DNA of 64,000 nt from Aneurinibacillus soli (GTDB lineage Bacteria; Bacillota; Bacilli; Aneurinibacillales; Aneurinibacillaceae), in NCBI RefSeq assembly GCF_002355375.1, contig NZ_AP017312.1:2745001-2809000 (forward strand), in the 5' to 3' direction. Below the pieces are notes generated by a model. It was not told where the DNA came from, searched no databases, and saw nothing but the letters and a program-made list of their open reading frames with translations. The first letter of the stretch is position 1. Every line of letters begins with the position of its first letter. Made by a program: the position numbers and the translations under genes. Below, one piece after another: positions 1 to 64,000 of the stretch.

Positions 1-2467
1 AGAAGTCTAGCTCATGCTGAACGGCATCTTGCGCTGATTTTTTCATAAGAAGAAGAGACGCCACTCTGGCCTTTAATTCCGCAAGTTCGACAGGTTTTGG
101 TAAAAAATCATTGGCACCTGCTTCAAAAGAGGCGAGAATATCCCCCACTTGTCCGGCTGCCGTCAACATAAGAATCGGTATTTCACTTAAGCTGGCGGTT
201 TTTCGAATGTGTTTACACACTTCTAGACCGGATATTCGCGGCATCATAAGATCAAGAATAACCAGATCAATAGTTGGATGATTGTATAACGCGTCAAAAG
301 CTTCCGCGCCATTTTTTACAGCAATCACAGAATGTCCCATAGCATCAATCGCATTGATGACTACGTTTAAATTAGAATATTCATCATCTACTACTAATAC
401 CGTGCTCGTTCCTTCCTTCATCCTTTTATAAGGGGTAGTAAAAGACATAACGTGCACATTTGTATCTGTTATAGAAAATTTCTTTTCCTCTCTTTGTCTT
501 TCGTTTTTCACCACTGGCAGGGTAAATCGAAAACGAGATCCCCTCCCTACCTGTGACTCCACATCAATCCTGCCTCCGTGTAATTCTACTAATTGTTTCG
601 TGATGTTCAAACCAAGGCCAATCCCGTTATTTTCTCGAGTCATATGCGCTTCTAGTTGATGGAATGATTGAAAAATTTCATCATATTTGTCTTCAGGTAT
701 TCCTGCTCCCGTATCCTTCACAACAATCTCCAAAAACTCCCCGCGTACTTGTGCAAAAATTTCAACCGTTCCACTTGTGGTGTATTTCATCGCATTATCG
801 ATTAAGTTGTAAAAAATTTGATGCAACCGATTTTCATCAACATAAACACTCGGTAAATCTTCCGGAATACGATTGCATAGTGTGATTTCTTTCTCTTGCT
901 GTAGAATTGAGAACGTGGCGAGAACGGTATGAGCACTTGTTCGCACATCAACAAAAGATGGATAGAGGGTCAATTCTCCCTGCTTCATTTTCGAAACATC
1001 GATAATATCATTAATCAGGTTAGACAAGCGCTTGCCAATCGAATGAATCAAGTACAGGCTCTCCTTTTGCCTTGCATTGATTTTGTCTGCTATTTCCTCT
1101 AGCAATATTTGCGTCATATTAATAATCCCATGCAACGGTGTTCGTAATTCATGCGAGGTTTTCGCCAGAAATTCATCCTTTAGTTTATCAACCGTCAACA
1201 ATTTCGTGGATAGCTCTTCATTTTTCTTGAACGCATTATACGAACGAAGTGACATCAATAAGGAATGCATTAACATAAATAAAAGAGGTTCAAAAGGGGG
1301 GAGAATATTCGTAGATGAATATCCCCTTATATTAAGCGTAGTATCAACCATATACATCATGAAAGAAAAAGCACCGACCGTAAGATAGATGGCCCCTTCC
1401 ATTCCTCTAATCGCTGCCAGTACAGAAATATAAATCATATAAAAGTACGGCACACTTGCAAAAAGGGAGAAAGGCAGCTCCAGATGTGTATAAATGCTCA
1501 TCGGAAAAACAAAGGATGCTATGATTAATGCGCTGCCGACAAAAACGCTTATCTGTACAAACCACAAAAAACAGAGTGTAGAAAAGAAAAAATACGTATA
1601 CAAAATAAGACTTACATTCGAAATAATGCCTGATATCACTTGTAGCTTTTGAAATAAAAAATAATCAATCTGAGGAAATAACGTATACAGCACTTTTTCT
1701 CCATGCGTCACTACATATAATCCTGAAAAAAAACAAAACACAGCAAAAGACAGCAAAGAAAAGTCTTTCCTTCTCTGCATATATAATCCTAAAAAGTAAA
1801 TGCCCATAACAACAATCCCCGTAAGCATAATCCAGTCAAATGCAAGGGCCTGTTCTCTCAAGGAAGAAATCGTCTGCTGATCCCCGAAATAGATCGAGTG
1901 AAAAATCCCGCCACCAGGAGCGTACACATAATTCGAAACGTGAACAATCACATCAACTTTATCCCCTGATACATTCACATAACGTACATACGGTGTATTT
2001 TCAGGGGAATACGTTCCTTGTATGCTCGGAACCCCGCTCGCGCCTACTAGATGACCATTTATATAGATTCTATTTGCCATACGAATATTTGAGGTTTTTA
2101 TACCAAATATTCGCTCCTGACCGTTTACTTTTATTTGTAGATGATAGGTCGCACTGCCATAAGGAGGAAGTTTTTTACCCTGGATACTATAATCATTCCA
2201 TAAAGACGGAACTTTTACATATGTAGGATTTTTCTGTCCGGCTTCAAGATCTTTTGGCTCAAGCAATTGGTCCGGATAAAACGCCCACTCTCCATCCAGG
2301 GATACAGCTCCTTTTTTCTCAAAATCCCACGCTGATAAATCAAGAACACCCCGTTGTGCGTGCGGCGTTTCTTTCGAGGTAAACTTTTCAAGAACGATCC
2401 AAAAAAGAAAAAACATAATAAAGAAAGATAAAAGACATATTCCAAATGCCAGTAGTCTTGTTTTCAT
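1..2467 (-). CDS. Hybrid sensor histidine kinase with 7TM-DISM sensor (3' end beyond window)
   Basis: Membrane sensor kinase, incomplete at the left edge; 822 codons are visible. The start at 2467 follows an AGGGGAAG ribosome site. In order: an N-terminal membrane segment (about residues 5-25), an extracytoplasmic beta-rich 7TMR-DISM-type domain (to about 190), several hydrophobic segments (about 200-410), a HisKA domain with phospho-acceptor His439 (SHELRT), a HATPase domain with DNAMKY and glycine-rich DTGAGIP and GIGLGL boxes, and a receiver domain with the DDE acid cluster and phospho-acceptor Asp739 (VILDLMMPR). The visible part ends QHELDF. In related Bacillales proteins that sequence leads into a second, LytS-type kinase module, so one probably lies outside the window (inference). 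The ligand is unknown. It starts 10 bp after the upstream gene's stop, so co-transcription is likely. Confidence 0.9.
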
Positions 2468-2476
2468 ACACTTCCC

Positions 2477-3286
2477 CTATGTATTAAAAGATGATCCAGT
2501 AGTATCACGCACCAGGTTTCGCAAATAGCGTGCTGCCGCCACCATTCGTGAACCGTACCACGAAAACATCTCTCCATCCACCAGCACAACCGTACTGTCT
2601 GGAAACAGCGCCGAAAGCGCCTCTCGATGCTTCTGGGCAAACGGGAACGGCTCCGATGACAGGAACAAATAATCCGGTGCTGCTGCACGGATGTCATCTT
2701 CCGTCACCGCCGGATAACGGCCTTCCGCTTCCGCAAACACATTTACAAATCCGCAGCGCGAGAGCAGCGAGTGAATATACGTATGATCCCCCACGACCAT
2801 GTATGGATTCTGCCAGATGAAATATGCTACACGCTTACCGTCTACTTGCATCAGTTCCGCAAAGCCTGTCTCAATCTCACGAATCAGTTGCTTCGCTTCC
2901 ACGCGTGCGCCGACAACTCTACCAAGATCACGGATCATATGAAGCGCATCCTCATACGTCTCGACGTCCGTCACATACACCGGATACGATTCCGCAAGGC
3001 GCTCGACCATCTCTTTCGGATTCTCTTCTTTTTCCGCAATAATCAAGTCCGGGGCAAGCGATGCGAGTACATCATCTTTGACCTGCTTTGTACCACCGAC
3101 GCGCACGACATCCGCAAGTGCCTCTGTCGGGTGAATACAGAACTGCGTCCGCCCAATTACTCGCTCCCCCACGCCAAGCGCAAACAACGTCTCGGTCAGC
3201 GACGGGCAGAGTGAAACAATCCGCTTTGGGGGAAATGGAACGGCAACCGACCGCCCCAGATGATCGAGAACATGCTTGATAGTCAT
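2477..3286 (-). CDS. BtuF/TroA-type helical-backbone metal receptor, no signal peptide
   Basis: 269-residue periplasmic-binding-protein fold of the cobalamin/iron-chelate (BtuF, TroA) superfamily. The RIVSLCPSLTETLFALG start of the first lobe and the VVLVDGEMFSWYGSRM region near residue 240 are typical of the BtuF branch. The start ATG is preceded by GGAGAG. The N-terminus (MTIKHVLDHLGRSV) begins directly in the first beta strand and lacks both a signal peptide and a lipobox cysteine, so the protein as encoded should be cytoplasmic. No ABC permease or ATPase gene is adjacent. Such solitary unexported homologues exist in Bacillales and their role is not clear. Co-transcription with the downstream sensor kinase is likely because only 9 bp separate them. 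Confidence 0.88.
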   Translation of the reverse strand: MTIKHVLDHLGRSVAVPFPPKRIVSLCPSLTETLFALGVGERVIGRTQFCIHPTEALADVVRVGGTKQVKDDVLASLAPDLIIAEKEENPKEMVERLAESYPVYVTDVETYEDALHMIRDLGRVVGARVEAKQLIREIETGFAELMQVDGKRVAYFIWQNPYMVVGDHTYIHSLLSRCGFVNVFAEAEGRYPAVTEDDIRAAAPDYLFLSSEPFPFAQKHREALSALFPDSTVVLVDGEMFSWYGSRMVAAARYLRNLVRDTTGSSFNT

Positions 3287-3380
3287 ACAATCTCTCCTTC
3301 CAGCTGCTCAATGTATTCACATAGTCCGATTTGTTTCTCTTTTCCCTATCGTAGCACAAACGCCAGTCATCCGGCTCTAT

Positions 3381-3409
3381 TTTTCACATATCACGGAATG
3401 TGATATAAT
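3381..3409 (+). promoter_or_regulatory. Probable sigma-A promoter of the ABC-F gene
   Basis: TTTTCA (3381-3386), 17-bp spacer, then TATAAT (3404-3409) with an extended -10 TG (3401-3402). The short inverted repeat ATCAC-N5-GTGAT (3390-3404) lies in the spacer and could be an operator, but it is short enough to be chance. Confidence 0.5.
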
Positions 3410-3438
3410 ATATAGTTGGTATATAAATCTGCAAATAA

Positions 3439-5073
<1,635 letters not shown>

Positions 5074-5084
5074 AATGTGAGAAT

Positions 5085-5808
5085 AAGCTGCCCAAAAAGT
5101 CAGAACATGGCGAACAGGGCAGCTTTTTTCGTGATATCGACAATGTGTAGTGGTCAGGGAGTAGGAGAAGGGATGAGCCGTTCGCTTGAGTACACTTGCA
5201 GGGAAGCTCTGACTGTCCGCTCCGGGAGCTCGGCGAACTCGCCCGCAAAGAAAAGCCCTCGATGCTAATTCACCGAAGGATTGCGGGCAGAAGCCCATTC
5301 GCCGTTCTCCCTCCGCTGAGTAGGCGCGTACAGGCGCTCTCTTGCTCTTCCCTTCTCCCACTCCCCGCACAACGTTTCGGTTTACAAAAAACGCGCAACG
5401 CCAGAATGGATTTGCTCGGATAGACACTGGCTTTTTGGAAGTCTGCTTTCTTTATTTTTTACCTGCATAGCAAAGCTCAACCTCTTGATTATGCTTGGGG
5501 CTTTTCATCCAAACTGTGTCAGGAGTGGGATCGGGCGGGGCAACGGAACGCCTGTACGCGATTCCCAGCGGAAGGGGACAGACGAACGGGCCTTTGCCCA
5601 CAATGCTTCGATGCACACACATCGTAGACATCTTTTGTGGGCGAGTTCGTCTGGCACTTGGAGCGGACAGTCCTAACTTCTTTGTAAGCGTACCGAAGTG
5701 ACGAGGCTCCGTCCGATCCCACTCCTCCACCACACTTTGGAGAACCCCCTCCCCAAGAAAAAAGAGACTGCCTCAACCGCTGTGTTACAGCTTTCGAGAC
5801 AGTCTCTT
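5085..5808 (-). repeat. Composite foldback repeat, copy A (complete, inverted orientation)
   Basis: Non-coding element between the convergent ABC-F and phoU genes. Order on the + strand: border hairpin with T-run (stem AAGCTGCCC 5085-5093 / GGGCAGCTT 5117-5125); beta module (5145-5373) whose outer arms carry GGGAGTaGGAGAAGGGA and its near-complement; conserved linker (about 5374-5515, with CTTTGCTATGCAG on the opposite strand); alpha module (5516-5735) whose outer arms carry GGAGTGGGATCGG at 5522 and CCGATCCCACTCC ending 5725; border hairpin (5762-5774 / 5796-5808). Inner stems pair CAGACGAAC with GTTCGTCTG and CCCACAA with TTGTGGG. Short ORFs inside are incidental. Orientation is opposite to copies B, E, F and G. 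Confidence 0.85.
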
Positions 5809-5846
5809 ACTTTCTATGAAGCTTGTGACTAGCAAACTATGAACGT

Positions 5847-6494
5847 CTAGTGATTCAAGTCTGCGATGTGCCCGGTTTTCATGTAAAGGGTCCATTCCCC
5901 AATGTTAGTGGCATGGTCGCCAATCCGTTCGAGGGCATGGAGAAGCTTGATATACTGGATCGCTTCACGGAAGTGCTGCGGTTCTTTTTCAAGAAGCGAT
6001 TCAAGCATTTCAACGTTACGACGATGCAGCGTGTCAATCACGTCATCCATGTCATTTAACGTGTGAAGCGGATTGATGTCCTCTTTTTCGAACGCCTGGA
6101 TAGTAGTATCAAGAATGCCTTTAACTGCGTCTGTCATGTCCATGATGCTAAAAAACGGAAGCTCTTTTTCCGTCTTATCCATACGGATGACGGCATCCGC
6201 CATATCTACCGCTTGATCACCAATGCGCTCGAGATCCGTTACGATTTTCAAATATGCGCCAACCGTGCGCATGTCTCCTGCTACTGGAGCCTGTAAAGCG
6301 ATAAGGCTAAGGCTGTGCTTAGATACGCTATCAGTTAAAGCATTCGCTTCTTCATCTTGTGCAGTAACCTCGCGAGCCAGTTCAGCATTTTTCTGCTCAA
6401 ATGCCTGGGTAGCCTGCAAGAAATGGCCACGTACCATATAAGCCAGCTCAATAATTTGTTGTTTTACTTGTTCGAATGAATGTGTCTGCATCAA
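5847..6494 (-). CDS. phoU: Phosphate signalling protein PhoU
   Basis: 215 residues, the usual PhoU length, all-helical. It carries the two PhoU repeats with the metal-binding E/DxxxD-type motifs; DLERIGDQAVDMAD (about 110) and ALERIGDHATNIGE (about 190) are diagnostic. PhoU links the Pst phosphate transporter to PhoR-type kinases and represses phosphate uptake in excess phosphate. No pst genes are next to it in the window. The GGGGCGAC sequence just upstream of the ATG is a plausible ribosome site. Downstream lies the border hairpin of repeat copy A, which probably terminates its transcript. Confidence 0.95.
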   Translation of the reverse strand: MMQTHSFEQVKQQIIELAYMVRGHFLQATQAFEQKNAELAREVTAQDEEANALTDSVSKHSLSLIALQAPVAGDMRTVGAYLKIVTDLERIGDQAVDMADAVIRMDKTEKELPFFSIMDMTDAVKGILDTTIQAFEKEDINPLHTLNDMDDVIDTLHRRNVEMLESLLEKEPQHFREAIQYIKLLHALERIGDHATNIGEWTLYMKTGHIADLNH

Positions 6495-6696
6495 CTATGT
6501 CGCCCCTTCTGCTCAGTTCTTTACTTACTCATCATAATGAAGAAATAAGGAAAAGCGAGCGAAATTTACTATTCTTTACATCTTCTTTACATTGTTGATG
6601 AATCGTTAAGAATTTAATTCCTTTCTGTATAATTGACGGATCGAATTTTCAGAAATACAATGAATGGAAAGAAGCGTAAAGAAACGGGGAAATGGT

Positions 6697-7347
6697 ATGA
6701 AAAACCAGTATATTTTTCTGGATTTTGAATTTACAACGTTTGAGAAGAAAGAAGCGCCACGCGGATTTTTTCATGAAGTCATCGAAGCCGGGATAATTGT
6801 CGTAAAAGACTGGGAAATCATCGATACGTACTCATCCCTTGTTTCGCCCGTGTTTTTTCCCGAACTCGGCGAGAAATGCCGAAAGCTAACCGGCATTACA
6901 CAGGATGATGTACAGAGTGGGATTCCGTTTGATCATATGATTATGGAACTGTTGACACGCTATGAGCCAGCAGGAACGACGCTCGTTACGTGGGGCGATC
7001 TCGATATTAAAGGACTACGCCGTAACTGTCGAGAGCACAAGGTAAAGTTCCCTTTCTCGGTCATGCTTGATGACTGGCTGGATCTGTCCAAAGCATATCA
7101 GTTTTACTACGGACATAAAGACACGCCAGGGCTATGGGCAGCCCTGACGAAATACGGATTGGCTGATAAAGCTCAGGCGCACCGGGCGCTTGATGATGCA
7201 GTCGCTACTTTTAAGGTTATGCAACAGATGCAACAGGACAACTGGGTATACGACCCGAAAAAACCGACGATGCAGACGTCCATTGCCGATCTGATGGACG
7301 GCAGTAACATGGCGCTGCTTGAAAAATTACGACAGCAGCTCTCCTAA
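6697..7347 (+). CDS. kapD: DEDDh 3'-5' exonuclease, KapD-like
   Basis: DnaQ-like exonuclease. Visible motifs are Exo I FLDFEFTTFE (metal-binding Asp/Glu near residue 8), Exo II around TWGDLDIKGL, and Exo III HRALDDAVATF with the catalytic His and Asp. B. subtilis KapD, an inhibitor of the KinA route to sporulation, has the same organisation and length, so this is the closest assignment I recognise. I start at the ATG at 6697 (MKNQYIF), preceded by GGGGAAA. An in-frame ATG at 6664 would add 11 residues but has no ribosome site. It converges on doxX with a shared bidirectional terminator between them. Confidence 0.85.
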   Translation: MKNQYIFLDFEFTTFEKKEAPRGFFHEVIEAGIIVVKDWEIIDTYSSLVSPVFFPELGEKCRKLTGITQDDVQSGIPFDHMIMELLTRYEPAGTTLVTWGDLDIKGLRRNCREHKVKFPFSVMLDDWLDLSKAYQFYYGHKDTPGLWAALTKYGLADKAQAHRALDDAVATFKVMQQMQQDNWVYDPKKPTMQTSIADLMDGSNMALLEKLRQQLS

Positions 7348-7351
7348 TCAA

Positions 7352-7390
7352 AAAACTCTCCCGCTACCATATGTGCGGGAGAGTTTTTTT
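7352..7390. terminator. Bidirectional rho-independent terminator
   Basis: AAAACTCTCCCGC (7352-7364) pairs perfectly with GCGGGAGAGTTTT (7374-7386), with A- and T-runs on the two sides. It serves kapD (+) and doxX (-). Confidence 0.9.
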
Positions 7391-7392
7391 AA

Positions 7393-7782
7393 TTATGGCA
7401 TCATTGCATAAGCGCCTGGTCCGATTAAAGCTACCCCAACGGCAACTGCAATCAGAATCAAGTTGTATTCAAATCCATCTTGTGTTACCCAGTATCCGTT
7501 TTTGCCATGTACTGTGAAGATCGCAACCAGCATGGTAATCACGATCAGTGCAGCTCCAATCGGTGTGAGCAAGCCTGCCGCAAACAACGCGCCTCCTACT
7601 AATTCACTCGCTCCTGCCAGGAAGGCCATCAATACACCTGGTTTTACACCAATCGATTCCAACCATCCTCCAGTACCTTTCAGCCCATAACCGCCAAACC
7701 AGCCAAACAATTTTTGTGCACCATGCCCCATAAACGTTACACCAATGATTAAACGAATAAGTAAAAGTCCAGCATTCATCAT
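7393..7782 (-). CDS. DoxX family membrane protein
   Basis: 129 residues with four hydrophobic segments (about 5-25, 48-70, 72-92, 105-125), the size and layout of small DoxX/YphA-type proteins. The [16 protein letters not shown] sequence after the first segment is the family hallmark. DoxX proteins are integral membrane proteins, some linked to thiol/oxidative stress complexes; the role here is not shown. Transcribed alone: a terminator lies at its 3' end and 240 bp of non-coding sequence precedes it. Confidence 0.92.
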
Positions 7783-7965
7783 TTTTTCTCTCCCATAAAA
7801 TTATTTTTTGTTTGTAACTAACTTTATATAAGTATAATAAACCATTACACTTACTTTTGTCAAGTAACTATTATGAATCAAACCCATCTCTATTCCCCTA
7901 TAGTGACAATCTTGCAGTCGGTCATCTATGTATGCCTTCGCCTATGACGTTCATGTTCAATAGAA

Positions 7966-8012
7966 AAGAGGCTCTCTCAGTCACCATGTACTGGCTTGAG
8001 ACAACCTCTTCC
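7966..8012 (-). repeat. Solitary border hairpin of the composite repeat family
   Basis: AAGAGGcTcTCTCA (from 7967) faces TGAGACAACCTCTT (ending about 8010), with a loop containing CACCATGTACTGG. Stem and loop match the border hairpins of the composite repeats, here without any alpha or beta module. It lies just beyond the 3' end of the molybdopterin oxidoreductase gene and can act as its terminator. Either it is the scar of a lost element or the hairpin is the mobile or ancestral part. Confidence 0.6.
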
Positions 8013-8022
8013 GTTACTCGCT

Positions 8023-10065
8023 CTATATCCGTTCCACTTCTACCCGTGTCGAGAAAAACACGGCCCCGCCGCCCATATCCGCAAGGCGGTCTGGCGTGAG
8101 TGCATTAGCAAGGCGCGCCTCACCTTCCGCTTCTGCCCACAAGCCCTGTGTCACTGTAACACCGGATAATACAGTATCACCGACTGCTGCCGTAAGCACA
8201 CAGTCACCCCGGTCGTTGTATACGCGCACTTTGTCACCATTCGCGATGCCGCGCTCTGCCGCATCTGCCTCATTCATATACAGACGTGGTGTTTTTTCGA
8301 GTATGGCATGCTTTTCATTATTGGAAAATGTAGAATTCAAAAAATTATGATTCGGTGCCGGAATGAACAGCAACGGATACGTATCCGGCTCCGCAATCGG
8401 CACATACGTTGGTAAGGCCGGATAGCCGTCACGCTCCATCCGCTTAGAACGCAGTTCAATCTTACCGCTTGGCGTCCGCAGACGACCCGGTGGAAGCGGT
8501 CGATCTGTTATCGTTAGTGAAACAACCGTTTCCTCCAGCAGTCGCTCGTATGTAATGCCTGCTAGATACGGATTGGCCGGATAATCTAACGCCTGGCGAA
8601 TGATCTCCTCATCTGACTCGTATAGCGCAGGCTCGGTTAGACCAAGTGCTTTGGCAAGCAAGCGAAATACGTCTGCGTTTGATTTACTTTCGCCATACGG
8701 TGGGATGACCGACTGCTGAAGCGCGATTGCATGCTGCCAGTATGACGTATACAAATCAAGATTTTCATACGAGGATGTCGCCGGAAGCACAATATCAGCG
8801 TACCGGGCAGTTTCCGTTAAAAACAGATCGTGCACGACTGTGAACAAATCCTCGCGAGCAAGCCCCTGCTTGACCCGGTTGTTATCCGGTGCAACCACGA
8901 CTGGATTGCTGTTGTATACGAACATCGAATGAATCGGCGTATCAAGTTCAGTGAGTGCTTCACCGAGTTGGTTCATGTTAATCGTACGCACTTTTTTTCG
9001 CAGCAAATCTCGGCGTTCGACAGCACGAGCATTCAACGCATTGTAGGCACTATTGCTCTTAATCGCACCGCCACCGGTATACTGCCATTGTCCGGTAAGC
9101 GCGGGCAGGCAGGCAATCGTGCGCACGAACATCCCGCCATTATCATGGTGCTGCGGTCCATTGCCAATTCGAATAAAAGACGGTGTTGTCTCCCCATATA
9201 AGCGGGCAAGCTTCACAATATCATCTGCCGGAACGCCTGTAATCGCCGCAACAGTCGCCGGATCATACGCTTTTACATGCTCCTGCAGCTCGTCGTATCC
9301 GACTGTATAATCGCGCAGGAATGCTTCATCGACGAGCTGTTCTGCAAATAGCACATGCATGATGCCGAGCGCAAGCGCTGTATCCGTTCCCGGCAATACA
9401 GGAATAAACCAGTCCGCCCAGCGGCCTGTCTGGTTTTTGTGCACATCAATTACGACGATTTTCGCACCGTTCTTGCGTGCTTTTTCCGCGAATAGCACTT
9501 GATGCATGTTTGTACTAACCGCATTGCATCCCCACATGATGATCAGCTTCGACTGTGCTGTATCTTCTGGATTGATGCCATACGCACCGCCCATCGTATA
9601 CGTGTAACCAACTGTACCTGCTACACTACAAATCGTCCGGTCCAGTTGACTTGTACCAAGCGCGTGAAAAAAACGTCGGTCCACCCCTTCTGCACTGAGT
9701 AGTCCCATATTGCCATAGAAGCTGTACGGCAGAATGCTTTCCGCACCATGTTCAGCGATTAATTCCTGCCAGCGCCCGGCGATCTCAGTAATCGCTTGCT
9801 CCCATGTAATCGGAACGAACGAGCCGTCTCCTTTCGCCCCAACACGCTTGAGCGGCTGCGTGAGTCGATTCGGATCATACAATCGTGCCGTCATATGGCG
9901 CACTTTGTTACAAATCGCCCCCTGTGTTACCGGATGATTGGGGTTACCCGCTACTTTCGTGATGCGACCGCCTTCTTTATGAACATGCAGACTACACATA
10001 TCCGGGCAGTCAAGTGAGCATACAGATGGAAAAACGCCATCAAGCTGTTCATGATATGATTGCAC
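8023..10065 (-). CDS. Molybdopterin-dependent oxidoreductase, YyaE-like
   Basis: 680 residues, DMSO-reductase/formate-dehydrogenase superfamily catalytic subunit. The N-terminus has four cysteines for a [4Fe-4S] cluster (C-x3-C-x3-C, then a fourth in QGAICNKVR at about 50). A Mo-bisMGD domain and a C-terminal dinucleotide-binding barrel (from about 565) follow. The residue at the usual Mo-ligand position lies near WGCNAVSTNMHQ (about 178-188). There is no Tat or other signal peptide, so it is cytoplasmic. No electron-transfer partner is adjacent. It resembles B. subtilis YyaE, whose substrate I do not know. The GTG start at 10065 follows AAGGAGCG. Confidence 0.92.
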   Translation of the reverse strand: MQSYHEQLDGVFPSVCSLDCPDMCSLHVHKEGGRITKVAGNPNHPVTQGAICNKVRHMTARLYDPNRLTQPLKRVGAKGDGSFVPITWEQAITEIAGRWQELIAEHGAESILPYSFYGNMGLLSAEGVDRRFFHALGTSQLDRTICSVAGTVGYTYTMGGAYGINPEDTAQSKLIIMWGCNAVSTNMHQVLFAEKARKNGAKIVVIDVHKNQTGRWADWFIPVLPGTDTALALGIMHVLFAEQLVDEAFLRDYTVGYDELQEHVKAYDPATVAAITGVPADDIVKLARLYGETTPSFIRIGNGPQHHDNGGMFVRTIACLPALTGQWQYTGGGAIKSNSAYNALNARAVERRDLLRKKVRTINMNQLGEALTELDTPIHSMFVYNSNPVVVAPDNNRVKQGLAREDLFTVVHDLFLTETARYADIVLPATSSYENLDLYTSYWQHAIALQQSVIPPYGESKSNADVFRLLAKALGLTEPALYESDEEIIRQALDYPANPYLAGITYERLLEETVVSLTITDRPLPPGRLRTPSGKIELRSKRMERDGYPALPTYVPIAEPDTYPLLFIPAPNHNFLNSTFSNNEKHAILEKTPRLYMNEADAAERGIANGDKVRVYNDRGDCVLTAAVGDTVLSGVTVTQGLWAEAEGEARLANALTPDRLADMGGGAVFFSTRVEVERI

Positions 10066-10160
10066 TCTTGTCGCTCCTTTTCTATGAAAATAGTAAACTT
10101 CTTGTCTCTATGATACGAGTTTACAGCCCAGCCCTGCAAGCCTATCACTTCACAACTCCA

Positions 10161-10191
10161 ACACAATTGTGTCTTATACTAAACAAGACAC
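10161..10191 (+). promoter_or_regulatory. Candidate operator/promoter upstream of copC
   Basis: A perfect 12-bp palindrome ACACAATTGTGT (10161-10172) overlaps an inverted repeat GTGTCTT-N9-AAGACAC (10169-10191). A -10-like TATACT (10175-10180) sits in the spacer. A repressor bound here would block the promoter. The regulator is not identified; copper-responsive control is only a guess from the gene downstream. Confidence 0.4.
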
Positions 10192-10212
10192 CATACAGAA
10201 AGGACTAAGCTT

Positions 10213-10755
10213 ATGAAAAAATGGCTTGGCTTTATATTCGTACTGCTACTTTGCTTCCCAACCACTACATCGGCACATACAAAGCTAAAAACAGCGACTC
10301 CGGCACCAAATTCTACGGTTACAACGGAGATGCGTGAGCTTACGCTAACATTCGGAGGGCGAATTGAAAATACGAGCACATTCAGTGTACTAGACAAAGC
10401 AGGGAAACCCATGACCCCACTCACACTTACACGAGAAGAAAAGTCGATAACCGGCTCACTCGCAAAACCGCTCTCTAACGGCTCTTATACCGTGGACTGG
10501 AACGTGATCGGGGAGGACGGTCACGTGATGAAAGGTTCGTATTCTTTCACCGTCAAGCTTCCAGAACAGAAGGCTGCTCCCACACCATCTGCTACCCAAC
10601 CGAAAGCATCTGTTTCCCCGACAACTCAAGTCCCGCAAAAAGCGGAACAGTCGGCAGAAGCAACTTCCTCTAGCCCCGTACTATGGATTGCGGGTATCCT
10701 TGGGCTCGGTGCAGTAGCAAGCTTGATCTGGCTATTTGTAAGAAGGAAAGCCTAA
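10213..10755 (+). CDS. Copper resistance CopC-domain protein, membrane-anchored
   Basis: 180 residues: signal peptide (1-21, ending TTSAH), a CopC beta-barrel domain (about 22-118), a Pro/Thr/Ala/Gln-rich spacer (about 120-155) and a C-terminal membrane anchor (157-176, then RRKA). His22 would be the N-terminal residue after cleavage at TTSA-H, the position that binds Cu(II) in CopC proteins; a conserved GEDGHVMKG carries a second His (about 102). It should sit outside the membrane and hand copper to the CopD protein encoded next. The stop overlaps the next start (TAATG), so the two are translationally coupled. Confidence 0.9.
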   Translation: MKKWLGFIFVLLLCFPTTTSAHTKLKTATPAPNSTVTTEMRELTLTFGGRIENTSTFSVLDKAGKPMTPLTLTREEKSITGSLAKPLSNGSYTVDWNVIGEDGHVMKGSYSFTVKLPEQKAAPTPSATQPKASVSPTTQVPQKAEQSAEATSSSPVLWIAGILGLGAVASLIWLFVRRKA

Positions 10756-11594
10756 TGGTCATCATAAGCCATCTACTGTTTTATACAGGCTGCTCGGTGC
10801 TTATAGGCGGACTTCTTATGCTCGCGATTCCGCCGAGTCAGCGTCCACCTGTGCACCTTCCAAAAGGGTGGCTCCCCGGAGCGGCCCTTTTGCTTATCAT
10901 CAGCTCATTCATTCCACTTCTGGAACTGGCTACCTACGCTGCTGAGGAAGCAGGGACCGACTTTGGCACAGCGCTGCAAAACGTGATTGTACATTTCAAA
11001 CACGGCCAGGCATGGCTACTACTGACAGGTTCCTTGTTGTTTCTCGTTATTTTCCTGCTACTCGCAGACATCAGACATACTCCAGCAGCTGCCAGACTGG
11101 CGCTCGTATGGTCTACGATTCCCGTTGTATTAACCAGCTGGACGGGGCATGCGGCGTCACTTGCTCCAATTAGTGGCTGGCTCTCGCACATGCTTCATTT
11201 TCTAGCCGTATGTGTATGGACAGGCGTGTTATATACAAGCGCTTGGTTGACGAAAGGGCGAACAGCAAACTGGCGGGCGTTCCTTCATTGGTACACCCCA
11301 CTCTCCATCAGTTGTGTGCTTGCGTTAACAGCTACCGGACTCGTACTGATGCACTACACCGCACCGAATTATCCAGTCTCTCTGGATGGCCTATACGAGA
11401 AGACACTGTTACTTAAGCACATTTTATTCCTTCCTGTTCTTGGGCTCGGCTTTGTGAATGGGTTCGTCATTCCGAAACGGATGCGTTTGGATGCAGAGTT
11501 TGATGTGCTGCGATGGATGCGAATCGAAAGCATATTTGTTCTGGCTGTGTTTATTGCGACCGCCTTTTTAAGCGAATCCCCACTACCTGTATAG
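10755..11594 (+). CDS. CopD-domain copper transport membrane protein
   Basis: 279 residues with about eight hydrophobic segments. The C-terminal half is a CopD domain (SHMLHFLAVCVWTGVLY, a His-rich membrane motif, and KHILFLPVLGLGFVN). I start at the ATG overlapping the copC stop (TAATG). An upstream in-frame alternative would lie inside copC and is rejected. CopC plus CopD normally work together in copper uptake or handling; in B. subtilis both are fused in YcnJ. Here they are separate genes of one operon followed by a terminator. Confidence 0.9.
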   Translation: MVIISHLLFYTGCSVLIGGLLMLAIPPSQRPPVHLPKGWLPGAALLLIISSFIPLLELATYAAEEAGTDFGTALQNVIVHFKHGQAWLLLTGSLLFLVIFLLLADIRHTPAAARLALVWSTIPVVLTSWTGHAASLAPISGWLSHMLHFLAVCVWTGVLYTSAWLTKGRTANWRAFLHWYTPLSISCVLALTATGLVLMHYTAPNYPVSLDGLYEKTLLLKHILFLPVLGLGFVNGFVIPKRMRLDAEFDVLRWMRIESIFVLAVFIATAFLSESPLPV

Positions 11595-11610
11595 ATAGCG
11601 GGGATTTTTT
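11575..11610 (+). terminator. Terminator of copC-copD
   Basis: AATCCCCACTA (11575-11585) pairs with TAGCGGGGATT (11596-11606), one mismatch, followed by a T-run; it overlaps the end of copD. Confidence 0.85.
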
Positions 11611-11631
11611 GTATGCCGATCTATCTTTTTC

Positions 11632-12459
11632 TTATAACGAAGTTAACAACTTTTTCTTTTGCCGGAAAATCGCCCATTTTGTAAAGCCGATTTCCTTGAG
11701 CTTTTGGCGGACTAATTCAAAATCTTCGCCGACTCTCTCCGGCGTGTGTGCATCCGAACCAAACGTAACATCCACCCCGTAATATAGAGCCCGCTCCAAA
11801 ATATCATCAGAAGGATACCAGCCTCCGACCGCCTTCGTTTTACCTGATGTATTCACTTCAATCGCCACATCACATTCTGCAATAATTTGCAGTGTTTTTT
11901 CTACCGCTTCCGTCTGAATATCGGAAAAAGCAGGATAAAATCCTTTCATGGCATCGATATGACCAAGAATTTGAAACATGCCGCTGCGGGCGGATTGTTC
12001 AATCAGTGAATAATACGTTTCTTTGCTGTTTACTTTTTGCTCCTCGGTCAGTCCGTTCCACCGCTTCTTGTTGAAAATACTCACCCCATCTACATTGTGA
12101 ACGGAGCCGATAATATAATCGAATGGATACGGAGTAAAGCAGCGCCGGTACACCTCTACATGTTCCGGAAAGAAATCCGATTCTATGCCAAGCAGCACTT
12201 CGATCTTCCCGCGATATTCTTCCTTTAACCGCAAAACTTCTGCAACATATACAGGTAACTCACTTTTGCCCATGGCGATGTGAGGAAAAGCCTGATCTTC
12301 CTCATATGCAAAATAAGGAGAATGATCGGCAATTCCAATGATATCGAGACCCTGAGTGATGGCCGCTTCAATATAGTCACGAATTGATTCCTTAGCATGA
12401 CCGCAGCGCTCGTGATGAGTATGAAAATCAAAGGCTACAGGAGTATGTACTTCGCCCAT
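11632..12459 (-). CDS. hisJ: Histidinol-phosphatase, PHP family (HisJ-like)
   Basis: 275 residues of the PHP metal-dependent phosphatase fold. Metal ligands are visible in order: FDFHTHHERCGHA (about 10-22), ADHSPY (about 44), GIESDF (about 91), SVHNVDG (about 118), GHIDAMK (about 166), VNTSGK (about 202), and the terminal SDAHTPERVG (about 235). This is the HisJ/HisK pattern for histidinol phosphate to histidinol, the penultimate step of histidine biosynthesis. PHP proteins of this subgroup sometimes have other phosphoester substrates, and no other his genes are present. Ribosome site AAAGGACG. The left direct repeat begins 49 bp upstream of its start. Confidence 0.85.
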   Translation of the reverse strand: MGEVHTPVAFDFHTHHERCGHAKESIRDYIEAAITQGLDIIGIADHSPYFAYEEDQAFPHIAMGKSELPVYVAEVLRLKEEYRGKIEVLLGIESDFFPEHVEVYRRCFTPYPFDYIIGSVHNVDGVSIFNKKRWNGLTEEQKVNSKETYYSLIEQSARSGMFQILGHIDAMKGFYPAFSDIQTEAVEKTLQIIAECDVAIEVNTSGKTKAVGGWYPSDDILERALYYGVDVTFGSDAHTPERVGEDFELVRQKLKEIGFTKWAIFRQKKKLLTSL

Positions 12460-12507
12460 ATATATCGTCCTTTCTCCGTTTTCTTTCCGTCATACACTTT
12501 ACAGTAT

Positions 12508-12574
12508 ATCCTATCTTGAATTGGCTAGCATACATTTATGGCGTTCTGTACTATTGCGTCAAACCCTTTTAAAT
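12508..12574 (+). repeat. Left 67-bp direct repeat bounding the recombinase-remnant region
   Basis: Matches 16182-16248 at 63 of 67 positions; differences are near 12523, 12528 and 12562-12563. It runs from ATCCTATCTTGAATT to CCTTTTAAAT and contains TATGGCGTTCTGTACTATTG. The two copies enclose about 3.6 kb with recombinase fragments, so they may be attL/attR-like sites or a duplication made on insertion. Confidence 0.8.
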
Positions 12575-12593
12575 CAAGGGTTTGACGCTTTTT
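12556..12593. terminator. Perfect 13-bp stem terminator overlapping the left direct repeat
   Basis: GCGTCAAACCCTT (12556-12568) pairs perfectly with AAGGGTTTGACGC (12576-12588), followed by TTTTTG. The homology between the direct repeats stops inside this hairpin's loop, so the right copy has lost the second arm. Confidence 0.8.
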
Positions 12594-12777
12594 GTTTTGT
12601 CTTGCTGCGTTAAGTTTTGTTAAATTTGTCCCCATATTGTCCCCAATATGTCTCCAAAAAATGAGCGATTTTCATTCATGTTTACTTTCAAAACACGACC
12701 TTGAATTATTCCTGTTAAAATTCTCTCCCCTTTCTAAAAAACGATAATCGATTTTCAACGAGGAGCTAACAACTAAC

Positions 12778-13107
12778 CTTATATTCTCGGAATTAGTCTC
12801 AGATAACATTGAAGCACTTAAACGATATATCCAATTTAAAGTTCAAAATGAGTACATTCAAGTAGAACAAGCAAAACTATCCCACAGAAAGACAGAACTT
12901 GAAACCTTGCTTGAGAATCAAAAAGACACAGAACAACAACTCCGTGCCTTTAAGAAACAAATTGACCACTTCGCCTAATTAGATATCAATGATGAGCAAG
13001 TTATGAAGCAGCTACTCTATAGGCTCATTCATAAGGTACAAGTTCACGAAGACGGCTCACTTACAATCCGCTACAACATATCGCTCCCATTGTCCATGGG
13101 AGCATAG
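12778..13107 (+). pseudogene. Large serine recombinase, C-terminal fragment with in-frame stop
   Basis: Reads in one frame as 109 codons: a coiled-coil-like stretch (LSHRKTELETLLENQ), then QIDHFA, a TAA stop at the site where relatives have a sense codon (probably CAA), then DINDEQVMKQLLYRLIHK and a final LTIRYNISLPL before TAG at 13105. This tail is characteristic of large serine integrases/transposon resolvases. The catalytic N-terminal resolvase domain and the recombinase domain are missing. No ribosome site or start. It is the relic of a mobile element in the direct-repeat-bounded region. Confidence 0.65.
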
Positions 13108-13400
13108 CAAGAGAGGCTTTTATACACCCGCTTCTCTCAATTTTAGTAACACTGTACACTCCACATGTGTGGATTGAGCATTATTGACAACATCAAATTG
13201 GATGCGGCAGTGTTCACCTTATAGTTATATGTAGGGCTCTTAATCCCTTTCATAAGATACCTTGGTCTCTTCATACGTAGGAATCTGCAAAAATTCAACT
13301 TTTTCAATATTCAAGTGAAAGAAGTCGCTAGCTATTATTTCTATTTTCATAAATGGATACGCATTGAGTAATATGCCAAAATCGAGGTCTAACCTAAATT
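13108..13400. other. Intergenic stretch, possible short gene remnant
   Basis: No convincing gene. On the minus strand one frame stays open from the permease stop to 13240 (about 50 codons, containing EIIASDFFHLNIEKVEF), but it has no start or ribosome site at the beginning, so it may be the tail of a truncated gene. Nothing else is recognised. Confidence 0.4.
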
Positions 13401-14903
13401 TCAAGCTAACATATTTCCTTTTTTTTCATATTCTTTGTACATTAACCATGCAACAATGGAGAAAATAACGGGTCCAACCACACTCCAAATGGTTGTTTGC
13501 ATATCCCCTTCTAAAGCTGGCTGTATGATACTAAAGAAATTTGCAAATCCAACTGTTAGAACAACGATCCATGTCCAAATATTTGCGCTCAATTGCGTTT
13601 TATATACGATAAACGGCTTATTAATTTCCACTTTTTTCTTAAAATACGGGAATGCAAGTGCTATAAATACATACGGTATTGTCATAGCCACGTTAGTCAT
13701 CGAAACGAGTATGTTGAAGAATGCGGCCATTGTGCTTCCGCCGAAAGCGATTAATGCGATCATTACACTAACTATAGTAGCTTGAATCCACATCGCATGA
13801 ACAGGCAGACCATCCTTTGTTTCTCCAATTTTTCCGGGCCACAATCTTTTAGGTGTTCCTTCAATCATTTGCTTTAGCGGTGAAAACATTAAGGTAAAGA
13901 ACGCACCGGACAATGCCAGGAACATTGAAAGTCCAATAAATCTTGCAACCCCATGTCCCAGGGCTGTAGCTGTAGCATCACTTGCTCCAAAAGCAGTGCC
14001 TAGTGAGTAGCCTAAATTGGCCATAACTATATAACTTGCGTTTCCTAGATTAACATTTGCAATACCCATTACAGATGCCCAGTTTGTGAATATCCCAATT
14101 AATAGTATTCCTAATGAATACCCAACAGAGATTACTGCTGCAGATAAAAGAATTCCCTTCGGAAACGTTTTTTCCGGATTTTCTGTTACATCCACTAAAC
14201 CGCCCACTGCTTCAAGTCCGCCATAAGCAAAAAGAGCATATACAATAAACGCTAACGAAGCAATAAGATCTCCTGCATATTTAGGGTTTGGTGTTTGCGT
14301 AAATGAATGCAATCCTGTAATCGGCTGTGCCAAATGTCCATGATTGCCTACAAGTACTGCTATTGCACCCACCCAAAGAAATACATTCAATAACAAGACC
14401 GCAGTACCACCTAAAGAGGTTACTTTCTTAATCTTATCCAGACCCTTTGTTGATGTGTAGGTTACGATAAGAATCCATACAATTCCTAAAACCCCCAAAA
14501 CCTGAGGTCCTCGAAGATTAAATATAGTCCAGCTTTGTGTTGTATCTTGTCCAAAGATCGCATTTGACACCGGAACCCACATACCAGATGCGACATTAAC
14601 CATCCAAGTGATATAAGAAAAATACCACATAAACGTTCCTATAAATGCAAATTTGGGACCGATGGATTTTTCCATCCAAGAATAGATCCCACCCTTTTCC
14701 TCTTTAAAGGCGGAACCATATTCAGCGACCATTAATGCAAAAGGAACGAAGAAGGCTATGGCTGAAAATATGAACCAAGGAATAGCAGCATAACCCATCT
14801 TATAAAATGATCTTGGAATGTTGTTGAATCCATAAACAGAAGTAAAAATCATTAAAACTAGGGATACTAAAGTCAACTTTCTGGTTATGTTTGTGTTTGA
14901 CAC
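13401..14903 (-). CDS. APC-family amino acid permease, YjeM-like
   Basis: 500 residues with about 12-13 membrane segments. The N-terminus carries YGFNNIPRSFYKMGYAAIPW and later EEKGGIYSWMEKSIG, typical of the glutamate/GABA-antiporter-like YjeM subgroup of the APC superfamily. The LFAYGGLEAVGGLVDVTENP segment is the consensus substrate-site loop. The GTG start at 14903 has GGAGG seven bases upstream. The substrate is not known. It is the only intact gene between the two 67-bp direct repeats, surrounded by recombinase and sigma-factor fragments, so it was probably carried in, or trapped, by a mobile element. Confidence 0.9.
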   Translation of the reverse strand: MSNTNITRKLTLVSLVLMIFTSVYGFNNIPRSFYKMGYAAIPWFIFSAIAFFVPFALMVAEYGSAFKEEKGGIYSWMEKSIGPKFAFIGTFMWYFSYITWMVNVASGMWVPVSNAIFGQDTTQSWTIFNLRGPQVLGVLGIVWILIVTYTSTKGLDKIKKVTSLGGTAVLLLNVFLWVGAIAVLVGNHGHLAQPITGLHSFTQTPNPKYAGDLIASLAFIVYALFAYGGLEAVGGLVDVTENPEKTFPKGILLSAAVISVGYSLGILLIGIFTNWASVMGIANVNLGNASYIVMANLGYSLGTAFGASDATATALGHGVARFIGLSMFLALSGAFFTLMFSPLKQMIEGTPKRLWPGKIGETKDGLPVHAMWIQATIVSVMIALIAFGGSTMAAFFNILVSMTNVAMTIPYVFIALAFPYFKKKVEINKPFIVYKTQLSANIWTWIVVLTVGFANFFSIIQPALEGDMQTTIWSVVGPVIFSIVAWLMYKEYEKKGNMLA

Positions 14904-15004
14904 ACATTTTCCTCCCCTATATTTACCTTCACCACAATGTTTACTTAGTATCGCCTAAAATGATTTTTTAATTAAGCATTGGCAGTACTTTCGAAAACTA
15001 TAAA

Positions 15005-15028
15005 AAACCCTTGATCTCTCAAGGGTTT
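15005..15028. terminator. Hairpin AAACCCTTGA / TCAAGGGTTT
   Basis: Ten-base-pair perfect stem (15005-15014 / 15019-15028) with a four-base loop and an A-run before it. It could terminate minus-strand transcripts, but no intact gene ends here. Similar hairpins occur at 12556-12588 and, less perfectly, at about 16124-16149, all within the direct-repeat-bounded region. Confidence 0.5.
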
Positions 15029-15073
15029 CGTAGACGGTATCTATGGTGGAGCTTGAATGGGGGCAAAACATTA

Positions 15074-15225
15074 TTATACATGTCGTAGTTTATCAGGATT
15101 TGCTACGGCATAGATCGTTTGGATTTGATTATTTTTAAAAGCAAATGAGTATATATACTGAATATTTTCATCTATATTGATTCGAATCCCCGGCAACCCG
15201 TTTATTGGCAAGGAGATGGCATTAA
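15074..15225 (-). pseudogene. C-terminal fragment of an ECF sigma factor (SigJ-type)
   Basis: An open frame of about 50 codons reads LPINGLPGIRINIDENIQ, then YIYSFAFKNNQIQTIYAV and NPDKLRHV before TAA at 15074. This is the end of the SnoaL-like domain fused to SigJ-type ECF sigma factors. The sigma2/sigma4 regions are absent, and a stop lies just beyond 15225 in this frame. The break is at the junction with the tyrosine recombinase pseudogene, so an insertion or deletion has cut both. Confidence 0.5.
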
Positions 15226-15226
15226 T

Positions 15227-16021
15227 TCAAGAGGCGGGCGATTGTCGGTGGCAACGATTAACCTTTACTGCAACACGCTCCGTTCGCTATTCAAAAAAGC
15301 CGTAGAATGGAATATGATTGCAGTCAATCCAACCGCGAACCTTAAGCCCTTAAAAGTGAATAAGGAAGCCCATGATGTATATACAAAAGAACAAGTTATG
15401 ATGCTGTTACAAGCAGCATAGAAAGAAGGTATCCAGCGGGAAACAATTATACACCTGGCTATTATGACTGGATTACGGATTGGGGAGCTGCATGGTCTGG
15501 AATGGAATGCTATCGACTTTGAGGAAAAGACGCTGAAGGTCAAACGAATTACCTAATATATACCAGGTAAAAGTATCATTTTCAAAGAGCCAAAAACGTC
15601 ATCATCGAAGCGCATGATCCAACTGGCAGACATGACAGTGAACCTGCTGCGGGAGTATCGGAAATACTGACTTAAGACGCGGATGCAATTGGGAGACAAA
15701 TGGAAGATTACACAAGATTTACTGTTCTTCAGAGCGGATGGAATGCTTCCACTACCAACGACTACATGGTTTCCCCGTTTCCTAAAGCGTCATAATCTGC
15801 CACACATCCGCTTTCATGACCTACGCCACACATCCGCCACTCTCCTTCTGATGTCAAACCAATCCATGAAGGTAGTAATTTCCAGACTTGGTCACAGCAC
15901 GATTGGGACAACCCTAGACGTTTACGGCCATGTACTGAAAAATGCTGATCAGGAAGCGGCAGATGTGTTGGCTGGCATGCTGGATAGTAAAAACGGTATC
16001 CAACAATCACCTAGCCGATAG
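15227..16021 (+). pseudogene. Tyrosine recombinase (phage-type integrase), truncated with three in-frame stops
   Basis: One frame encodes the rest of a SAM-like core-binding domain (LSVATINLYCNTLRSLFKKA), then the catalytic domain with Arg in TGLRIGELHGLEW, HDLRHTSATLL (His and Arg), LGHSTIGTTLDVYGH (His and nucleophile Tyr), ending QQSPSR. Stops interrupt it at QAA-TAG (15418-15420), RIT-TAA (15554-15556) and RKY-TGA (15668-15670). The N-terminal DNA-binding domain is missing. The intact last third (15683-16021) is too short to act alone. All catalytic residues are present, so inactivation is by nonsense mutation and truncation. The right direct repeat lies 160 bp downstream, the layout of an integrase beside an att site. 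Confidence 0.85.
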
Positions 16022-16181
16022 CTCATAGAATCCTGTATTATTACGTCTTATAATGTTACGTTTGTCGCCAGATTGTCCCCAACAAGCTTGTTATATACCT
16101 TTATACACATCTGTAATACAGAAAAAACCCTTATATATCAAGGGGTTTACCTATACGTTCCAACATAATATCCTCATCGCA

Positions 16182-16248
16182 ATCCTATCTTGAATTAGCT
16201 AACATACATTTATGGCGTTCTGTACTATTGCGTCAAGTCCTTTTAAAT
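16182..16248 (+). repeat. Right 67-bp direct repeat
   Basis: 63/67 match to 12508-12574, same orientation. It ends TTTTAAAT, exactly where the left copy's terminator loop lies; beyond it the sequences diverge. See the left copy. Confidence 0.8.
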
Positions 16249-16275
16249 TGAAATTGCAACAGTTGATTCACTTGT

Positions 16276-18600
16276 TCATTTTTTAGTAACTGTCCCCAGA
16301 CTTCCATTTACCAAAACCAAATCACCGTTTTTCAGCACAGTTGTGGCATTTCCACAGCCGACAACCGCGGGAATACCAAGCTCTCGGGCAACGATTGCTG
16401 CGTGTGATAAAGGTGCTCCGATGTCGGTGACTATTGCTGCCGCCTTTGGGAACATGGGCGTCCAACCAATATTCGTTACAGTGGTGACAAGTATTTCTCC
16501 CTTTTGGAACTCATCGGCTTCATCAAAATTACGCAGGATATGAACCTTGCCTTCAACTGTTCCGGGCGCTCCAGCAAAGCCTTTTATTAAGTTTTCGCCT
16601 GAGACAAGCTTTTGAGCATTAATATCATAGTAATCCTGCCGTCTGTCATTGGAAGCAAGCCATTCTTCCGGATTAAACCTGCCCCTGATAAACATTGGAA
16701 ATGGCGGCAGTTTTTGATACTTTTCAAAGTTGGTTCGTCTGACGGGCAGCTGATCCAGCATGCCGCAATCACCCTGCAAAAATTTCGGCACTTCAAAGCA
16801 GTACATCATAAAGATATTGTCGCCTACTCCTGTAACCGCGCCTATTTTCAGAAGCAGATGCCGCATTACCCTGAACACCTTAACAAATTCATTTCTCAGC
16901 GACTCACGGGTGCTTGCGTCCTGTGAGACCTTTGCAAGCTTTTTCTCCAGCCATTTTTGTTTGGCGGGATATTCTCTAATAAATTCCTTCTTAGCCTTCT
17001 CGAACACTTCAGTTTGTTTTTTTAAAAGCTCCGCCGGATTGATGCCGGTTTTCCTGTACTCGCTTATTTGCTTATCCACATAATCCGGGTCGTCAGCAGG
17101 ATAGGGGTAATAAACTTCAAACTCATGAGGGCTACGATGCCCATACAGTTCCAAATATTTCTCCCGATCAAGCTTTCCGCTAACTACTTGTTCTATGCCC
17201 AGCAGGGGCTGCATACTTACCAGCGGATTTCCCCCGCTGAAGTTGGAGCAAAGCAGGTTTGCCTGTTCCTCGCCGACCATTTTTACAAGCCTACTCCGCA
17301 AGGTTGACAAGGTTAAACTTCCTGCGCCTCCAAACCAAATATTCCACAGGGCGGACAGAAATGGACGCACATCCGACACCCATAAGTTAAGAAGCTCCTC
17401 TTTTGTGGCGGCTTTTTCTATGAATTCAAGTGTTTCCACATACCATACCGGCGTGCGTTCTAAATAGTACGCTTTTTGCTTTTTTGAGTCCCTCATACGT
17501 TTTAGACTCTTTTTTGACCTCGCTACAGTCTCCTTAATAATCTCAAACCGCCCAAAGGGGTAGACGGGCACCTCCAGACCGCTTGGAATATGTCCAAATA
17601 TATCTGCAATCAGCTCCTGTGATTTAGCAGAACTGTAGCCTATCGCTTTAAGCATGGAGATTACAATACTGATATTGGTATATGTCCGCCCGCAAATGTT
17701 CCCGAACATATAATACCCCGGCACCTTTTGACACTCCATGTCCATTTCGTGCAGCATACTCCATGTAAACGGACTCATCACGTCCGGCACCGCCTCGCCA
17801 ACATTATTGCTGGTCCAAAGCGCGTCGGTGTCAAGGCTTTGATTGATTTCGTAAGTATCGTAATCAATGGTCTGCAATGTAGTAATCGGTCGCGCCTGAA
17901 CAATGTACAGCTTATCATCAACAGCCCACTCAATGTCTAGCATACAGCCAAAAATACTCTCCAGCTTTTCCACCGTACGGTGCATGGCTTTTGCGAAGAC
18001 GGCAAAGCTCTTGTCGCCTTGATATTTTGCTCCTAATCTTGAAATGGTAAAAGGGTATGCGTTGTTTTCGCCTGATACCAGCTGTTCGCCTGCGCCAAAA
18101 ACCTGATTGCCCACCATGTTGACATGACTGCCAGTGATCGGGTCGGCAGAAAACAGTACGCCCGAAATCTTTGCTTTTATCATGATCTGTACTACAACTG
18201 CGATTTTATGGTCTCCGTCAACGCCGTGCACCCTGCTGTATTCGCTCACACGCTGAGACTTTGCTGAGACGGCAACCTGTGATACTGCGCTGAACACATC
18301 GACCTTTTTTACGTCAAGAACCGACTCAAATTCGCCTGCGAAGGAAGTTTTTGTACTGTCCTCAGAAAGCGCGGAGGAGCGGACTGCGAATAAAACGTCA
18401 GGCAGTGAATCCAGACATTTAAGGATGTCAGCCTTTGCCTCCTGTTTCACATTATTATTCTCAAATGCTGTAGCCAAAATTACAAATCCGTCAGGAACCC
18501 TGATTCCCGCCTGATACATCAGGCATAGGGATGCGCCTTTTCCGCCAGCAATGGTAAGTTCATTTTCTGTGGCTTCACGAAAGCTGTATGCAAATTTCAT
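16276..18600 (-). CDS. PEP/pyruvate-binding phosphotransferase (rifampin phosphotransferase / PEP synthase-like)
   Basis: 774 residues. The N-terminus is the ATP-grasp PEP/pyruvate-binding domain (GGKGASLCLM at about 19, VRSSALSEDS at about 72, FAGEFESVL, VVVQIMI, VLFSADPITG, IEWAVDDKLYIVQARPIT at about 230). The C-terminus is the swivelling phosphohistidine domain with TDIGAPLSHAAIVARELG near residue 720, whose His carries the phosphoryl group. The order matches rifampin phosphotransferases (Rph) and related PEP-synthase-like enzymes. The Rph-type central substrate domain is divergent, so the acceptor is not certain. Antibiotic inactivation is possible but not shown. It lies just outside the direct repeat and may have arrived by transfer. 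Confidence 0.85.
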   Translation of the reverse strand: MKFAYSFREATENELTIAGGKGASLCLMYQAGIRVPDGFVILATAFENNNVKQEAKADILKCLDSLPDVLFAVRSSALSEDSTKTSFAGEFESVLDVKKVDVFSAVSQVAVSAKSQRVSEYSRVHGVDGDHKIAVVVQIMIKAKISGVLFSADPITGSHVNMVGNQVFGAGEQLVSGENNAYPFTISRLGAKYQGDKSFAVFAKAMHRTVEKLESIFGCMLDIEWAVDDKLYIVQARPITTLQTIDYDTYEINQSLDTDALWTSNNVGEAVPDVMSPFTWSMLHEMDMECQKVPGYYMFGNICGRTYTNISIVISMLKAIGYSSAKSQELIADIFGHIPSGLEVPVYPFGRFEIIKETVARSKKSLKRMRDSKKQKAYYLERTPVWYVETLEFIEKAATKEELLNLWVSDVRPFLSALWNIWFGGAGSLTLSTLRSRLVKMVGEEQANLLCSNFSGGNPLVSMQPLLGIEQVVSGKLDREKYLELYGHRSPHEFEVYYPYPADDPDYVDKQISEYRKTGINPAELLKKQTEVFEKAKKEFIREYPAKQKWLEKKLAKVSQDASTRESLRNEFVKVFRVMRHLLLKIGAVTGVGDNIFMMYCFEVPKFLQGDCGMLDQLPVRRTNFEKYQKLPPFPMFIRGRFNPEEWLASNDRRQDYYDINAQKLVSGENLIKGFAGAPGTVEGKVHILRNFDEADEFQKGEILVTTVTNIGWTPMFPKAAAIVTDIGAPLSHAAIVARELGIPAVVGCGNATTVLKNGDLVLVNGSLGTVTKK

Positions 18601-18765
18601 TTTGAAACCTCCTTCACAAATGCATTTCTCAAAACACTGATATATTCATCAATTTCATGTTTGTATCTCACTCCAAACTACTACGGAAAGAGGAAACTTC
18701 TTATGAATAAGATACTTCTTTCTCCGCCAAACTACGAACATGTATTTTATTGGGAGGACCTGTTT

Positions 18766-19545
18766 ATGGCACATGTAGAAGTGAATGGGGTTTCCTTGCA
18801 CTATGAAATAAGGGGGAACGGAACCCCGCTTATTTTGATTCATCCCCCTGTACTTAGCAGCGCCAATTTTCACTATCAGCTCGATGAGTTAGCAAAATAT
18901 TTTACCGTGATTGTGTTTGATATACGAGGACATGGAAAAAGCCAGCCCTCTGTGCAGGCAGTTACATATCCGCTTATTGTCGAAGATATTAAAGGTCTTC
19001 TGAATCATCTTCACATCGAAAAAGCATTCGTATGCGGCTATTCAGTAGGAGGGTCGATCGCTCTTGAATTTTTGCTAACGGCTCCCGAACGATCTCTGGG
19101 AGCGATCCTCGTTGGTGGGATATCAGAAGTAAACAGCCGACGATTACGAAATCTGATTTCCCTCGCAGTTGCCCTTGCCGGAGCCGGAGCGATTCCTGCG
19201 CTAGCCTGCTCCATTTCCTGGAGCAACTCTGACACGATGGAAACATTTTGGGAACTACTTAAAGATGCCAAAAAAGCGGATAAAAGAAATGCGGAACAAT
19301 ATTATCGATACAGCCTAACGTATAATTGTACGGACCAGCTGCGAACCATTCCTTTTCCTGTTCTGCTCGTGTACGGAGGAGATGATACACAGTTTCAATC
19401 ATATGGAAGACTGATTCGTGACAATGTCGCTCATAGCGAATTTGTATTGATCCCGAACGTCAAACACCAAATTCCAACCAAAAAGCATGCGGAATTAAAT
19501 CGTCTCATCAAACAATTTATCTTGAAGCAAAAAGGACAGAACTAG
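18766..19545 (+). CDS. Alpha/beta hydrolase
   Basis: 259 residues from the ATG at 18766, which follows GGGAGG; upstream in-frame starts lack a ribosome site. Alpha/beta-hydrolase fold: oxyanion-hole region LIHPPVLSS, FDIRGHGKS after strand 4, nucleophile elbow GYSVGGS (Ser at about 96), acid in YGGDDTQ (about 210), and catalytic His in NVKHQIPTKKH (about 236). Substrate unknown; it resembles small esterases and haloperoxidase-like hydrolases. Divergent from the PEP-utilising enzyme and convergent with nrnB. Confidence 0.88.
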   Translation: MAHVEVNGVSLHYEIRGNGTPLILIHPPVLSSANFHYQLDELAKYFTVIVFDIRGHGKSQPSVQAVTYPLIVEDIKGLLNHLHIEKAFVCGYSVGGSIALEFLLTAPERSLGAILVGGISEVNSRRLRNLISLAVALAGAGAIPALACSISWSNSDTMETFWELLKDAKKADKRNAEQYYRYSLTYNCTDQLRTIPFPVLLVYGGDDTQFQSYGRLIRDNVAHSEFVLIPNVKHQIPTKKHAELNRLIKQFILKQKGQN

Positions 19546-19562
19546 TTGATTCTGTCCTTTTC
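19530..19562. terminator. Bidirectional terminator
   Basis: AAAAGGACAGAA (19530-19541) and TTCTGTCCTTTT (19550-19561) pair perfectly between the convergent hydrolase and nrnB genes. Confidence 0.85.
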
Positions 19563-19572
19563 GTTTTGTGAT

Positions 19573-20844
19573 TTAGTGCGGCAGGGTCACGCTTTCCCCT
19601 TCGTATCCATTGTAAACCGACAGGATGAAAGCGGAACCTTCATCGTCTTGTTCAGTCGGCACAGCTTTCATGAGCAGGGTGTGCTCCTTTAAATAGGCAA
19701 TAAACACTTCATCCCGAACAAGCCAGGCAGCGTGATTCCGTTTGACAAATCGTTCCGCCTCTTCAAAGGACGAGAACGGCTTAGACCTTTTTGTCCCGTT
19801 TTCCTCTATCACCCATTTGTCTTCTCCAAGCGGATAAATAAAAAACGTATCCTCCTGCCTGTTCTCATATAAAGAGCCATGTCTGGACCCTTTGCAGTTA
19901 TGAACATTTTTAAAGGCATCTGCCCTCATCGGTTCAATATGGAACGGTCCAGCCACGTACAGTTGATAGGCTTCCTCTGTCAGAGAACAGCCTGACGCTT
20001 TCGCATGACCGCCACCGCCAAACTGCTGGGCAACTGCGGATACATCCATGTCATCATGAATGGTGCGGAGACTGATTTTCTTCCCGCCTACGTTAATAAT
20101 CGCAATGTAATCGAGGTGGGTGTTATCTTTTCCTAATTCATTTCCCAATTCGGAGTGATACGATTCCGCATGCACAATACCGGCACAGTGGTCCCCAATA
20201 AAAGTTTGAACCATCTCTCTTCGCTTCCTGCGGATATATCGTTCGATTTTACTGTCTTCCATGTCGAGTATTTTTTGCTCAAATTCATCGAAGCTAAAAG
20301 GCCCGCCCACGGCGATTTTTTGGATCATTCTCTCTTCGAATTCATCAATCGAAATCATAAAGAAAAGATCATTCAAACGCTTGGCTTTCGTATTTTCATT
20401 TCTGTCCCATTCCCATGTATCATACTGACGGACCAGTTCAACAAATTCACTCAATGTCTCGGAGGTTTCAATCAGTTTGTGCTGCGTCAAATATTCGTAA
20501 AACAGGGACGTAGCAGAGGCCAGGCGTCCGTCTTCATATTCAACCTGAACCAGTCCCCAGTCATATCGATTAAAATGAAGGGCTGTTTTATGGTGATCAA
20601 TCAGTCGTACTTTGCCGCCTTTTTTGACATGCTCATCAAGTCGCTGTTCGTTCTGTTCATTCACCGAAAGGTCCGTAATAAACAGGCAATCTTCTTTTCG
20701 CCCTTTCTCTAAAAAACGCTCGACCTGAAAGTCCAGTCCAGCTACGGAATTATAACGGATTTCCACATTTTCTCCAAAAGCGATTTTGGCAATGATCCCA
20801 CATCCTACTCCATCAAGGTCATTATGTGAATATAAACGATACAT
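19573..20844 (-). CDS. nrnB: DHH-family oligoribonuclease NrnB
   Basis: 423 residues. DHH phosphoesterase domain with HNDLDGVGCG (7-16), FITDLSVNEQ (about 55) and LIDHHKTALHF (DHH motif, about 82); DHHA1 domain with FGGGGHAKASGCSL (about 285). Length and motifs match B. subtilis NrnB (YngD), which degrades short RNA oligonucleotides from their 3' ends in the cytoplasm. The C-terminal ~110 residues after the DHHA1 domain have no motif I recognise. GGGGGAAA precedes the ATG. It follows fumC by 15 bp and is probably co-transcribed with it. Confidence 0.92.
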   Translation of the reverse strand: MYRLYSHNDLDGVGCGIIAKIAFGENVEIRYNSVAGLDFQVERFLEKGRKEDCLFITDLSVNEQNEQRLDEHVKKGGKVRLIDHHKTALHFNRYDWGLVQVEYEDGRLASATSLFYEYLTQHKLIETSETLSEFVELVRQYDTWEWDRNENTKAKRLNDLFFMISIDEFEERMIQKIAVGGPFSFDEFEQKILDMEDSKIERYIRRKRREMVQTFIGDHCAGIVHAESYHSELGNELGKDNTHLDYIAIINVGGKKISLRTIHDDMDVSAVAQQFGGGGHAKASGCSLTEEAYQLYVAGPFHIEPMRADAFKNVHNCKGSRHGSLYENRQEDTFFIYPLGEDKWVIEENGTKRSKPFSSFEEAERFVKRNHAAWLVRDEVFIAYLKEHTLLMKAVPTEQDDEGSAFILSVYNGYEGESVTLPH

Positions 20845-20859
20845 GGCTTTCCCCCTGCA

Positions 20860-22245
20860 TTATTTCGGATGAATCATATTTTCAGGCCGCACAATCTGAT
20901 CGAACTGCTCTTCTGTTAGTAAATTCGTTTTGATCGCAGCTTCTTTGAGCGTTAATCCTTCCCGGTGTGCAAGTTTTGCGATCGCGGCCGCGTTCTCATA
21001 CCCGATATGAGGATTTAACGCTGTAACAAGCATGAGTGATCTTTCCAGGTTGCGTGTAAGTACCTCAATATTCGGCTCTATGCCCACGGCGCAATGATCC
21101 GTAAAGGACACCATCACATCCGCAAGCAGTCTTGCAGATTGCAGGAAGTTATAAATAATCACAGGCTTGAACACATTCAACTCGAAATTCCCCTGGCTGG
21201 CCGCGAATCCGATCGTCGCATCATTCCCCATAACCTGACAGGCTACCATGGTGACCGCTTCGCTTTGCGTCGGATTGACCTTACCTGGCATAATGGAACT
21301 GCCCGGCTCATTCGCTGGAATCGTGATTTCACCGATTCCGCTGCGCGGTCCGCTTGCTAGCCAGCGGACATCGTTGGCGATTTTCATCAAATCGGCTGCC
21401 AGTGCTTTTAAAGCCCCGTGTACATAAACAATCGCATCGTGGCTTGTTAAGGCGTGGAACTTGTTTACGGCAGACAGAAACGTTTTGTTCGTCAGTCTGC
21501 TAATCTCTTCGGCTGCCATCTCGCCGAATTTAGGATGAGCATTAATACCCGTGCCGACCGCAGTTCCGCCAATCGCAAGCTCTCGTAACGATTCCATACT
21601 TTCTGTAATCATTTTTTCGCTTTTCGCAAGCATGGCGTACCAGCCGCTTACTTCCTGTCCGAGTGTCAACGGGGTAGCATCTTGTAAGTGTGTACGCCCA
21701 ATTTTAATAATGTCTGTAAACTCTTCTGATTTTTTATGGAGCACGTCTTTTAATTTGACCAGGGCAGGCAATACGTGATCTTCGACCGCAACTACTCCAG
21801 CAATGTGCATGGCGGTAGGAAACGTATCGTTTGAGCTTTGCGATTTATTTACGTCATCGTTAGGATGAATGCGCTGGCTGCTGCCACTTTGTTCTAACAG
21901 CTGGTTTGCACGATGGGCGATCACTTCATTTACATTCATATTCGACTGCGTACCGCTTCCTGTCTGCCAGACGACAAGTGGGAAGTGTTCATCCCATTTT
22001 CCTTCCACTATTTCATCTGCGGCTTTCATAATCACTTCCGCTTTATCGGCTTCTAATTTTCCAAGCTTCTGATTTGTTTTAGCGGCGCTTTTTTTCAAGA
22101 TGGCAAAGGCACGAATCATTTCGAGCGGCATTCTTTCGGTGCCGATTTTGAAGTTCTGGCTGCTGCGCTGTGTCTGAGCTCCCCAGAGTTTGTCTGCTGG
22201 CACTTTGATTTCTCCCAGCGTGTCTTTTTCAATTCTGAACTCCAT
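20860..22245 (-). CDS. fumC: Class II fumarate hydratase
   Basis: 461 residues, normal length. It converts fumarate to malate in the TCA cycle and needs no Fe-S cluster. The superfamily signature [13 protein letters not shown] (about 319) holds the catalytic Ser loop; [10 protein letters not shown] (about 98), SQSSNDTFP (about 140) and [10 protein letters not shown] (about 184) are the other active-site blocks. Excellent ribosome site (AAAGGAGG). First gene of a probable two-gene unit with nrnB. Confidence 0.96.
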
Positions 22246-22320
22246 GGTGCATCCTCCTTTAGCATGATCTCTTTAGCTTCTGTGATTTTGCCCATTTTTC
22301 CACTTTTTGAATCAACAGAA

Positions 22321-22358
22321 AAGAAGCGAGCCGGATTGTTTTCCGGCTCGCTTCTTCC
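22321..22358 (-). terminator. Terminator of the acyl-CoA ligase gene
   Basis: AAGAAGCGAGCCGG (22321-22334) pairs perfectly with CCGGCTCGCTTCTT (22343-22356). Confidence 0.88.
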
Positions 22359-22381
22359 TCTACTTCTATGTGCTGTATGGA

Positions 22382-23923
22382 TTAGATTTTTACATTTTGA
22401 TTTTCCCAGTAGACGTCACGCAATACTGTTTTGAGAATTTTACCGGAAGGATTGCGCGGAAGTTCGTCTACAAAGTCTACCGATTTCGGTTTTTTATATC
22501 CTGCCAGCTTCCCTTCACAATAGTGAATAACTTCTTCAGCGGTAAGGGACTCCCCTTTGCGCGCCACAACGATGGCTTTTACGGACTCTCCCCAGACCGG
22601 GTCTGGCACACCGATTACGGCAACCTCAAGAATTTGCGGGTGAGCGTATAGCACCTCTTCGATTTCACGCGGGTAAATATTAACGCCGCCGCTAATCAGC
22701 ATGTCTTTTTTGCGATCCACGATGTAATAAAATCCTTCTTCATCCTGAATGGCCATATCTCCTACTGTGAAAAAACCGTTGAAGAACGAAGCTGCATCCG
22801 CTTCCGGATTTTTGTAGTAACCATCTAATAAGTACGGGGCCTTGAAATACAGCTCCCCTACCTCACCCTGGGCGACAGGCTCTTTATCCTCGTCTAAAAT
22901 CAAGCATTCCACAAACGGGAACGGATGCCCTACGCAGCGCTCTTTCCGACGGATATCTCCCGGCTTAATGTTAAGCGTAATGGCACTTTCCGTTGAACCA
23001 TAAAACTCATGCAGGTCAGCCCCGGTGAAAAAGTCGAGAATATCGAGCTTCGTCTGCGTTGGAAGCGGCGAACCAGCCGAGATAAGCACGCGCATAGAAG
23101 AAATATCATATTTGTCCTGTATGTCCTTATCTGTGTGAAGCAGGAAGTTATACATCGTAGGCGCCAGGAATGTATTGGTGATGCGATAGCGTTCAATATC
23201 GGCAAGCACCTGCTCGGCATCAAACGCCTCATGAATCACGAGCGTACCGCCTGCAAGCAGCTGCATGACAAGAAAAATCCACGGTGCCGCATGATAAATT
23301 GGCCCAGCTACGAGATGAATATCAGATTCGTCAATCTTGTATTCATAAGCAGCTGTCATCCCGGTAAGCACGCGGGAACGGTGCGAGATGACAACCCCTT
23401 TTGGTTTGCCTGTTGTACCAGATGTGTAGCCAATATAGAATGTGTCTTTTTCCTCTACGTCTGCTTCCGGCTCCTGTTCCTGGCCTGATGCGAGAAATAC
23501 TTCATACTCTGTCATTGTGTCAGTAGAAGAGCCATCGACGATGAGGAGCGTGTCCAGCTGTGGAAGCTGTGGCAGAATGCTTTCTATTGTTTCCGTATAT
23601 TCGGCTGAAACGATACATCCCCGACTGTCCGAATTTCGTATAATATAGTCAATTTCCAGTCCAACCAGGCGATAGTTAATCGGAACAATCACAACACCGA
23701 TTTTTGATAAGCCGGTAATAAGTTCAACGTAAGCAGCATGATTTTTCATCATAACGGCTACTTTGTCACCTTTTGTATAGCCACGCTCAAGGAAAGCGTT
23801 TGCAATCTTGTTAGCGCGAGTATTCAATTCATGATACGTAAGCGTTTGATTCCGAAAGATAACAGCGGGCTTAGCACTGTATTTTTGCGCGTTTTGTTTC
23901 ATGATTGTACCGAATGTCAGCAT
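22382..23923 (-). CDS. AMP-forming acyl-CoA ligase
   Basis: ANL-superfamily enzyme of 513 residues: activates a fatty or other carboxylic acid to acyl-AMP, then acyl-CoA. Motifs: YTSGTTGKPKGVVISH (P-loop-like A3), EFYGSTES (A5), GDMAIQDEEGFYYIVDRKKDM (A7/A8) and PRNPSGKILKTVLR, whose Lys near the C-terminus is catalytic. Start chosen at the second ATG (23923), which follows GGTGGAG; the ATG at 23941 adds six residues and lacks a ribosome site. Chain length and substrate are not deducible. Monocistronic, with its own terminator and a 10-bp inverted repeat upstream. Confidence 0.9.
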   Translation of the reverse strand: MLTFGTIMKQNAQKYSAKPAVIFRNQTLTYHELNTRANKIANAFLERGYTKGDKVAVMMKNHAAYVELITGLSKIGVVIVPINYRLVGLEIDYIIRNSDSRGCIVSAEYTETIESILPQLPQLDTLLIVDGSSTDTMTEYEVFLASGQEQEPEADVEEKDTFYIGYTSGTTGKPKGVVISHRSRVLTGMTAAYEYKIDESDIHLVAGPIYHAAPWIFLVMQLLAGGTLVIHEAFDAEQVLADIERYRITNTFLAPTMYNFLLHTDKDIQDKYDISSMRVLISAGSPLPTQTKLDILDFFTGADLHEFYGSTESAITLNIKPGDIRRKERCVGHPFPFVECLILDEDKEPVAQGEVGELYFKAPYLLDGYYKNPEADAASFFNGFFTVGDMAIQDEEGFYYIVDRKKDMLISGGVNIYPREIEEVLYAHPQILEVAVIGVPDPVWGESVKAIVVARKGESLTAEEVIHYCEGKLAGYKKPKSVDFVDELPRNPSGKILKTVLRDVYWENQNVKI

Positions 23924-23968
23924 TCTCTCCACCCTTTTCATCTAGTTGTATTATTGTGAAAAGTATAT

Positions 23969-24002
23969 CATCTTTTTCTTCGTAAGGTAAGAGAAAAAGA
24001 TG
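23969..24002. promoter_or_regulatory. 10-bp inverted repeat upstream of the acyl-CoA ligase
   Basis: CATCTTTTTC (23969-23978) and GAAAAAGATG (23993-24002), a perfect inverted repeat in the 5' region of the ligase gene. It could be an operator or an RNA hairpin. It does not match the FadR operator I know from B. subtilis. Confidence 0.35.
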
Positions 24003-24059
24003 TCCCACTCATTTACGACACAGCCTCCCCTCTCATCTTTACTTACAGACACAAAAAAT

Positions 24060-24100
24060 AGAAGTGGCCCGAATCAGATACGATATCGGGCCACTTCTAT
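24060..24100 (-). terminator. Terminator of serC
   Basis: AGAAGTGGCCCGA (24060-24072) pairs perfectly with TCGGGCCACTTCT (24086-24098). Confidence 0.88.
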
Positions 24101-24123
24101 TACATTCGCTTTTTTCACGATTT

Positions 24124-25224
24124 TTAGCTATTTTTCTTTTGGAACTCAATCATGAATTCGCTCAGCGCTTTACATGCTTCATACGGTACCGCATTGTATG
24201 TGGATGCACGGCATCCGCCAACAGAGCGGTGACCATTCAGACCTACGAAGCCTGCTGCTTTTGCTTCAGCAAGGAACTGTTTCTCCAGTTCTTCATTGCT
24301 AACGCGGAATGTAATGTTCATCAGGGAACGGCTGTCTTTCTCCGCATGACCACGGTAGAAGCCATTGCTTGCATCAATTACATCATAGATAAGAGCTGCT
24401 TTCTCTTGATTGCGCTTCGTAATCGCTTCAAGTCCGCCTTGCTCTTTTGCCCATTCCAGTACAAGGCCAAGCATATAAATACCGAATGTCGGCGGTGTGT
24501 TGTACAGGGAATTGTTCTTCACGTGCGTATCATAGCGCAGCATTGTCGGCACATTCTCTATGTTCGCACGTGCGAGCAGATCGTCACGAACGATAGCAAC
24601 CGTTACGCCAGATGGGCCAAGATTTTTCTGTGCGCCCGCATAAATCATCGCGAACTTGCTTACATCAACCGGATGCGACATAATATCGCTTGACATATCT
24701 GCAATAAGCGGAATATCACCCGTATCCGGGAATTCAAACCATTCAGTACCAAAGATTGTATTGTTTGACGTGATGTGAACATACGCCGTATTGTCTTCAA
24801 ATGTCAGCTCATCCAGTTTTGGAATGCGATTATGATTTGTCTCTTTGGATGTGAACGGCACATATGTATCGCCGAACATTTTCGCTTCTTTGTTCGCTTT
24901 CTCAGACCATGCACCTGTCAGCACATACGCTGCTTTCTGGTCTGCCGGAAGAAAGTTCATCGGCACCATAGCAAACTGTGTGCTCGCACCACCCTGTAGG
25001 AATAGTACCTGATAGTTATCCGGAATGTTCATCAGTTCTTTCAGGTTGGCAATCGCCTGGTTGTGTACTTGCTCATACGCCGGGCTGCGATGGCTCAGCT
25101 CCATAAGGGACATGCCTGTGCCCTGGAAATCCACCAATTCTTTCTGAGCTTTTTCCAGAACTTCAAGCGGCAGTGCAGATGGGCCTGCGTTAAAGTTGTA
25201 TGCGCGCTGTGCCTTTGTTAACAT
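24124..25224 (-). CDS. serC: Phosphoserine aminotransferase
   Basis: 366 residues, class V PLP aminotransferase: 3-phosphohydroxypyruvate plus glutamate to phosphoserine, the second step of serine synthesis (also used in some B6 routes). Visible: YNFNAGPSALP at the N-terminus, FLQGGASTQFAMVPMN (about 75), and the PLP lysine in YAGAQKNLGPSGV (Lys about 197). The C-terminus GLNGHRSVGGCRAS is family-typical. ATG at 25224 follows AAGGAGTG with good spacing; an in-frame GTG at 25233 abuts that site and is rejected. Monocistronic with its own terminator. Confidence 0.94.
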   Translation of the reverse strand: MLTKAQRAYNFNAGPSALPLEVLEKAQKELVDFQGTGMSLMELSHRSPAYEQVHNQAIANLKELMNIPDNYQVLFLQGGASTQFAMVPMNFLPADQKAAYVLTGAWSEKANKEAKMFGDTYVPFTSKETNHNRIPKLDELTFEDNTAYVHITSNNTIFGTEWFEFPDTGDIPLIADMSSDIMSHPVDVSKFAMIYAGAQKNLGPSGVTVAIVRDDLLARANIENVPTMLRYDTHVKNNSLYNTPPTFGIYMLGLVLEWAKEQGGLEAITKRNQEKAALIYDVIDASNGFYRGHAEKDSRSLMNITFRVSNEELEKQFLAEAKAAGFVGLNGHRSVGGCRASTYNAVPYEACKALSEFMIEFQKKNS

Positions 25225-25521
25225 GATTCTCACTCCTTATATGATTGCGAAACTTTTCCTTTATCCTACACCTAATCCCGCAAAAAGAAAAGACATGTTT
25301 TCATAATTTCTAAAAAACATCCGGAAATGTTCATAAAACCACCCCTTTTTCACCTAAAAAAAGGAATAATTTCACTCAGAACCGAACGTTTGAAAATAAT
25401 CAACTTTATATGTCAGTCTTTTCTGTTCATTCCGCTTCTTTTATTTTAAACGAAAAATAGCATTATATGCGTACACTACTGTTTTTTTGCTACAATTAGG
25501 ACAGAAAAGGAGTGAACAGAT

Positions 25522-26628
25522 TTGAAAATTGGGTCTCACGTTTCGTTTTCAAAGAAAGGATTATTGAATGCGGTGGAGGAAGCTATCGGGTATGGCTCCA
25601 CTTCGTTCATGGTATATACAGGCGCACCGCAAAACACGCGCCGCAAACCGATGGAAGAGCAATATGTCGATGAAGGGCTTGCGCTCATGCACAAGCACGG
25701 CATCGAGGACATCGTGGTACACGCTCCTTACATCATTAATCTCGGTTCGTACAAGCCAGATACATTCGAGCTTGCCGTTACATTTCTTGCCGAAGAAATT
25801 CGCCGGGCCGAATACATCGGTGTTCAGAATATTGTACTGCACCCCGGCGCTTATACCGATAAAGATGCGGAATACGGAATCAATCGCATTGCGGAAGGAT
25901 TAAACGAGGTCCTACATAGTGGCCAAACCGCAAAAATCGCGCTTGAGACGATGGCGGGCAAAGGCTCGGAAATTGGTCGTTCGTTTGAGGAACTAGCGGC
26001 GATTATCGATAAGGTAAAGCTGAATGATAAGCTCTCGATCTGTTTTGATACATGCCATACACATGATGCCGGATATGACATTGTGAACGACTTTGATGGT
26101 GTTATGGAACAATTCGACCGCCTGATCGGCATCGACCGCATCGGTGTGTTTCATATTAATGACAGTAAAAACTTCCGGGGCGCGGGCAAAGACCGGCACG
26201 CTCCACTCGGTGCTGGCTTGATTGGATTTGATGCCATCCACTACATTGCCCACCATGATGCAGCTAAAAATAAGCCCGTCATTCTCGAAACACCGTGGAT
26301 CGGAAAAAATAAAAACGATCAGTCGCCAATGTATGAAGCCGAAATTGCGCTGTTGTGCGGTACGACCCTTGAGCGATTTGATGGTACATTTCTCGAAGAT
26401 GTTGCGCGACTCGGCTCGTTTTTTGCCCGGGAAGGCATCGATCGTCGGACGTTCATTGTGCAGAACTGGGAGCGCCTGCAGGATAAAAAAGCGAAAAAAG
26501 AAGACCCGCGCGAGCCACTCGAACTGTTGTTTGACCGGGTGACAGCAGAAGACGTACTGCCAGGCGCGTCCGAAGAAGGAATCAATAAGCGCCTGATTGC
26601 CTGGCTTTCCGGTATCATCGAAAAATAA
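25522..26628 (+). CDS. nfo: AP endonuclease IV with C-terminal extension
   Basis: 368 residues. The first ~297 match endonuclease IV, a three-zinc TIM-barrel enzyme that cuts 5' to abasic sites. Metal-ligand motifs in order: GSHVSF (4-9), HAPYIINLG (about 74), NIVLHPGAY (about 110), ALETMAGKG (about 144), [13 protein letters not shown] (about 176-188), FHINDSK (about 213), DRHAPLG (about 225), PVILETPW (about 253). Canonical bacterial Nfo ends near 280-300 residues; here about 70 extra residues follow ([12 protein letters not shown] to ISGIIEK region), rich in charged residues and without a motif I recognise. TTG start, with AAGGAG upstream. Confidence 0.93.
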
Positions 26629-26633
26629 TAGAC

Positions 26634-27322
26634 AAGCCTCTTTTCTTGGGTGAGGTTTTCTCCGAAGTGTGGTGGAGGATCGGGATCGGGCAAGGCCTCG
26701 TCACTTCGGTACGCTCGCTACGGAGTGGAGACTGTCCGCTCCAGGTGCCAGACGAACTCGCCCACAAAACATGCCCACGATGTATTTGCAGCGAAGCATT
26801 GTGGGCAAGGGCCCGTTCGTCTGCCTCCTTCCGCTGGGGAGTCGCGTACAGGCGTTCCGCTGCCCCGCCCGATCCCGCTCCTAGCACACTTTGGTTAAAA
26901 CACCATCAAGTAATATCAAGAGGCCAAGCTTTGCTATGCAGGTAAAAAATAAAGAAGCTGTCTTTCGAAAAGCCAGTTACGATCAAGCAAATCCATTGTG
27001 GCATCGCGTGTTTTTTTGTAAACCGAAACATTGTGCGGGGAGTGGGAGAATGGAGGAGCAAGAGAGTGCCTTTACGTGATTGCACAGCGAAGGGAGGACG
27101 GCGAACGGGCTTTTGCCCGCAATCCTTCGGTGAATCAACATCGGAGGATTTTCTTTGTGGGCGAGTTCGCCGTTCTTCCGGAGCGGACAGTCCTAGCTTC
27201 CCCGCAAGCGTAACCAAGCGAACGGCTCCTCCCTTCTCCCACTCCCTCACCACCACACGTTGTCGATTCTACAAAAGAAAGGCTGTTCCGCTCGCCATGT
27301 TCTGGCTTTGGGACAGCCTCTT
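26634..27322 (+). repeat. Composite foldback repeat, copy B
   Basis: Lies between nfo and a convergent gene. The left border hairpin is reduced to CAAGCCTCTTTTCTTGG. Alpha module 26667-26889: outer arms share GGGATCGGGC and its complement; inner stems pair CAGACGAAC with GTTCGTCTG, and CCCACAA with TTGTGGG. Linker 26890-27030 includes CTTTGCTATGCAGGTAAAAA. Beta module 27031-27262: outer arms GGGAGTGGGAGAATGGAGG and its complement with one mismatch; inner GGCGAAC/GTTCGCC and CCCGCAA/TTGTGGG (one G-T pair). Right border hairpin AGGCTGTTCC (27280-27289) / GGGACAGCCT (27310-27319). A 259-codon ORF crossing this copy is considered accidental. Confidence 0.85.
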
Positions 27323-27331
27323 GCCTTTTCT

Positions 27332-27793
27332 TTATTTCACCGAAAGCACAATGTCTCCCCGCTTTTTTTCTTCTACATACACCGTAAGCACCCAGGTGCC
27401 CGCATGTGGAAAAAGAAGCGGAACTTTTCCCTGGGCTACTGCAATCGAAGAAGACATTTCGGTAAGCCTGGCAGTTCGTTCCGGCAATTTTTCTCCCGTA
27501 GCGGTCTGCATTCCAGAGATTTTAACGGTTTTTCCGACCAGGTCCTCTTTCTTCCCCCAGAAAAAAAGCGTATGTTCTCGTTCCTTTCCTACGGTAATAG
27601 GCGCTTCTACAAGTCCGACATTTCCTTTTTCCCCGCGCATGAAATATTGCGCCTTCCGTACCCGAATCACCCAGGAAGAAGAATCACCCTTCTCTATTGT
27701 CTCCTTACCAAGCATTTTTGCTTTCTCTTCAGACGGTGCCAGAATAAAAGCGATGGTTGCAATAAGTCCAAGTATGAGTATAATATATCGCAT
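27332..27793 (-). CDS. Secreted or membrane-anchored hypothetical protein
   Basis: 153 residues: an N-terminal hydrophobic segment (1-20) followed by a probably beta-rich extracytoplasmic domain with no cysteine. I do not recognise the family. The segment YVEEKKRGDIVLSVK at the C-terminus and HAGTWVLTVYV suggest an immunoglobulin-like strand pattern (weak inference). The start is preceded by GGCGGGACG, an acceptable ribosome site. It lies 15 bp after the YitT-like gene on the same strand, so it is probably co-transcribed. Confidence 0.7.
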   Translation of the reverse strand: MRYIILILGLIATIAFILAPSEEKAKMLGKETIEKGDSSSWVIRVRKAQYFMRGEKGNVGLVEAPITVGKEREHTLFFWGKKEDLVGKTVKISGMQTATGEKLPERTARLTEMSSSIAVAQGKVPLLFPHAGTWVLTVYVEEKKRGDIVLSVK

Positions 27794-27808
27794 CGTATCG
27801 TCCCGCCT

Positions 27809-28693
27809 TTAGTGGATATTTTTCTTTTTAAAATTTCCTCCCCGTACATTATTAATCGCACCCACTGCCAGGAATGCACCCGGGTCAATATCTTCAATAA
27901 TTGACTTCAGTTTCGCTTCTTCCAGCCTGGTAATCACACAAAAAATAACTTGTTTCCGGTCACCCGTATAGGCGCCTTCCCCATTCAAATACGTAACGCC
28001 GCGCCCAAGACGTGCGAGAAGTATGTCTCCGATCTCCCTGTGCATCTCACTAATAATCCATACCGCACGTGATTCATCTAAGCCCTGAATCGTAACATCA
28101 ATCATTTTAAAGGCGATATAATAGGCAATAAGTGAATACATCGCCCGTTCCCAGCCAAACACAAAGCCTGCACTTCCCAGAATGAAAATATTAAAAAACA
28201 TGACCGTTTCGCCGACAGATAAAGGAATCCGCTTATTAAATACAATAGCAACAATCTCGGTTCCATCAAGTGATCCTCCGTAACGAATGACCATCCCGAC
28301 GCCAATTCCAAGAATAATCCCACCAAACACCGCAGCCAGCAGAGGGTCCTCTGTTAGTTCCGGTACCGGGTGGAGAAAGCTGGTCCCAATTGACATGACC
28401 GCAATTCCGAACAAAGTCGACAGCGCAAACGTTTTTCCAATCTGTTTATATCCAATAAATAGGAACGGCAAGTTTAAAACAAATAAAAACACACCCAGTT
28501 TCACGCTGGTAAGGTGGGAAAGAATGATCGAAACCCCTACAATACCTCCGTCAATGATATTGTTCGGAACAAGGAAAATCTCCAGGCCAATTGACACAAG
28601 TACTGCTCCAAGAAAAATAAAGAGAGCCCGTTTGACTAATTTTAATTTACTGGTTTTTTTATGCGTTTTCTTCTCTACTTGTGTGTATTCCAT
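27809..28693 (-). CDS. YitT family membrane protein (DUF161-DUF2179)
   Basis: 294 residues: five or six membrane segments in the first ~200 residues (DUF161; GGSLDGTEIVAIVFNKR near 140 is family-typical) and a cytoplasmic C-terminal DUF2179 domain (about 205-285; VTYLNGEGAYTGDRKQVIFCV). Function unknown; this family is abundant in Bacillales. The ATG follows GGAGGAAAAGG. The intergenic region upstream is repeat copy C, so its promoter must lie within or next to that element. Confidence 0.92.
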   Translation of the reverse strand: MEYTQVEKKTHKKTSKLKLVKRALFIFLGAVLVSIGLEIFLVPNNIIDGGIVGVSIILSHLTSVKLGVFLFVLNLPFLFIGYKQIGKTFALSTLFGIAVMSIGTSFLHPVPELTEDPLLAAVFGGIILGIGVGMVIRYGGSLDGTEIVAIVFNKRIPLSVGETVMFFNIFILGSAGFVFGWERAMYSLIAYYIAFKMIDVTIQGLDESRAVWIISEMHREIGDILLARLGRGVTYLNGEGAYTGDRKQVIFCVITRLEEAKLKSIIEDIDPGAFLAVGAINNVRGGNFKKKNIH

Positions 28694-28760
28694 CCTTTTC
28701 CTCCTTCATTTGTAGTCATTTCTATTTTATCATATTCATCTGCTGTTTTTTAGAAAAAAA

Positions 28761-29296
28761 GAGGCTGTACCAAAAGACAGAACATGGCGAACTGGGCAGC
28801 TTTTTGGTGGTATCAATAACGTTTGGTGGTAAGGGAGTGGGAGAAGGAAGGAGCCGCACAACGTTTCGGTTTACCAAAATCCACTCGACGCCAGAATGGA
28901 TTTGCTCGATCGCAACTGGCTTTTTGAAAGGCCGCTTTTTAATTTTTTAGCTGCATAGCAAAGCTCAACTTCTTGATATTGCTTGATGGTGTTTACCCAA
29001 ACTGTGTCAGGAGCGGGATCGGGCGGGGCAACGGAACGCCTGTACGCGACTCCCCAGCGGAAGGGGACAGGCGAATGGGCCTTTGCCCACAATGCTTCTT
29101 CTGAAATACATCGCGGGCACCTTTTGTGGGCGAGTTCGCCTGGCACCTGGAGCGGACAGTCCCAACTTCTCTGTAAGCGTACCAAAGTGACGAGGCCCCG
29201 CCCGATCCCGCTCCTCCACTACACTTTGGAGAAACCTTCCCCCAAGAAAAAAGAGACTGCCTCAGTCGCCATGTTACAGCGTTTGAGACAGCCTCC
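28761..29296 (-). repeat. Composite foldback repeat, copy C (beta module internally deleted)
   Basis: Same orientation as copy A. Left border hairpin 28761-28806 (loop GAACATGGCGAAC). Of the beta module only the first outer arm remains (AGGGAGTGGGAGAAGG, then GAGCCG), joined directly to GCACAACG at the module's other end, a loss of roughly 190 bp at a short CCG identity. Linker 28861-29003 intact. Alpha module 29004-29224 intact with perfect outer arms: GGAGCGGGATCGGGCGGGGC pairs all 20 bases with GCCCCGCCCGATCCCGCTCC. Right border hairpin 29250-29296. Confidence 0.85.
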
Positions 29297-29305
29297 TGGT
29301 TTACG

Positions 29306-30040
29306 CTAAAAAACTCGTTTTGCACCATAATACGTATAATTTTTTAAATACCAGTCCAGATCGTCGATTCGTACACTTTTGGTAGCTGCGTGCGCCATCT
29401 TATTATCTCCAACATAAATGCCGACATGCGTAACAGTGCCTTTCTTGTCGGCATCAAAAAACAGCAAGTCTCCTGGCTCAAGTGGTGCTTCTGCATCCAC
29501 AGCCTCTCCTGTCGTAAATTGAGCCTGTGATGTACGTGGAAGCTCTACCCCCATCTCTGCGAATACATAGGAAGTGAAACCACTGCAATCAAATCCGTCT
29601 GTCGTCACTCCGCCCCACTTGTACGGGGTGCCAAGCAACGGTTCAATGATCCCACTCATTTCGGTAGGCTGTGCTACTTTTTTCGTTTCTTCTTTTATTA
29701 CTGGCAGTGAAGTCGCTACTTTGATAGTCGTTTTTGCAGTCAAATTTCCTGATGTAACGGAACTAACACTCGTCTTTCCTACTGCTACATAACGAGTTGT
29801 GGGTTCCTTGGTGGCGCTGCGACTTGTGGCAACCGCCCCATGCGGAATCTCCAGTACCTGCCCGGCTTTAATCGTATCTGTCTGCAAATTATTTTTCTGC
29901 TTTAACACAGCAATCGATGTACCGAAGCGCTTACTTATACTGTACAATGTATCGCTTTTTCCAACTGTATAAGGAGCTGCGGCAACGGGCGAGGCAAATG
30001 CCACCGATAAAATAAGTCCTAGTGCTATTTGTCTTTTCAT
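29306..30040 (-). CDS. Secreted LysM - NlpC/P60 peptidoglycan endopeptidase
   Basis: 244 residues: signal peptide (1-22, SPVAAA), one LysM domain (about 23-68, YTVGKSDTLYSISKRFG), a Ser/Thr-rich linker (about 70-125) and an NlpC/P60 domain (about 128-244) with catalytic Cys in DGFDCSGFTSYVFAEMG (about 150), His in THVGIYVG (about 203) and a polar third residue (AHAA, about 215). It should cut the D-Glu-diaminopimelate bond of stem peptides, as in cell separation or sporulation autolysins. Copy C adjoins its 3' end. Confidence 0.92.
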   Translation of the reverse strand: MKRQIALGLILSVAFASPVAAAPYTVGKSDTLYSISKRFGTSIAVLKQKNNLQTDTIKAGQVLEIPHGAVATSRSATKEPTTRYVAVGKTSVSSVTSGNLTAKTTIKVATSLPVIKEETKKVAQPTEMSGIIEPLLGTPYKWGGVTTDGFDCSGFTSYVFAEMGVELPRTSQAQFTTGEAVDAEAPLEPGDLLFFDADKKGTVTHVGIYVGDNKMAHAATKSVRIDDLDWYLKNYTYYGAKRVF

Positions 30041-30246
30041 ATGTTATCACCGTCCCAAACTGTTTGTCCAATCTGGTACATTATTCACAACGTATCTATG
30101 TATGCATGCATATCATTGCTTATGATTCTATTTTAACGGGTAATTTTGTCTATGGGTATATTTTTTTTGAAAATATACCTTATTTGCATCTTAATTCCTA
30201 TTTTTCTGTGAAAATGGGCGGAGATACGAAAGATAAGAGGGCGAAG

Positions 30247-30342
30247 CCGTCCGATTCCGATCCTCCACCACACTTTGAAGAAAGTCACACCAAGAAAAAA
30301 AGACTGTCTCAGTCACTATGATCTAGCCTGAGACAGTCTTCC
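30247..30342 (-). repeat. Composite repeat remnant, copy D (alpha end plus border hairpin)
   Basis: CCGTCCGATTCCGATCCTCC followed by ACCACACTTTGAAGAAA matches the outer end of the alpha module and its flank in copy A. Then comes a perfect border hairpin, AAGACTGTCTCA (30300-30311) / TGAGACAGTCTT (30329-30340), in terminator position for the U32 peptidase gene. The rest of the element is missing; the 200 bp before it show no matching sequence. Confidence 0.7.
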
Positions 30343-30357
30343 GCTCTACTTCGTTCT

Positions 30358-32841
30358 TTATTTAATTAGCTGTCCGCGTGTAACACCAAGCTGATTGGTC
30401 GCCTTCAGTGCTCTCCATACGCTTGTACCACTCCGTTTGCCGATCAGTGCTTCCCGGTACAGACGCAAAACGTCGTGGACTTGATCCGCATCTTCCTCCA
30501 AAAATTCCACCCGATAGCGGCGAATGCCAAGTTCAAGAAAATTCGGCAAGTATTCAGCTCCTGACTGTTCAATCGCGTTGTATACAGTATTGCGGCAGCC
30601 AATATCGACACGAACCGGGTGTGACATGCCGATCCGATCCTGCAGCGATACACGATGGCTTTCACACGGACGCCCGCAGTTCGTATAATCGGTTCCTTCA
30701 CTCAGGAAGGTACAGTATACACAATGTTCGGTATGGAACATCGGTAAGTGTTGATGAATCACAAGCTCCATTCGGCTTGTATCTGCCACCGCTAGCATAT
30801 CGACCATCTGCTGAATATTTAAGTCATAAGAAGGGGTGATCCAGGTAAGACCATTCTCTGCAAAAACTTCCGCCGTCTTATGATTCGCTACATTTAAGGA
30901 AAAATCGCCGAATAACGGCAGACTGATCTCTGCCTGACGGTAATACGAAAGCGCACCTAGATTGCGCACCAAAATCGCATCCGGACCCGCTTTTACAATA
31001 CTGTTCAGCACACCGTTCTCACCCGGCATGTGAATGCGCGGCGTCGCAAGCGCGATACGTTTGCCGTGATCATGCGCAATCTGCACAGCAGCCGGATAAT
31101 CCCGGGTAAATTCAAAATCCGCATATACATACTCTACGTCCGCTGCAGATGCGGCCCGTACCTGCTCTATGGTACGGCAAAGTGCGATCAGTTCCGGATC
31201 ATGCTGTGCATGTACGTGTGTCTGCGCAGCTACTTGCTGTACGCCTGCCTCTTTACGCGCATACACGCGCGGCTTCCGACGTTGCTCCATCAGCTGCTCC
31301 ACTGCGTCCCGACGCATATGATTCAACTCTTTAACTGGAACAATTACCTCACCCGCAAGCTCCATATCAAGCGTGTGCAATTCATAGATCGTCCCACCAA
31401 GTCGGCCCCACTGCTCTGCTAGATAGTCCTGGCTGAGCGGACGTTTCATCGCTTTCTCCAGATTCATCTCAGACGTAACGATTACGTGATTTCCCGTATT
31501 TTCGTCGATCCATTCAGCGGTAAGCGGTGCGCCTTCTTGTCCACGTACGTTTACGGCAAGAGGGAACAAGCGATACGGATGATCGGTTTCAAACGTTTTG
31601 CGCAGACGACGGTCAAGTTCCGGATCATTCGTCTTCCAGATCTTGTCCCCTACCTGCACACGGCGCAGCTTCACATCATGTCGGCCCGGTACAATCTCGA
31701 TCTGGCCGTGTTCCACTTCCCCTTCGATCTTACGTCCATTTTTACGTAGATCGTATACACGTCCGCCCTCTTCCTTCTCCTGCGGATTGCCGGCATCAAA
31801 CACAATGCCGTCTCCTCGCTTCAACGGCGCTTCCAGGTCACAAAGCACGGCATCTTTCAACACTTTTTTGACCGTTCCGAGATACACGCCCCGGCTTTTC
31901 GGGAATGTGCCATCCACAAGTTTTTTGTTGTTTGTCCCTTCAAGGAATCCATGCGTAAAGCCACGGCTGAAGCTTTGCTGTAATTCACGTACTTCACTGT
32001 CGGACGGCGTGTAGTCCTTACCTTCAAAATACGCATCGATAGCGCGACGATATTTACTTACCACGTTCGCCACGTATTCCGGTGTTTTCATACGGCCTTC
32101 AATTTTGAATGAGCTGATGCCTGCTTCAATCAAATCCGGAATCAGATCAATGGCTGCTAAATCCTTTGGTGACAGCAAATATGCAACATTGCCCATCTCT
32201 TTTTGTTCGCCATCTACCATCAGATCATATGGCAAACGACAAGCTTGCGCACATTCCCCTCTGTTTGCAGACCGTCCACCCCACATCTCGGATGTTAAGC
32301 ACTGGCCAGAGTACGATACGCAGAGTGCTCCATGTACAAACACTTCCAGCGGCGTGTTTGTTTTTCCGGCAATGGTCCGGATTTGCTTCAAGTTGTTCTC
32401 GCGTCCGAGTACAACAATCTCCATCCCATACTGCGACGCGAATTCAACCGCCTCCGGTGATGTAATCGTCATCTGGGTAGAGCCGTGAATTGGGAAGTCC
32501 GGTGACATCTCCCGAATCGCTTTGACAAGGCCGAAATCCTGTACAATGACCGCATCCACCCCTGCGTTCATACAGGCATCGATCAGTTCACGTGCGTCTT
32601 CCATCTCATTCTCAAATACTAAAATATTAAACGTCAAATAGCCTTTGACACCATACATATGCAGATATGCCATAATCTCTGGCAGATTATCCATCTGAAA
32701 ATTATCGGCCCGGGCCCGGGCGTTAAATTTTTCTACTCCAAAAAATATCGCATCGGCACCATTCGCTACGGCAGCCTTCATACACTCCCAATTACCAGCG
32801 GGAGCTAGAAGCTCGACGCTATCTCTCGTAATCGCAGTCAC
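30358..32841 (-). CDS. Peptidase U32 family protein (long form, RlhA/YegQ-like)
   Basis: 827 residues. The N-terminal half is the U32 TIM-barrel-like domain (VELLAPAGNWECMKAAVANG, 9-28) with the conserved Cys-rich region CVSYSGQC, then ANRGECAQACRLPY (about 175-205), which binds an Fe-S cluster in characterised members. The C-terminal half, with a second partial barrel and CVYCTFLSEG...CGRPCESH (about 715), corresponds to the DUF3656-containing long form. E. coli RlhA of this architecture makes 5-hydroxycytidine in 23S rRNA; other U32 proteins act in tRNA or ubiquinone hydroxylation. An RNA-modification role is therefore more likely than proteolysis. GTG start after GGAAGGATG. Confidence 0.9.
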   Translation of the reverse strand: MTAITRDSVELLAPAGNWECMKAAVANGADAIFFGVEKFNARARADNFQMDNLPEIMAYLHMYGVKGYLTFNILVFENEMEDARELIDACMNAGVDAVIVQDFGLVKAIREMSPDFPIHGSTQMTITSPEAVEFASQYGMEIVVLGRENNLKQIRTIAGKTNTPLEVFVHGALCVSYSGQCLTSEMWGGRSANRGECAQACRLPYDLMVDGEQKEMGNVAYLLSPKDLAAIDLIPDLIEAGISSFKIEGRMKTPEYVANVVSKYRRAIDAYFEGKDYTPSDSEVRELQQSFSRGFTHGFLEGTNNKKLVDGTFPKSRGVYLGTVKKVLKDAVLCDLEAPLKRGDGIVFDAGNPQEKEEGGRVYDLRKNGRKIEGEVEHGQIEIVPGRHDVKLRRVQVGDKIWKTNDPELDRRLRKTFETDHPYRLFPLAVNVRGQEGAPLTAEWIDENTGNHVIVTSEMNLEKAMKRPLSQDYLAEQWGRLGGTIYELHTLDMELAGEVIVPVKELNHMRRDAVEQLMEQRRKPRVYARKEAGVQQVAAQTHVHAQHDPELIALCRTIEQVRAASAADVEYVYADFEFTRDYPAAVQIAHDHGKRIALATPRIHMPGENGVLNSIVKAGPDAILVRNLGALSYYRQAEISLPLFGDFSLNVANHKTAEVFAENGLTWITPSYDLNIQQMVDMLAVADTSRMELVIHQHLPMFHTEHCVYCTFLSEGTDYTNCGRPCESHRVSLQDRIGMSHPVRVDIGCRNTVYNAIEQSGAEYLPNFLELGIRRYRVEFLEEDADQVHDVLRLYREALIGKRSGTSVWRALKATNQLGVTRGQLIK

Positions 32842-32925
32842 TTTCTGCTCATCCTTCCTGCGCGTAAAGTTCTCAAACTCTTACTATACAACTAACCTGA
32901 TCGGAAAGCGAGACCTGACAGCCGC

Positions 32926-33582
<657 letters not shown>

Positions 33583-33596
33583 TTATTTATCTAGTA

Positions 33597-33626
33597 AAAA
33601 AACCCTCCAGCTAGCAGGAGGGTTTC
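33597..33626 (-). terminator. Terminator between ynzC and yneB
   Basis: AAACCCTCC, an eight-base loop, then GGAGGGTTT. Transcription of yneB must either read through or start from its own promoter. Confidence 0.8.
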
Positions 33627-33628
33627 TG

Positions 33629-33853
33629 TCAATGCTTCGGCTTGTGCTTCTTCGAAAGCGGTCCGAGATCTTGTCCTTCTTCATCCACAAGGTGAATCGA
33701 TTCAAGATTGACTTGCAAAGATTGGCGCACAGCCTGAATATATTCAGCACGAAGCGCTTTCTGCTCCGCTTTCTCGTTATCTGTAAGGCCTGCCGACGTT
33801 TTCGCTTTGGCAGCCAGTTCGTTAATCCGGCGAACCTTCTCATCCGTTACCAT
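33629..33853 (-). CDS. ynzC: DUF896 protein YnzC-like
   Basis: 74 residues of the DUF896 family: two helices with KVRRINELAAKAK, then GLTDNEKAEQKALRAEYI and the C-terminal LSKKHKPKH. B. subtilis YnzC is a small two-helix cytoplasmic protein of unknown function encoded in the SOS-induced yneA operon. Start at 33853, preceded by GAGGAG; a longer frame (to 33886) has no ribosome site. Confidence 0.9.
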   Translation of the reverse strand: MVTDEKVRRINELAAKAKTSAGLTDNEKAEQKALRAEYIQAVRQSLQVNLESIHLVDEEGQDLGPLSKKHKPKH

Positions 33854-33922
33854 ACGTGAACTCCTCTCATAAAACATGAGTATCATTATAACACAATTCC
33901 AGTACGGAATAAACGTTCGGTA

Positions 33923-34204
33923 TTACGATTCTAGCGGAATGACAAGTACGTCGCCCGGATGGATAACGGCACTGGTCAACTGATTTTCTTGCTGTATGTA
34001 GTACATGAGTTCCTGGGTAGACATGTGTGCCTGTTCGTCATAGCGCTTTGCAATCTCCCAGAGCGTATCCCCTGCCTGAACGGTAACCTCGATCCCTGGT
34101 GGCTTCGGGGTCCGATTCCCCCCGATTGATGCAAATACAAGATTCGCCGTACTAAATACACACACTCCAATAATCATCCCGATCCATAACGACTTCCTGC
34201 TCAT
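33923..34204 (-). CDS. yneA: SOS cell-division suppressor YneA (LysM protein)
   Basis: 93 residues: an N-terminal membrane segment (about 8-26) and one extracytoplasmic LysM domain (about 38-90, VTVQAGDTLWEIAKRYDE, ending GDVLVIPL). B. subtilis YneA is induced in the SOS response, delays division and needs its LysM domain. Divergent from lexA with three LexA boxes between them, which fits. Start at 34204 after GGGGAAG; an in-frame GTG at 34210 is also possible. Confidence 0.9.
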   Translation of the reverse strand: MSRKSLWIGMIIGVCVFSTANLVFASIGGNRTPKPPGIEVTVQAGDTLWEIAKRYDEQAHMSTQELMYYIQQENQLTSAVIHPGDVLVIPLES

Positions 34205-34283
34205 GTTCACTTCCCCTTCCCGTATGTCTGCTTCTATGATTGATTATATGCTTGTCCTGTTGTAATAGAACGCCCACAAAACA

Positions 34284-34354
34284 AGAACGTTCGTTCTGTT
34301 TTTATGATAAATCGAACCTGTGTTCCTGTCAACAAAAATTCGAACTTATGTTTG
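34284..34354. promoter_or_regulatory. Three LexA (SOS) boxes between yneA and lexA
   Basis: AGAACgttcGTTCT (34284-34297), CGAACctgtGTTCC (34313-34326) and CGAACttatGTTTG (34341-34354), all close to the Bacillales consensus CGAAC-N4-GTTCG. The third overlaps the lexA -35 region; the first is closest to yneA. Confidence 0.88.
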
Positions 34355-34380
34355 TATATAGCGAACAATGCTGATATAAT
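34352..34380 (+). promoter_or_regulatory. lexA promoter
   Basis: TTGTAT (34352-34357), 17-bp spacer, TATAAT (34375-34380) with an extended -10 TG. The -35 overlaps the third LexA box, as expected for autorepression. Confidence 0.7.
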
Positions 34381-34419
34381 AAGATCAAAGTATACCGTGA
34401 AGAATGGAGTTGCCAATCT

Positions 34420-35043
34420 ATGAAAAAGCTTTCCAGCCGCCAGCTTGCCATCCTGGATTACATAAAGCGTGAAGTCAAAGAAAAAGGATATCCGCCTTCA
34501 GTCCGTGAGATCGGAGAAGCCGTCGGGCTCGCTTCCAGCTCAACCGTTCACGGCCATCTCGCCCGCCTAGAGAAAAAAGGGCTGATTCGTCGCGATCCAA
34601 CGAAACCGCGTGCCATTGAGATTCTAGATGGGGAGAGAGAGGCTCTCGAACCAGCCGGTATCAAGACTGTCATTGTTCCGGTCATGGGCAAAGTAACAGC
34701 CGGTCTGCCGATTACAGCTATAGAGAACGTGGAGGAGCATTTTGTCCTGCCGGAGAACATGGTAGGCACTGATACTGTTTATATGCTACGCATTCAAGGC
34801 GAAAGCATGATGGACGCCGGGATTCTCGATGGCGATTATGTCATCGTCCGTCAGCAACAGGTTGCCAATAATGGAGATATTGTTGTCGCGATGACAGAAG
34901 AAGACGAAGCAACAGTGAAGCGCTTCTTTAAAGAAAAAAATCATATCCGCCTTCAGCCAGAGAACCAGTCGATGGAACCGATCCTGCTTCCGGATGTAAC
35001 CATCCTTGGCAAAGTCATCGGCGTATACCGCAACATTCACTAA
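34420..35043 (+). CDS. lexA: LexA repressor
   Basis: 207 residues, standard length. N-terminal winged helix ([20 protein letters not shown], then [20 protein letters not shown]), cleavage site Ala-Gly in VTAGLP (about 92), and the S24 catalytic dyad: Ser in [10 protein letters not shown] (about 129) and Lys in DEATVKRFF (about 167). RecA filaments trigger self-cleavage and derepress SOS genes, here including yneA. Followed by a strong bidirectional terminator. Confidence 0.97.
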
Positions 35044-35055
35044 GCCATACAAGAG

Positions 35056-35098
35056 AAAGAAGACCCGCCAGCTCTGAGCTGGCGGGTCTTCTTTCTTA
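35056..35098. terminator. Strong bidirectional terminator after lexA
   Basis: AGAAAGAAGACCCGCCAGCT and its exact reverse complement AGCTGGCGGGTCTTCTTTCT, separated by three bases. It serves lexA and the convergent DUF456 gene. Confidence 0.95.
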
Positions 35099-35109
35099 TT
35101 AGATACACG

Positions 35110-35604
35110 CTATAATACAACGATCAGGAACCAGATAATCATCACCAGCTGAATGATGATTTTTGCAACTGTACTGCTTAAAAATCCGAGTACAGTTCCA
35201 GTCGCAATTCGCAGTGCAAAGGTTCCTTTTCCTCGTGCTACCTCAAGGCCCCATACCGCAAGAAACGGGCCAATCAAAATCGCAACCGGACCAAGAAAAG
35301 CTCCTAGAAGCAGTGGCCCAGCCAATAGACCGACCGTAGCCACGATCATGGACCATTTATCTCCTCCGTATTTTTTCAGAAAATACGCGTTCGATAACAA
35401 ATCTGCCCCGATCAATAAAGCTGTTAGTACGGTCATCGGAACCCAGAACGTCCACGTTAACGGTACATGACCGAGCGCAAATTTGTACGTTAAAAATCCA
35501 ACCCACACAAGCAGCGCATCAGGAATGATCGGGATTATAACACCCGCCAGGCTTAACAAAAATAAAACGCCAATTCCCGTCCAAATTATCGCATCCACAG
35601 CCAT
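35110..35604 (-). CDS. DUF456 membrane protein
   Basis: About 164 residues, four or five membrane segments, glycine-rich loops (GLLAGPLLLGAFLGPVAILIGPF, split over two segments). DUF456 proteins (B. subtilis YqgC) have no known function. Start is ambiguous: ATG at 35604 directly abuts a GGGGGG ribosome site, whereas GTG at 35598 (VDAIIWTG) is spaced correctly. An in-frame start at 35628 lies upstream of the ribosome site and is unlikely. Confidence 0.9.
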   Translation of the reverse strand: MAVDAIIWTGIGVLFLLSLAGVIIPIIPDALLVWVGFLTYKFALGHVPLTWTFWVPMTVLTALLIGADLLSNAYFLKKYGGDKWSMIVATVGLLAGPLLLGAFLGPVAILIGPFLAVWGLEVARGKGTFALRIATGTVLGFLSSTVAKIIIQLVMIIWFLIVVL

Positions 35605-35713
35605 CCCCCCTTTTTTGTATCTTATCATTTTTTTGTTTGTTATATGTTTGTATACGCAGTATTTTAGTACAATTAATTCATAGTATTTAAATGAGAATTG
35701 TTTAGAATAATTC

Positions 35714-35743
35714 TTGACGCTAAGTTCTGCTTTTATATATACT
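35714..35743 (+). promoter_or_regulatory. Promoter of the SAM riboswitch transcript
   Basis: TTGACG (35714-35719), 18-bp spacer, TATACT (35738-35743), about 40 bp before the aptamer. Confidence 0.7.
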
Positions 35744-35782
35744 AATCATACAATACCTGTTCAACTTCATACCGCAATCCAT

Positions 35783-35888
35783 TTCTTATCAAGAGTGGCA
35801 GAGGGAATAGGCCCGATGATGCCCAGCAACCAGCAGAATTCTGCAAGGTGCTACATCCTACAGAACCAACTGTTCTGGCAGATGAGGA
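35783..35888 (+). ncRNA. SAM-I (S-box) riboswitch aptamer
   Basis: Contains the conserved core blocks in order: CTTATCAAGAG (P1 and J1/2), GGCAGAGGGA, GGCCCGATGATGCCCAGCAA (P2 and kink-turn region), GCAAGGTGCTA (P3/J3/4 core), then ATCCTACAG and the closing GATGAGG of P1. Binding of S-adenosylmethionine stabilises P1 and allows the terminator just downstream, shutting off expression when SAM is plentiful. Target genes are normally in sulfur/methionine metabolism. Here the next gene is a tnpB element; the original target was most likely the alpha/beta hydrolase at 37346. Confidence 0.93.
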
Positions 35889-35901
35889 AACGAATTTTCA
35901 C

Positions 35902-35942
35902 TCCCATTCGTCCCTTTTCTCAATACGGAATAGGGATTTTTT
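35902..35942 (+). terminator. Riboswitch expression-platform terminator
   Basis: TCCC-ATTC-GT (35902-35911) pairs with AC-G-GAAT-A-GGGA (about 35924-35936) with two bulges, followed by six T. An antiterminator would have to pair with the 3' side of P1. The tnpB element inserts directly after the T-run. Confidence 0.75.
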
Positions 35943-35944
35943 AT

Positions 35945-37328
35945 CATTTCAGCCGAGAAGACTTCCACTTCTAAGCGATAACGAAAGTGGGGGATGAATC
36001 GGATTCGGACGAGGGAAGGCTTTTGCCTTCTCGCAAGTCCGACTGTTCTCTTCCCAGGTGGTCAGGTACAATGAAATGGAGGAGGTGAAAGATACATGGT
36101 CAAACATAAAGGGTTCAAATTTCGCATCTATCCAAACGAGGAACAGGCTACGCTCATCAACAAGTCCATTGGCTGTGTTCGCTATGTGTTCAACCACTTC
36201 CTGGCGAAACGAAAAGAAGCCTATGAGACCGAACAAAAAACATTGAATTATACGGCTTGTTCCGCTCTTTTGACGACACTGAAGAAAGAAGTATCCTGGT
36301 TAAAAGAACCGGATTCTACCGCCCTGCAAAACACATTAAAAGACCTGGATGCGGCCTATCAAAAGTTTTTCAACGAGAAAAAAGGGTATCCCAAATTCAA
36401 AAGCCGGAAGAATCCCAGACAGTCGTACAATACGACAAACAACAAGGATGCGATTCGTATAGAAGGAACGCATATCCGACTTCCGAAACTTGGACTCGTT
36501 CCATTTGCCAAAAGCCGGGAAGTAGAAGGGCGTATCCTGTCAGCCACGGTTCGCCGCCATCCATCCGGCAAGTATTTTGTATCGGTGCTTTGTAAAGTGG
36601 AGATGCAACCGTTACCAAAAGTGGGGAAGCAGGTGGGAGTCGACTTGGGCCTGACAAGGTTTGCGATTCTTTCGGATGGAGAAACCTTCGCTAATCCGAA
36701 GTATCTGCGAAAGTACGAAACGAAACTGACCCACCTGCAACGTGTCATGAGCAGACGTACAAAAGGGGGTTCCAACTGGAACAAGGCGAGAATCAAAGTC
36801 GCTCGTCTGCATGAGAAAATCACCTACTGCCGCACCGACTTCCTGCAAAAACTGTCCACTACACTGATTCGTGAAAACCAAACGATTTGTGTAGAGGACT
36901 TGCAGGTGTCGAATATGCAGAAAAATCACAAGCTGGCGAAAAGCATTTCCGATGCATCCTGGTCGGAGTTTCGTCGGATGCTGGAATACAAGGCAGACTG
37001 GTATGGACGTACCCTCAGTTTTGTCGGAAAGACATTCCCATCGAGTCAGTTGTGTTCGGCATGTGGATACCGGAACCGGGATGTGAAGAACCTGAACTTG
37101 AGGGAATGGTGCTGTCCCGAATGTCATACACACCATGACCGGGATGTAAATGCGGCCGTGAATATTTTGCAAGAAGGACTAAGACTGCTAGAAACATAAT
37201 CTAACCAACCGTAGGAATTGCGGGAGTAGCCTGGGGTACATCATGTACGAATTCTGCTCAGTAGAGCGGACTAGCCAGGAATCCCCCACTTCAAAAATCG
37301 TTAGATTTTAAGTGGTGGGAGTATTCAA
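35945..37328 (+). mobile_element. IS605-superfamily element with tnpB only (IS1341 type)
   Basis: The left end begins after TTTAT (35940-35944) and has a subterminal hairpin (CCACTTC ... GAAAGTGG, 35963-35990). The right end has CACTTCAAAAATC / AGATTTTAAGTG (37286-37312) followed by GGTGGGAGTATTCAA ending 37328. There is no TnpA, so it is non-autonomous. The 3' region of tnpB and the right end (about 37150-37328) would encode the omega RNA scaffold. Ends are inferred from hairpins and element logic, so they may be off by a few bases. Confidence 0.85.
36096..37199 (+). CDS. tnpB: TnpB RNA-guided nuclease, apparently intact
   Basis: 367 residues, standard length. N-terminal helix-turn-helix/wedge region ([19 protein letters not shown], 8-26), RuvC catalytic residues Asp183 (GVDLGLTRF), Glu267 (CVEDLQV) and Asp350 ([10 protein letters not shown]), and a zinc ribbon CSACG ... 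CPEC (about 323-343). All key residues are present, so it may be active. TnpB cuts DNA next to a transposon-associated motif using an omega RNA whose guide is the sequence just past the right end, here beginning TCCAGGAGGATACAATT. Ribosome site GGAGGTG. Its transcription may now depend on the upstream SAM-riboswitch promoter. Confidence 0.95.
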
Positions 37329-37345
37329 TCCAGGAGGATACAATT

Positions 37346-38173
37346 ATGGAACGAGTCATTCATATTTCCTATAATACAATTGAACTAGCGGCCACTGTTC
37401 ACTATCCAGCACCGCACACACGCCGCGATCCAAACAAGCGCTGGCCCGCCATTATTATTTGCCACGGATTCGTCGGCAGCCGGATCGGACAAAATAGACT
37501 GTTCGTAGAGGCGGCACGTCGATTTGCCGAAGAAGGCTATTTCGTTCTGCGATTTGATTATGCCGGATGCGGGGAAAGCGGTGGAGAGTACGGAGACAAT
37601 ACAATGGACGCATTCATCGCCCAGACACGTCGCGTACTCGACTATGTACGAAGTATCGATTGTGTGGATGCCTCGCGTATTACCCTGCTTGGACATAGCC
37701 TCGGCGGTGCCGTTGCCCGTCTAACCGCTAATCGAGATTCACGCGTCTCTTCTTTAATTTTATGGGCGCCGGTTGCACATCCGTTCTATGATATTGTACG
37801 AATCGTCGGCCGGGATTCGTATGAAGAAGCCGAGCAAACAGGTGAGACTGATCATCTCGGATATGCACTTCGCCCCGCATTCTTCCATTCACTTGCCCAT
37901 GTACAGCCGCTGGCGGATACCGCGTCTGTATTTTATGGAGATGTGTTTATCGCGCATGGCACAGGTGATACAGACATCCCATGTGATTACTGCGGACTGT
38001 ATCGCGAATCACTGCGGCGGCGGGCAGCTGGACGGTGTGATACGAAGCTGATCGATGGAGCTGACCACGTCTTTGCATCCCTTGCCGGGAGACGTGATTT
38101 GTTCTCTGCCACGTCCGACTGGCTCGCACAAGTCGAAGCACAAAAAAATGAGTGGAGCGACTGGACGATCTAG
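37346..38173 (+). CDS. Alpha/beta hydrolase, likely original target of the SAM riboswitch
   Basis: 275 residues. Alpha/beta-hydrolase fold: CHGFVGSRIGQNR (about 39-51), RFDYAGCGESGG (about 72), nucleophile elbow LLGHSLGGAVAR (Ser about 117), acid in GTGDTDIPCDYC (about 215) and His in DGADHVFAS (about 243). It resembles serine aminopeptidase S33/S9-like esterases. AGGAGG is nine bases before the ATG and lies immediately after the tnpB element. Joining the two flanks of that element puts this ribosome site directly after the riboswitch terminator, so regulation by SAM is inferred. Substrate unknown; a link to sulfur metabolism is suggested only by the riboswitch. Confidence 0.9.
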   Translation: MERVIHISYNTIELAATVHYPAPHTRRDPNKRWPAIIICHGFVGSRIGQNRLFVEAARRFAEEGYFVLRFDYAGCGESGGEYGDNTMDAFIAQTRRVLDYVRSIDCVDASRITLLGHSLGGAVARLTANRDSRVSSLILWAPVAHPFYDIVRIVGRDSYEEAEQTGETDHLGYALRPAFFHSLAHVQPLADTASVFYGDVFIAHGTGDTDIPCDYCGLYRESLRRRAAGRCDTKLIDGADHVFASLAGRRDLFSATSDWLAQVEAQKNEWSDWTI

Positions 38174-38184
38174 CCCCTCTCTAT

Positions 38185-38231
38185 CAAAGTAGCCCCGACT
38201 CTCTTTAATAAGAGCCGGGGCTACTTTTTAT
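38185..38231. terminator. Bidirectional terminator
   Basis: AAAGTAGCCCCG (38186-38197) pairs perfectly with CGGGGCTACTTT (38216-38227), with inner CTCT/AGAG. It lies between the hydrolase and the convergent TRIC gene. Confidence 0.9.
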
Positions 38232-38239
38232 GGACACTA

Positions 38240-38857
38240 TTAAACCAGGCCTTTTTGTAGGCCACGACGCGGCAGGCGCCATTTATAGAAGACAGAAAAC
38301 ATGCGCATAATCGTAATAAACGCGCACAAACCATACAACTGTATTGGATTTGAATGAGCGATCATGCCCGTTCCGATCAAAAGTCCGGCCAGAATCGCCC
38401 ACAGCGCATAAATCTCGTCGCGCAGCACCATTGGCCTACGTCCAGCCAGCACATCGCGAATCATACCGCCACCGATTCCGGTCATAACCGCCGCTACAAC
38501 AACCGCGCTCAGCGGGCGACCTAGCTGCGTTGCATACAACGCCCCCTGTACAGCAAATGCTGCCAATCCAATCGCATCAAGCAACTGCTCCCAACGCTTC
38601 CAGTATCGAATCAGCGCAACGGGCAGGCAGAAGCAAACTGCCATCGCAATCGTTGCCGTCCATAGAAGTGGTCCCTGCTCCCATAAGGTCGGAACCGGAA
38701 TGCCAATAAAAATATTGCGCAGCACTCCGCCACCAAACGCGGTGGCCATTCCAAGGACGAATACTCCATATATATCATATTCCTCCTCCATTGCTACGAC
38801 TGCACCACTCAATGCGAACGCAATTGTCCCAATCACGTTCAGGATATCCCATGTCAT
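38240..38857 (-). CDS. TRIC-family cation channel protein (UPF0126, YvgT-like)
   Basis: 205 residues, six or seven membrane segments in two homologous halves. Each half has a TRIC signature: FGGGVLRNIFIG (about 42) and GIGGGMIRDVLAG (about 126). Prokaryotic TRIC proteins form trimeric cation channels, potassium being favoured; physiological role here unknown. Transcribed alone. Confidence 0.9.
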   Translation of the reverse strand: MTWDILNVIGTIAFALSGAVVAMEEEYDIYGVFVLGMATAFGGGVLRNIFIGIPVPTLWEQGPLLWTATIAMAVCFCLPVALIRYWKRWEQLLDAIGLAAFAVQGALYATQLGRPLSAVVVAAVMTGIGGGMIRDVLAGRRPMVLRDEIYALWAILAGLLIGTGMIAHSNPIQLYGLCAFITIMRMFSVFYKWRLPRRGLQKGLV

Positions 38858-38978
38858 GACTGCTCCCCCTGTATTTCTTGTGTTGTTTTATCTATTCACA
38901 GCGTATCAAGAATCTGAAAAAAAAGAAAGAGAAGTTCATCCGCTTCTTATGTAGTGATTACTCATACAGATAATAAAA

Positions 38979-39026
38979 AACTACACCTCCAATTGTTAGT
39001 CGCTTCTAACAATTGGGGTGTAGTTC
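38979..39026. terminator. Terminator of sstT
   Basis: AACTACACCTCCAATTGTTAG (38979-38999) pairs with 39006-39025 with one G-T pair; six-base loop. Confidence 0.88.
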
Positions 39027-39052
39027 AATCGCCCGATAAGAAGATTTCTTCT

Positions 39053-40291
39053 TTATGCTGCTTTGTTGATATTTATTTTTTTTCCTTCTTTACGCCACTC
39101 TTTAAATTCAGCTGCTGCTGTGAAAAGTACGTCTGTGGATGAATTAAGTGCTGTTTCACAAGAATCTTGTAAAACACCGATGATAAAGCCTACTCCAACT
39201 ACCTGCATAGCAATATCAGCTGGGATGCCAAATAAACTGCATGCTAGAGGAATCAGTAACAAGGATCCACCAGCAACCCCTGAAGCACCACAAGCACATA
39301 TAGCTGATAGTACGCTGAGGATGATTGCTGTAGGAATGTCCACGTGAATACCAAGTGTATGAACCGCCGCAAGTGTCAAAACAGAAATCGTAACAGCGGC
39401 ACCGGCCATATTAATGGTTGCGCCTAATGGAATGGATACGGAATAACTATCCTTATCCAAACCTAGATTTTCACATAATCTCATATTTACAGGAATATTT
39501 GCAGCTGAGCTACGTGTAAAGAATGCTGTAATACCGCTTTCCTTTAAGCACTTAAAAACAAGCGGGAAAGGATTTTGACGTATAGCTACGAACACAATGA
39601 TTGGATTGACAACAAGCGCCACGAAGAACATACAACCAAGCAAAACGGCAAGTAATTTTCCATAGCCTAGTAACGACTCAATTCCATTTGTAGTAATAGA
39701 ATCAAATACTAGGCCCATGATTCCTAATGGTGCAAACTTAATCACCCATGTAACCATTTTAGATACAGCATCTGAAAAATTAGAAATCATCGTTTTTGTC
39801 GTATCAGGGGCATTTCGTAAAGCCAAACCAAGGAGTACCCCCCAAGCTAAAATACCGATATAGTTCGCATTATAAATGGCCTTAACCGGGTTATCAACAA
39901 CGTTTAGCAGTAATGTTTTGAGAACCTCTACAACACCGCCAGGAGCCGTCACACCCTCAGCACCCTTTGCAAGTGTTAAGCTTACAGGAAAAATAAAACT
40001 CATAATAACGGCGATTAATCCAGCTAAAAAGGTTCCTAAAAGATATAGGAAGATAATGGATTTCATATTCGTTTGGTGTCCACTCTTATGTTGAGCGATG
40101 GCTGACATAACCAAGAAGAGTACCAACACAGGTGCGATTGCTTTCAAAGCACCTACAAATAAAGTGCCTAAAATTACAACAGGTTTTGCTGCTCCGGGGA
40201 TCGTTACAGCCAGGATAATACCAATAATCAAACCTACAATTATTTGTTTTACCAGACCCAATTGACCCCACTTTTTCAGTATACTTTTCAT
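39053..40291 (-). CDS. sstT: Serine/threonine:sodium symporter SstT
   Basis: 412 residues of the DAACS (dicarboxylate/amino acid:cation symporter) family. About eight membrane segments plus two re-entrant hairpins. The first hairpin carries [19 protein letters not shown] (about 250), and the following [15 protein letters not shown] holds the sodium/substrate NMxG motif. The later [19 protein letters not shown] segment is characteristic of SstT. Imports L-serine and threonine with sodium. Notable context: glyA, encoding a serine-handling enzyme, lies 1.2 kb away. Confidence 0.93.
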
Positions 40292-41022
40292 AGATGTTCC
40301 CCCACTAATTTAAGATAAAACTGTAATATTGCTACTATCGAGTTATCCATCTCTCATAACCCTGCGATAGAGTTACGTCTATTACAAATAGATCGTTCGA
40401 ATAATAGGTGACTTTTATTAGATATGTACCAACCTCACTCCTAGAGTTTGGCTTGGATTTCTAATTAAATAGGTTTCTGTATGATTAATTTCTTCAATGG
40501 ATGGCCATCCTCATCACATTCCACCCCATAAAGACAACTGTCTTCATGGCAAATATTATTATAATGATTTTTTCGATATATTACAACATTATTATATTTA
40601 TCAATAAAGTTTTAAACATTTAAATATTCACATAATTTGTAAGAGAAAACAATATATATCGATAATCTTTTCGCGAGCGATTACTATTTCAAAAGAATTT
40701 ATAGCTCTCAGAAGCAAGGATCTTTATGGATTCATGTACATATCCATGAACCATGCCTTTATAACAAAAAGAAAAAGCAGTGCTTTACTTACTCAAAAAC
40801 ACTGCCCATTTTCTTACTCAAATTTATTTTATGATAAAAACTTTACCACATTAAATGGCTGAAACAGTTTTGGAAAATTTGACGACAATCTTGAAAATTT
40901 CCGTCATCATGACTGAGTGAAAGAAAGTGCATAGACCATAGATCACCCTTCAAGAAGCTGAGAGCCAGACAGGAAACCACCTTTTATAAGCTTAAATTTG
41001 CATCCTGCCAGAATGAAAAACC
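40292..41022. other. Non-coding AT-rich region upstream of sstT
   Basis: No gene recognised. It holds the sstT promoter region and a weak hairpin GCAGTG (40777-40782) / CACTGC (40800-40805) with flanking A/T runs. A short frame at about 40855 (MAETVLENLTTIL) ends after 21 codons and looks like a relic or chance. Confidence 0.4.
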
Positions 41023-41086
<64 letters not shown>

Positions 41087-41168
41087 CGACCAGTCAATAC
41101 CATTAACTCGCAACAAAAAAAGAAGGAACTTTGTCCCTCTCTTGATAGCAAATGCCAATACATCTCTG

Positions 41169-41444
41169 TTATCTGTCTTTCCTCACCAGCAGCGAACAGT
41201 AATAATCGAGATACTCGTCCCATAATATTTCTGTCCCTTCCAACATCTCGTCTTGATGGGCATGAAAAAAAGACAGGGCTGTATTGATCCTGTCTTGGTC
41301 TTGCAAATTATTATATTTAGCTTCCCATTCACTCCATACATCATCCCGTTCAGAAAAACAAATAACCGCTGATCGTTTAATACTCCAGACTCCTAGTATT
41401 TTTCCTTTTAACAAGTCAGCCATCAAATCTTCTTCATTAGTCAC
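41169..41444 (-). CDS. Hypothetical protein, possibly a gene fragment
   Basis: Up to 91 residues (GTG 41444 abutting GGAG; ATG inside at 41423). Acidic and aromatic-rich (GVWSIKRSAVICFSERDDVW). I do not recognise the family. The sequence reads like the interior of a larger, possibly phage-type protein, so it may be a remnant. It lies 33 bp beyond the glyA stop, on the same strand. Confidence 0.4.
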   Translation of the reverse strand: MTNEEDLMADLLKGKILGVWSIKRSAVICFSERDDVWSEWEAKYNNLQDQDRINTALSFFHAHQDEMLEGTEILWDEYLDYYCSLLVRKDR

Positions 41445-41477
41445 TCCTGTAATGAAACGAATTTACGTGCTATCAGA

Positions 41478-42722
41478 CTAGTAAAGCCCTCTATATAAAG
41501 GAAATTGGGACGTAATCTCACGTACACTTCCCAATATTTGATCTTTAACCGTCGAACTCCGGGGATTTTTAAAGGCAAGTCCAATAAGCTGGGCAATTTC
41601 TTTCATTTCCTTAGGTCCTAATCCTCTAGATGTCATAGCAGGAGTCCCGAAGCGAATGCCACTCGTTACTAACGGGCTTGCCGTATCATGAGGAATAGCG
41701 TTTTTATTAGCCGTAATCCCCACTTCATCGAGTATTGTTTCAGCTTCTTTGCCCGTAAGTCCAATCGGGCGCAAATCAACCAATACAATATGATTATCTG
41801 TTCCTCCCGATACAACGGTTAACCCTTCACTCATTAGTGCTTCCGCCAATACGTTAGCATTTTCAAGAGTTTTTTTCATATACGTTTTGAAATCCGGTTG
41901 CAATGCCTCGCCTAGCGCAACCGCTTTTGCCGCGATGACATGCATAAGCGGGCCGCCTTGTGACCCAGGGAATATTGCTTTATCAATGGCTTGCTCCCAT
42001 GGTTTACGGCACATGATGACACCGCCTCTTGGTCCTCGCAACGTTTTATGCGTTGTCGTCGTAACAAAGTGCGCGTGCGGCACCGGGTTAGGATGCAAAC
42101 CTGCCGCGACAATTCCTGCAATATGTGCCATATCCACAAAGAAAATGGCCCCAACTTCGGCCGCAATTTGGGCGAACAACTCAAATTCGATCGTTCGTGG
42201 ATAGGCGCTGGCGCCAGCAACGATCATGTGCGGAAGATGCTTATGAGCGAGCTTTCGCACTTGATCAAAGTCAATGCGCCCCGTTTGTTCATCGACACCA
42301 TAAGGCACAAAATTGTAAAGTCTTCCGGAAAAATTCACCGGACTCCCGTGTGTAAGATGGCCACCATGTGATAAATTCATGCCCAGAATCGTGTCACCAG
42401 GCTTGACTGAAGCAAAATAGACCGCCATATTCGCCTGCGCGCCGGAGTGAGGCTGCACATTGACATGTTCAGCACCAAAAAGCTCTTTGACACGGTGAAT
42501 GGCAAACTCCTCGATCATATCGACATACTCACATCCACCATAATATCTTCTTCCCGGATACCCTTCAGCATATTTGTTGGTCAGTACCGTACCTGTAGCT
42601 TCCATGACAGCCCGGCTTACAAAATTCTCCGATGCAATCAGTTCTATTTTATCCCGCTGCCGTGTAAGTTCTTGCCGAATAGCGTTGGCCACTGCTTTGT
42701 CTTGTTGTTCCAAATATTTCAT
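41478..42722 (-). CDS. glyA: Serine hydroxymethyltransferase
   Basis: 414 residues, standard length. PLP enzyme converting serine plus tetrahydrofolate to glycine plus methylene-THF. Visible: [15 protein letters not shown] (about 30), [17 protein letters not shown] (about 48), [15 protein letters not shown] (about 90), and the PLP lysine in [14 protein letters not shown] (about 227). Start at 42722 follows AAAGGAAG; upstream in-frame codons lack a ribosome site. Context is unusual: it is divergent from a MocR regulator and surrounded by other PLP/B6-related genes, not in the usual upp-atp neighbourhood, so it may be a second, specialised copy (inference). Confidence 0.96.
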
Positions 42723-42787
42723 GAACATCTTCCTTTCTGTCTGCATATTTCGTTTGTCACATTCTGTCGTGTTGCAAAAGCAAATAT

Positions 42788-42866
42788 TACCATGATAATA
42801 TACCAATCAATGGATTGTTATTAAATATCCATAAATCAGAAGTTAGAGCAATCCATAATCATGGTA
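42788..42866. promoter_or_regulatory. Candidate MocR operator region between glyA and the regulator gene
   Basis: Contains ATATACCAATC (42798-42808), identical to 47081-47091 upstream of the FMN-protein operon; ATCCATAA (42827-42834) and CAATCCAT (42849-42856), also matched there; and an inverted pair TACCATGATAAT (42788-42799) / ATAATCATGGTA (42855-42866). Shared words at both promoters flanking the regulator suggest one binding protein. Confidence 0.55.
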
Positions 42867-42886
42867 GAAACACTCGAGGTGAATGA

Positions 42887-44317
42887 ATGCTAAAAGTAAA
42901 CCGAGATGACAAACGTCCCATCTGGCAGCAACTTCTGGACCAAGCGATCCATAATATTACAACCAGAAAATGGCCGCCAGGCGAATTGCTGCTCCCATCC
43001 CGCGAACTCGCTCTATTGATTGGTGTTTCCCGTTCAACCATACAGATTGTTTACGAGGAGCTATTCAGCCGCGGGTACACCGTAACCTCTCGTCGCGGCG
43101 GGACAAGAGTTAGCGAAGGGACATATACGACTCGTCCTGCAGAGGATGCTACGACCCAAGGACTTGTCCCCCCCGAATTGCCTTTATTAAACGCTGCAGT
43201 CGGTCATTTGCACAGTTGGTTCGGAGACAAAGAAAATCGAAAAGTAGAGATCGACTTCAGTCCCCATGAGCCTTATTTGGACGAACGTTTTCAAAAAAAT
43301 TGGAGACAATCGTTTTTACAGGCCTCCACAAAAACAGACCTGGACAGCTGGGCTTACGGCGATGCCTATGGATTCCTGCCGCTACGAAAACAGATTCAAC
43401 GTTATTTGTCACTTGAACGGGGTCTTCATGTGAGTATCGATCAAATCATATTAACCTCAGGCGCACAACATAGCCTTGATTTGATCGCCCAGGCCCTTTT
43501 ACATGAAGGAGAAACGGTTTCGGTTGAAGATCCTGGCTTCCCTGCTGCCTGGATGGCGATGAAGTATCGGCGTATGCAAGTTGTTCCTGTTCCGGTCGAC
43601 GAGCACGGGCTATGCGTAGACCGCATTCACCCTCAATCCAAACTTGTGTTTGTTACGCCATCGCACCAGTGTGCGGTTGGAGTTATTATGTCGGAACCTC
43701 GCAGGCAACAATTGTTACACATGGCTGCCGAGCAGCGGTTCTGGATTGTTGAGGATGATTACGACAGCGAATTTCGATATCGCGGTGACCCACTTCCAAC
43801 CTTGTTCAGTCAGCGACCTCAGAACACGTTGTATATGATGAGTTTTTCCAAAATGGTTGCTCCTGGTATTCGGATATCAGCAATCATCGGTCCAAAAGAG
43901 GCCATTCGTCAGCTTGCCCACGTCCATGAATTAACCTATCGTCATCTTCCGATTATGGAGCAATTAACACTTACTCATTTTATCGAACACGGTCATTTCA
44001 TGCGCCATATGAGACGAGTTCGAAATGTATATCGGCGCAGACACGAAGCCATGACGAAGGCGATTATCATGACAGGTCTGAGCGAACACTTCACACTAAG
44101 CGGCGTAGAAACGGGGTTGCATATGCTTCTTGAGGCTGATAAATCGTTTGACGAAGAAGCCGTGACGCACCTAGCGCTCGAAAAAGGAATCCGTGTTTAT
44201 CCGCTTAGCACATATTGTTTGGAAAGCGATCGAAAAGGATGGGTACTGGGTTTTGCTAAAGTAGATGAAACTGCCATTGAAGAAGGCATTTATCGTCTGG
44301 CGGGGATGCTTTTATAA
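42887..44317 (+). CDS. MocR/PdxR-type regulator (GntR wHTH fused to aminotransferase domain)
   Basis: 476 residues. N-terminal GntR winged helix (DDKRPIWQQLLDQAIHNI, PPGELLLPSRELALLIGVSR, to about 78), a linker (about 80-115) and a fold-type I aminotransferase-like domain. That domain has SGAQHSLDLI (about 190), SHQCAVGVIMS (about 260), EDDYDSEFRY (about 287) and SFSKMVAPGIRISA, whose Lys (about 318) should bind PLP. MocR proteins sense PLP or a PLP adduct; PdxR activates B6 synthesis genes. Here no pdxS/T genes are present; likely targets are the divergent glyA and the operon starting at 46997 (see operator entries). ATG after GAGGTG. Confidence 0.93.
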   Translation: MLKVNRDDKRPIWQQLLDQAIHNITTRKWPPGELLLPSRELALLIGVSRSTIQIVYEELFSRGYTVTSRRGGTRVSEGTYTTRPAEDATTQGLVPPELPLLNAAVGHLHSWFGDKENRKVEIDFSPHEPYLDERFQKNWRQSFLQASTKTDLDSWAYGDAYGFLPLRKQIQRYLSLERGLHVSIDQIILTSGAQHSLDLIAQALLHEGETVSVEDPGFPAAWMAMKYRRMQVVPVPVDEHGLCVDRIHPQSKLVFVTPSHQCAVGVIMSEPRRQQLLHMAAEQRFWIVEDDYDSEFRYRGDPLPTLFSQRPQNTLYMMSFSKMVAPGIRISAIIGPKEAIRQLAHVHELTYRHLPIMEQLTLTHFIEHGHFMRHMRRVRNVYRRRHEAMTKAIIMTGLSEHFTLSGVETGLHMLLEADKSFDEEAVTHLALEKGIRVYPLSTYCLESDRKGWVLGFAKVDETAIEEGIYRLAGMLL

Positions 44318-44355
44318 TACAAGTATCCCCGTCCGAGTTTGCCCTTGATTACAGC

Positions 44356-45549
44356 TCAATTCGTGCTGCCATCCAGTTCCCTCAGCACATGACCTAGTAT
44401 GTCGATCGCCTGATCTATTTCATCGTTGGTTACGTATAAGCTTGGCATAAACCGGATGACGTGGGTTCCTCCCGGCAAGACAAGCAGTCCGTTCTGATGT
44501 AATTTCTGAATAATTGGCGCAACAGGTTCCGTAAACTCAATGCCAATGAGCAGTCCTAACCCTCGAACGGCACGAATGACAGGATAAGTTTTTAAATCAT
44601 TTCCCAGCTTGTCTAGGGCATACGCCCCCGCTTTTTTTGCTCGTTCAAACAATCCGTCCTCCATCAACATTTCAATGGTCGCAAGCCCGGCTGCCGTGGG
44701 AAGAGGTGAACCGCCAAACGTGGAAGCATGGCTACCGGCTGAAAAGGCATCCCTAAGCTTTTCCTTTCCCATCATGGCCCCGATTGGCAAACCGCTAGCC
44801 AACCCCTTCGCCAGCGTGATGATATCCGGTTCGATTCCATAATGCTCATAGGCAAACATGCTCCCTGTTCTTCCCATTCCGGTCTGTACTTCATCGACGA
44901 TCAGGAGAATTCCTTTTTCCTTGCATAACGTAGCTAGATCAAGCACGAATTTTGGTTCGGCAAGATGAACACCGCTCTCTCCCTGCACCAGCTCCAGCAT
45001 GATAGCAGCTGTTTTCTGCGTGATCCTGCTTCTTACACTCTGAATATCATTAAAGCGCGCATGCACAAATCCTTCCGGAAGTGGAAGACAGCCATCCTTG
45101 ACCTTCTCTTGTCCCGTAGCTGTCAAGGTAGCGAGTGTACGACCATGGAACGATTGTTCAAACGCAATGATCTCGTATCGTTCATTCTCCAGCACACGTT
45201 GGTGATACCTGCGAGCACATTTGATGGCTGCTTCGTTTGCTTCGGCGCCGCTATTACAGAAAAAAACGAGATCAGCACAGCTGATTGTCACAAGTTTTTC
45301 CGCAAGCTCTTCCTGCGTCGGGATATGAAACAAATTGGATACATGCCATACTTGCTCCAGTTGTTCCTGAATTCGCATCTTTACCCTTTCTGGGACGTGA
45401 CCCAGATTACAAACGGCGAGACCAGTCATAAAGTCCAAATACGATTTCCCTTCATCATCCCACAGTGTCGCTTTATTTCCTTTCACCAGTGTGAGCGGGA
45501 ATTTGTTGTAGGTTGGGAATAAATAGCTTCTTTCCAGTATAACCACCAC
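44356..45549 (-). CDS. Class III aminotransferase, acetylornithine transaminase-like
   Basis: 397 residues. PLP lysine in DIITLAKGLASGLPIGA (about 240), with FCNSGAEANEAAIKCARR (about 97), FHGRTLATLTATG (about 133) and VDEVQTGMGRTG (about 210) as cofactor-site blocks. Closest to ArgD/acetylornithine-type enzymes, but it is not among other arg genes. With a YggS-like protein and an FMN split-barrel protein upstream it may act on another omega-amino substrate. GTG start; the ribosome site is weak. Convergent with the MocR gene, 38 bp apart. Confidence 0.9.
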   Translation of the reverse strand: MVVILERSYLFPTYNKFPLTLVKGNKATLWDDEGKSYLDFMTGLAVCNLGHVPERVKMRIQEQLEQVWHVSNLFHIPTQEELAEKLVTISCADLVFFCNSGAEANEAAIKCARRYHQRVLENERYEIIAFEQSFHGRTLATLTATGQEKVKDGCLPLPEGFVHARFNDIQSVRSRITQKTAAIMLELVQGESGVHLAEPKFVLDLATLCKEKGILLIVDEVQTGMGRTGSMFAYEHYGIEPDIITLAKGLASGLPIGAMMGKEKLRDAFSAGSHASTFGGSPLPTAAGLATIEMLMEDGLFERAKKAGAYALDKLGNDLKTYPVIRAVRGLGLLIGIEFTEPVAPIIQKLHQNGLLVLPGGTHVIRFMPSLYVTNDEIDQAIDILGHVLRELDGSTN

Positions 45550-45618
45550 TTTCTGGCACGCTACGCGCCTGATCTATAATAAAGGTGCCTCCGTAGGTGA
45601 CATTCTCCTGCCCCTCTC

Positions 45619-46362
45619 CTAATCGTCCTGGCGCGCGTTTTCATTCCAGTAATAGCTGTCCGGCAAGTAACGTTGGCCAAATACACTTGTCCCTACGCGG
45701 ATGATGGTAGCTCCTTCTTCGATGGCCACCTTGAAATCACCGGACATGCCCATCGAGAGGATATCCATTTCTACACGCGGAAACTTTTTCTCTCGAATCT
45801 GTGTTTGAATACATTTTAATAATCGGAAGCAGTGCCGGGTCTCGTCGTTTGTAGCATTCAGTTTTCCAATCGTCATTAAGCCTTTCACGTTTAACGTTGC
45901 GAACTGGGACAATTGTTCCACCAACTCCAGTGCCGTTTCCGGAGAAGCACCAAATTTACTTTCTTCGTAGGACGTGTTGATTTGTACCAGAATATCCATG
46001 GTCTTGTTCTCTTTGGTGAGCTGATGGTGCAGAGCCTGCCCCAACTTCAAACGATCCACAGAATGAATGAGCGTAACATATTTGACAACGTCCTTCACTT
46101 TATTCGTTTGCAGATGTCCGATAAAATGCCATTCCACTTGATTATATTGCTGCATAAGTGGAAACTTGTCCCGCAGTTCTTGCGCTTTGTTTTCCCCAAA
46201 TAGAGTCTCACCCGCTTGTATAGCCATTTGTAATTTTTCGAGCCGTACGGTTTTGGTCGCCAACAATAATTTTACGTCCTCTATCTTTCGCCCTGAGGCT
46301 TGGCAAGCCAATTCCATCTGCTGTCTCACGGTTTTGAGATTCTCTTCGACTAGCTGGCCCAT
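45619..46362 (-). CDS. YggS family PLP-homeostasis protein
   Basis: 247 residues, alanine-racemase-like N-terminal TIM barrel. PLP lysine in LLLATKTV (about 37); FGENKAQEL (about 54); WHFIGHLQTNKVKDVV (about 78-93); SMGMSGDFKVAIEEGAT (about 203) and IRVGTSVFG (about 223) bind the phosphate. YggS/PLPBP proteins buffer PLP and affect amino-acid pools rather than catalysing a defined reaction. B. subtilis has YlmE in the division cluster; this one lies in a PLP-related operon, so it may be an additional paralogue. Confidence 0.9.
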   Translation of the reverse strand: MGQLVEENLKTVRQQMELACQASGRKIEDVKLLLATKTVRLEKLQMAIQAGETLFGENKAQELRDKFPLMQQYNQVEWHFIGHLQTNKVKDVVKYVTLIHSVDRLKLGQALHHQLTKENKTMDILVQINTSYEESKFGASPETALELVEQLSQFATLNVKGLMTIGKLNATNDETRHCFRLLKCIQTQIREKKFPRVEMDILSMGMSGDFKVAIEEGATIIRVGTSVFGQRYLPDSYYWNENARQDD

Positions 46363-46460
46363 GTCTCCTACCCTCTTTCTGTTCTACGTTTGTAAATGAT
46401 CACGTTAAGCTTATTGCGTTTTGGATTGCAATAAAGCATCCAAAAAATAAACAAAACATC

Positions 46461-46997
46461 TTACACAGTTTTTCCAGGTTTGAACATTTTTTCTTCTTCA
46501 ATCTGATTTTCTTTCGCGGTGATATGATGCGGATCAATTCGGTACACCTGAACCGGACCACCGAATACTGCTGATCGGTATTTATCTACGTGCTGCTGAG
46601 GTAACGGCCGATTATAGTAACCAGGGACATACTTATAAATCATTTCTTGCAACATGTGTGTAGCTTCATCCAGATCGACAATGGGCTGTGCCTTGCCAAA
46701 AATCATTACACTCATATACGCCGTGTCCGTCTTGGCTGGAACCGGATCAGTAATAGTTCCATATTCTTCACAAACCGTAAAGCAGACCTCCGGATTCGCA
46801 CCCATAACCTGATTTCGTCTCCCATCAGTGGCTCCATGGAAATAAAGCTTTCCATTTGTCCAAACAAAATTGAGCGGAACAACATACGGCAGATGACCAT
46901 CGACCATTCCAAGATGTCCAATTCGAGCTCGCTGCAGAAATGTCTCAATCTTGCTCTTGTCCAACACTTCTCTTATCTTGTAACGCACTCCATCCAT
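46461..46997 (-). CDS. Pyridoxamine 5'-phosphate oxidase-family FMN-binding protein (NimA-like)
   Basis: 178 residues, split-barrel flavoprotein. RARIGHLGMVDGHLPYVVPL (about 24-43), LYFHGATDGRRNQVM (about 52) with the conserved His/Arg, and CFTVCEEYG are typical of the NimA/PNPOx-like subgroup. These bind FMN; some reduce nitro compounds, others oxidise B6 vitamers. It heads a likely operon with the YggS-like and aminotransferase genes, which favours a B6-related role (inference). ATG at 46997 follows AGGAGTG with correct spacing; an upstream in-frame GTG is too close. Confidence 0.9.
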   Translation of the reverse strand: MDGVRYKIREVLDKSKIETFLQRARIGHLGMVDGHLPYVVPLNFVWTNGKLYFHGATDGRRNQVMGANPEVCFTVCEEYGTITDPVPAKTDTAYMSVMIFGKAQPIVDLDEATHMLQEMIYKYVPGYYNRPLPQQHVDKYRSAVFGGPVQVYRIDPHHITAKENQIEEEKMFKPGKTV

Positions 46998-47064
46998 TGT
47001 TATCACTCCTATTGTATTGAAGTATTATTATGGAAGTTTATCAGCTATTGGAATGAATATAAAT

Positions 47065-47095
47065 GTCCATAATTTCAGAAATATACCAATCCATA
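47065..47095 (-). promoter_or_regulatory. Candidate MocR operator of the FMN-protein operon
   Basis: GTCCATAAT (47065-47073), ATATACCAATC (47081-47091, exact copy of 42798-42808) and CAATCCAT (47088-47095, also at 42849-42856) lie 70-100 bp upstream of the 46997 start. Confidence 0.5.
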
Positions 47096-47172
47096 TTCGA
47101 CACTAAGTAATGCTCCCCTAAGTCATACCTTATAGTCAGCGCATACGTATTTTGTCTGTTCCATTTTCACAG

Positions 47173-47622
47173 TCAATGACGTGAGCACTTGCTTGTCGTG
47201 CTGTTTAACCCAGCGAAAAAAGACTTCAATACCCCAGCGTTTTTCATACGAATCACAAACGGTTGATGATGCCTAACGAATGAATCAAGGCGCTTGACCT
47301 GAAAATAAGCACGGTCTGCCACCATAATAAAATTTGGATTCAAAAAGCTTTCCATCATCGGGATGCCATAGCGTAACCCTGTGGTTTCCACTACGTCATA
47401 CGGCATCTTTGATGCCTCCAAAAGAGCGACATATAGTTTTACACCGGACCGTTTTCCGTGATACGGAGCCCAGGGAAGTCGAGATTCTCCTACCGTCATT
47501 GTCGTAGAATCAATGAGCAACAGTTCTTTTGGAAATGAGGTAGAACGACGAATACGACGATTGCAGCGTGAAAGAAGCGTGCTAAAAAGCCCTTTGAAAA
47601 TCGAATAAGGGACCTGGCTCAT
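47173..47622 (-). pseudogene. IS4-type transposase fragment
   Basis: About 150 codons remain. LLIDSTTMTVGESRL holds the first catalytic Asp and MVADRAYFQVKRLD the second (DDE family, IS4 group). The N-terminal region and the C-terminal Glu domain are missing, and no terminal inverted repeats are apparent. It marks a former IS insertion next to the Sel1 gene. Confidence 0.8.
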
Positions 47623-47813
47623 CTTGTTCCAGAATAGAAAGGAATGTGGTAGATTTAGTTAATCAACACTTGTGGTATTTTATTACTATATTGGATATTA
47701 TACGCATGACAAAAGTATTGTTATTCTCGAAATGGAAGGTTAATCAACCAGGATGGCGAAAAGGCTATATATAAGGTAAATAATTACATAAACCTAAATA
47801 GGGGGTAGCATTT

Positions 47814-48722
47814 ATGAAAAAGTTATGGGGAGATACGAACCCTAAAACTCAATGGTCAAAACAGTATCGTTCTGTTCTGATTGCTATGCTTTCATGTACT
47901 TTTATTTTCTCTCCATCTGTTGGTAGTGCAACCATAATACCAAGCGATAACATTCAAGATAATTACTATATAGATGCAGAGACTAATGCTGAATTATTCG
48001 ACATAAACCTAAAAGCAGCTGAACAAGGAAATGTTAACGCTCAGTTTCTAGTGGGAGAGGCATATTATAATGGATGGGGAGTCCAGAAAGATACTAAAAA
48101 AGCATTTCAATGGTATCTGAAAGCAGCTACACAAGGTTATGCAGATGCGCAGTATGCAGTTGCCTATTCGTACGAAAAAGGTTTAGGGGTCTCCCAAGAT
48201 TATAAGCAAGCTTTTGGATGGTTTTTAAAAGCTGCTGAACAAGGAAATTCTCATGCTCAAAATACTGTTGGGTATTTTTATGTAAAAGGGATGGGCACTC
48301 CTAAGGATTATAAAAAAGCGATGCAATGGTTCATGAAAGCAGCTAACGAGGAAAATGCATATGCACAATATAATATTGGTCTTTTATATTTTCATGGATA
48401 TGGTGTTCCTAAAGATTACAAGAAAGCAATGGAATGGTTCATGAAGGCTGCTGAACAAGAAGATGAGGCTACACAATACAATATAGGTGTTTTATATGAA
48501 AGCGGATGGGGAGTTCGCAAAGACTATAAAAAAGCAATGGAATGGTACCAGAAAGCTGCTGAACAAGAATACGATAAAGCTCAATATAGTATAGGTACCT
48601 TATATGAAAATGGATGGGGAGTTGCTAAAAACTCTAAGAAAGCCATAGAATGGTATCAAAAAGCTGCTAAACAAGGTAATCAGGATGCACAGGTCCGGAT
48701 TAAAGCTCTACAAAAAAAATAA
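47814..48722 (+). CDS. Secreted Sel1-repeat protein
   Basis: 302 residues: a positively charged N-terminus then a hydrophobic signal segment (about 20-40, ending GSA), followed by seven Sel1-like repeats of 36 residues (AAEQGNVNAQFLVGEAYYNG type) from about residue 62 to 299. Repeats are strongly alike, with the core KDYKKAMEWFMKAAEQ recurring. Sel1 proteins are alpha-solenoid scaffolds for protein interactions. The gene is AT-rich compared with its neighbours and sits beside a transposase fragment, so recent acquisition is plausible. Ribosome site GGGGG. Followed by a long terminator. Confidence 0.92.
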   Translation: MKKLWGDTNPKTQWSKQYRSVLIAMLSCTFIFSPSVGSATIIPSDNIQDNYYIDAETNAELFDINLKAAEQGNVNAQFLVGEAYYNGWGVQKDTKKAFQWYLKAATQGYADAQYAVAYSYEKGLGVSQDYKQAFGWFLKAAEQGNSHAQNTVGYFYVKGMGTPKDYKKAMQWFMKAANEENAYAQYNIGLLYFHGYGVPKDYKKAMEWFMKAAEQEDEATQYNIGVLYESGWGVRKDYKKAMEWYQKAAEQEYDKAQYSIGTLYENGWGVAKNSKKAIEWYQKAAKQGNQDAQVRIKALQKK

Positions 48723-48781
48723 TCGATTTGTGTTATAAAACGAAGCCTCCCTACCTCCTTAGAAAAATAATTCTTTAAAGC

Positions 48782-48825
48782 ATACAAAAAGGTTCGAGAG
48801 AAATAAGACTCGAACCTTTTTGTAT
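48782..48825. terminator. Terminator downstream of the Sel1 gene
   Basis: ATACAAAAAGGTTCGAG and its exact complement CTCGAACCTTTTTGTAT form a 17-bp stem with a ten-base loop. Confidence 0.92.
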
Positions 48826-49230
48826 ATATCTTAGAGATGTATACTGGATACCCCTTTTAGTGTTTATATTTAAAAACCCCATATAAAAACAAAAACTCCG
48901 AATACATGACCCGGAGCTTCTACTTAGCTTTCTATTATTTTATTGTCCGATGAATTAATACTGCTACACGAGCTACCAACACCCTTTACAATTCTAGAAA
49001 TATTTGAACACACCATCAAAATTCCGAATCCAAGATCGGACAGATTTTATCCCCTTCCTGTAGTCAGCATACAGCATAATTACTTCCAACTAACTCGATC
49101 ACAGTAGTCGTAGGCTTTTTATCACTGAATTTATCAAGCAACTCCTATAGTTTTGTCTCTCTTTCCTTGTTGTTCTTCATCACTTGGAATAACAGATAAA
49201 CAAAAAGAGCCGCCTACGCGACTCATAAAT
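48826..49230. other. Non-coding region, nothing recognised
   Basis: About 400 bp of AT-rich sequence between the Sel1 terminator and the hairpin element. I see no gene, RNA motif or repeat beyond a weak CTCCG/CGGAG pair near 48896-48915. Confidence 0.5.
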
Positions 49231-49360
49231 AAAAAGGGGCTGTCCGAAAAGGGTGAATTCATTAAAATTTAAAAGTCAAGAATACTGATATATCAACGTT
49301 CTTGAACATAAAAAGAGGCATCCAAAAGTCGAAAAATCGACTTTCTGGACAGCCCCTTTT
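49231..49360. repeat. MITE-like element with 14-bp terminal inverted repeats
   Basis: AAAAGGGGCTGTCC (49232-49245) and GGACAGCCCCTTTT (49347-49360) are perfect inverted repeats around about 100 bp. Inside are two smaller hairpins: CAAGAA/TTCTTG and AAAGTCGA/TCGACTTT. The ends extend imperfectly (GAAAAG / CAGAAAG). It could be a MITE, an IS relic or an elaborated terminator of glnA. The GGCTGTCC core recalls the border hairpins of the composite repeats, but the loop sequence differs. Confidence 0.6.
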
Positions 49361-49368
49361 ATAAATTT

Positions 49369-49405
49369 AAAGTATAACCCTACCAAAACGGCAGGGTTAT
49401 GCTTT
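49369..49405 (-). terminator. Terminator of glnA
   Basis: ATAACCCT (49374-49381) pairs with AGGGTTAT (49393-49400), flanked by AAAG/CTTT. Confidence 0.75.
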
Positions 49406-49417
49406 AAGTAACAAGGA

Positions 49418-50749
49418 TTAGTAGTTCATGTACTGCTCGCGCTCCCATGTGTGAACGGTTGTGCGGAACATATCCCACTCGATTTCTTTTGCTTCTACAA
49501 AGTGCTCAAGTGCATGTTCGCCAATCGCTGCGCATACTACTTCATCTTTCAGCAGCTCTTGAATCGCTTCTTTCAGCGTAGCTGGCAGACTTGCGATGCC
49601 TGCTTCTTCACGTTCTGCTTCGTTCATAACATAGATATTACGGTCAACTGATGCCGGAGCTGGCAGTTTGTTCTCTACGCCGTCAAGACCTGAAGCAAGC
49701 AGAACAGCCAGTGCGAGGTATGGATTCGCAGCCGGGTCTGGATTACGAACTTCAATACGAGTGCTCAGACCACGGGAAGCCGGGATCCGAACGAGCGGGC
49801 TGCGGTTTTTCGCAGACCATGCTACGTAGCACGGAGCTTCATAGCCTGGTACAAGACGCTTGTAGGAGTTTACAGTCGGATTCGTGATCGCTGCAAATCC
49901 GCGAGCATGCTTGATAATACCAGCCAGGAAGTGCATTGCTGTTTCACTCAAACCAAGCTCAGTAGACGCATCTTCGAATACGTTTTTACCCTTAGCGAAG
50001 AGGGAGAGGTTGCAGTGCATACCGGAACCATTAATCCCGAACAACGGTTTCGGCATGAACGTTGCATGCAGACCGTGTTTGCGTGCAATTGTTTTAACAA
50101 CGAGTTTGAATGTTTGGATCTGGTCAGCTGCTTCTACTGCATCCGCATATTTGAAGTCGATTTCGTGCTGACCTGGTGCTACTTCGTGGTGGGATGCTTC
50201 CATATGGAATCCCATTTGCTCAAGCGTCAGTACGATATCACGACGGCAATTCTCACCGAGGTCAAGTGGTGCGAAATCGAAATATCCACCTTGGTCGTTC
50301 AGTTCTGTAGTCGGCTGGCCTTTTTCGTCCAGTTTGAAGAGGAAGAATTCCGGCTCTGGCCCAATGTTGAACTGATCATAACCGAGTTCTCCAGCTTTTT
50401 TGAGGGAAGCTTTCAGAACCTGGCGTGGGTCACCCATGAACGGCTTTCCGTCTGGTGTGAATACGTCACAGATAAAGCGAGCAACTTTACCGCCTTCTGT
50501 AATCCACGGGAATACAACGAATGTGTCGACATCCGGATACAGGTACATATCGGACTCTTCAATGCGAACGAAACCTTCAATTGAAGAACCGTCAAACATC
50601 ATTTTGTTATCCAGTGCTTTTTCCAGCTGGCTTGACGGAATCTCAACGTTCTTGATTGTGCCAAGCAAATCTGTGAATTGAAGACGAATGTATTTTACAT
50701 TTTCTTCCTCAACCAAACGATAGATGTCATCTTTTGTGTACTTTGCCAT
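49418..50749 (-). CDS. glnA: Glutamine synthetase, type I
   Basis: 443 residues, the GSI-alpha length of Bacillota. Makes glutamine from glutamate and ammonia with ATP. Visible: [20 protein letters not shown] (about 50), [13 protein letters not shown] (metal ligands, about 130), [14 protein letters not shown] (about 185), [12 protein letters not shown] (about 240), [12 protein letters not shown] (about 300) and [15 protein letters not shown] (about 330). No adenylylation tyrosine loop, as expected. ATG at 50749 follows AAGGAGG; a TTG two codons upstream is possible. Downstream of glnR in the usual glnRA order. Confidence 0.97.
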
Positions 50750-50816
50750 CTCCAAAAAGCCTCCTTAAGTCTCTCCCTCATTACTGAGGAAACCCTATTA
50801 TGATTTATTGTAATAA

Positions 50817-51227
50817 TTAATGGAAGAAGCGAGATAGCTCCCCCCGGTTAAGCGGTGTTTGTCCGGGCCGATTCGCATGTATGATCATCTGCTGCTTTAG
50901 CATCTCACGCAATTGGCGGTCAGTTAGTTCCTTGCGCTTCTCTTCTGTCTTCTCATCGATGACATTCACATCAGAAGCACCCACGCTCTTCATCGCCAGC
51001 ACTTGTTTGATGCCTGCAATGTTGAGCCCTTTCTCAAGCAGGGATTTAATCTCCAGCAGGCGATCTACGTCATTGAAAGAAAACATCCGCTGGTTACCCT
51101 TAGTGCGCGCAGGCTCTATTAATTCTTGCTGTTCGTAATATCGAATCTGCCGGGCCGTGAGCTCAGTGAGCTGCATCACGATCCCGATCGGAAAAAGAGC
51201 CATATTGCGGCGAAGCTCATCGTTCAT
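50817..51227 (-). CDS. glnR: Nitrogen repressor GlnR (MerR family)
   Basis: 136 residues. MerR winged helix at the N-terminus (GIVMQLTELTARQIRYYEQQ), dimer coiled coil, and a C-terminal tail that in B. subtilis GlnR is contacted by feedback-inhibited glutamine synthetase. Represses glnRA under nitrogen excess. 67 bp separate it from glnA; both share the operon. The TTACAT sequences near 51307-51350 resemble half of the GlnR/TnrA site TGTNAN7TNACA: TGTGAGGTAACTTTACAT-like sequence at 51305-51323 is a candidate operator (inference). Confidence 0.95.
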   Translation of the reverse strand: MNDELRRNMALFPIGIVMQLTELTARQIRYYEQQELIEPARTKGNQRMFSFNDVDRLLEIKSLLEKGLNIAGIKQVLAMKSVGASDVNVIDEKTEEKRKELTDRQLREMLKQQMIIHANRPGQTPLNRGELSRFFH

Positions 51228-51331
51228 TTCCTTTACTCCTTTCGCCGGTTGATCTCCTTGCTCCTGAAGCTTATTTTACACATGTCAGCTTTCCTCGTCA
51301 ATACATGTGAGGTAACTTTACATATATTTTT

Positions 51332-52600
51332 TTAGATTTTACATAATTTTTTCTCAATCATCTCATTCAGTGCAGTGAGCACCCCGACTTTGACATGAGA
51401 AGCGGTCAATCCACCCTGAACAAACCCGAGATATGGCGGGCGCACCGGACCGTCTGCGGACAGCTCAATGCTCGCTCCCTGGATGAATGTACCAGCGGCC
51501 ATAATAACCGGGTCTGAGTAACCTGGCATTGCACCCGGCTGCGGAACAACATGTGAATCAACCGGGGACGCTTTCTGAATCCCCTGACAAAAAGCAATCA
51601 ATCCTTCTGCTGTACCGAATTCAACCGATTGAATGAGATCAGTACGCGGCGCATCCCAGCGCGGGTTCGTCGTAAACCCAAGACTCGCAAGCATACCAGC
51701 TGTGAACACCGCGCCTTTGAGCGCTTCCCCAACAACGTGCGGCGCTAAGAAAAAGCCCTGAAACATCTCCAGCGTGCCATGCAATGTGGAGCCGACTTCC
51801 GCTCCGATTCCTGGAGCGGTCATGCGGTACGATGCCATCTCAACCAGATCAGCACGTCCAACAATATAGCCGCCGCTTTTCGCAAGGCCGCCGCCTGGAT
51901 TCTTAATAAGGGAGCCCGCCATAATGTCCGCCCCAGCTTCAAGCGGCTCACGAGCTTCTGTGAACTCGCCATAGCAGTTATCGACGAAGACAATCAGGTC
52001 CGAACGAATACCTTTCACGAATTCGATCATCTCTTCGATTTGGGCTACCGTAAACGATGGACGATCCGCATAGCCGCGCGAACGCTGAATGCCGATTACT
52101 TTTGTGCGGTCTGTGATCGCGTGTGCAATCGCTTCCCGGTCTATTCCTCCGGTTGTAAGAAGCGGAATTGACTGATAGCCAATACCGTACTCTTTTAGAG
52201 AGCCTTTGCCTGTACCGCGAACACCCACAATTTCTTCAAGCGTATCATACGGCGCACCTGTTATGTAGATGAGTTCATCATTTGGGCGTAGCAGGCCAAA
52301 TAACGCAATGGCAATCGCATGTGTACCACTCAAGATATGACTGCGCACAAGGGCCGCTTCGCCGCCAAATACGGTAGCATATACCTTCTCAAGTGTTTCC
52401 CGTCCCATATCATCATAGCCATAGCCTGTAGACGGCGCAAAATGAAAGTCACTTACTTGATGCTTCTGGAACGCTTTCAATACTTTGAATTGATTAAAAT
52501 CAGCCATTTTCTCAATTTCGCGCAGGCGTGGCTGAATCATAGCTTCGACCTGCGCAACGTAAGGGGACAAGGCTTCCCCGTGTGGTAAATACGAGAACAC
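51332..52600 (-). CDS. ynbB: Methionine gamma-lyase family protein YnbB
   Basis: 422 residues, PLP-dependent fold-type I, the 'aluminium resistance protein' branch of the Cys/Met metabolism family. The PLP lysine lies in AGSLIKNPGGGLAKSGG (about 237); FVDNCYGEF (about 217) supplies the Asp that contacts the pyridine nitrogen; RSHILSGTHAIA (about 85) is the phosphate-binding block. The reaction is not established. GTG start after GGGAGAG. Sits between hflX and glnR as in B. subtilis. Confidence 0.94.
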   Translation of the reverse strand: MFSYLPHGEALSPYVAQVEAMIQPRLREIEKMADFNQFKVLKAFQKHQVSDFHFAPSTGYGYDDMGRETLEKVYATVFGGEAALVRSHILSGTHAIAIALFGLLRPNDELIYITGAPYDTLEEIVGVRGTGKGSLKEYGIGYQSIPLLTTGGIDREAIAHAITDRTKVIGIQRSRGYADRPSFTVAQIEEMIEFVKGIRSDLIVFVDNCYGEFTEAREPLEAGADIMAGSLIKNPGGGLAKSGGYIVGRADLVEMASYRMTAPGIGAEVGSTLHGTLEMFQGFFLAPHVVGEALKGAVFTAGMLASLGFTTNPRWDAPRTDLIQSVEFGTAEGLIAFCQGIQKASPVDSHVVPQPGAMPGYSDPVIMAAGTFIQGASIELSADGPVRPPYLGFVQGGLTASHVKVGVLTALNEMIEKKLCKI

Positions 52601-52618
52601 GTGTATCTCTCCCGACTT

Positions 52619-53884
52619 CTAGATGATATAATCCGACAGTTCTCGGGATACCTGCCCGAGATTACTACCGCGGACTTCCATATGATAATTCATGCCGTCC
52701 TCACTTACTTCTTCTCTCAGCACGTGCATGTGACGGTGCAGAAGAGCATGCAGGTCCCCCCGTGCAATCGGGATACGTAGCACATAACGGCTATGCTGCT
52801 TTTCAATCTGCTCCTCAATTTTGACAAGCAGACGGTTCATATCGTCCGCGCGATAAGCTGATACATACATCGCTTCCCCAGGCGTCGGCAACACCGGACG
52901 CTCGGATACTTGATCCATCTTGTTAAACAGTGTAAGACGCGGGATGGAAAGTGCATCAAGTTCACCAAGCACTTCATCGACGACTTCCATATGAATCGCT
53001 GCTTCCGGATGCGAGGCATCGACTACTTGAATGATGAGGTCCGCCTCTGCCGCTTCTTCAAGTGTCGAGCGGAACGCGGCAATGAGCTGATGCGGCAAAT
53101 CTTGAATGAATCCGACTGTATCGGTTACGACAATGTCCTGTCCACCCGGAAGCATCACCCGGCGTGCGGTTGGATCAAGCGTAGCGAACAGTTGATTCTC
53201 TTCTAGCACACCAGCATCTGTCAACCGATTGAGAACCGTCGATTTCCCTGCATTTGTGTAGCCGACAAGCGCCACCTGAAACACATCGTTTTTCTTACGG
53301 CGTTCGCGGTGTAGCTGGCGGTGGCGTTTTACTTCATCTAGATGCGTTTCGATCTCGCTGATACGGCGGCGGATGTGGCGACGATCGCTCTCAAGCTTCG
53401 TCTCCCCCGGTCCGCGCGTTCCAATTCCCGCACCAAGACGAGACAGTTCGGCCCCTTTACCAGTCAGGCGCGGTAGGCGGTAATTCAGTTGAGCCAGTTC
53501 CACCTGTAGCTTGCCTTCCCGCGAACGAGCACGCTGGGCAAAAATGTCCAGAATAAGCTGAGTGCGATCAATGACCTTGCATGGAATAACACCTTCGAGA
53601 TTGCGCACCTGCATCGGGGTCAGTTCATCATTAAAAATGACCACGTCTGCCTCAAGCTGCTCCACCATCATGTTCAGCTCGTCCACTTTCCCTTTTCCGA
53701 TATACAGGCGTGAATCCACATAATCCCGCCCCTGTGTCAGCACACCAGCTACTTCAGCCTGAGCGGTTTGCGTCAACTCCTCAAGCTCATCCATCGACAG
53801 GGTAAATCGGCGTTCATCGCTACCCTTCTTGTAGTATCCGACCAGAACGGCACGCTCTGTTTTTTGTTCATCGACAATATGTAT
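52619..53884 (-). CDS. hflX: GTPase HflX
   Basis: About 421 residues. N-terminal HflX domain ([20 protein letters not shown]) followed by a long helical hairpin ([20 protein letters not shown]), then the G domain: G1 GYTNAGKST (about 207), G3 [10 protein letters not shown] (about 252), G4 FNKMD (about 316) and G5 VSAYRAD. HflX splits stalled 70S ribosomes after stress. Start problem: a perfect AGGAGG (53899-53894) is followed nine bases later by ATA, then six bases on by ATT, with no ATG/GTG/TTG in frame. The only conventional in-frame start, TTG at 53941, is upstream of that site and without a ribosome site. I place the start at the ATA. Confidence 0.9.
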
Positions 53885-53944
53885 GGCTAACGCCCTCCTT
53901 TTCCTTCTTATCTTACCAAATGTGGGGGGAAAATACGACAAACT

Positions 53945-54520
53945 ACAAAAAAGAGCTTGGAGGGTTGGAGACTCCCCAACGTGCAGTGGAGGAGCGGAAA
54001 AGGAAGTCGCCTTTCACTTCGGTACGCTTTGCAGGGAAGTATAACTGTTCGCTCCAGATGACCGCCAAACTCGCCCACAAAAGATCAGGATGCTTTCTCG
54101 ATGAAGTGTTGTGGGCAAAAGCCCGTTTGTCTGTCCTCTTCCGCTGGGTAGCGCGTACAGGCGTTCCGTGGCGACTTCCTTCTCCGCTCCTGCCCACGTT
54201 TGGGCAGTAAACCATCAAGCCAATTTTTTGTAGCTTTGCTTTGCAGTTTTTTGTTTTTTTAATCCCAACTTTGTTGGGATGAGAGAAGAGAAAAGCAAGA
54301 GAGCGTCTGTACGCGCTACCGAGCAGAAGGAGGGCGGCGAACGGGGTTTTGCCCGCAATCCTTCTATGAAGAAGCATCCTTGTCCCCTTTTTGCGGGCAC
54401 GTTCGCTGGGCTTCTGGAGCGGCCAGTTTACGCTTCCTGCAAAGCGTACCTAAGCGAACGGCTTCTCTCTTCTCTCATCCCACCACCAAAGTTGCTCGAT
54501 TCCACAAAAGAAAGAACACC
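53945..54520 (+). repeat. Composite foldback repeat, copy E (diverged)
   Basis: Same order as B, F and G but widely diverged. Alpha module 53982-54200: outer arms GGAGCGGAAAAGGAAGTCGC and the complementary GCGACTTCCTTCTCCGCTCC (one mismatch), a different inner sequence from other copies but still paired. Inner stems are CAAAC/GTTTG where others have CGAAC/GTTCG, and CCCACAA/TTGTGGG. Linker 54201-54275 is shortened and diverged. Beta module 54276-54487: outer arms GGGATGAGAGAAGAGAAAAG and its complement with one mismatch; inner GGCGAAC/GTTCGCT, CCCGCAA/TTGCGGG. Border hairpins not clearly present. Lies between the AbrB-like gene and hflX. Confidence 0.8.
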
Positions 54521-54539
54521 GTCTGACGTTACCCAACAA

Positions 54540-54580
54540 AAAAGGAGCTCCCCCGCGGACTCACGGACAGCTCCCTTCTA
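54540..54580 (-). terminator. Terminator of the AbrB-like gene
   Basis: GGAGCT (54544-54549) / AGCTCC (54569-54574) with inner CC/GG pairs and A/T runs outside. Confidence 0.55.
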
Positions 54581-54596
54581 CCGCATAAGCGGCCTA

Positions 54597-54785
54597 TTAT
54601 GTATGATCATCACGGTCGGATGCAGGGGTCCACTGAAAGACGTAATCCGGCGTCGTTTTTTTCAATATAACACGTTCTCCCTTTACCTCACATTCCACTT
54701 GACCGAAGCCTAAAAGCTCATGAATTTCTGGAGGTAGTAGTATTTGTCCATTTTCTGCTACACGGCATACAAATCGCTTATTCAC
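54597..54785 (-). CDS. Small AbrB/SpoVT-type swapped-hairpin protein
   Basis: 62 residues. CRVAENGQILLPPEIHELLG (6-25) is the pattern of the SpoVT-AbrB DNA-binding domain (VDxxGRIxLPxxIRxxLG), followed by VECEVKGERVILKK, the second strand pair. Probably a dimeric DNA-binding transition-state-type regulator or antitoxin-like protein; no toxin gene is adjacent. The C-terminal tail (TTPDYVFQWTPASD) is not family-typical. GTG start after GGGGGAG. Confidence 0.75.
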   Translation of the reverse strand: MNKRFVCRVAENGQILLPPEIHELLGFGQVECEVKGERVILKKTTPDYVFQWTPASDRDDHT

Positions 54786-54936
54786 CTGTGCTCCCCCTTC
54801 CTTTCGCCATTATATAACGCATCAAGAGAATTGCCTATCGGAACTTTATTCCTACAACAAATGATGCAACTTATCGGATAAGGAACGCGTCTAGAAAGAA
54901 ACTCATTTGAAAGCATGAAAGGGGACCTACCAAACT

Positions 54937-55674
54937 ATGAACCAAAAAAAATTCGGAAAAGCGCTACTATGTGTACCACTTCTCAGCGCCTGGCTACTCG
55001 CTTACACACCCGCTTCTGCGCACGCTGAATCAACTACTGCCGTAGCACACACAATAACTGTAACAGGTAAAGGAGAAATTCGCGTTAAGCCCGATACTGC
55101 CTATATTCAACTCGGACTTACCACCACTGGAAAAACAGCACGGGAAGCCCAACAAAAAAATGCAGCCGGATTCGAAAGCATTCGCAAAGCCCTGGCAACA
55201 TTCAAAATTGCAGAAACAGACATTCAGACCGTTCGCTACTCCACTTCTCCTGATTATTCATGGGAAGATAACAAACAAACGTTAAAGGGATATCAGGTAG
55301 AACAAATGGTTTCAATCAAATACCGGGACTTAAATCGCGTGGGAGAGCTGCTTGATCAGGCTACTGCGGCAGGTGCGAACCGAATTGACAATGTGACATT
55401 CACATCGGAGAAGCTTGATACGTACCGTATGGATGCGACCGACCGCGCGATTGATAATGCCCGGCTTAAAGCAGACCGCATGGCAACCCGCGCCGGGGTT
55501 AAAATCAATACAATCCTCGCCATCAGCGACGGCTCCACGCCATCGGTCATATATCCAATCCGAAACACAGAAGTTATGGCAGCAAGTATGAAAGATGCAG
55601 CTAGTCCGTCCAGTCAGCTATCACCAGGCGAGCTTGTTATTGAAGACTACGTTACCGTTACATACGGCTATTAA
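54937..55674 (+). CDS. Secreted SIMPL-domain (DUF541) protein
   Basis: 245 residues. Signal peptide (1-30, ending ASAHA) and one SIMPL domain: TVTGKGEIRVKPDTAYIQLG (about 41-60), then YSTSPDYSWEDNKQTLKGYQ and GANRIDNVTFT (about 148), ending DYVTVTYGY. SIMPL/DUF541 proteins (Escherichia YggE, Brucella BP26) are cell-surface or periplasmic and linked to oxidative stress; mechanism unknown. Its transcript would end at the left border hairpin of copy F. Confidence 0.92.
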   Translation: MNQKKFGKALLCVPLLSAWLLAYTPASAHAESTTAVAHTITVTGKGEIRVKPDTAYIQLGLTTTGKTAREAQQKNAAGFESIRKALATFKIAETDIQTVRYSTSPDYSWEDNKQTLKGYQVEQMVSIKYRDLNRVGELLDQATAAGANRIDNVTFTSEKLDTYRMDATDRAIDNARLKADRMATRAGVKINTILAISDGSTPSVIYPIRNTEVMAASMKDAASPSSQLSPGELVIEDYVTVTYGY

Positions 55675-55691
55675 CAGAAGCATTACGATGG

Positions 55692-56412
55692 GGAGGCTGT
55701 CTCACAAGCTAGAACATAGCGACTGAGGCAGCCTCTTCTTGGTGTAGGTTTTCTCCAAAGTGTAGTGAAGGAGCAGGATCGGGAGGAGCCTCGTCACTTT
55801 GGTACGCTTACGGGGAAGTTAAGACTGTCCGCTCCAAGTGCCAGGCGAACTCGCCCACAAAAGGTGCCCACGATGTATTCGCATCGAAGTATTGTGGGCA
55901 AAGGCCCGTTCGCCTGACCCCTTCCGCTGGGGAGTCGCGTACAGGCGTTCCGTTGCCCCGCCCGATCCCGCTCCTAGCACGCTTTGGTTAAAACATCATC
56001 AAGCAATATCAAGAGGCTGAGCTTTGCTATGCAGGTAAAAAATAAGGAAGCGGTCTTGCGAAAAGCCAGTGGCTACCGAGCAAATCCTTTCTGGCGTTGC
56101 ATGTTTTTTTGTAAAACGAAACGTTGTGCGGGGAGCGGGAGAAGGAAAGAGTAAGAGAGCGCCTGTACGCGCCTACTCAGCGGAGGGAGGACGGCGAACG
56201 TGCTTTTGCCCGCAATCCTTCGGTGAATCAACATCGCAGGCCTTTCTTTGCGGGCGAGTTCGCCGGGCTCTTGGAGCGGACAGTCAGAGCTTCTCCGCAA
56301 GCGTACCGAAGCGAACGGCTCCTTCCTTCTCTCACTCCCTCACCACTACACGTTGTCGATCCCACAAAAAAGCGGTCTCGTTCGCCATGTTCTGGCTTTC
56401 GAGACCGCTTCT
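55692..56412 (+). repeat. Composite foldback repeat, copy F
   Basis: Between convergent genes. Left border GAGGCTGTCTCA (55693-55704) / TGAGGCAGCCTC (55724-55735), loop CTAGAACATAGCGAC. Alpha module 55759-55981: arms GGAGCAGGATCGGGAGG and CCCGCCCGATCCCGCTCC (two mismatches); inner CAGGCGAAC/GTTCGCCTG. Linker 55982-56123. Beta module 56124-56356: arms GGGAGCGGGAGAAGGAAAG and CTTCCTTCTCTCACTCCC (with G-T pairs); GGCGAAC/GTTCGCC, CCCGCAA/TTGCGGG. Right border AAGCGGTCTCG (56370-56380) / CGAGACCGCTT (56400-56410), perfect, but with different stem bases from other borders. Confidence 0.87.
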
Positions 56413-56420
56413 TCTTCTTT

Positions 56421-56603
56421 TTACTGACATTCATCCTGGCGAAGCCCCGCACGTTCTTCTGCTTCTGCCATCGATACCATGCTACTATTCGGTTTTTGAC
56501 CTGTAAGCGGGATTTGGCCATCCCGTCCGAACTGATCAAGATCTCCCGGATGACTGCGCGGGTGCTGCTTATCAAGCGCCTTTTGCTTATTCTTATCCGA
56601 CAT
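56421..56603 (-). CDS. Small hydrophilic protein, unknown
   Basis: 60 residues from the ATG at 56603, which follows AAGGAGTG with good spacing. Very hydrophilic (MSDKNKQKALDKQHPRSHPG start), no membrane segment, one Cys near the end. I do not recognise it; small spore-associated proteins of Bacillales have similar composition, but that is only a resemblance. It lies 70 bp downstream of cheV on the same strand and ends just before copy F. Confidence 0.7.
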   Translation of the reverse strand: MSDKNKQKALDKQHPRSHPGDLDQFGRDGQIPLTGQKPNSSMVSMAEAEERAGLRQDECQ

Positions 56604-56674
56604 ACATATGCACTCCTTACTGTTTTCGAAGATGCAGTTAGTATGACCGAAACACAAATTTCTTATTGCACAAA

Positions 56675-57586
56675 TTACAGAATAAGCTTGTCAATCACTT
56701 TCACAAGATGTAGAATCTCCGGCTTGCTGACCTGAGCATCTGCACCAACTTTTTCACCCTTATGGCGCAGGTCATCTGTAATAAGCGACGAGAAGATAAT
56801 AACAGGAAGTTTACGCAGGTCCTTGTTTTCTTTAATTCGCTTGGTTAAATGGTGGCCGTCCATCTTCGGCATCTCAATATCAGTGATAACGAGGTTCAAA
56901 TGGTCCGTTACTTCATCACCTGTACGCGCCACATGCTCGAGGTAATTCCACGCTTCATTCCCATCCTGACAAATCTCGATATGTACATACCCTGCCTCAT
57001 GCAATGTTTCTTCAATTAATTTGCGCAAAATCGCAGAATCTTCCGCAAGCAAAATACGCTTGTTGCTCTTATCACGCGTGCCTAGCTCTTTCAGCTGGCT
57101 TACGTTAATCCCGGACTCCGGACTAATATCTACGACGATCTTCTCAAAATCAAGCAACAGAATAAACCGTTCTCCCATTTTCACAACACCTGTTGTGCTG
57201 TTTTCCACGCCGCGTGCGAGTTCTGACGGCTTCTCAATCTGCTCCCACGAAATGCGATGAATACGTGATACAGAATGGACGTAAAATGCTACCTTCATCT
57301 GATTCAGCTCAGCGATAATAAGCTTATCCTGCTCCGGGTGATCAGATGGCGAATATCCAAGCGCCTGTGCCAAATTAATAACTGACAGCACTTCCCCACG
57401 CAGTTGAATGATTCCCATTACGTGCGGATGAATTTTAGGTGTGCGTGTCACGAGAACCGGGTTAATGACTTCACGCACTTTAATGACGTTAATGCCAAAG
57501 GTATCTCCCCCGATACCAAATTCAATAATCTCCAGTTCATTCGTACCGCTCTCCAGCAAAATTCCTTTTTTATCATCAATTGCCAT
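56675..57586 (-). CDS. cheV: Chemotaxis coupling protein CheV
   Basis: 303 residues. N-terminal CheW domain (about 15-155; EFGIGGDTFGINVIKVREVI, QLRGEVLSVINL) and C-terminal receiver (about 175-300) with EDSAILRKLIEE (acid pocket) and phospho-acceptor Asp in VITDIEMPKMDG (about 235), Lys in QVSKPE (about 288). CheV couples receptors to CheA and takes part in adaptation when phosphorylated. Same strand as spoVK upstream, with 140 bp between; likely its own promoter. Confidence 0.93.
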   Translation of the reverse strand: MAIDDKKGILLESGTNELEIIEFGIGGDTFGINVIKVREVINPVLVTRTPKIHPHVMGIIQLRGEVLSVINLAQALGYSPSDHPEQDKLIIAELNQMKVAFYVHSVSRIHRISWEQIEKPSELARGVENSTTGVVKMGERFILLLDFEKIVVDISPESGINVSQLKELGTRDKSNKRILLAEDSAILRKLIEETLHEAGYVHIEICQDGNEAWNYLEHVARTGDEVTDHLNLVITDIEMPKMDGHHLTKRIKENKDLRKLPVIIFSSLITDDLRHKGEKVGADAQVSKPEILHLVKVIDKLIL

Positions 57587-57725
57587 CTCAAACGGCCCCT
57601 TTCTTTATATCCCAACAATGATAAGAAGAAGTATACTCCCTTGAGTCTATAGTACCGTATTTTCTATGTTTTACGCTAGATGGTAAACAAAAGAAAAATG
57701 CGCGCAGTCCTAAACTACCGCACGC

Positions 57726-58658
57726 TTACTCCTGCTCAAAATCTTCGGCTTTTAACTCCATCAACATCTCTTTATCTACCTGCAGTGCCGCATGATCAGT
57801 CACGATACGAATCGCCTGCTGACGGATCGCCTTTTCGATCACATTGCGCACATAGCGCGCGTTACTAAAATGATTTTTACCATTTTCCCGTTCACGGGCG
57901 AGCATCCGGCGTAGTAAGTATCGCGAATCACTGGCCAAGTAATACGCCTGTTCGTCACACATTGTATCCGCAATGTCTAAGAGCTGATTCAATGTATAAT
58001 CTGGAAAATCAAGTTGAATCGGAAAGCGAGAAGGGAGACCTGGATTCGATGACAAGAACGTATCCATTTCCTCGTTATATCCGGCCAAAATCACAATCAG
58101 CTGTTTTCGGTCATCTTCCAGGCTTTTAATTAACGTATCAATACATTCCTTGCCGAAGTCTTTCTCCCCACCCCGCACAAGCGAGTACGCTTCATCAATA
58201 AACAAAACGCCGCCGATCGCTTTTTTGATAATGTCTCGTGTTCTCGAAGCCGTATGGCCGATGTATTCTCCGACAAGATCCGCCCGCTCCACTTCCACCA
58301 GGTGGCCTTTTTCGAGAATGCCCATATCTTTGAACAACTTACCGAGAATACGGGCTACAGTTGTTTTGCCGGTTCCAGGATTGCCACGGAATACCATATG
58401 AAACATATGCGGTGCATTGTGAAGCCCCTGCTCTTCCCGGAGCTTACGAATAGTCAGAAATGCATAAATTTCGTACACAAGCTTTTTCACTTCTTCCAGG
58501 CCAACGAGACTCTCCAGTTCTTTTATCGCACCTGATTCATGTTCAAGCGATTTTTCCATGCGTGAACTAATGATTTGCTCCCGATTGCGGGCAGGTGACG
58601 TTTCATTGCGGAATACAACTTTAATCTGATTGCCGCTTATATGTCCTGTCGCTTTCAT
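57726..58658 (-). CDS. spoVK: AAA+ ATPase SpoVK (CbbX-like)
   Basis: 310 residues. Walker A RGNPGTGKTTVARILG (about 92), Walker B GGVLFIDEAYSLV (about 150), sensor/Arg-finger region SNPGLPSRFPIQLDFPDY (about 210). A short N-terminal extension is followed by the CbbX/SpoVK domain (LVGLEEVKKLVYEIYAFL). Made in the mother cell in B. subtilis and needed for spore maturation. Its presence supports a spore-forming host. Upstream of hflX-ynbB-glnRA as in B. subtilis, though separated here by cheV and other genes. Confidence 0.93.
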   Translation of the reverse strand: MKATGHISGNQIKVVFRNETSPARNREQIISSRMEKSLEHESGAIKELESLVGLEEVKKLVYEIYAFLTIRKLREEQGLHNAPHMFHMVFRGNPGTGKTTVARILGKLFKDMGILEKGHLVEVERADLVGEYIGHTASRTRDIIKKAIGGVLFIDEAYSLVRGGEKDFGKECIDTLIKSLEDDRKQLIVILAGYNEEMDTFLSSNPGLPSRFPIQLDFPDYTLNQLLDIADTMCDEQAYYLASDSRYLLRRMLARERENGKNHFSNARYVRNVIEKAIRQQAIRIVTDHAALQVDKEMLMELKAEDFEQE

Positions 58659-58848
58659 TCACTCACCCCGCGTGCTTAGCTTCTATTCACTGTATGCCAG
58701 AGAAAACGAAATTAGTTGTGGACAGGCTCAATTTTCCGTACAGTGATTCCACATGAAATAATTACCACGCATATACATCGGAATTATATGTTACGATGAA
58801 ACAGGTTCAGCCGAACCACTACTTTATCGCAACAGGAGTGATGACACG

Positions 58849-59565
58849 ATGAAAAAATGGATCGCAGCATCTGTACTGTGCACATCCTTACTTGGCTTTA
58901 GTGCAGCAGCTACAGAAGCAGCCACTACATGCCCAAACTCAGGTCAGGCAGAAAAGTTCACTGTAGTAAAAGGTCTGACAGCATACAATAACGCTGATTT
59001 ACAAGCGTTATTGAGCCAATATTTCAAGAATTGCAAATTTGTAACAGTTGCTCAGCCGACTACAGGTGTAAAACCAGCTCAGCCGACTGTAACAACGCCA
59101 CCGAAACAACCGACTACACCGGCAAATAGTCAACCAAGTCAACCAGCAACCAAGCCAACAACACCAGCTACCCCTGTACAGGGACTAACAGCTGATGAGC
59201 AGCAAATGCTTGATCTTGTCAATAAGGAGCGCACTCAGCGCGGACTTGCGCCACTAAAAGCTAATCTCGAATTAACAAAACTCGCACGTCTAAAAGCACA
59301 AGATATGATCGATAAAAACTATTTCAGCCACCAGTCTCCAACATACGGCTCACCATTCGATATGATGAACCGTTTCGGAGTCTCCTATCGTACTGCTGGT
59401 GAAAACATTGCGGGTAACTCGTCTGTTGCAGCAGCACACACTGCACTGATGAATTCAGAAGGACACCGTGCAAACATCCTGAATACTGCTTACACTGAGG
59501 TAGGCATTGGGATCGTAAACGGCGGACCATACGGCAAAATGTTTGTTCAAATGTTTAAAGGCTAA
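58849..59565 (+). CDS. Secreted CAP/SCP-domain protein, YkwD-like
   Basis: 238 residues. Signal peptide (1-25), a short Cys-containing region (CPNSGQ ... KNCKF, 27-62), a Pro/Thr/Gln-rich linker (about 68-115), and a CAP domain (about 120-238) with MLDLVNKERTQRGLAPLK, YFSHQSPTYG (His about 163), GENIAGNSS (about 184) and SEGHRANILN (His about 206). Secreted CAP proteins of Bacillales such as YkwD and some spore-coat/assembly proteins share it. Function not established; the germination/peptidoglycan link is only by family. Confidence 0.92.
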   Translation: MKKWIAASVLCTSLLGFSAAATEAATTCPNSGQAEKFTVVKGLTAYNNADLQALLSQYFKNCKFVTVAQPTTGVKPAQPTVTTPPKQPTTPANSQPSQPATKPTTPATPVQGLTADEQQMLDLVNKERTQRGLAPLKANLELTKLARLKAQDMIDKNYFSHQSPTYGSPFDMMNRFGVSYRTAGENIAGNSSVAAAHTALMNSEGHRANILNTAYTEVGIGIVNGGPYGKMFVQMFKG

Positions 59566-59579
59566 GTTGTCTAAACAAA

Positions 59580-60304
59580 ACGAGGCTGTCCCTAGAGCCA
59601 GAAAGTGGCGAACGGGACAGCCTCGTTTTTCTTGGTGGATGATTTATCAAAAGTGTAGTGGAGGAGCCCGGATCGGGCGGGACCTCGTCACTTCGGTACG
59701 CTTACGAAGAAGTTGGGACTGTCCGCTCCAGGTGCCAGGCGAACTCGCCCACAAAAGAGGCCCCACGATGTATTCGCATCGAAGTATTGTGGGCAGAAGC
59801 CCGTTCGCCTGACTCCTTACTCTGGGGAGCCGCATACAGGCGTTCCGTTGCCCCGCCCGATCCCGCTCCTAACACGCTTTGGTTAAACACCATCAAGCAA
59901 TATCAAGAGGTTGAGCTTTGCCATGCAGGTAAAAAACAAGGAAGTCGTCTTTCAAAAAGCCAGTGGCTATCGAGCAAATCCATTCTGGCGTCGAGCGTTT
60001 TTTTGTAAACCGAAACGTCTTGCGGGGAGTGGGAGAAGGGAGGAGCACGAGCGCCTGTACGTGCCTACTCAGCGGAGGGAGAACGGCGAACGAGCTTTTG
60101 CCCGCAATCCTTCGGTGAATCAACAGCGTAGGCGTTTCTTTGCGGGCACGTTCGCCGGGCTCCCGGAGCGGACAGTCACCACTTCCCTGCAAGCGTACCG
60201 AAGCGAACGGCTCCTCCCTTCTCCCACTCCCCACCACACACTTTCGATTCTACAACAAAAAAGGCTATCCTGTTCGCCATGTTCTGGTTTGGGGATAGCC
60301 TCTT
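59580..60304 (+). repeat. Composite foldback repeat, copy G (best preserved)
   Basis: Between convergent genes. Left border CGAGGCTGTCCC (59581-59592) / GGGACAGCCTCG (59614-59625), perfect, then TTTTT. Alpha module 59652-59876: arms GGAGCCCGGATCGGGCGGG and CCCGCCCGATCCCGCTCC; inner CAGGCGAAC/GTTCGCCTG, CCCACAA/TTGTGGG. Linker 59877-60017. Beta module 60018-60240: GGGAGTGGGAGAAGGGAGG pairs perfectly with CCTCCCTTCTCCCACTCCC; inner GGCGAAC/GTTCGCC and CCCGCAA/TTGCGGG. Right border AGGCTATCC (60262-60270) / GGATAGCCT (60293-60301), a compensated change from GGCTGTCC. Internal ORFs are considered accidental. Confidence 0.9.
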
Positions 60305-60333
60305 TGGCATGATCCATCAAGCTGCGGCTGTCG

Positions 60334-60777
60334 TCAAAACGTCGCAGCCGGTTCAGATGGCTTGATTGTAATGGTAAAGTTTATTTTTGTATTTGGATAC
60401 GAACGACCGCTGTTCTGCACAAGCTCAGCGGAAAATGTGTGTGCACCTGGCGTTAGATCCGCTGTATCAAAACGATTGTTGTATACCGAAGTTGTCTGGT
60501 TATCGACCGTGACCCGTACGTACCCTTGCCCTGAACGATTGGACTGTTTCTCTCCCGGTTTTACAAACGTAAAATTACGGGTCAAAAATGTCAAATTGAC
60601 ACTTGTCCCCTCAATAGAATGAGAAACAGCAAGCGAAGGTGGCTGGGCCAGTACCTCCTGCGTTTCCGCTTCCTGAGATTCTGACCCAGGCGATTTTGCA
60701 CCGAATGTTCCACACCCGGAACATAGAAATGCCACAGCAACTAGCAAAAACAACGTGCGCACCAGATTGATCATCAT
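60334..60777 (-). CDS. Lipoprotein with beta-sandwich domain, unknown function
   Basis: About 147 residues. Signal peptide with lipobox LCSGC, so membrane-anchored outside the cell, a Ser/Glu/Gln-rich spacer, then a beta-rich domain (LTFLTRNFTFVKPGEKQ to INFTITIKP) resembling Ig/CHRD-like folds; the NNRFDTADLTPGAHTFSAEL stretch is typical of a beta sandwich. I start at 60777 (MMINLV), nine bases after AGGGG; longer in-frame starts lie upstream of the ribosome site. Downstream of the RND adaptor gene, separated by a terminator. Confidence 0.8.
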   Translation of the reverse strand: MMINLVRTLFLLVAVAFLCSGCGTFGAKSPGSESQEAETQEVLAQPPSLAVSHSIEGTSVNLTFLTRNFTFVKPGEKQSNRSGQGYVRVTVDNQTTSVYNNRFDTADLTPGAHTFSAELVQNSGRSYPNTKINFTITIKPSEPAATF

Positions 60778-60863
60778 GTATCTCATCCCCTGTCTTTGGT
60801 ATGCCACTTCTTTACACAGCATAGACAAATGAGACGGACACAATACGTGCTAGTACATAGAAA

Positions 60864-60894
60864 AAAACCGGCATGCAGACGGCATGCCGGTTTT
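60864..60894 (-). terminator. Terminator of the RND efflux operon
   Basis: AAAACCGGCATGC (60864-60876) pairs with GCATGCCGGTTTT (60882-60894). Confidence 0.9.
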
Positions 60895-60902
60895 ATAAAT
60901 AC

Positions 60903-62297
60903 TTACTGTGATTTCTTTATCGAAAGTTTTGCGTCATCTGAAACAAGTGACTGCCCTTTTACTACGACACGATCACCTGCTGCCAGACCGTTAACAAGAG
61001 ACTGGTCACTGTTCTGTTCTACAATCGTGATATTTTTGCGCACTGGTTTATCGCCCTGCGCGACATATACATAAGACTTTCCATCTGCTGACAGAAGTGC
61101 TGCTGTCGGAACTACAATCCCCTGCTTCGTATCCGGTGTCAGCACACTCACCTGCAGAATCATGCCGCCTTTAATTTTGCCGTCTTGATTCGGTATTTCG
61201 ATCGTAACCGGATACCCTTTAGACTGCTGATTAATCGGGCTGATGCTAGCTACTTTACCGGACCGCTGCAGCTTAACCGACGGAATCTCGATGTTTACAG
61301 GCTGTCCCATCGCAAACAGATTGATCATATTTTCCGGCACGTTAATAACCGCTTTTGCTGTCTCAAGATTAGCTAAAATCATAAACGGGCTTTGCGGCGA
61401 AGAGAAGTCCCCGATTTCCCCGTTAATGGTACCAATCGTACCGGAAATCGGCGCGGTAACCACTGCATTGTTCAAATTATCCTGCGCAATTTGCAAGTTC
61501 AGTTCCGACTGATTCAGCTGCTCTCGGGATACTTCAATTGCTTCTCCACGTTTGGCATTGCTTACTTGATTTTGCGCCGTCTGCATAGAGGACTGCGCAT
61601 TTTTACGTGACTGCTCGGCACTGCGGCGCGATGCATCCGCATTCTGCTTCGCAATCTGTGCTTCTTTTAAGGCAATCTCCGCATTTTTTAGCTGCGTTTG
61701 TGCCTGCTCAAGATTTTGTTTTGTCACAGCGCCTTGCTGGAACAACATGGTTGTCCGGTCTACGTTTGTTTTCGCGTCACTATACGCCTGCTGGGCACGC
61801 GTAATCCCCGCCGCTGCCTGTGCTAGACTATTCGTAGCCTGTTCATATGCCGCAGTCGCCTGGGACAGACCGCTATTCGCCTGGTTCACGCCGGTCTGAG
61901 CAGAATTGACCCCGGTCTGCTGCTGCAGCTGCGCCTGAGCGAATGTAGCGCGAGTTAGCGCCACATTTTGCTGGGCCTGCGCAACGGAATTACGCAAATC
62001 TTTATCATCAAGTCGGAACAGCACCTCTCCGGCACTTACTTTTTGTCCAACCTTCACCTGAATTGACGTCACTTTGGCGCTTACTTTCGGCACAACATTC
62101 ACCTGCTGAAGCGGCTGGGCGGTTCCTGTCAGAACCCGCCCTTTATCCAGCGTGCCTTTCTGTGCGGTCATCACCTCGACTGGTACAGTCTTGGCTACTG
62201 GTGCCGCGGCCTGCTGATCGCCTTTTCCACAGCCGGCCAAAAGGGCACTTGTCAGCACCAGACTTGTGATCGTCATTCCAATTACTGTTTTACGCAT
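60903..62297 (-). CDS. RND/HlyD-type efflux adaptor lipoprotein
   Basis: 464 residues: lipobox LLAGC (about 18-22), first lipoyl half-motif (QVKVGQKVSAGEVLFRLDD, about 80), a long coiled coil (about 100-280, repeats of QAQ/NAEIALKEA), second lipoyl half (VVTAPISGTIGTINGEIGDF, about 283), a beta barrel and a C-terminal domain. Membrane-fusion protein for the RND pump encoded upstream. In Gram-positives such adaptors bridge the pump to the cell wall rather than an outer membrane. Its ATG overlaps the permease stop by eight bases (ATGCGTAA), so the two are coupled. Confidence 0.93.
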   Translation of the reverse strand: MRKTVIGMTITSLVLTSALLAGCGKGDQQAAAPVAKTVPVEVMTAQKGTLDKGRVLTGTAQPLQQVNVVPKVSAKVTSIQVKVGQKVSAGEVLFRLDDKDLRNSVAQAQQNVALTRATFAQAQLQQQTGVNSAQTGVNQANSGLSQATAAYEQATNSLAQAAAGITRAQQAYSDAKTNVDRTTMLFQQGAVTKQNLEQAQTQLKNAEIALKEAQIAKQNADASRRSAEQSRKNAQSSMQTAQNQVSNAKRGEAIEVSREQLNQSELNLQIAQDNLNNAVVTAPISGTIGTINGEIGDFSSPQSPFMILANLETAKAVINVPENMINLFAMGQPVNIEIPSVKLQRSGKVASISPINQQSKGYPVTIEIPNQDGKIKGGMILQVSVLTPDTKQGIVVPTAALLSADGKSYVYVAQGDKPVRKNITIVEQNSDQSLVNGLAAGDRVVVKGQSLVSDDAKLSIKKSQ

Positions 62298-64000
62298 GGA
62301 ATGTGTTCCCTCCTGTTTCCTGTTCGATTCGCTTCATTTTTTTCGCCCGGCGTTCCTCCCGGCGCTGTCTGCGTTTCATAATCCAATCGTCAAACAGGGT
62401 GTACACGACTGGCACAAGCACAAGCGTAATGAGTGTCGAGAACGTCAGACCAAACACAACGACAACGGCAAGCGGTGCCTGTCCTTCGCTTCCTTCCCCG
62501 CCTCCAAATGCAAGTGGTAAAATCGCAAGGACAGTAGCAAGTGTCGTCATCAAAATCGGACGCAGACGAATCGGCCCCGCCTTCTTAATTGCTTCATTGC
62601 GCTCCATGCCTTCTTTACGGAGCGTATTAATGTAGTCCACAAGTACAATCGCATTGTTTACCACGATCCCGATCAAAAGGATGTACCCCATCAGTGCCGC
62701 TACACTGAGCGGCTGCTGTGTGACCAGCAGACCGATGACAACCCCAACGAGCGTCGGCGGAATCGAGAACATAATAATAAATGGATACAGAAGCGATTCG
62801 AATTGGCTCGCCATAACCATGTACACAAGCGCAATCGAAAGAAGCATCGCAAGTGCTAGGCTCTGGAACGATTCTGCCATGTCTTTACTTTGACCGCCCT
62901 GAACAATATAATAACCCTCCGGCAGCTTCAGATCTGCCAGCTTCTTATTGATCTCCGCTGTAACCTCACTCAGCGGACGCCCGGTAATATCGCTTGTAAT
63001 CTGCACTTGACGCACCTGATTAGCCCGGGAAATTTGCTGTGGAATCTCAATCTTCTTAATGGTCGCCACCTGTCCGACCGATACTTGTGCACCGGACGGA
63101 GTCGAGATCATGAGTCCGTTAAGATTAAGCATTTCTGATTTGAAATTTTCCGGGAACTGCAGGCGAACATCAATTTCATCATCACCTGTACGGTACTGGG
63201 TTGCTACCTGGCCATCAAACGCTGTACGTACCGCTGACACTACCTGATTGGTCGTAATGCCATATTGAGCGGCTATGTTACTGTTTACGGAAACTTCTAA
63301 TTGCTCGGTTGTCTTCTGTAAGGAAGATGTAACGTTACGTGTTCCATCGACCCCTTTCACAAGATCAACCGCAACCTTACTCAAATCCGTGAGCACATTC
63401 AAGTCATCCCCTCGAATGCTAAAACTAACCGGCGAACCCGTTGGCATACCACCTGATGAGCTTGCTCCAACGGTGATGTCGGCACCGGCAATGTTCGCTA
63501 CCTGACTACGCAGCTGTTCGATGACTTGATCAGTTGAACGTTTGCGCTCATCTTTTGGTACGAGCTTGACACTAATGTTAGAGAAATTACCAGTATTAAC
63601 CTGAGCAAGTGAAAATCCTCCTTGCTGTCCAACAGTCGTATAGACAAGTTTGCGCTCTGGAATTTGCTTGACATATGCTTCAACTTGCTTCGTAATCGCC
63701 TCTGTATCTTTGAGCTGTGATCCAGCAGGCAGCTCAATTTTGACTTCAATCTCACCTTGATCAAAATTCGAGATGAACTCTTTCCCGATCATCGGTGTCG
63801 CAAAAATCACCGCCGCCGCTATAAAAGATCCTCCTGCAACGAGCAGTACACTTTTTCGGTGCGATAATGACCAGGAGATCAGGCGACCATATCGCTCACT
63901 TATCGAATGGAAACCCTTCTGGAACAGTACCATTGGGTTTTTGCGATCTGACTGCAAATATTCTTCCTCAGAACGAGGTGGTTTAACAAGTAGCTTAGAT
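62290..64000 (-). CDS. RND-family efflux permease (5' end beyond window)
   Basis: About 570 residues visible; the frame is open to the right edge (SKLLVKPPRSEEEY), so the start is outside. It holds the second half of an AcrB/MMPL-like pump: one membrane segment near the start of the second half (SVLLVAGGSFIAAAVIF), a large extracytoplasmic loop (FISNFDQGEIEVKIELPAGS to about 360) and five C-terminal membrane segments (LAMLLSIALVYMVMASQFES, GIVVNNAIVLVDYINTLR, RPILMTTLATVLAILPLAFGG). Drives proton-linked export of drugs or lipids; substrate unknown. Gene order permease-then-adaptor is the reverse of most Gram-negative operons. Confidence 0.94.
   Translation of the reverse strand, partial: SKLLVKPPRSEEEYLQSDRKNPMVLFQKGFHSISERYGRLISWSLSHRKSVLLVAGGSFIAAAVIFATPMIGKEFISNFDQGEIEVKIELPAGSQLKDTEAITKQVEAYVKQIPERKLVYTTVGQQGGFSLAQVNTGNFSNISVKLVPKDERKRSTDQVIEQLRSQVANIAGADITVGASSSGGMPTGSPVSFSIRGDDLNVLTDLSKVAVDLVKGVDGTRNVTSSLQKTTEQLEVSVNSNIAAQYGITTNQVVSAVRTAFDGQVATQYRTGDDEIDVRLQFPENFKSEMLNLNGLMISTPSGAQVSVGQVATIKKIEIPQQISRANQVRQVQITSDITGRPLSEVTAEINKKLADLKLPEGYYIVQGGQSKDMAESFQSLALAMLLSIALVYMVMASQFESLLYPFIIMFSIPPTLVGVVIGLLVTQQPLSVAALMGYILLIGIVVNNAIVLVDYINTLRKEGMERNEAIKKAGPIRLRPILMTTLATVLAILPLAFGGGEGSEGQAPLAVVVVFGLTFSTLITLVLVPVVYTLFDDWIMKRRQRREERRAKKMKRIEQETGGNTFHA

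Follow-up and report, generated by a model that had tools for sequence, protein, structure and literature searches.

REPINs and BIMEs are REP doublets mobilised by RAYT. The repeat described here resembles them in its two inverted folding units with a spacer and in its occurrence as singlets in some genomes and doublets in others; however, its unit is several times longer. No units were found beside the two Y1 (RAYT-type) transposases of the source genome, and membership in the REPIN/RAYT system was rejected for this reason. The bcr1-bcr18 repeats of the Bacillus cereus group are likewise intergenic, MITE-like or structured, and often transcribed (PMC3446304), while bcr1 is set apart from the present family, by description, through its restriction to the B. 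cereus group and the link of its mobility to a TTTAT motif (PMC6542083). The MRSC-65-2 motif, a "mobile/repeat sequence candidate", also shows many copies per genome, a covarying structure and an occasional position near transposase genes, and its nature as RNA or DNA was left open (PMC11109978). Its published description is of one long stem bearing the repeat UYCCGG, in diverse phyla, whereas the present family has several helices with conserved internal motifs and occurred in only part of the Bacilli in the samples used. IS1272, a member of the IS1182 family, targets hairpins and removes the stem-loop by a blunt deletion as it inserts; IS1272/TnSha1 and their MITE derivatives resemble the elements reported here in terminal sequences, in the targeting of terminator hairpins and in the loss of the hairpin when they insert (PMC4923244). 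IS1182-family transposases with matching ends were present in related genomes. In contrast to these insertion sequences, the elements described here are non-coding and contain a multi-helix interior module that is missing from the IS, and the target hairpin is duplicated whole in one genome of another family (G205).

The window analysed comprised 64,000 nucleotides (positions 2745001-2809000 of a 4.117-Mb single-contig Aneurinibacillus-like genome, G000). Copy E (53982-54487) consisted of two long folding units approximately 80 nt apart. BLAST and profile searches of the window revealed the same unit pair in copies A, B, F and G, while half of copy C was lost (Table 1). The alpha and beta units had been treated as different stems by the initial annotation. 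Instead, the plus strand of alpha was homologous to the minus strand of beta, and the composite is thus one module used twice in an inverted array. The top strand of beta and the bottom strand of alpha, both directed away from the linker, are referred to as R. The module core is approximately 147 nt long, and its multi-helix fold was common to the window copies and at least 150 units genome-wide; copies A-G are therefore not isolated. The units are long imperfect palindromes with nearly perfect outer arms, the sequences of which are wholly different between subfamilies.

The arm sequences annotated initially were confirmed at their stated positions. These were the outer alpha arms of copy A (GGAGTGGGATCGG at 5522 and CCGATCCCACTCC at 5713) and copy C (GGAGCGGGATCGG at 29010 and CCGATCCCGCTCC at 29202), the outer alpha arm of copy E (GGAGCGGAAAAGGAAGTCGC at 53991, with a 95% complement at 54170-54191) and the outer beta arm of copy G (GGGAGTGGGAGAAGGGAGG at 60025, with its complement at 60213). 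The outer beta arm of copy E was also located (GGGATGAGAGAAGAGAAAAG at 54276), but its second arm at 54461-54485 was only a 92% complement and not an exact one. Paired border stems were found as annotated on the left (GGCTGTCC/GGACAGCC at 59584/59615) and right (GGCTATCC/GGATAGCC at 60263/60293) of copy G and on the right of copy F (GCGGTCTC/GAGACCGC at 56372/56401).

Table 1. Positions of the composite copies and associated features in the window
Feature	Position	Strand	Remarks
Copy E alpha unit (folded module)	53990..54191	-	Model core 54021-54161, minus; outer arms 53990-54011 / 54170-54191
Copy E beta unit	54272..54485	+	Model core 54306-54450, plus; outer arms 54272-54296 / 54461-54485
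Copy E linker, between both outward-pointing units	54192..54271	.	
Copy E left outer arm	53940..53966	.	74% complementarity with 54210-54236; may be a former terminal inverted repeat of the alpha unit
Copy E partner of 53940-53966	54210..54236	.	
Copy A beta-type unit core	5189..5334	-	
Copy A alpha-type unit core	5551..5694	+	
Copy A border hairpin, IS1182-type end	5082..5128	.	Repeat family D12
Copy B alpha unit core	26708..26852	-	
Copy B beta unit core	27069..27214	+	
Copy B right border hairpin	27275..27322	.	Ordinary terminator here in the sister genome, no copy B
Copy C alpha unit core	29039..29183	+	Beta unit lost
Copy C left border hairpin	28759..28805	.	Sister genome: hairpin GAACTACCGATTAGTCGGTAGTTC in place of the whole copy C
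Copy F alpha unit core	55801..55945	-	
Copy F beta unit core	56162..56307	+	
Copy F left border hairpin	55691..55737	.	
Copy F right border hairpin	56365..56412	.	The one part of copy F that the sister genome retains
Copy G alpha unit core	59695..59840	-	
Copy G beta unit core	60054..60199	+	
Copy G left border hairpin GAGGCTGTCCC..GGGACAGCCTC	59580..59626	.	
Copy G right border hairpin	60257..60304	.	In opposite orientation to the left border
Solo border-type hairpin without units	7964..8011	.	At a gene end; loop similar to composite borders; family D13
Fragment, alpha-side end	30247..30303	.	Family D15

Other features observed in the window included a SAM riboswitch at 35783-35888 (RF00162, 87.9 bits), a tandem tetranucleotide repeat (CTTA)n at 41015-41091, 108-nt in-frame repeats at 48010-48692 resembling Sel1/TPR-type protein repeats (putative), and a 67-nt direct repeat of 94% identity at 12508-12574 and 16182-16248.

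The paired arms were evaluated for compensatory changes. When 55 diverse units were aligned with MAFFT (A1), independently of the structure model, 93.9% of cells were paired (shuffled, 87.5%; slid, 32-49%) and double changes occurred in 22 of 41 pairs, with 149 doubly changed cells compared to 45±8 after shuffling and 9-27 after sliding. Two further alignments, A2 with other genera added and A3 with 60 units taken class-wide from many genera, were aligned to the covariance model and lean towards the structure; paired cells amounted to 92.2% and 90.9%, both sides had changed in 36 and 37 of the 41 pairs, and doubly changed cells numbered 285 (80±9 shuffled) and 537 (157±11 shuffled), respectively. 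RNAalifold recovered 33 pairs, and compensatory changes were present in 30 of these. On the tree, 35 same-branch double changes were counted compared to 8.6 expected (maximum 18 in 2000), and those preserving pairing numbered 24 compared to 1.5 with re-dealt partners (maximum 8). By this tree-aware count and the class-wide result, the reported changes in the paired arms are real. The R-scape-type analysis that had been suggested was approximated, with a divided outcome: the structure-focused tests were strong, but an all-against-all tree-null statistic returned a single pair at E<=0.05, and weight was therefore placed on the former. Covariation exceeded phylogeny in the tree-event test, and the all-pairs null was weak.

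The orthologous copy E of the sister genome G006 demonstrated compensation in both the outer alpha stem (GGAAGTCGCC/GGCGACTTCC versus GGCAGGCGTC/GACGCCTGCC) and an inner stem (CCCACAA/TTGTGGG versus CCCATAA/TTATGGG). Its alpha unit resembled a different subfamily, and the differences in copy E may be due in part to conversion between paralogous copies. A candidate pseudoknot, GTACGC/GCGTAC, was rejected as an ordinary nested helix.

Such compensation had been attributed by the initial annotation to either selection on a folded RNA or single-stranded DNA, or conversion through a cruciform. In the latter case, template switching or conversion between the arms of an extruded cruciform would produce matching arms with no selection for the fold, and both the palindromic form of the units and their near-perfect, subfamily-specific outer arms are consistent with this. 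However, correction would erase unpaired loops, and the unpaired motifs AGCGG, GCGGACAGU and CUUCC.UGC were kept in distant genera while the surrounding stems were wholly replaced. Across genera, CCAGCGGA, GCGGACAGU and CUUCC.UGC were at least as conserved as paired columns, although unpaired. The persistence of these loops between perfect stems counts against correction, as does the isolated single pair change carried by 18 of the 21 branches with compensations. Correction should also treat both types of mismatch alike, whereas G·U exceeded A·C on R, at 57:10 in the broad model alignment and at 46:14 in the MAFFT alignment, where 16 pairs favoured G·U and one favoured A·C. The within-genus ratio of 187:101 was demoted as a decisive strand test, since unpaired columns showed a similar C/U excess and A-U pairs lean the other way. 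The broader and MAFFT counts restore the strand argument in part only; they lean towards the strand-specific G·U preference that had been suggested as a test, but a mutation bias observed within the genus explains part of it. The counts point to R as the folded strand, while wobble pairing does not separate RNA from single-stranded DNA. Neither a lack of conserved unpaired loops nor equal mismatch types, the marks of an arm-corrected palindrome, could be observed. There is good support for selection on the fold; conversion is disfavoured as the main cause of the compensation, and arm-to-arm correction free of selection is very improbable.

In the unpaired columns of alpha and beta units of G000 and G006, C/U transitions exceeded G/A transitions on the R strand. 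This excess could come from transcription or single-stranded exposure.

DNA queries retrieved tens of copies from the source genome, and a covariance model identified at least 150 units there. The model also identified 90 units in G006, 22 in G007 (another genus), 13 in Aneurinibacillus terranovensis (G008) and 6 in G005. With a broader model, 61 of 400 Bacilli genomes, belonging to 24 of 145 genera, contained the family. The source genome was the sole match at E<=1e-5 in a phylum sample of 399 genomes, indicating that false positives are rare. A pattern search of contigs, in named collections that exclude the source genome, named A. terranovensis and A. danicus as family members; 9 of its 12 matches were rejected, as they look like chance matches in coding DNA. 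Outward doublets recurred in other genera (loci L137, L166, L167, L169, L175 and L176), which makes the doublet a recurring architecture. Searches of Rfam gave no match at the gathering threshold in these regions and none at E<=1 in loci L001, L062 and L031, searches of viral and plasmid sequences gave no match to the family, and no description of it was found in the open-access literature. The structured repeat family was apparently undescribed before.

Comparison of the window with G006 revealed that copies E and G were common to both genomes. Copies B and C were missing from G006, where ordinary terminator hairpins occupied exactly those sites, and the reverse case was also observed, with a G006-specific copy where G000 has a terminator. 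At the site of copy F in G006 the right border hairpin alone remains, which may represent a deletion. The border hairpins of the composites (AAGAGGCTGTCTCAAAAGC...) resembled IS1182-family ends in G005 (AAGAGGGTGTCCCAAAAG...TTTTGAGACAGCCTCTT, L108) and G205 (GAGGGTGTCCCAAAAGCCATG..., L202), and the transposases of both genomes were far above the NCBIfam IS1182 cut-off (NF033551). The solo modules of G205 sat in elements of approximately 265 bp with ends TGTAGACAAA...TTTGTCTACAG, and these elements shared their ends and target habit with a resident IS1182 element (L197/L198). In 8 of the 12 G205 copies the flanking segment was directly duplicated with a score above 300 shuffles, and in most of the 8 the duplicated segment was a recognisable terminator-like hairpin. 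Terminal inverted repeats in common with an IS1182 element were found for the G205 solo elements, and resemblance to IS1182 ends for the G000 composite borders, but neither for copy E, which has no IS1182 borders; palindrome or terminator targets were found for copies B and C, the G006-specific site and the 8 G205 copies. Hairpin targeting has two outcomes within one transposase family, whole-hairpin duplication (G205) versus deletion (IS1272-type). The initial annotation could not have revealed that the repeats are mobile elements, that their ends are of IS1182 type, that terminators are their targets or how widely they occur.

Whole terminator hairpins, about 20-32 bp, were duplicated directly at IS1182-family elements and solo MITEs of G205 (L177-L189, L197-L201). 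The loops of terminators are the insertion sites of a second IS1182-family group in G005 (L115-L118; ends GAGGCCACTGAAAAAGTC), whose target duplications measure about 8-9 bp. ISL3 was considered as the frame of the G005 solo units (GGGTCTACATCAAAC..TGTGCTTGAC ends) and rejected, since only decayed ISL3 copies with no matching ends were present.

No match to the IS1182-type transposase domain PF05598 was found in the source genome, and mobility there may therefore be past, or due to mobilisation in trans by something else. IS1182 elements carrying the module inside were rejected, as the doublet at L212 lies outside the neighbouring IS. Because the IS1182 elements lack the module, the data do not call for a role of the module in their transposition. 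It is rather unlikely that the module is an element-encoded RNA that guides a bound IS1182-type transposase to DNA hairpins, outward RNA doublets having spread in many Bacilli by copying themselves into terminators; if true, this would be a form of RNA-assisted DNA transposition.

The elements were situated close to stop codons, and flanking genes were convergent in 24 of 46 cases compared to 29 of 142 background pairs, based on uncurated ORF calls. Such positions immediately downstream of stop codons or between genes that converge, together with terminator-like border hairpins and the transcribed repeats known from the bcr families (PMC3446304), would suit domesticated 3'-end structures retained for transcription termination or mRNA stabilisation. 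However, the sister species is without several copies and has other terminators at those sites, solo units had no orientation preference relative to the flanking genes, and terminator targeting alone explains the location; a retained 3'-end role is hence considered improbable. Copy E is directly upstream of a minus-strand gene (52619-53941), which is putatively hflX-like. A uORF motif upstream of hflX has been described in Bacillales (PMC8632094).

The module could also be an RNA gene itself, trans-acting or protein-binding, with units transcribed divergently from the linker and hitch-hiking in IS1182-type or other frames. This would agree with the G·U preference on one strand, a small conserved hairpin that contains a G·U pair when read along R, the conserved 5' leader and A6GGGAG/CTCCCT6 closing stem of the G007 copies, and the presence of the same module within different end types. 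Nevertheless, no convincing promoter was seen in the linkers examined, a single RNA gene rarely occurs in more than 150 copies per genome, and the units had no conserved neighbouring gene and a random orientation to those flanking them, so that an RNA gene alone is possible but doubtful. An ORF in the linker (MQVKNKEAVF...) was rejected, as it was 3 to 144 codons long and its start was missing in 15 of 38 copies.

The composites are probably non-autonomous, MITE-like elements of IS1182 type that target terminators and carry a fold-selected module, in most cases as an outward pair, these features forming a joint explanation. Each composite carries two module copies, with the R strand of each pointing outward from a short linker, in a frame ending in IS1182-family-type terminal sequences. 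Insertion takes place into transcription-terminator hairpins, which are replaced in the genus of the source genome or duplicated whole in G205, and IS1182-family transposases presumably move the elements in trans. Compensation would reflect a need of the module to fold in single-stranded form, more probably as RNA than as single-stranded DNA, a broken stem leading to loss of mobility or function; arm-to-arm repair would be a minor contributor at most. The first job of the module may be that of a cis signal for the transposition machinery or a helper host protein, which is the least certain step. The random orientation to flanking genes argues for a cis signal rather than a service to a neighbouring gene, and the module may act as a mobilisation signal, an RNA gene or both.

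The findings connect an elaborate folded module with transposition of IS1182 type that is directed at terminators, in which a whole-hairpin mode of target duplication could be seen. The fold has been kept while the sequence was almost wholly replaced, in a family which occurs in part of the Bacilli and is not in Rfam. Why many bacterial repeats keep elaborate palindromic folds is an old question, which is now testable.
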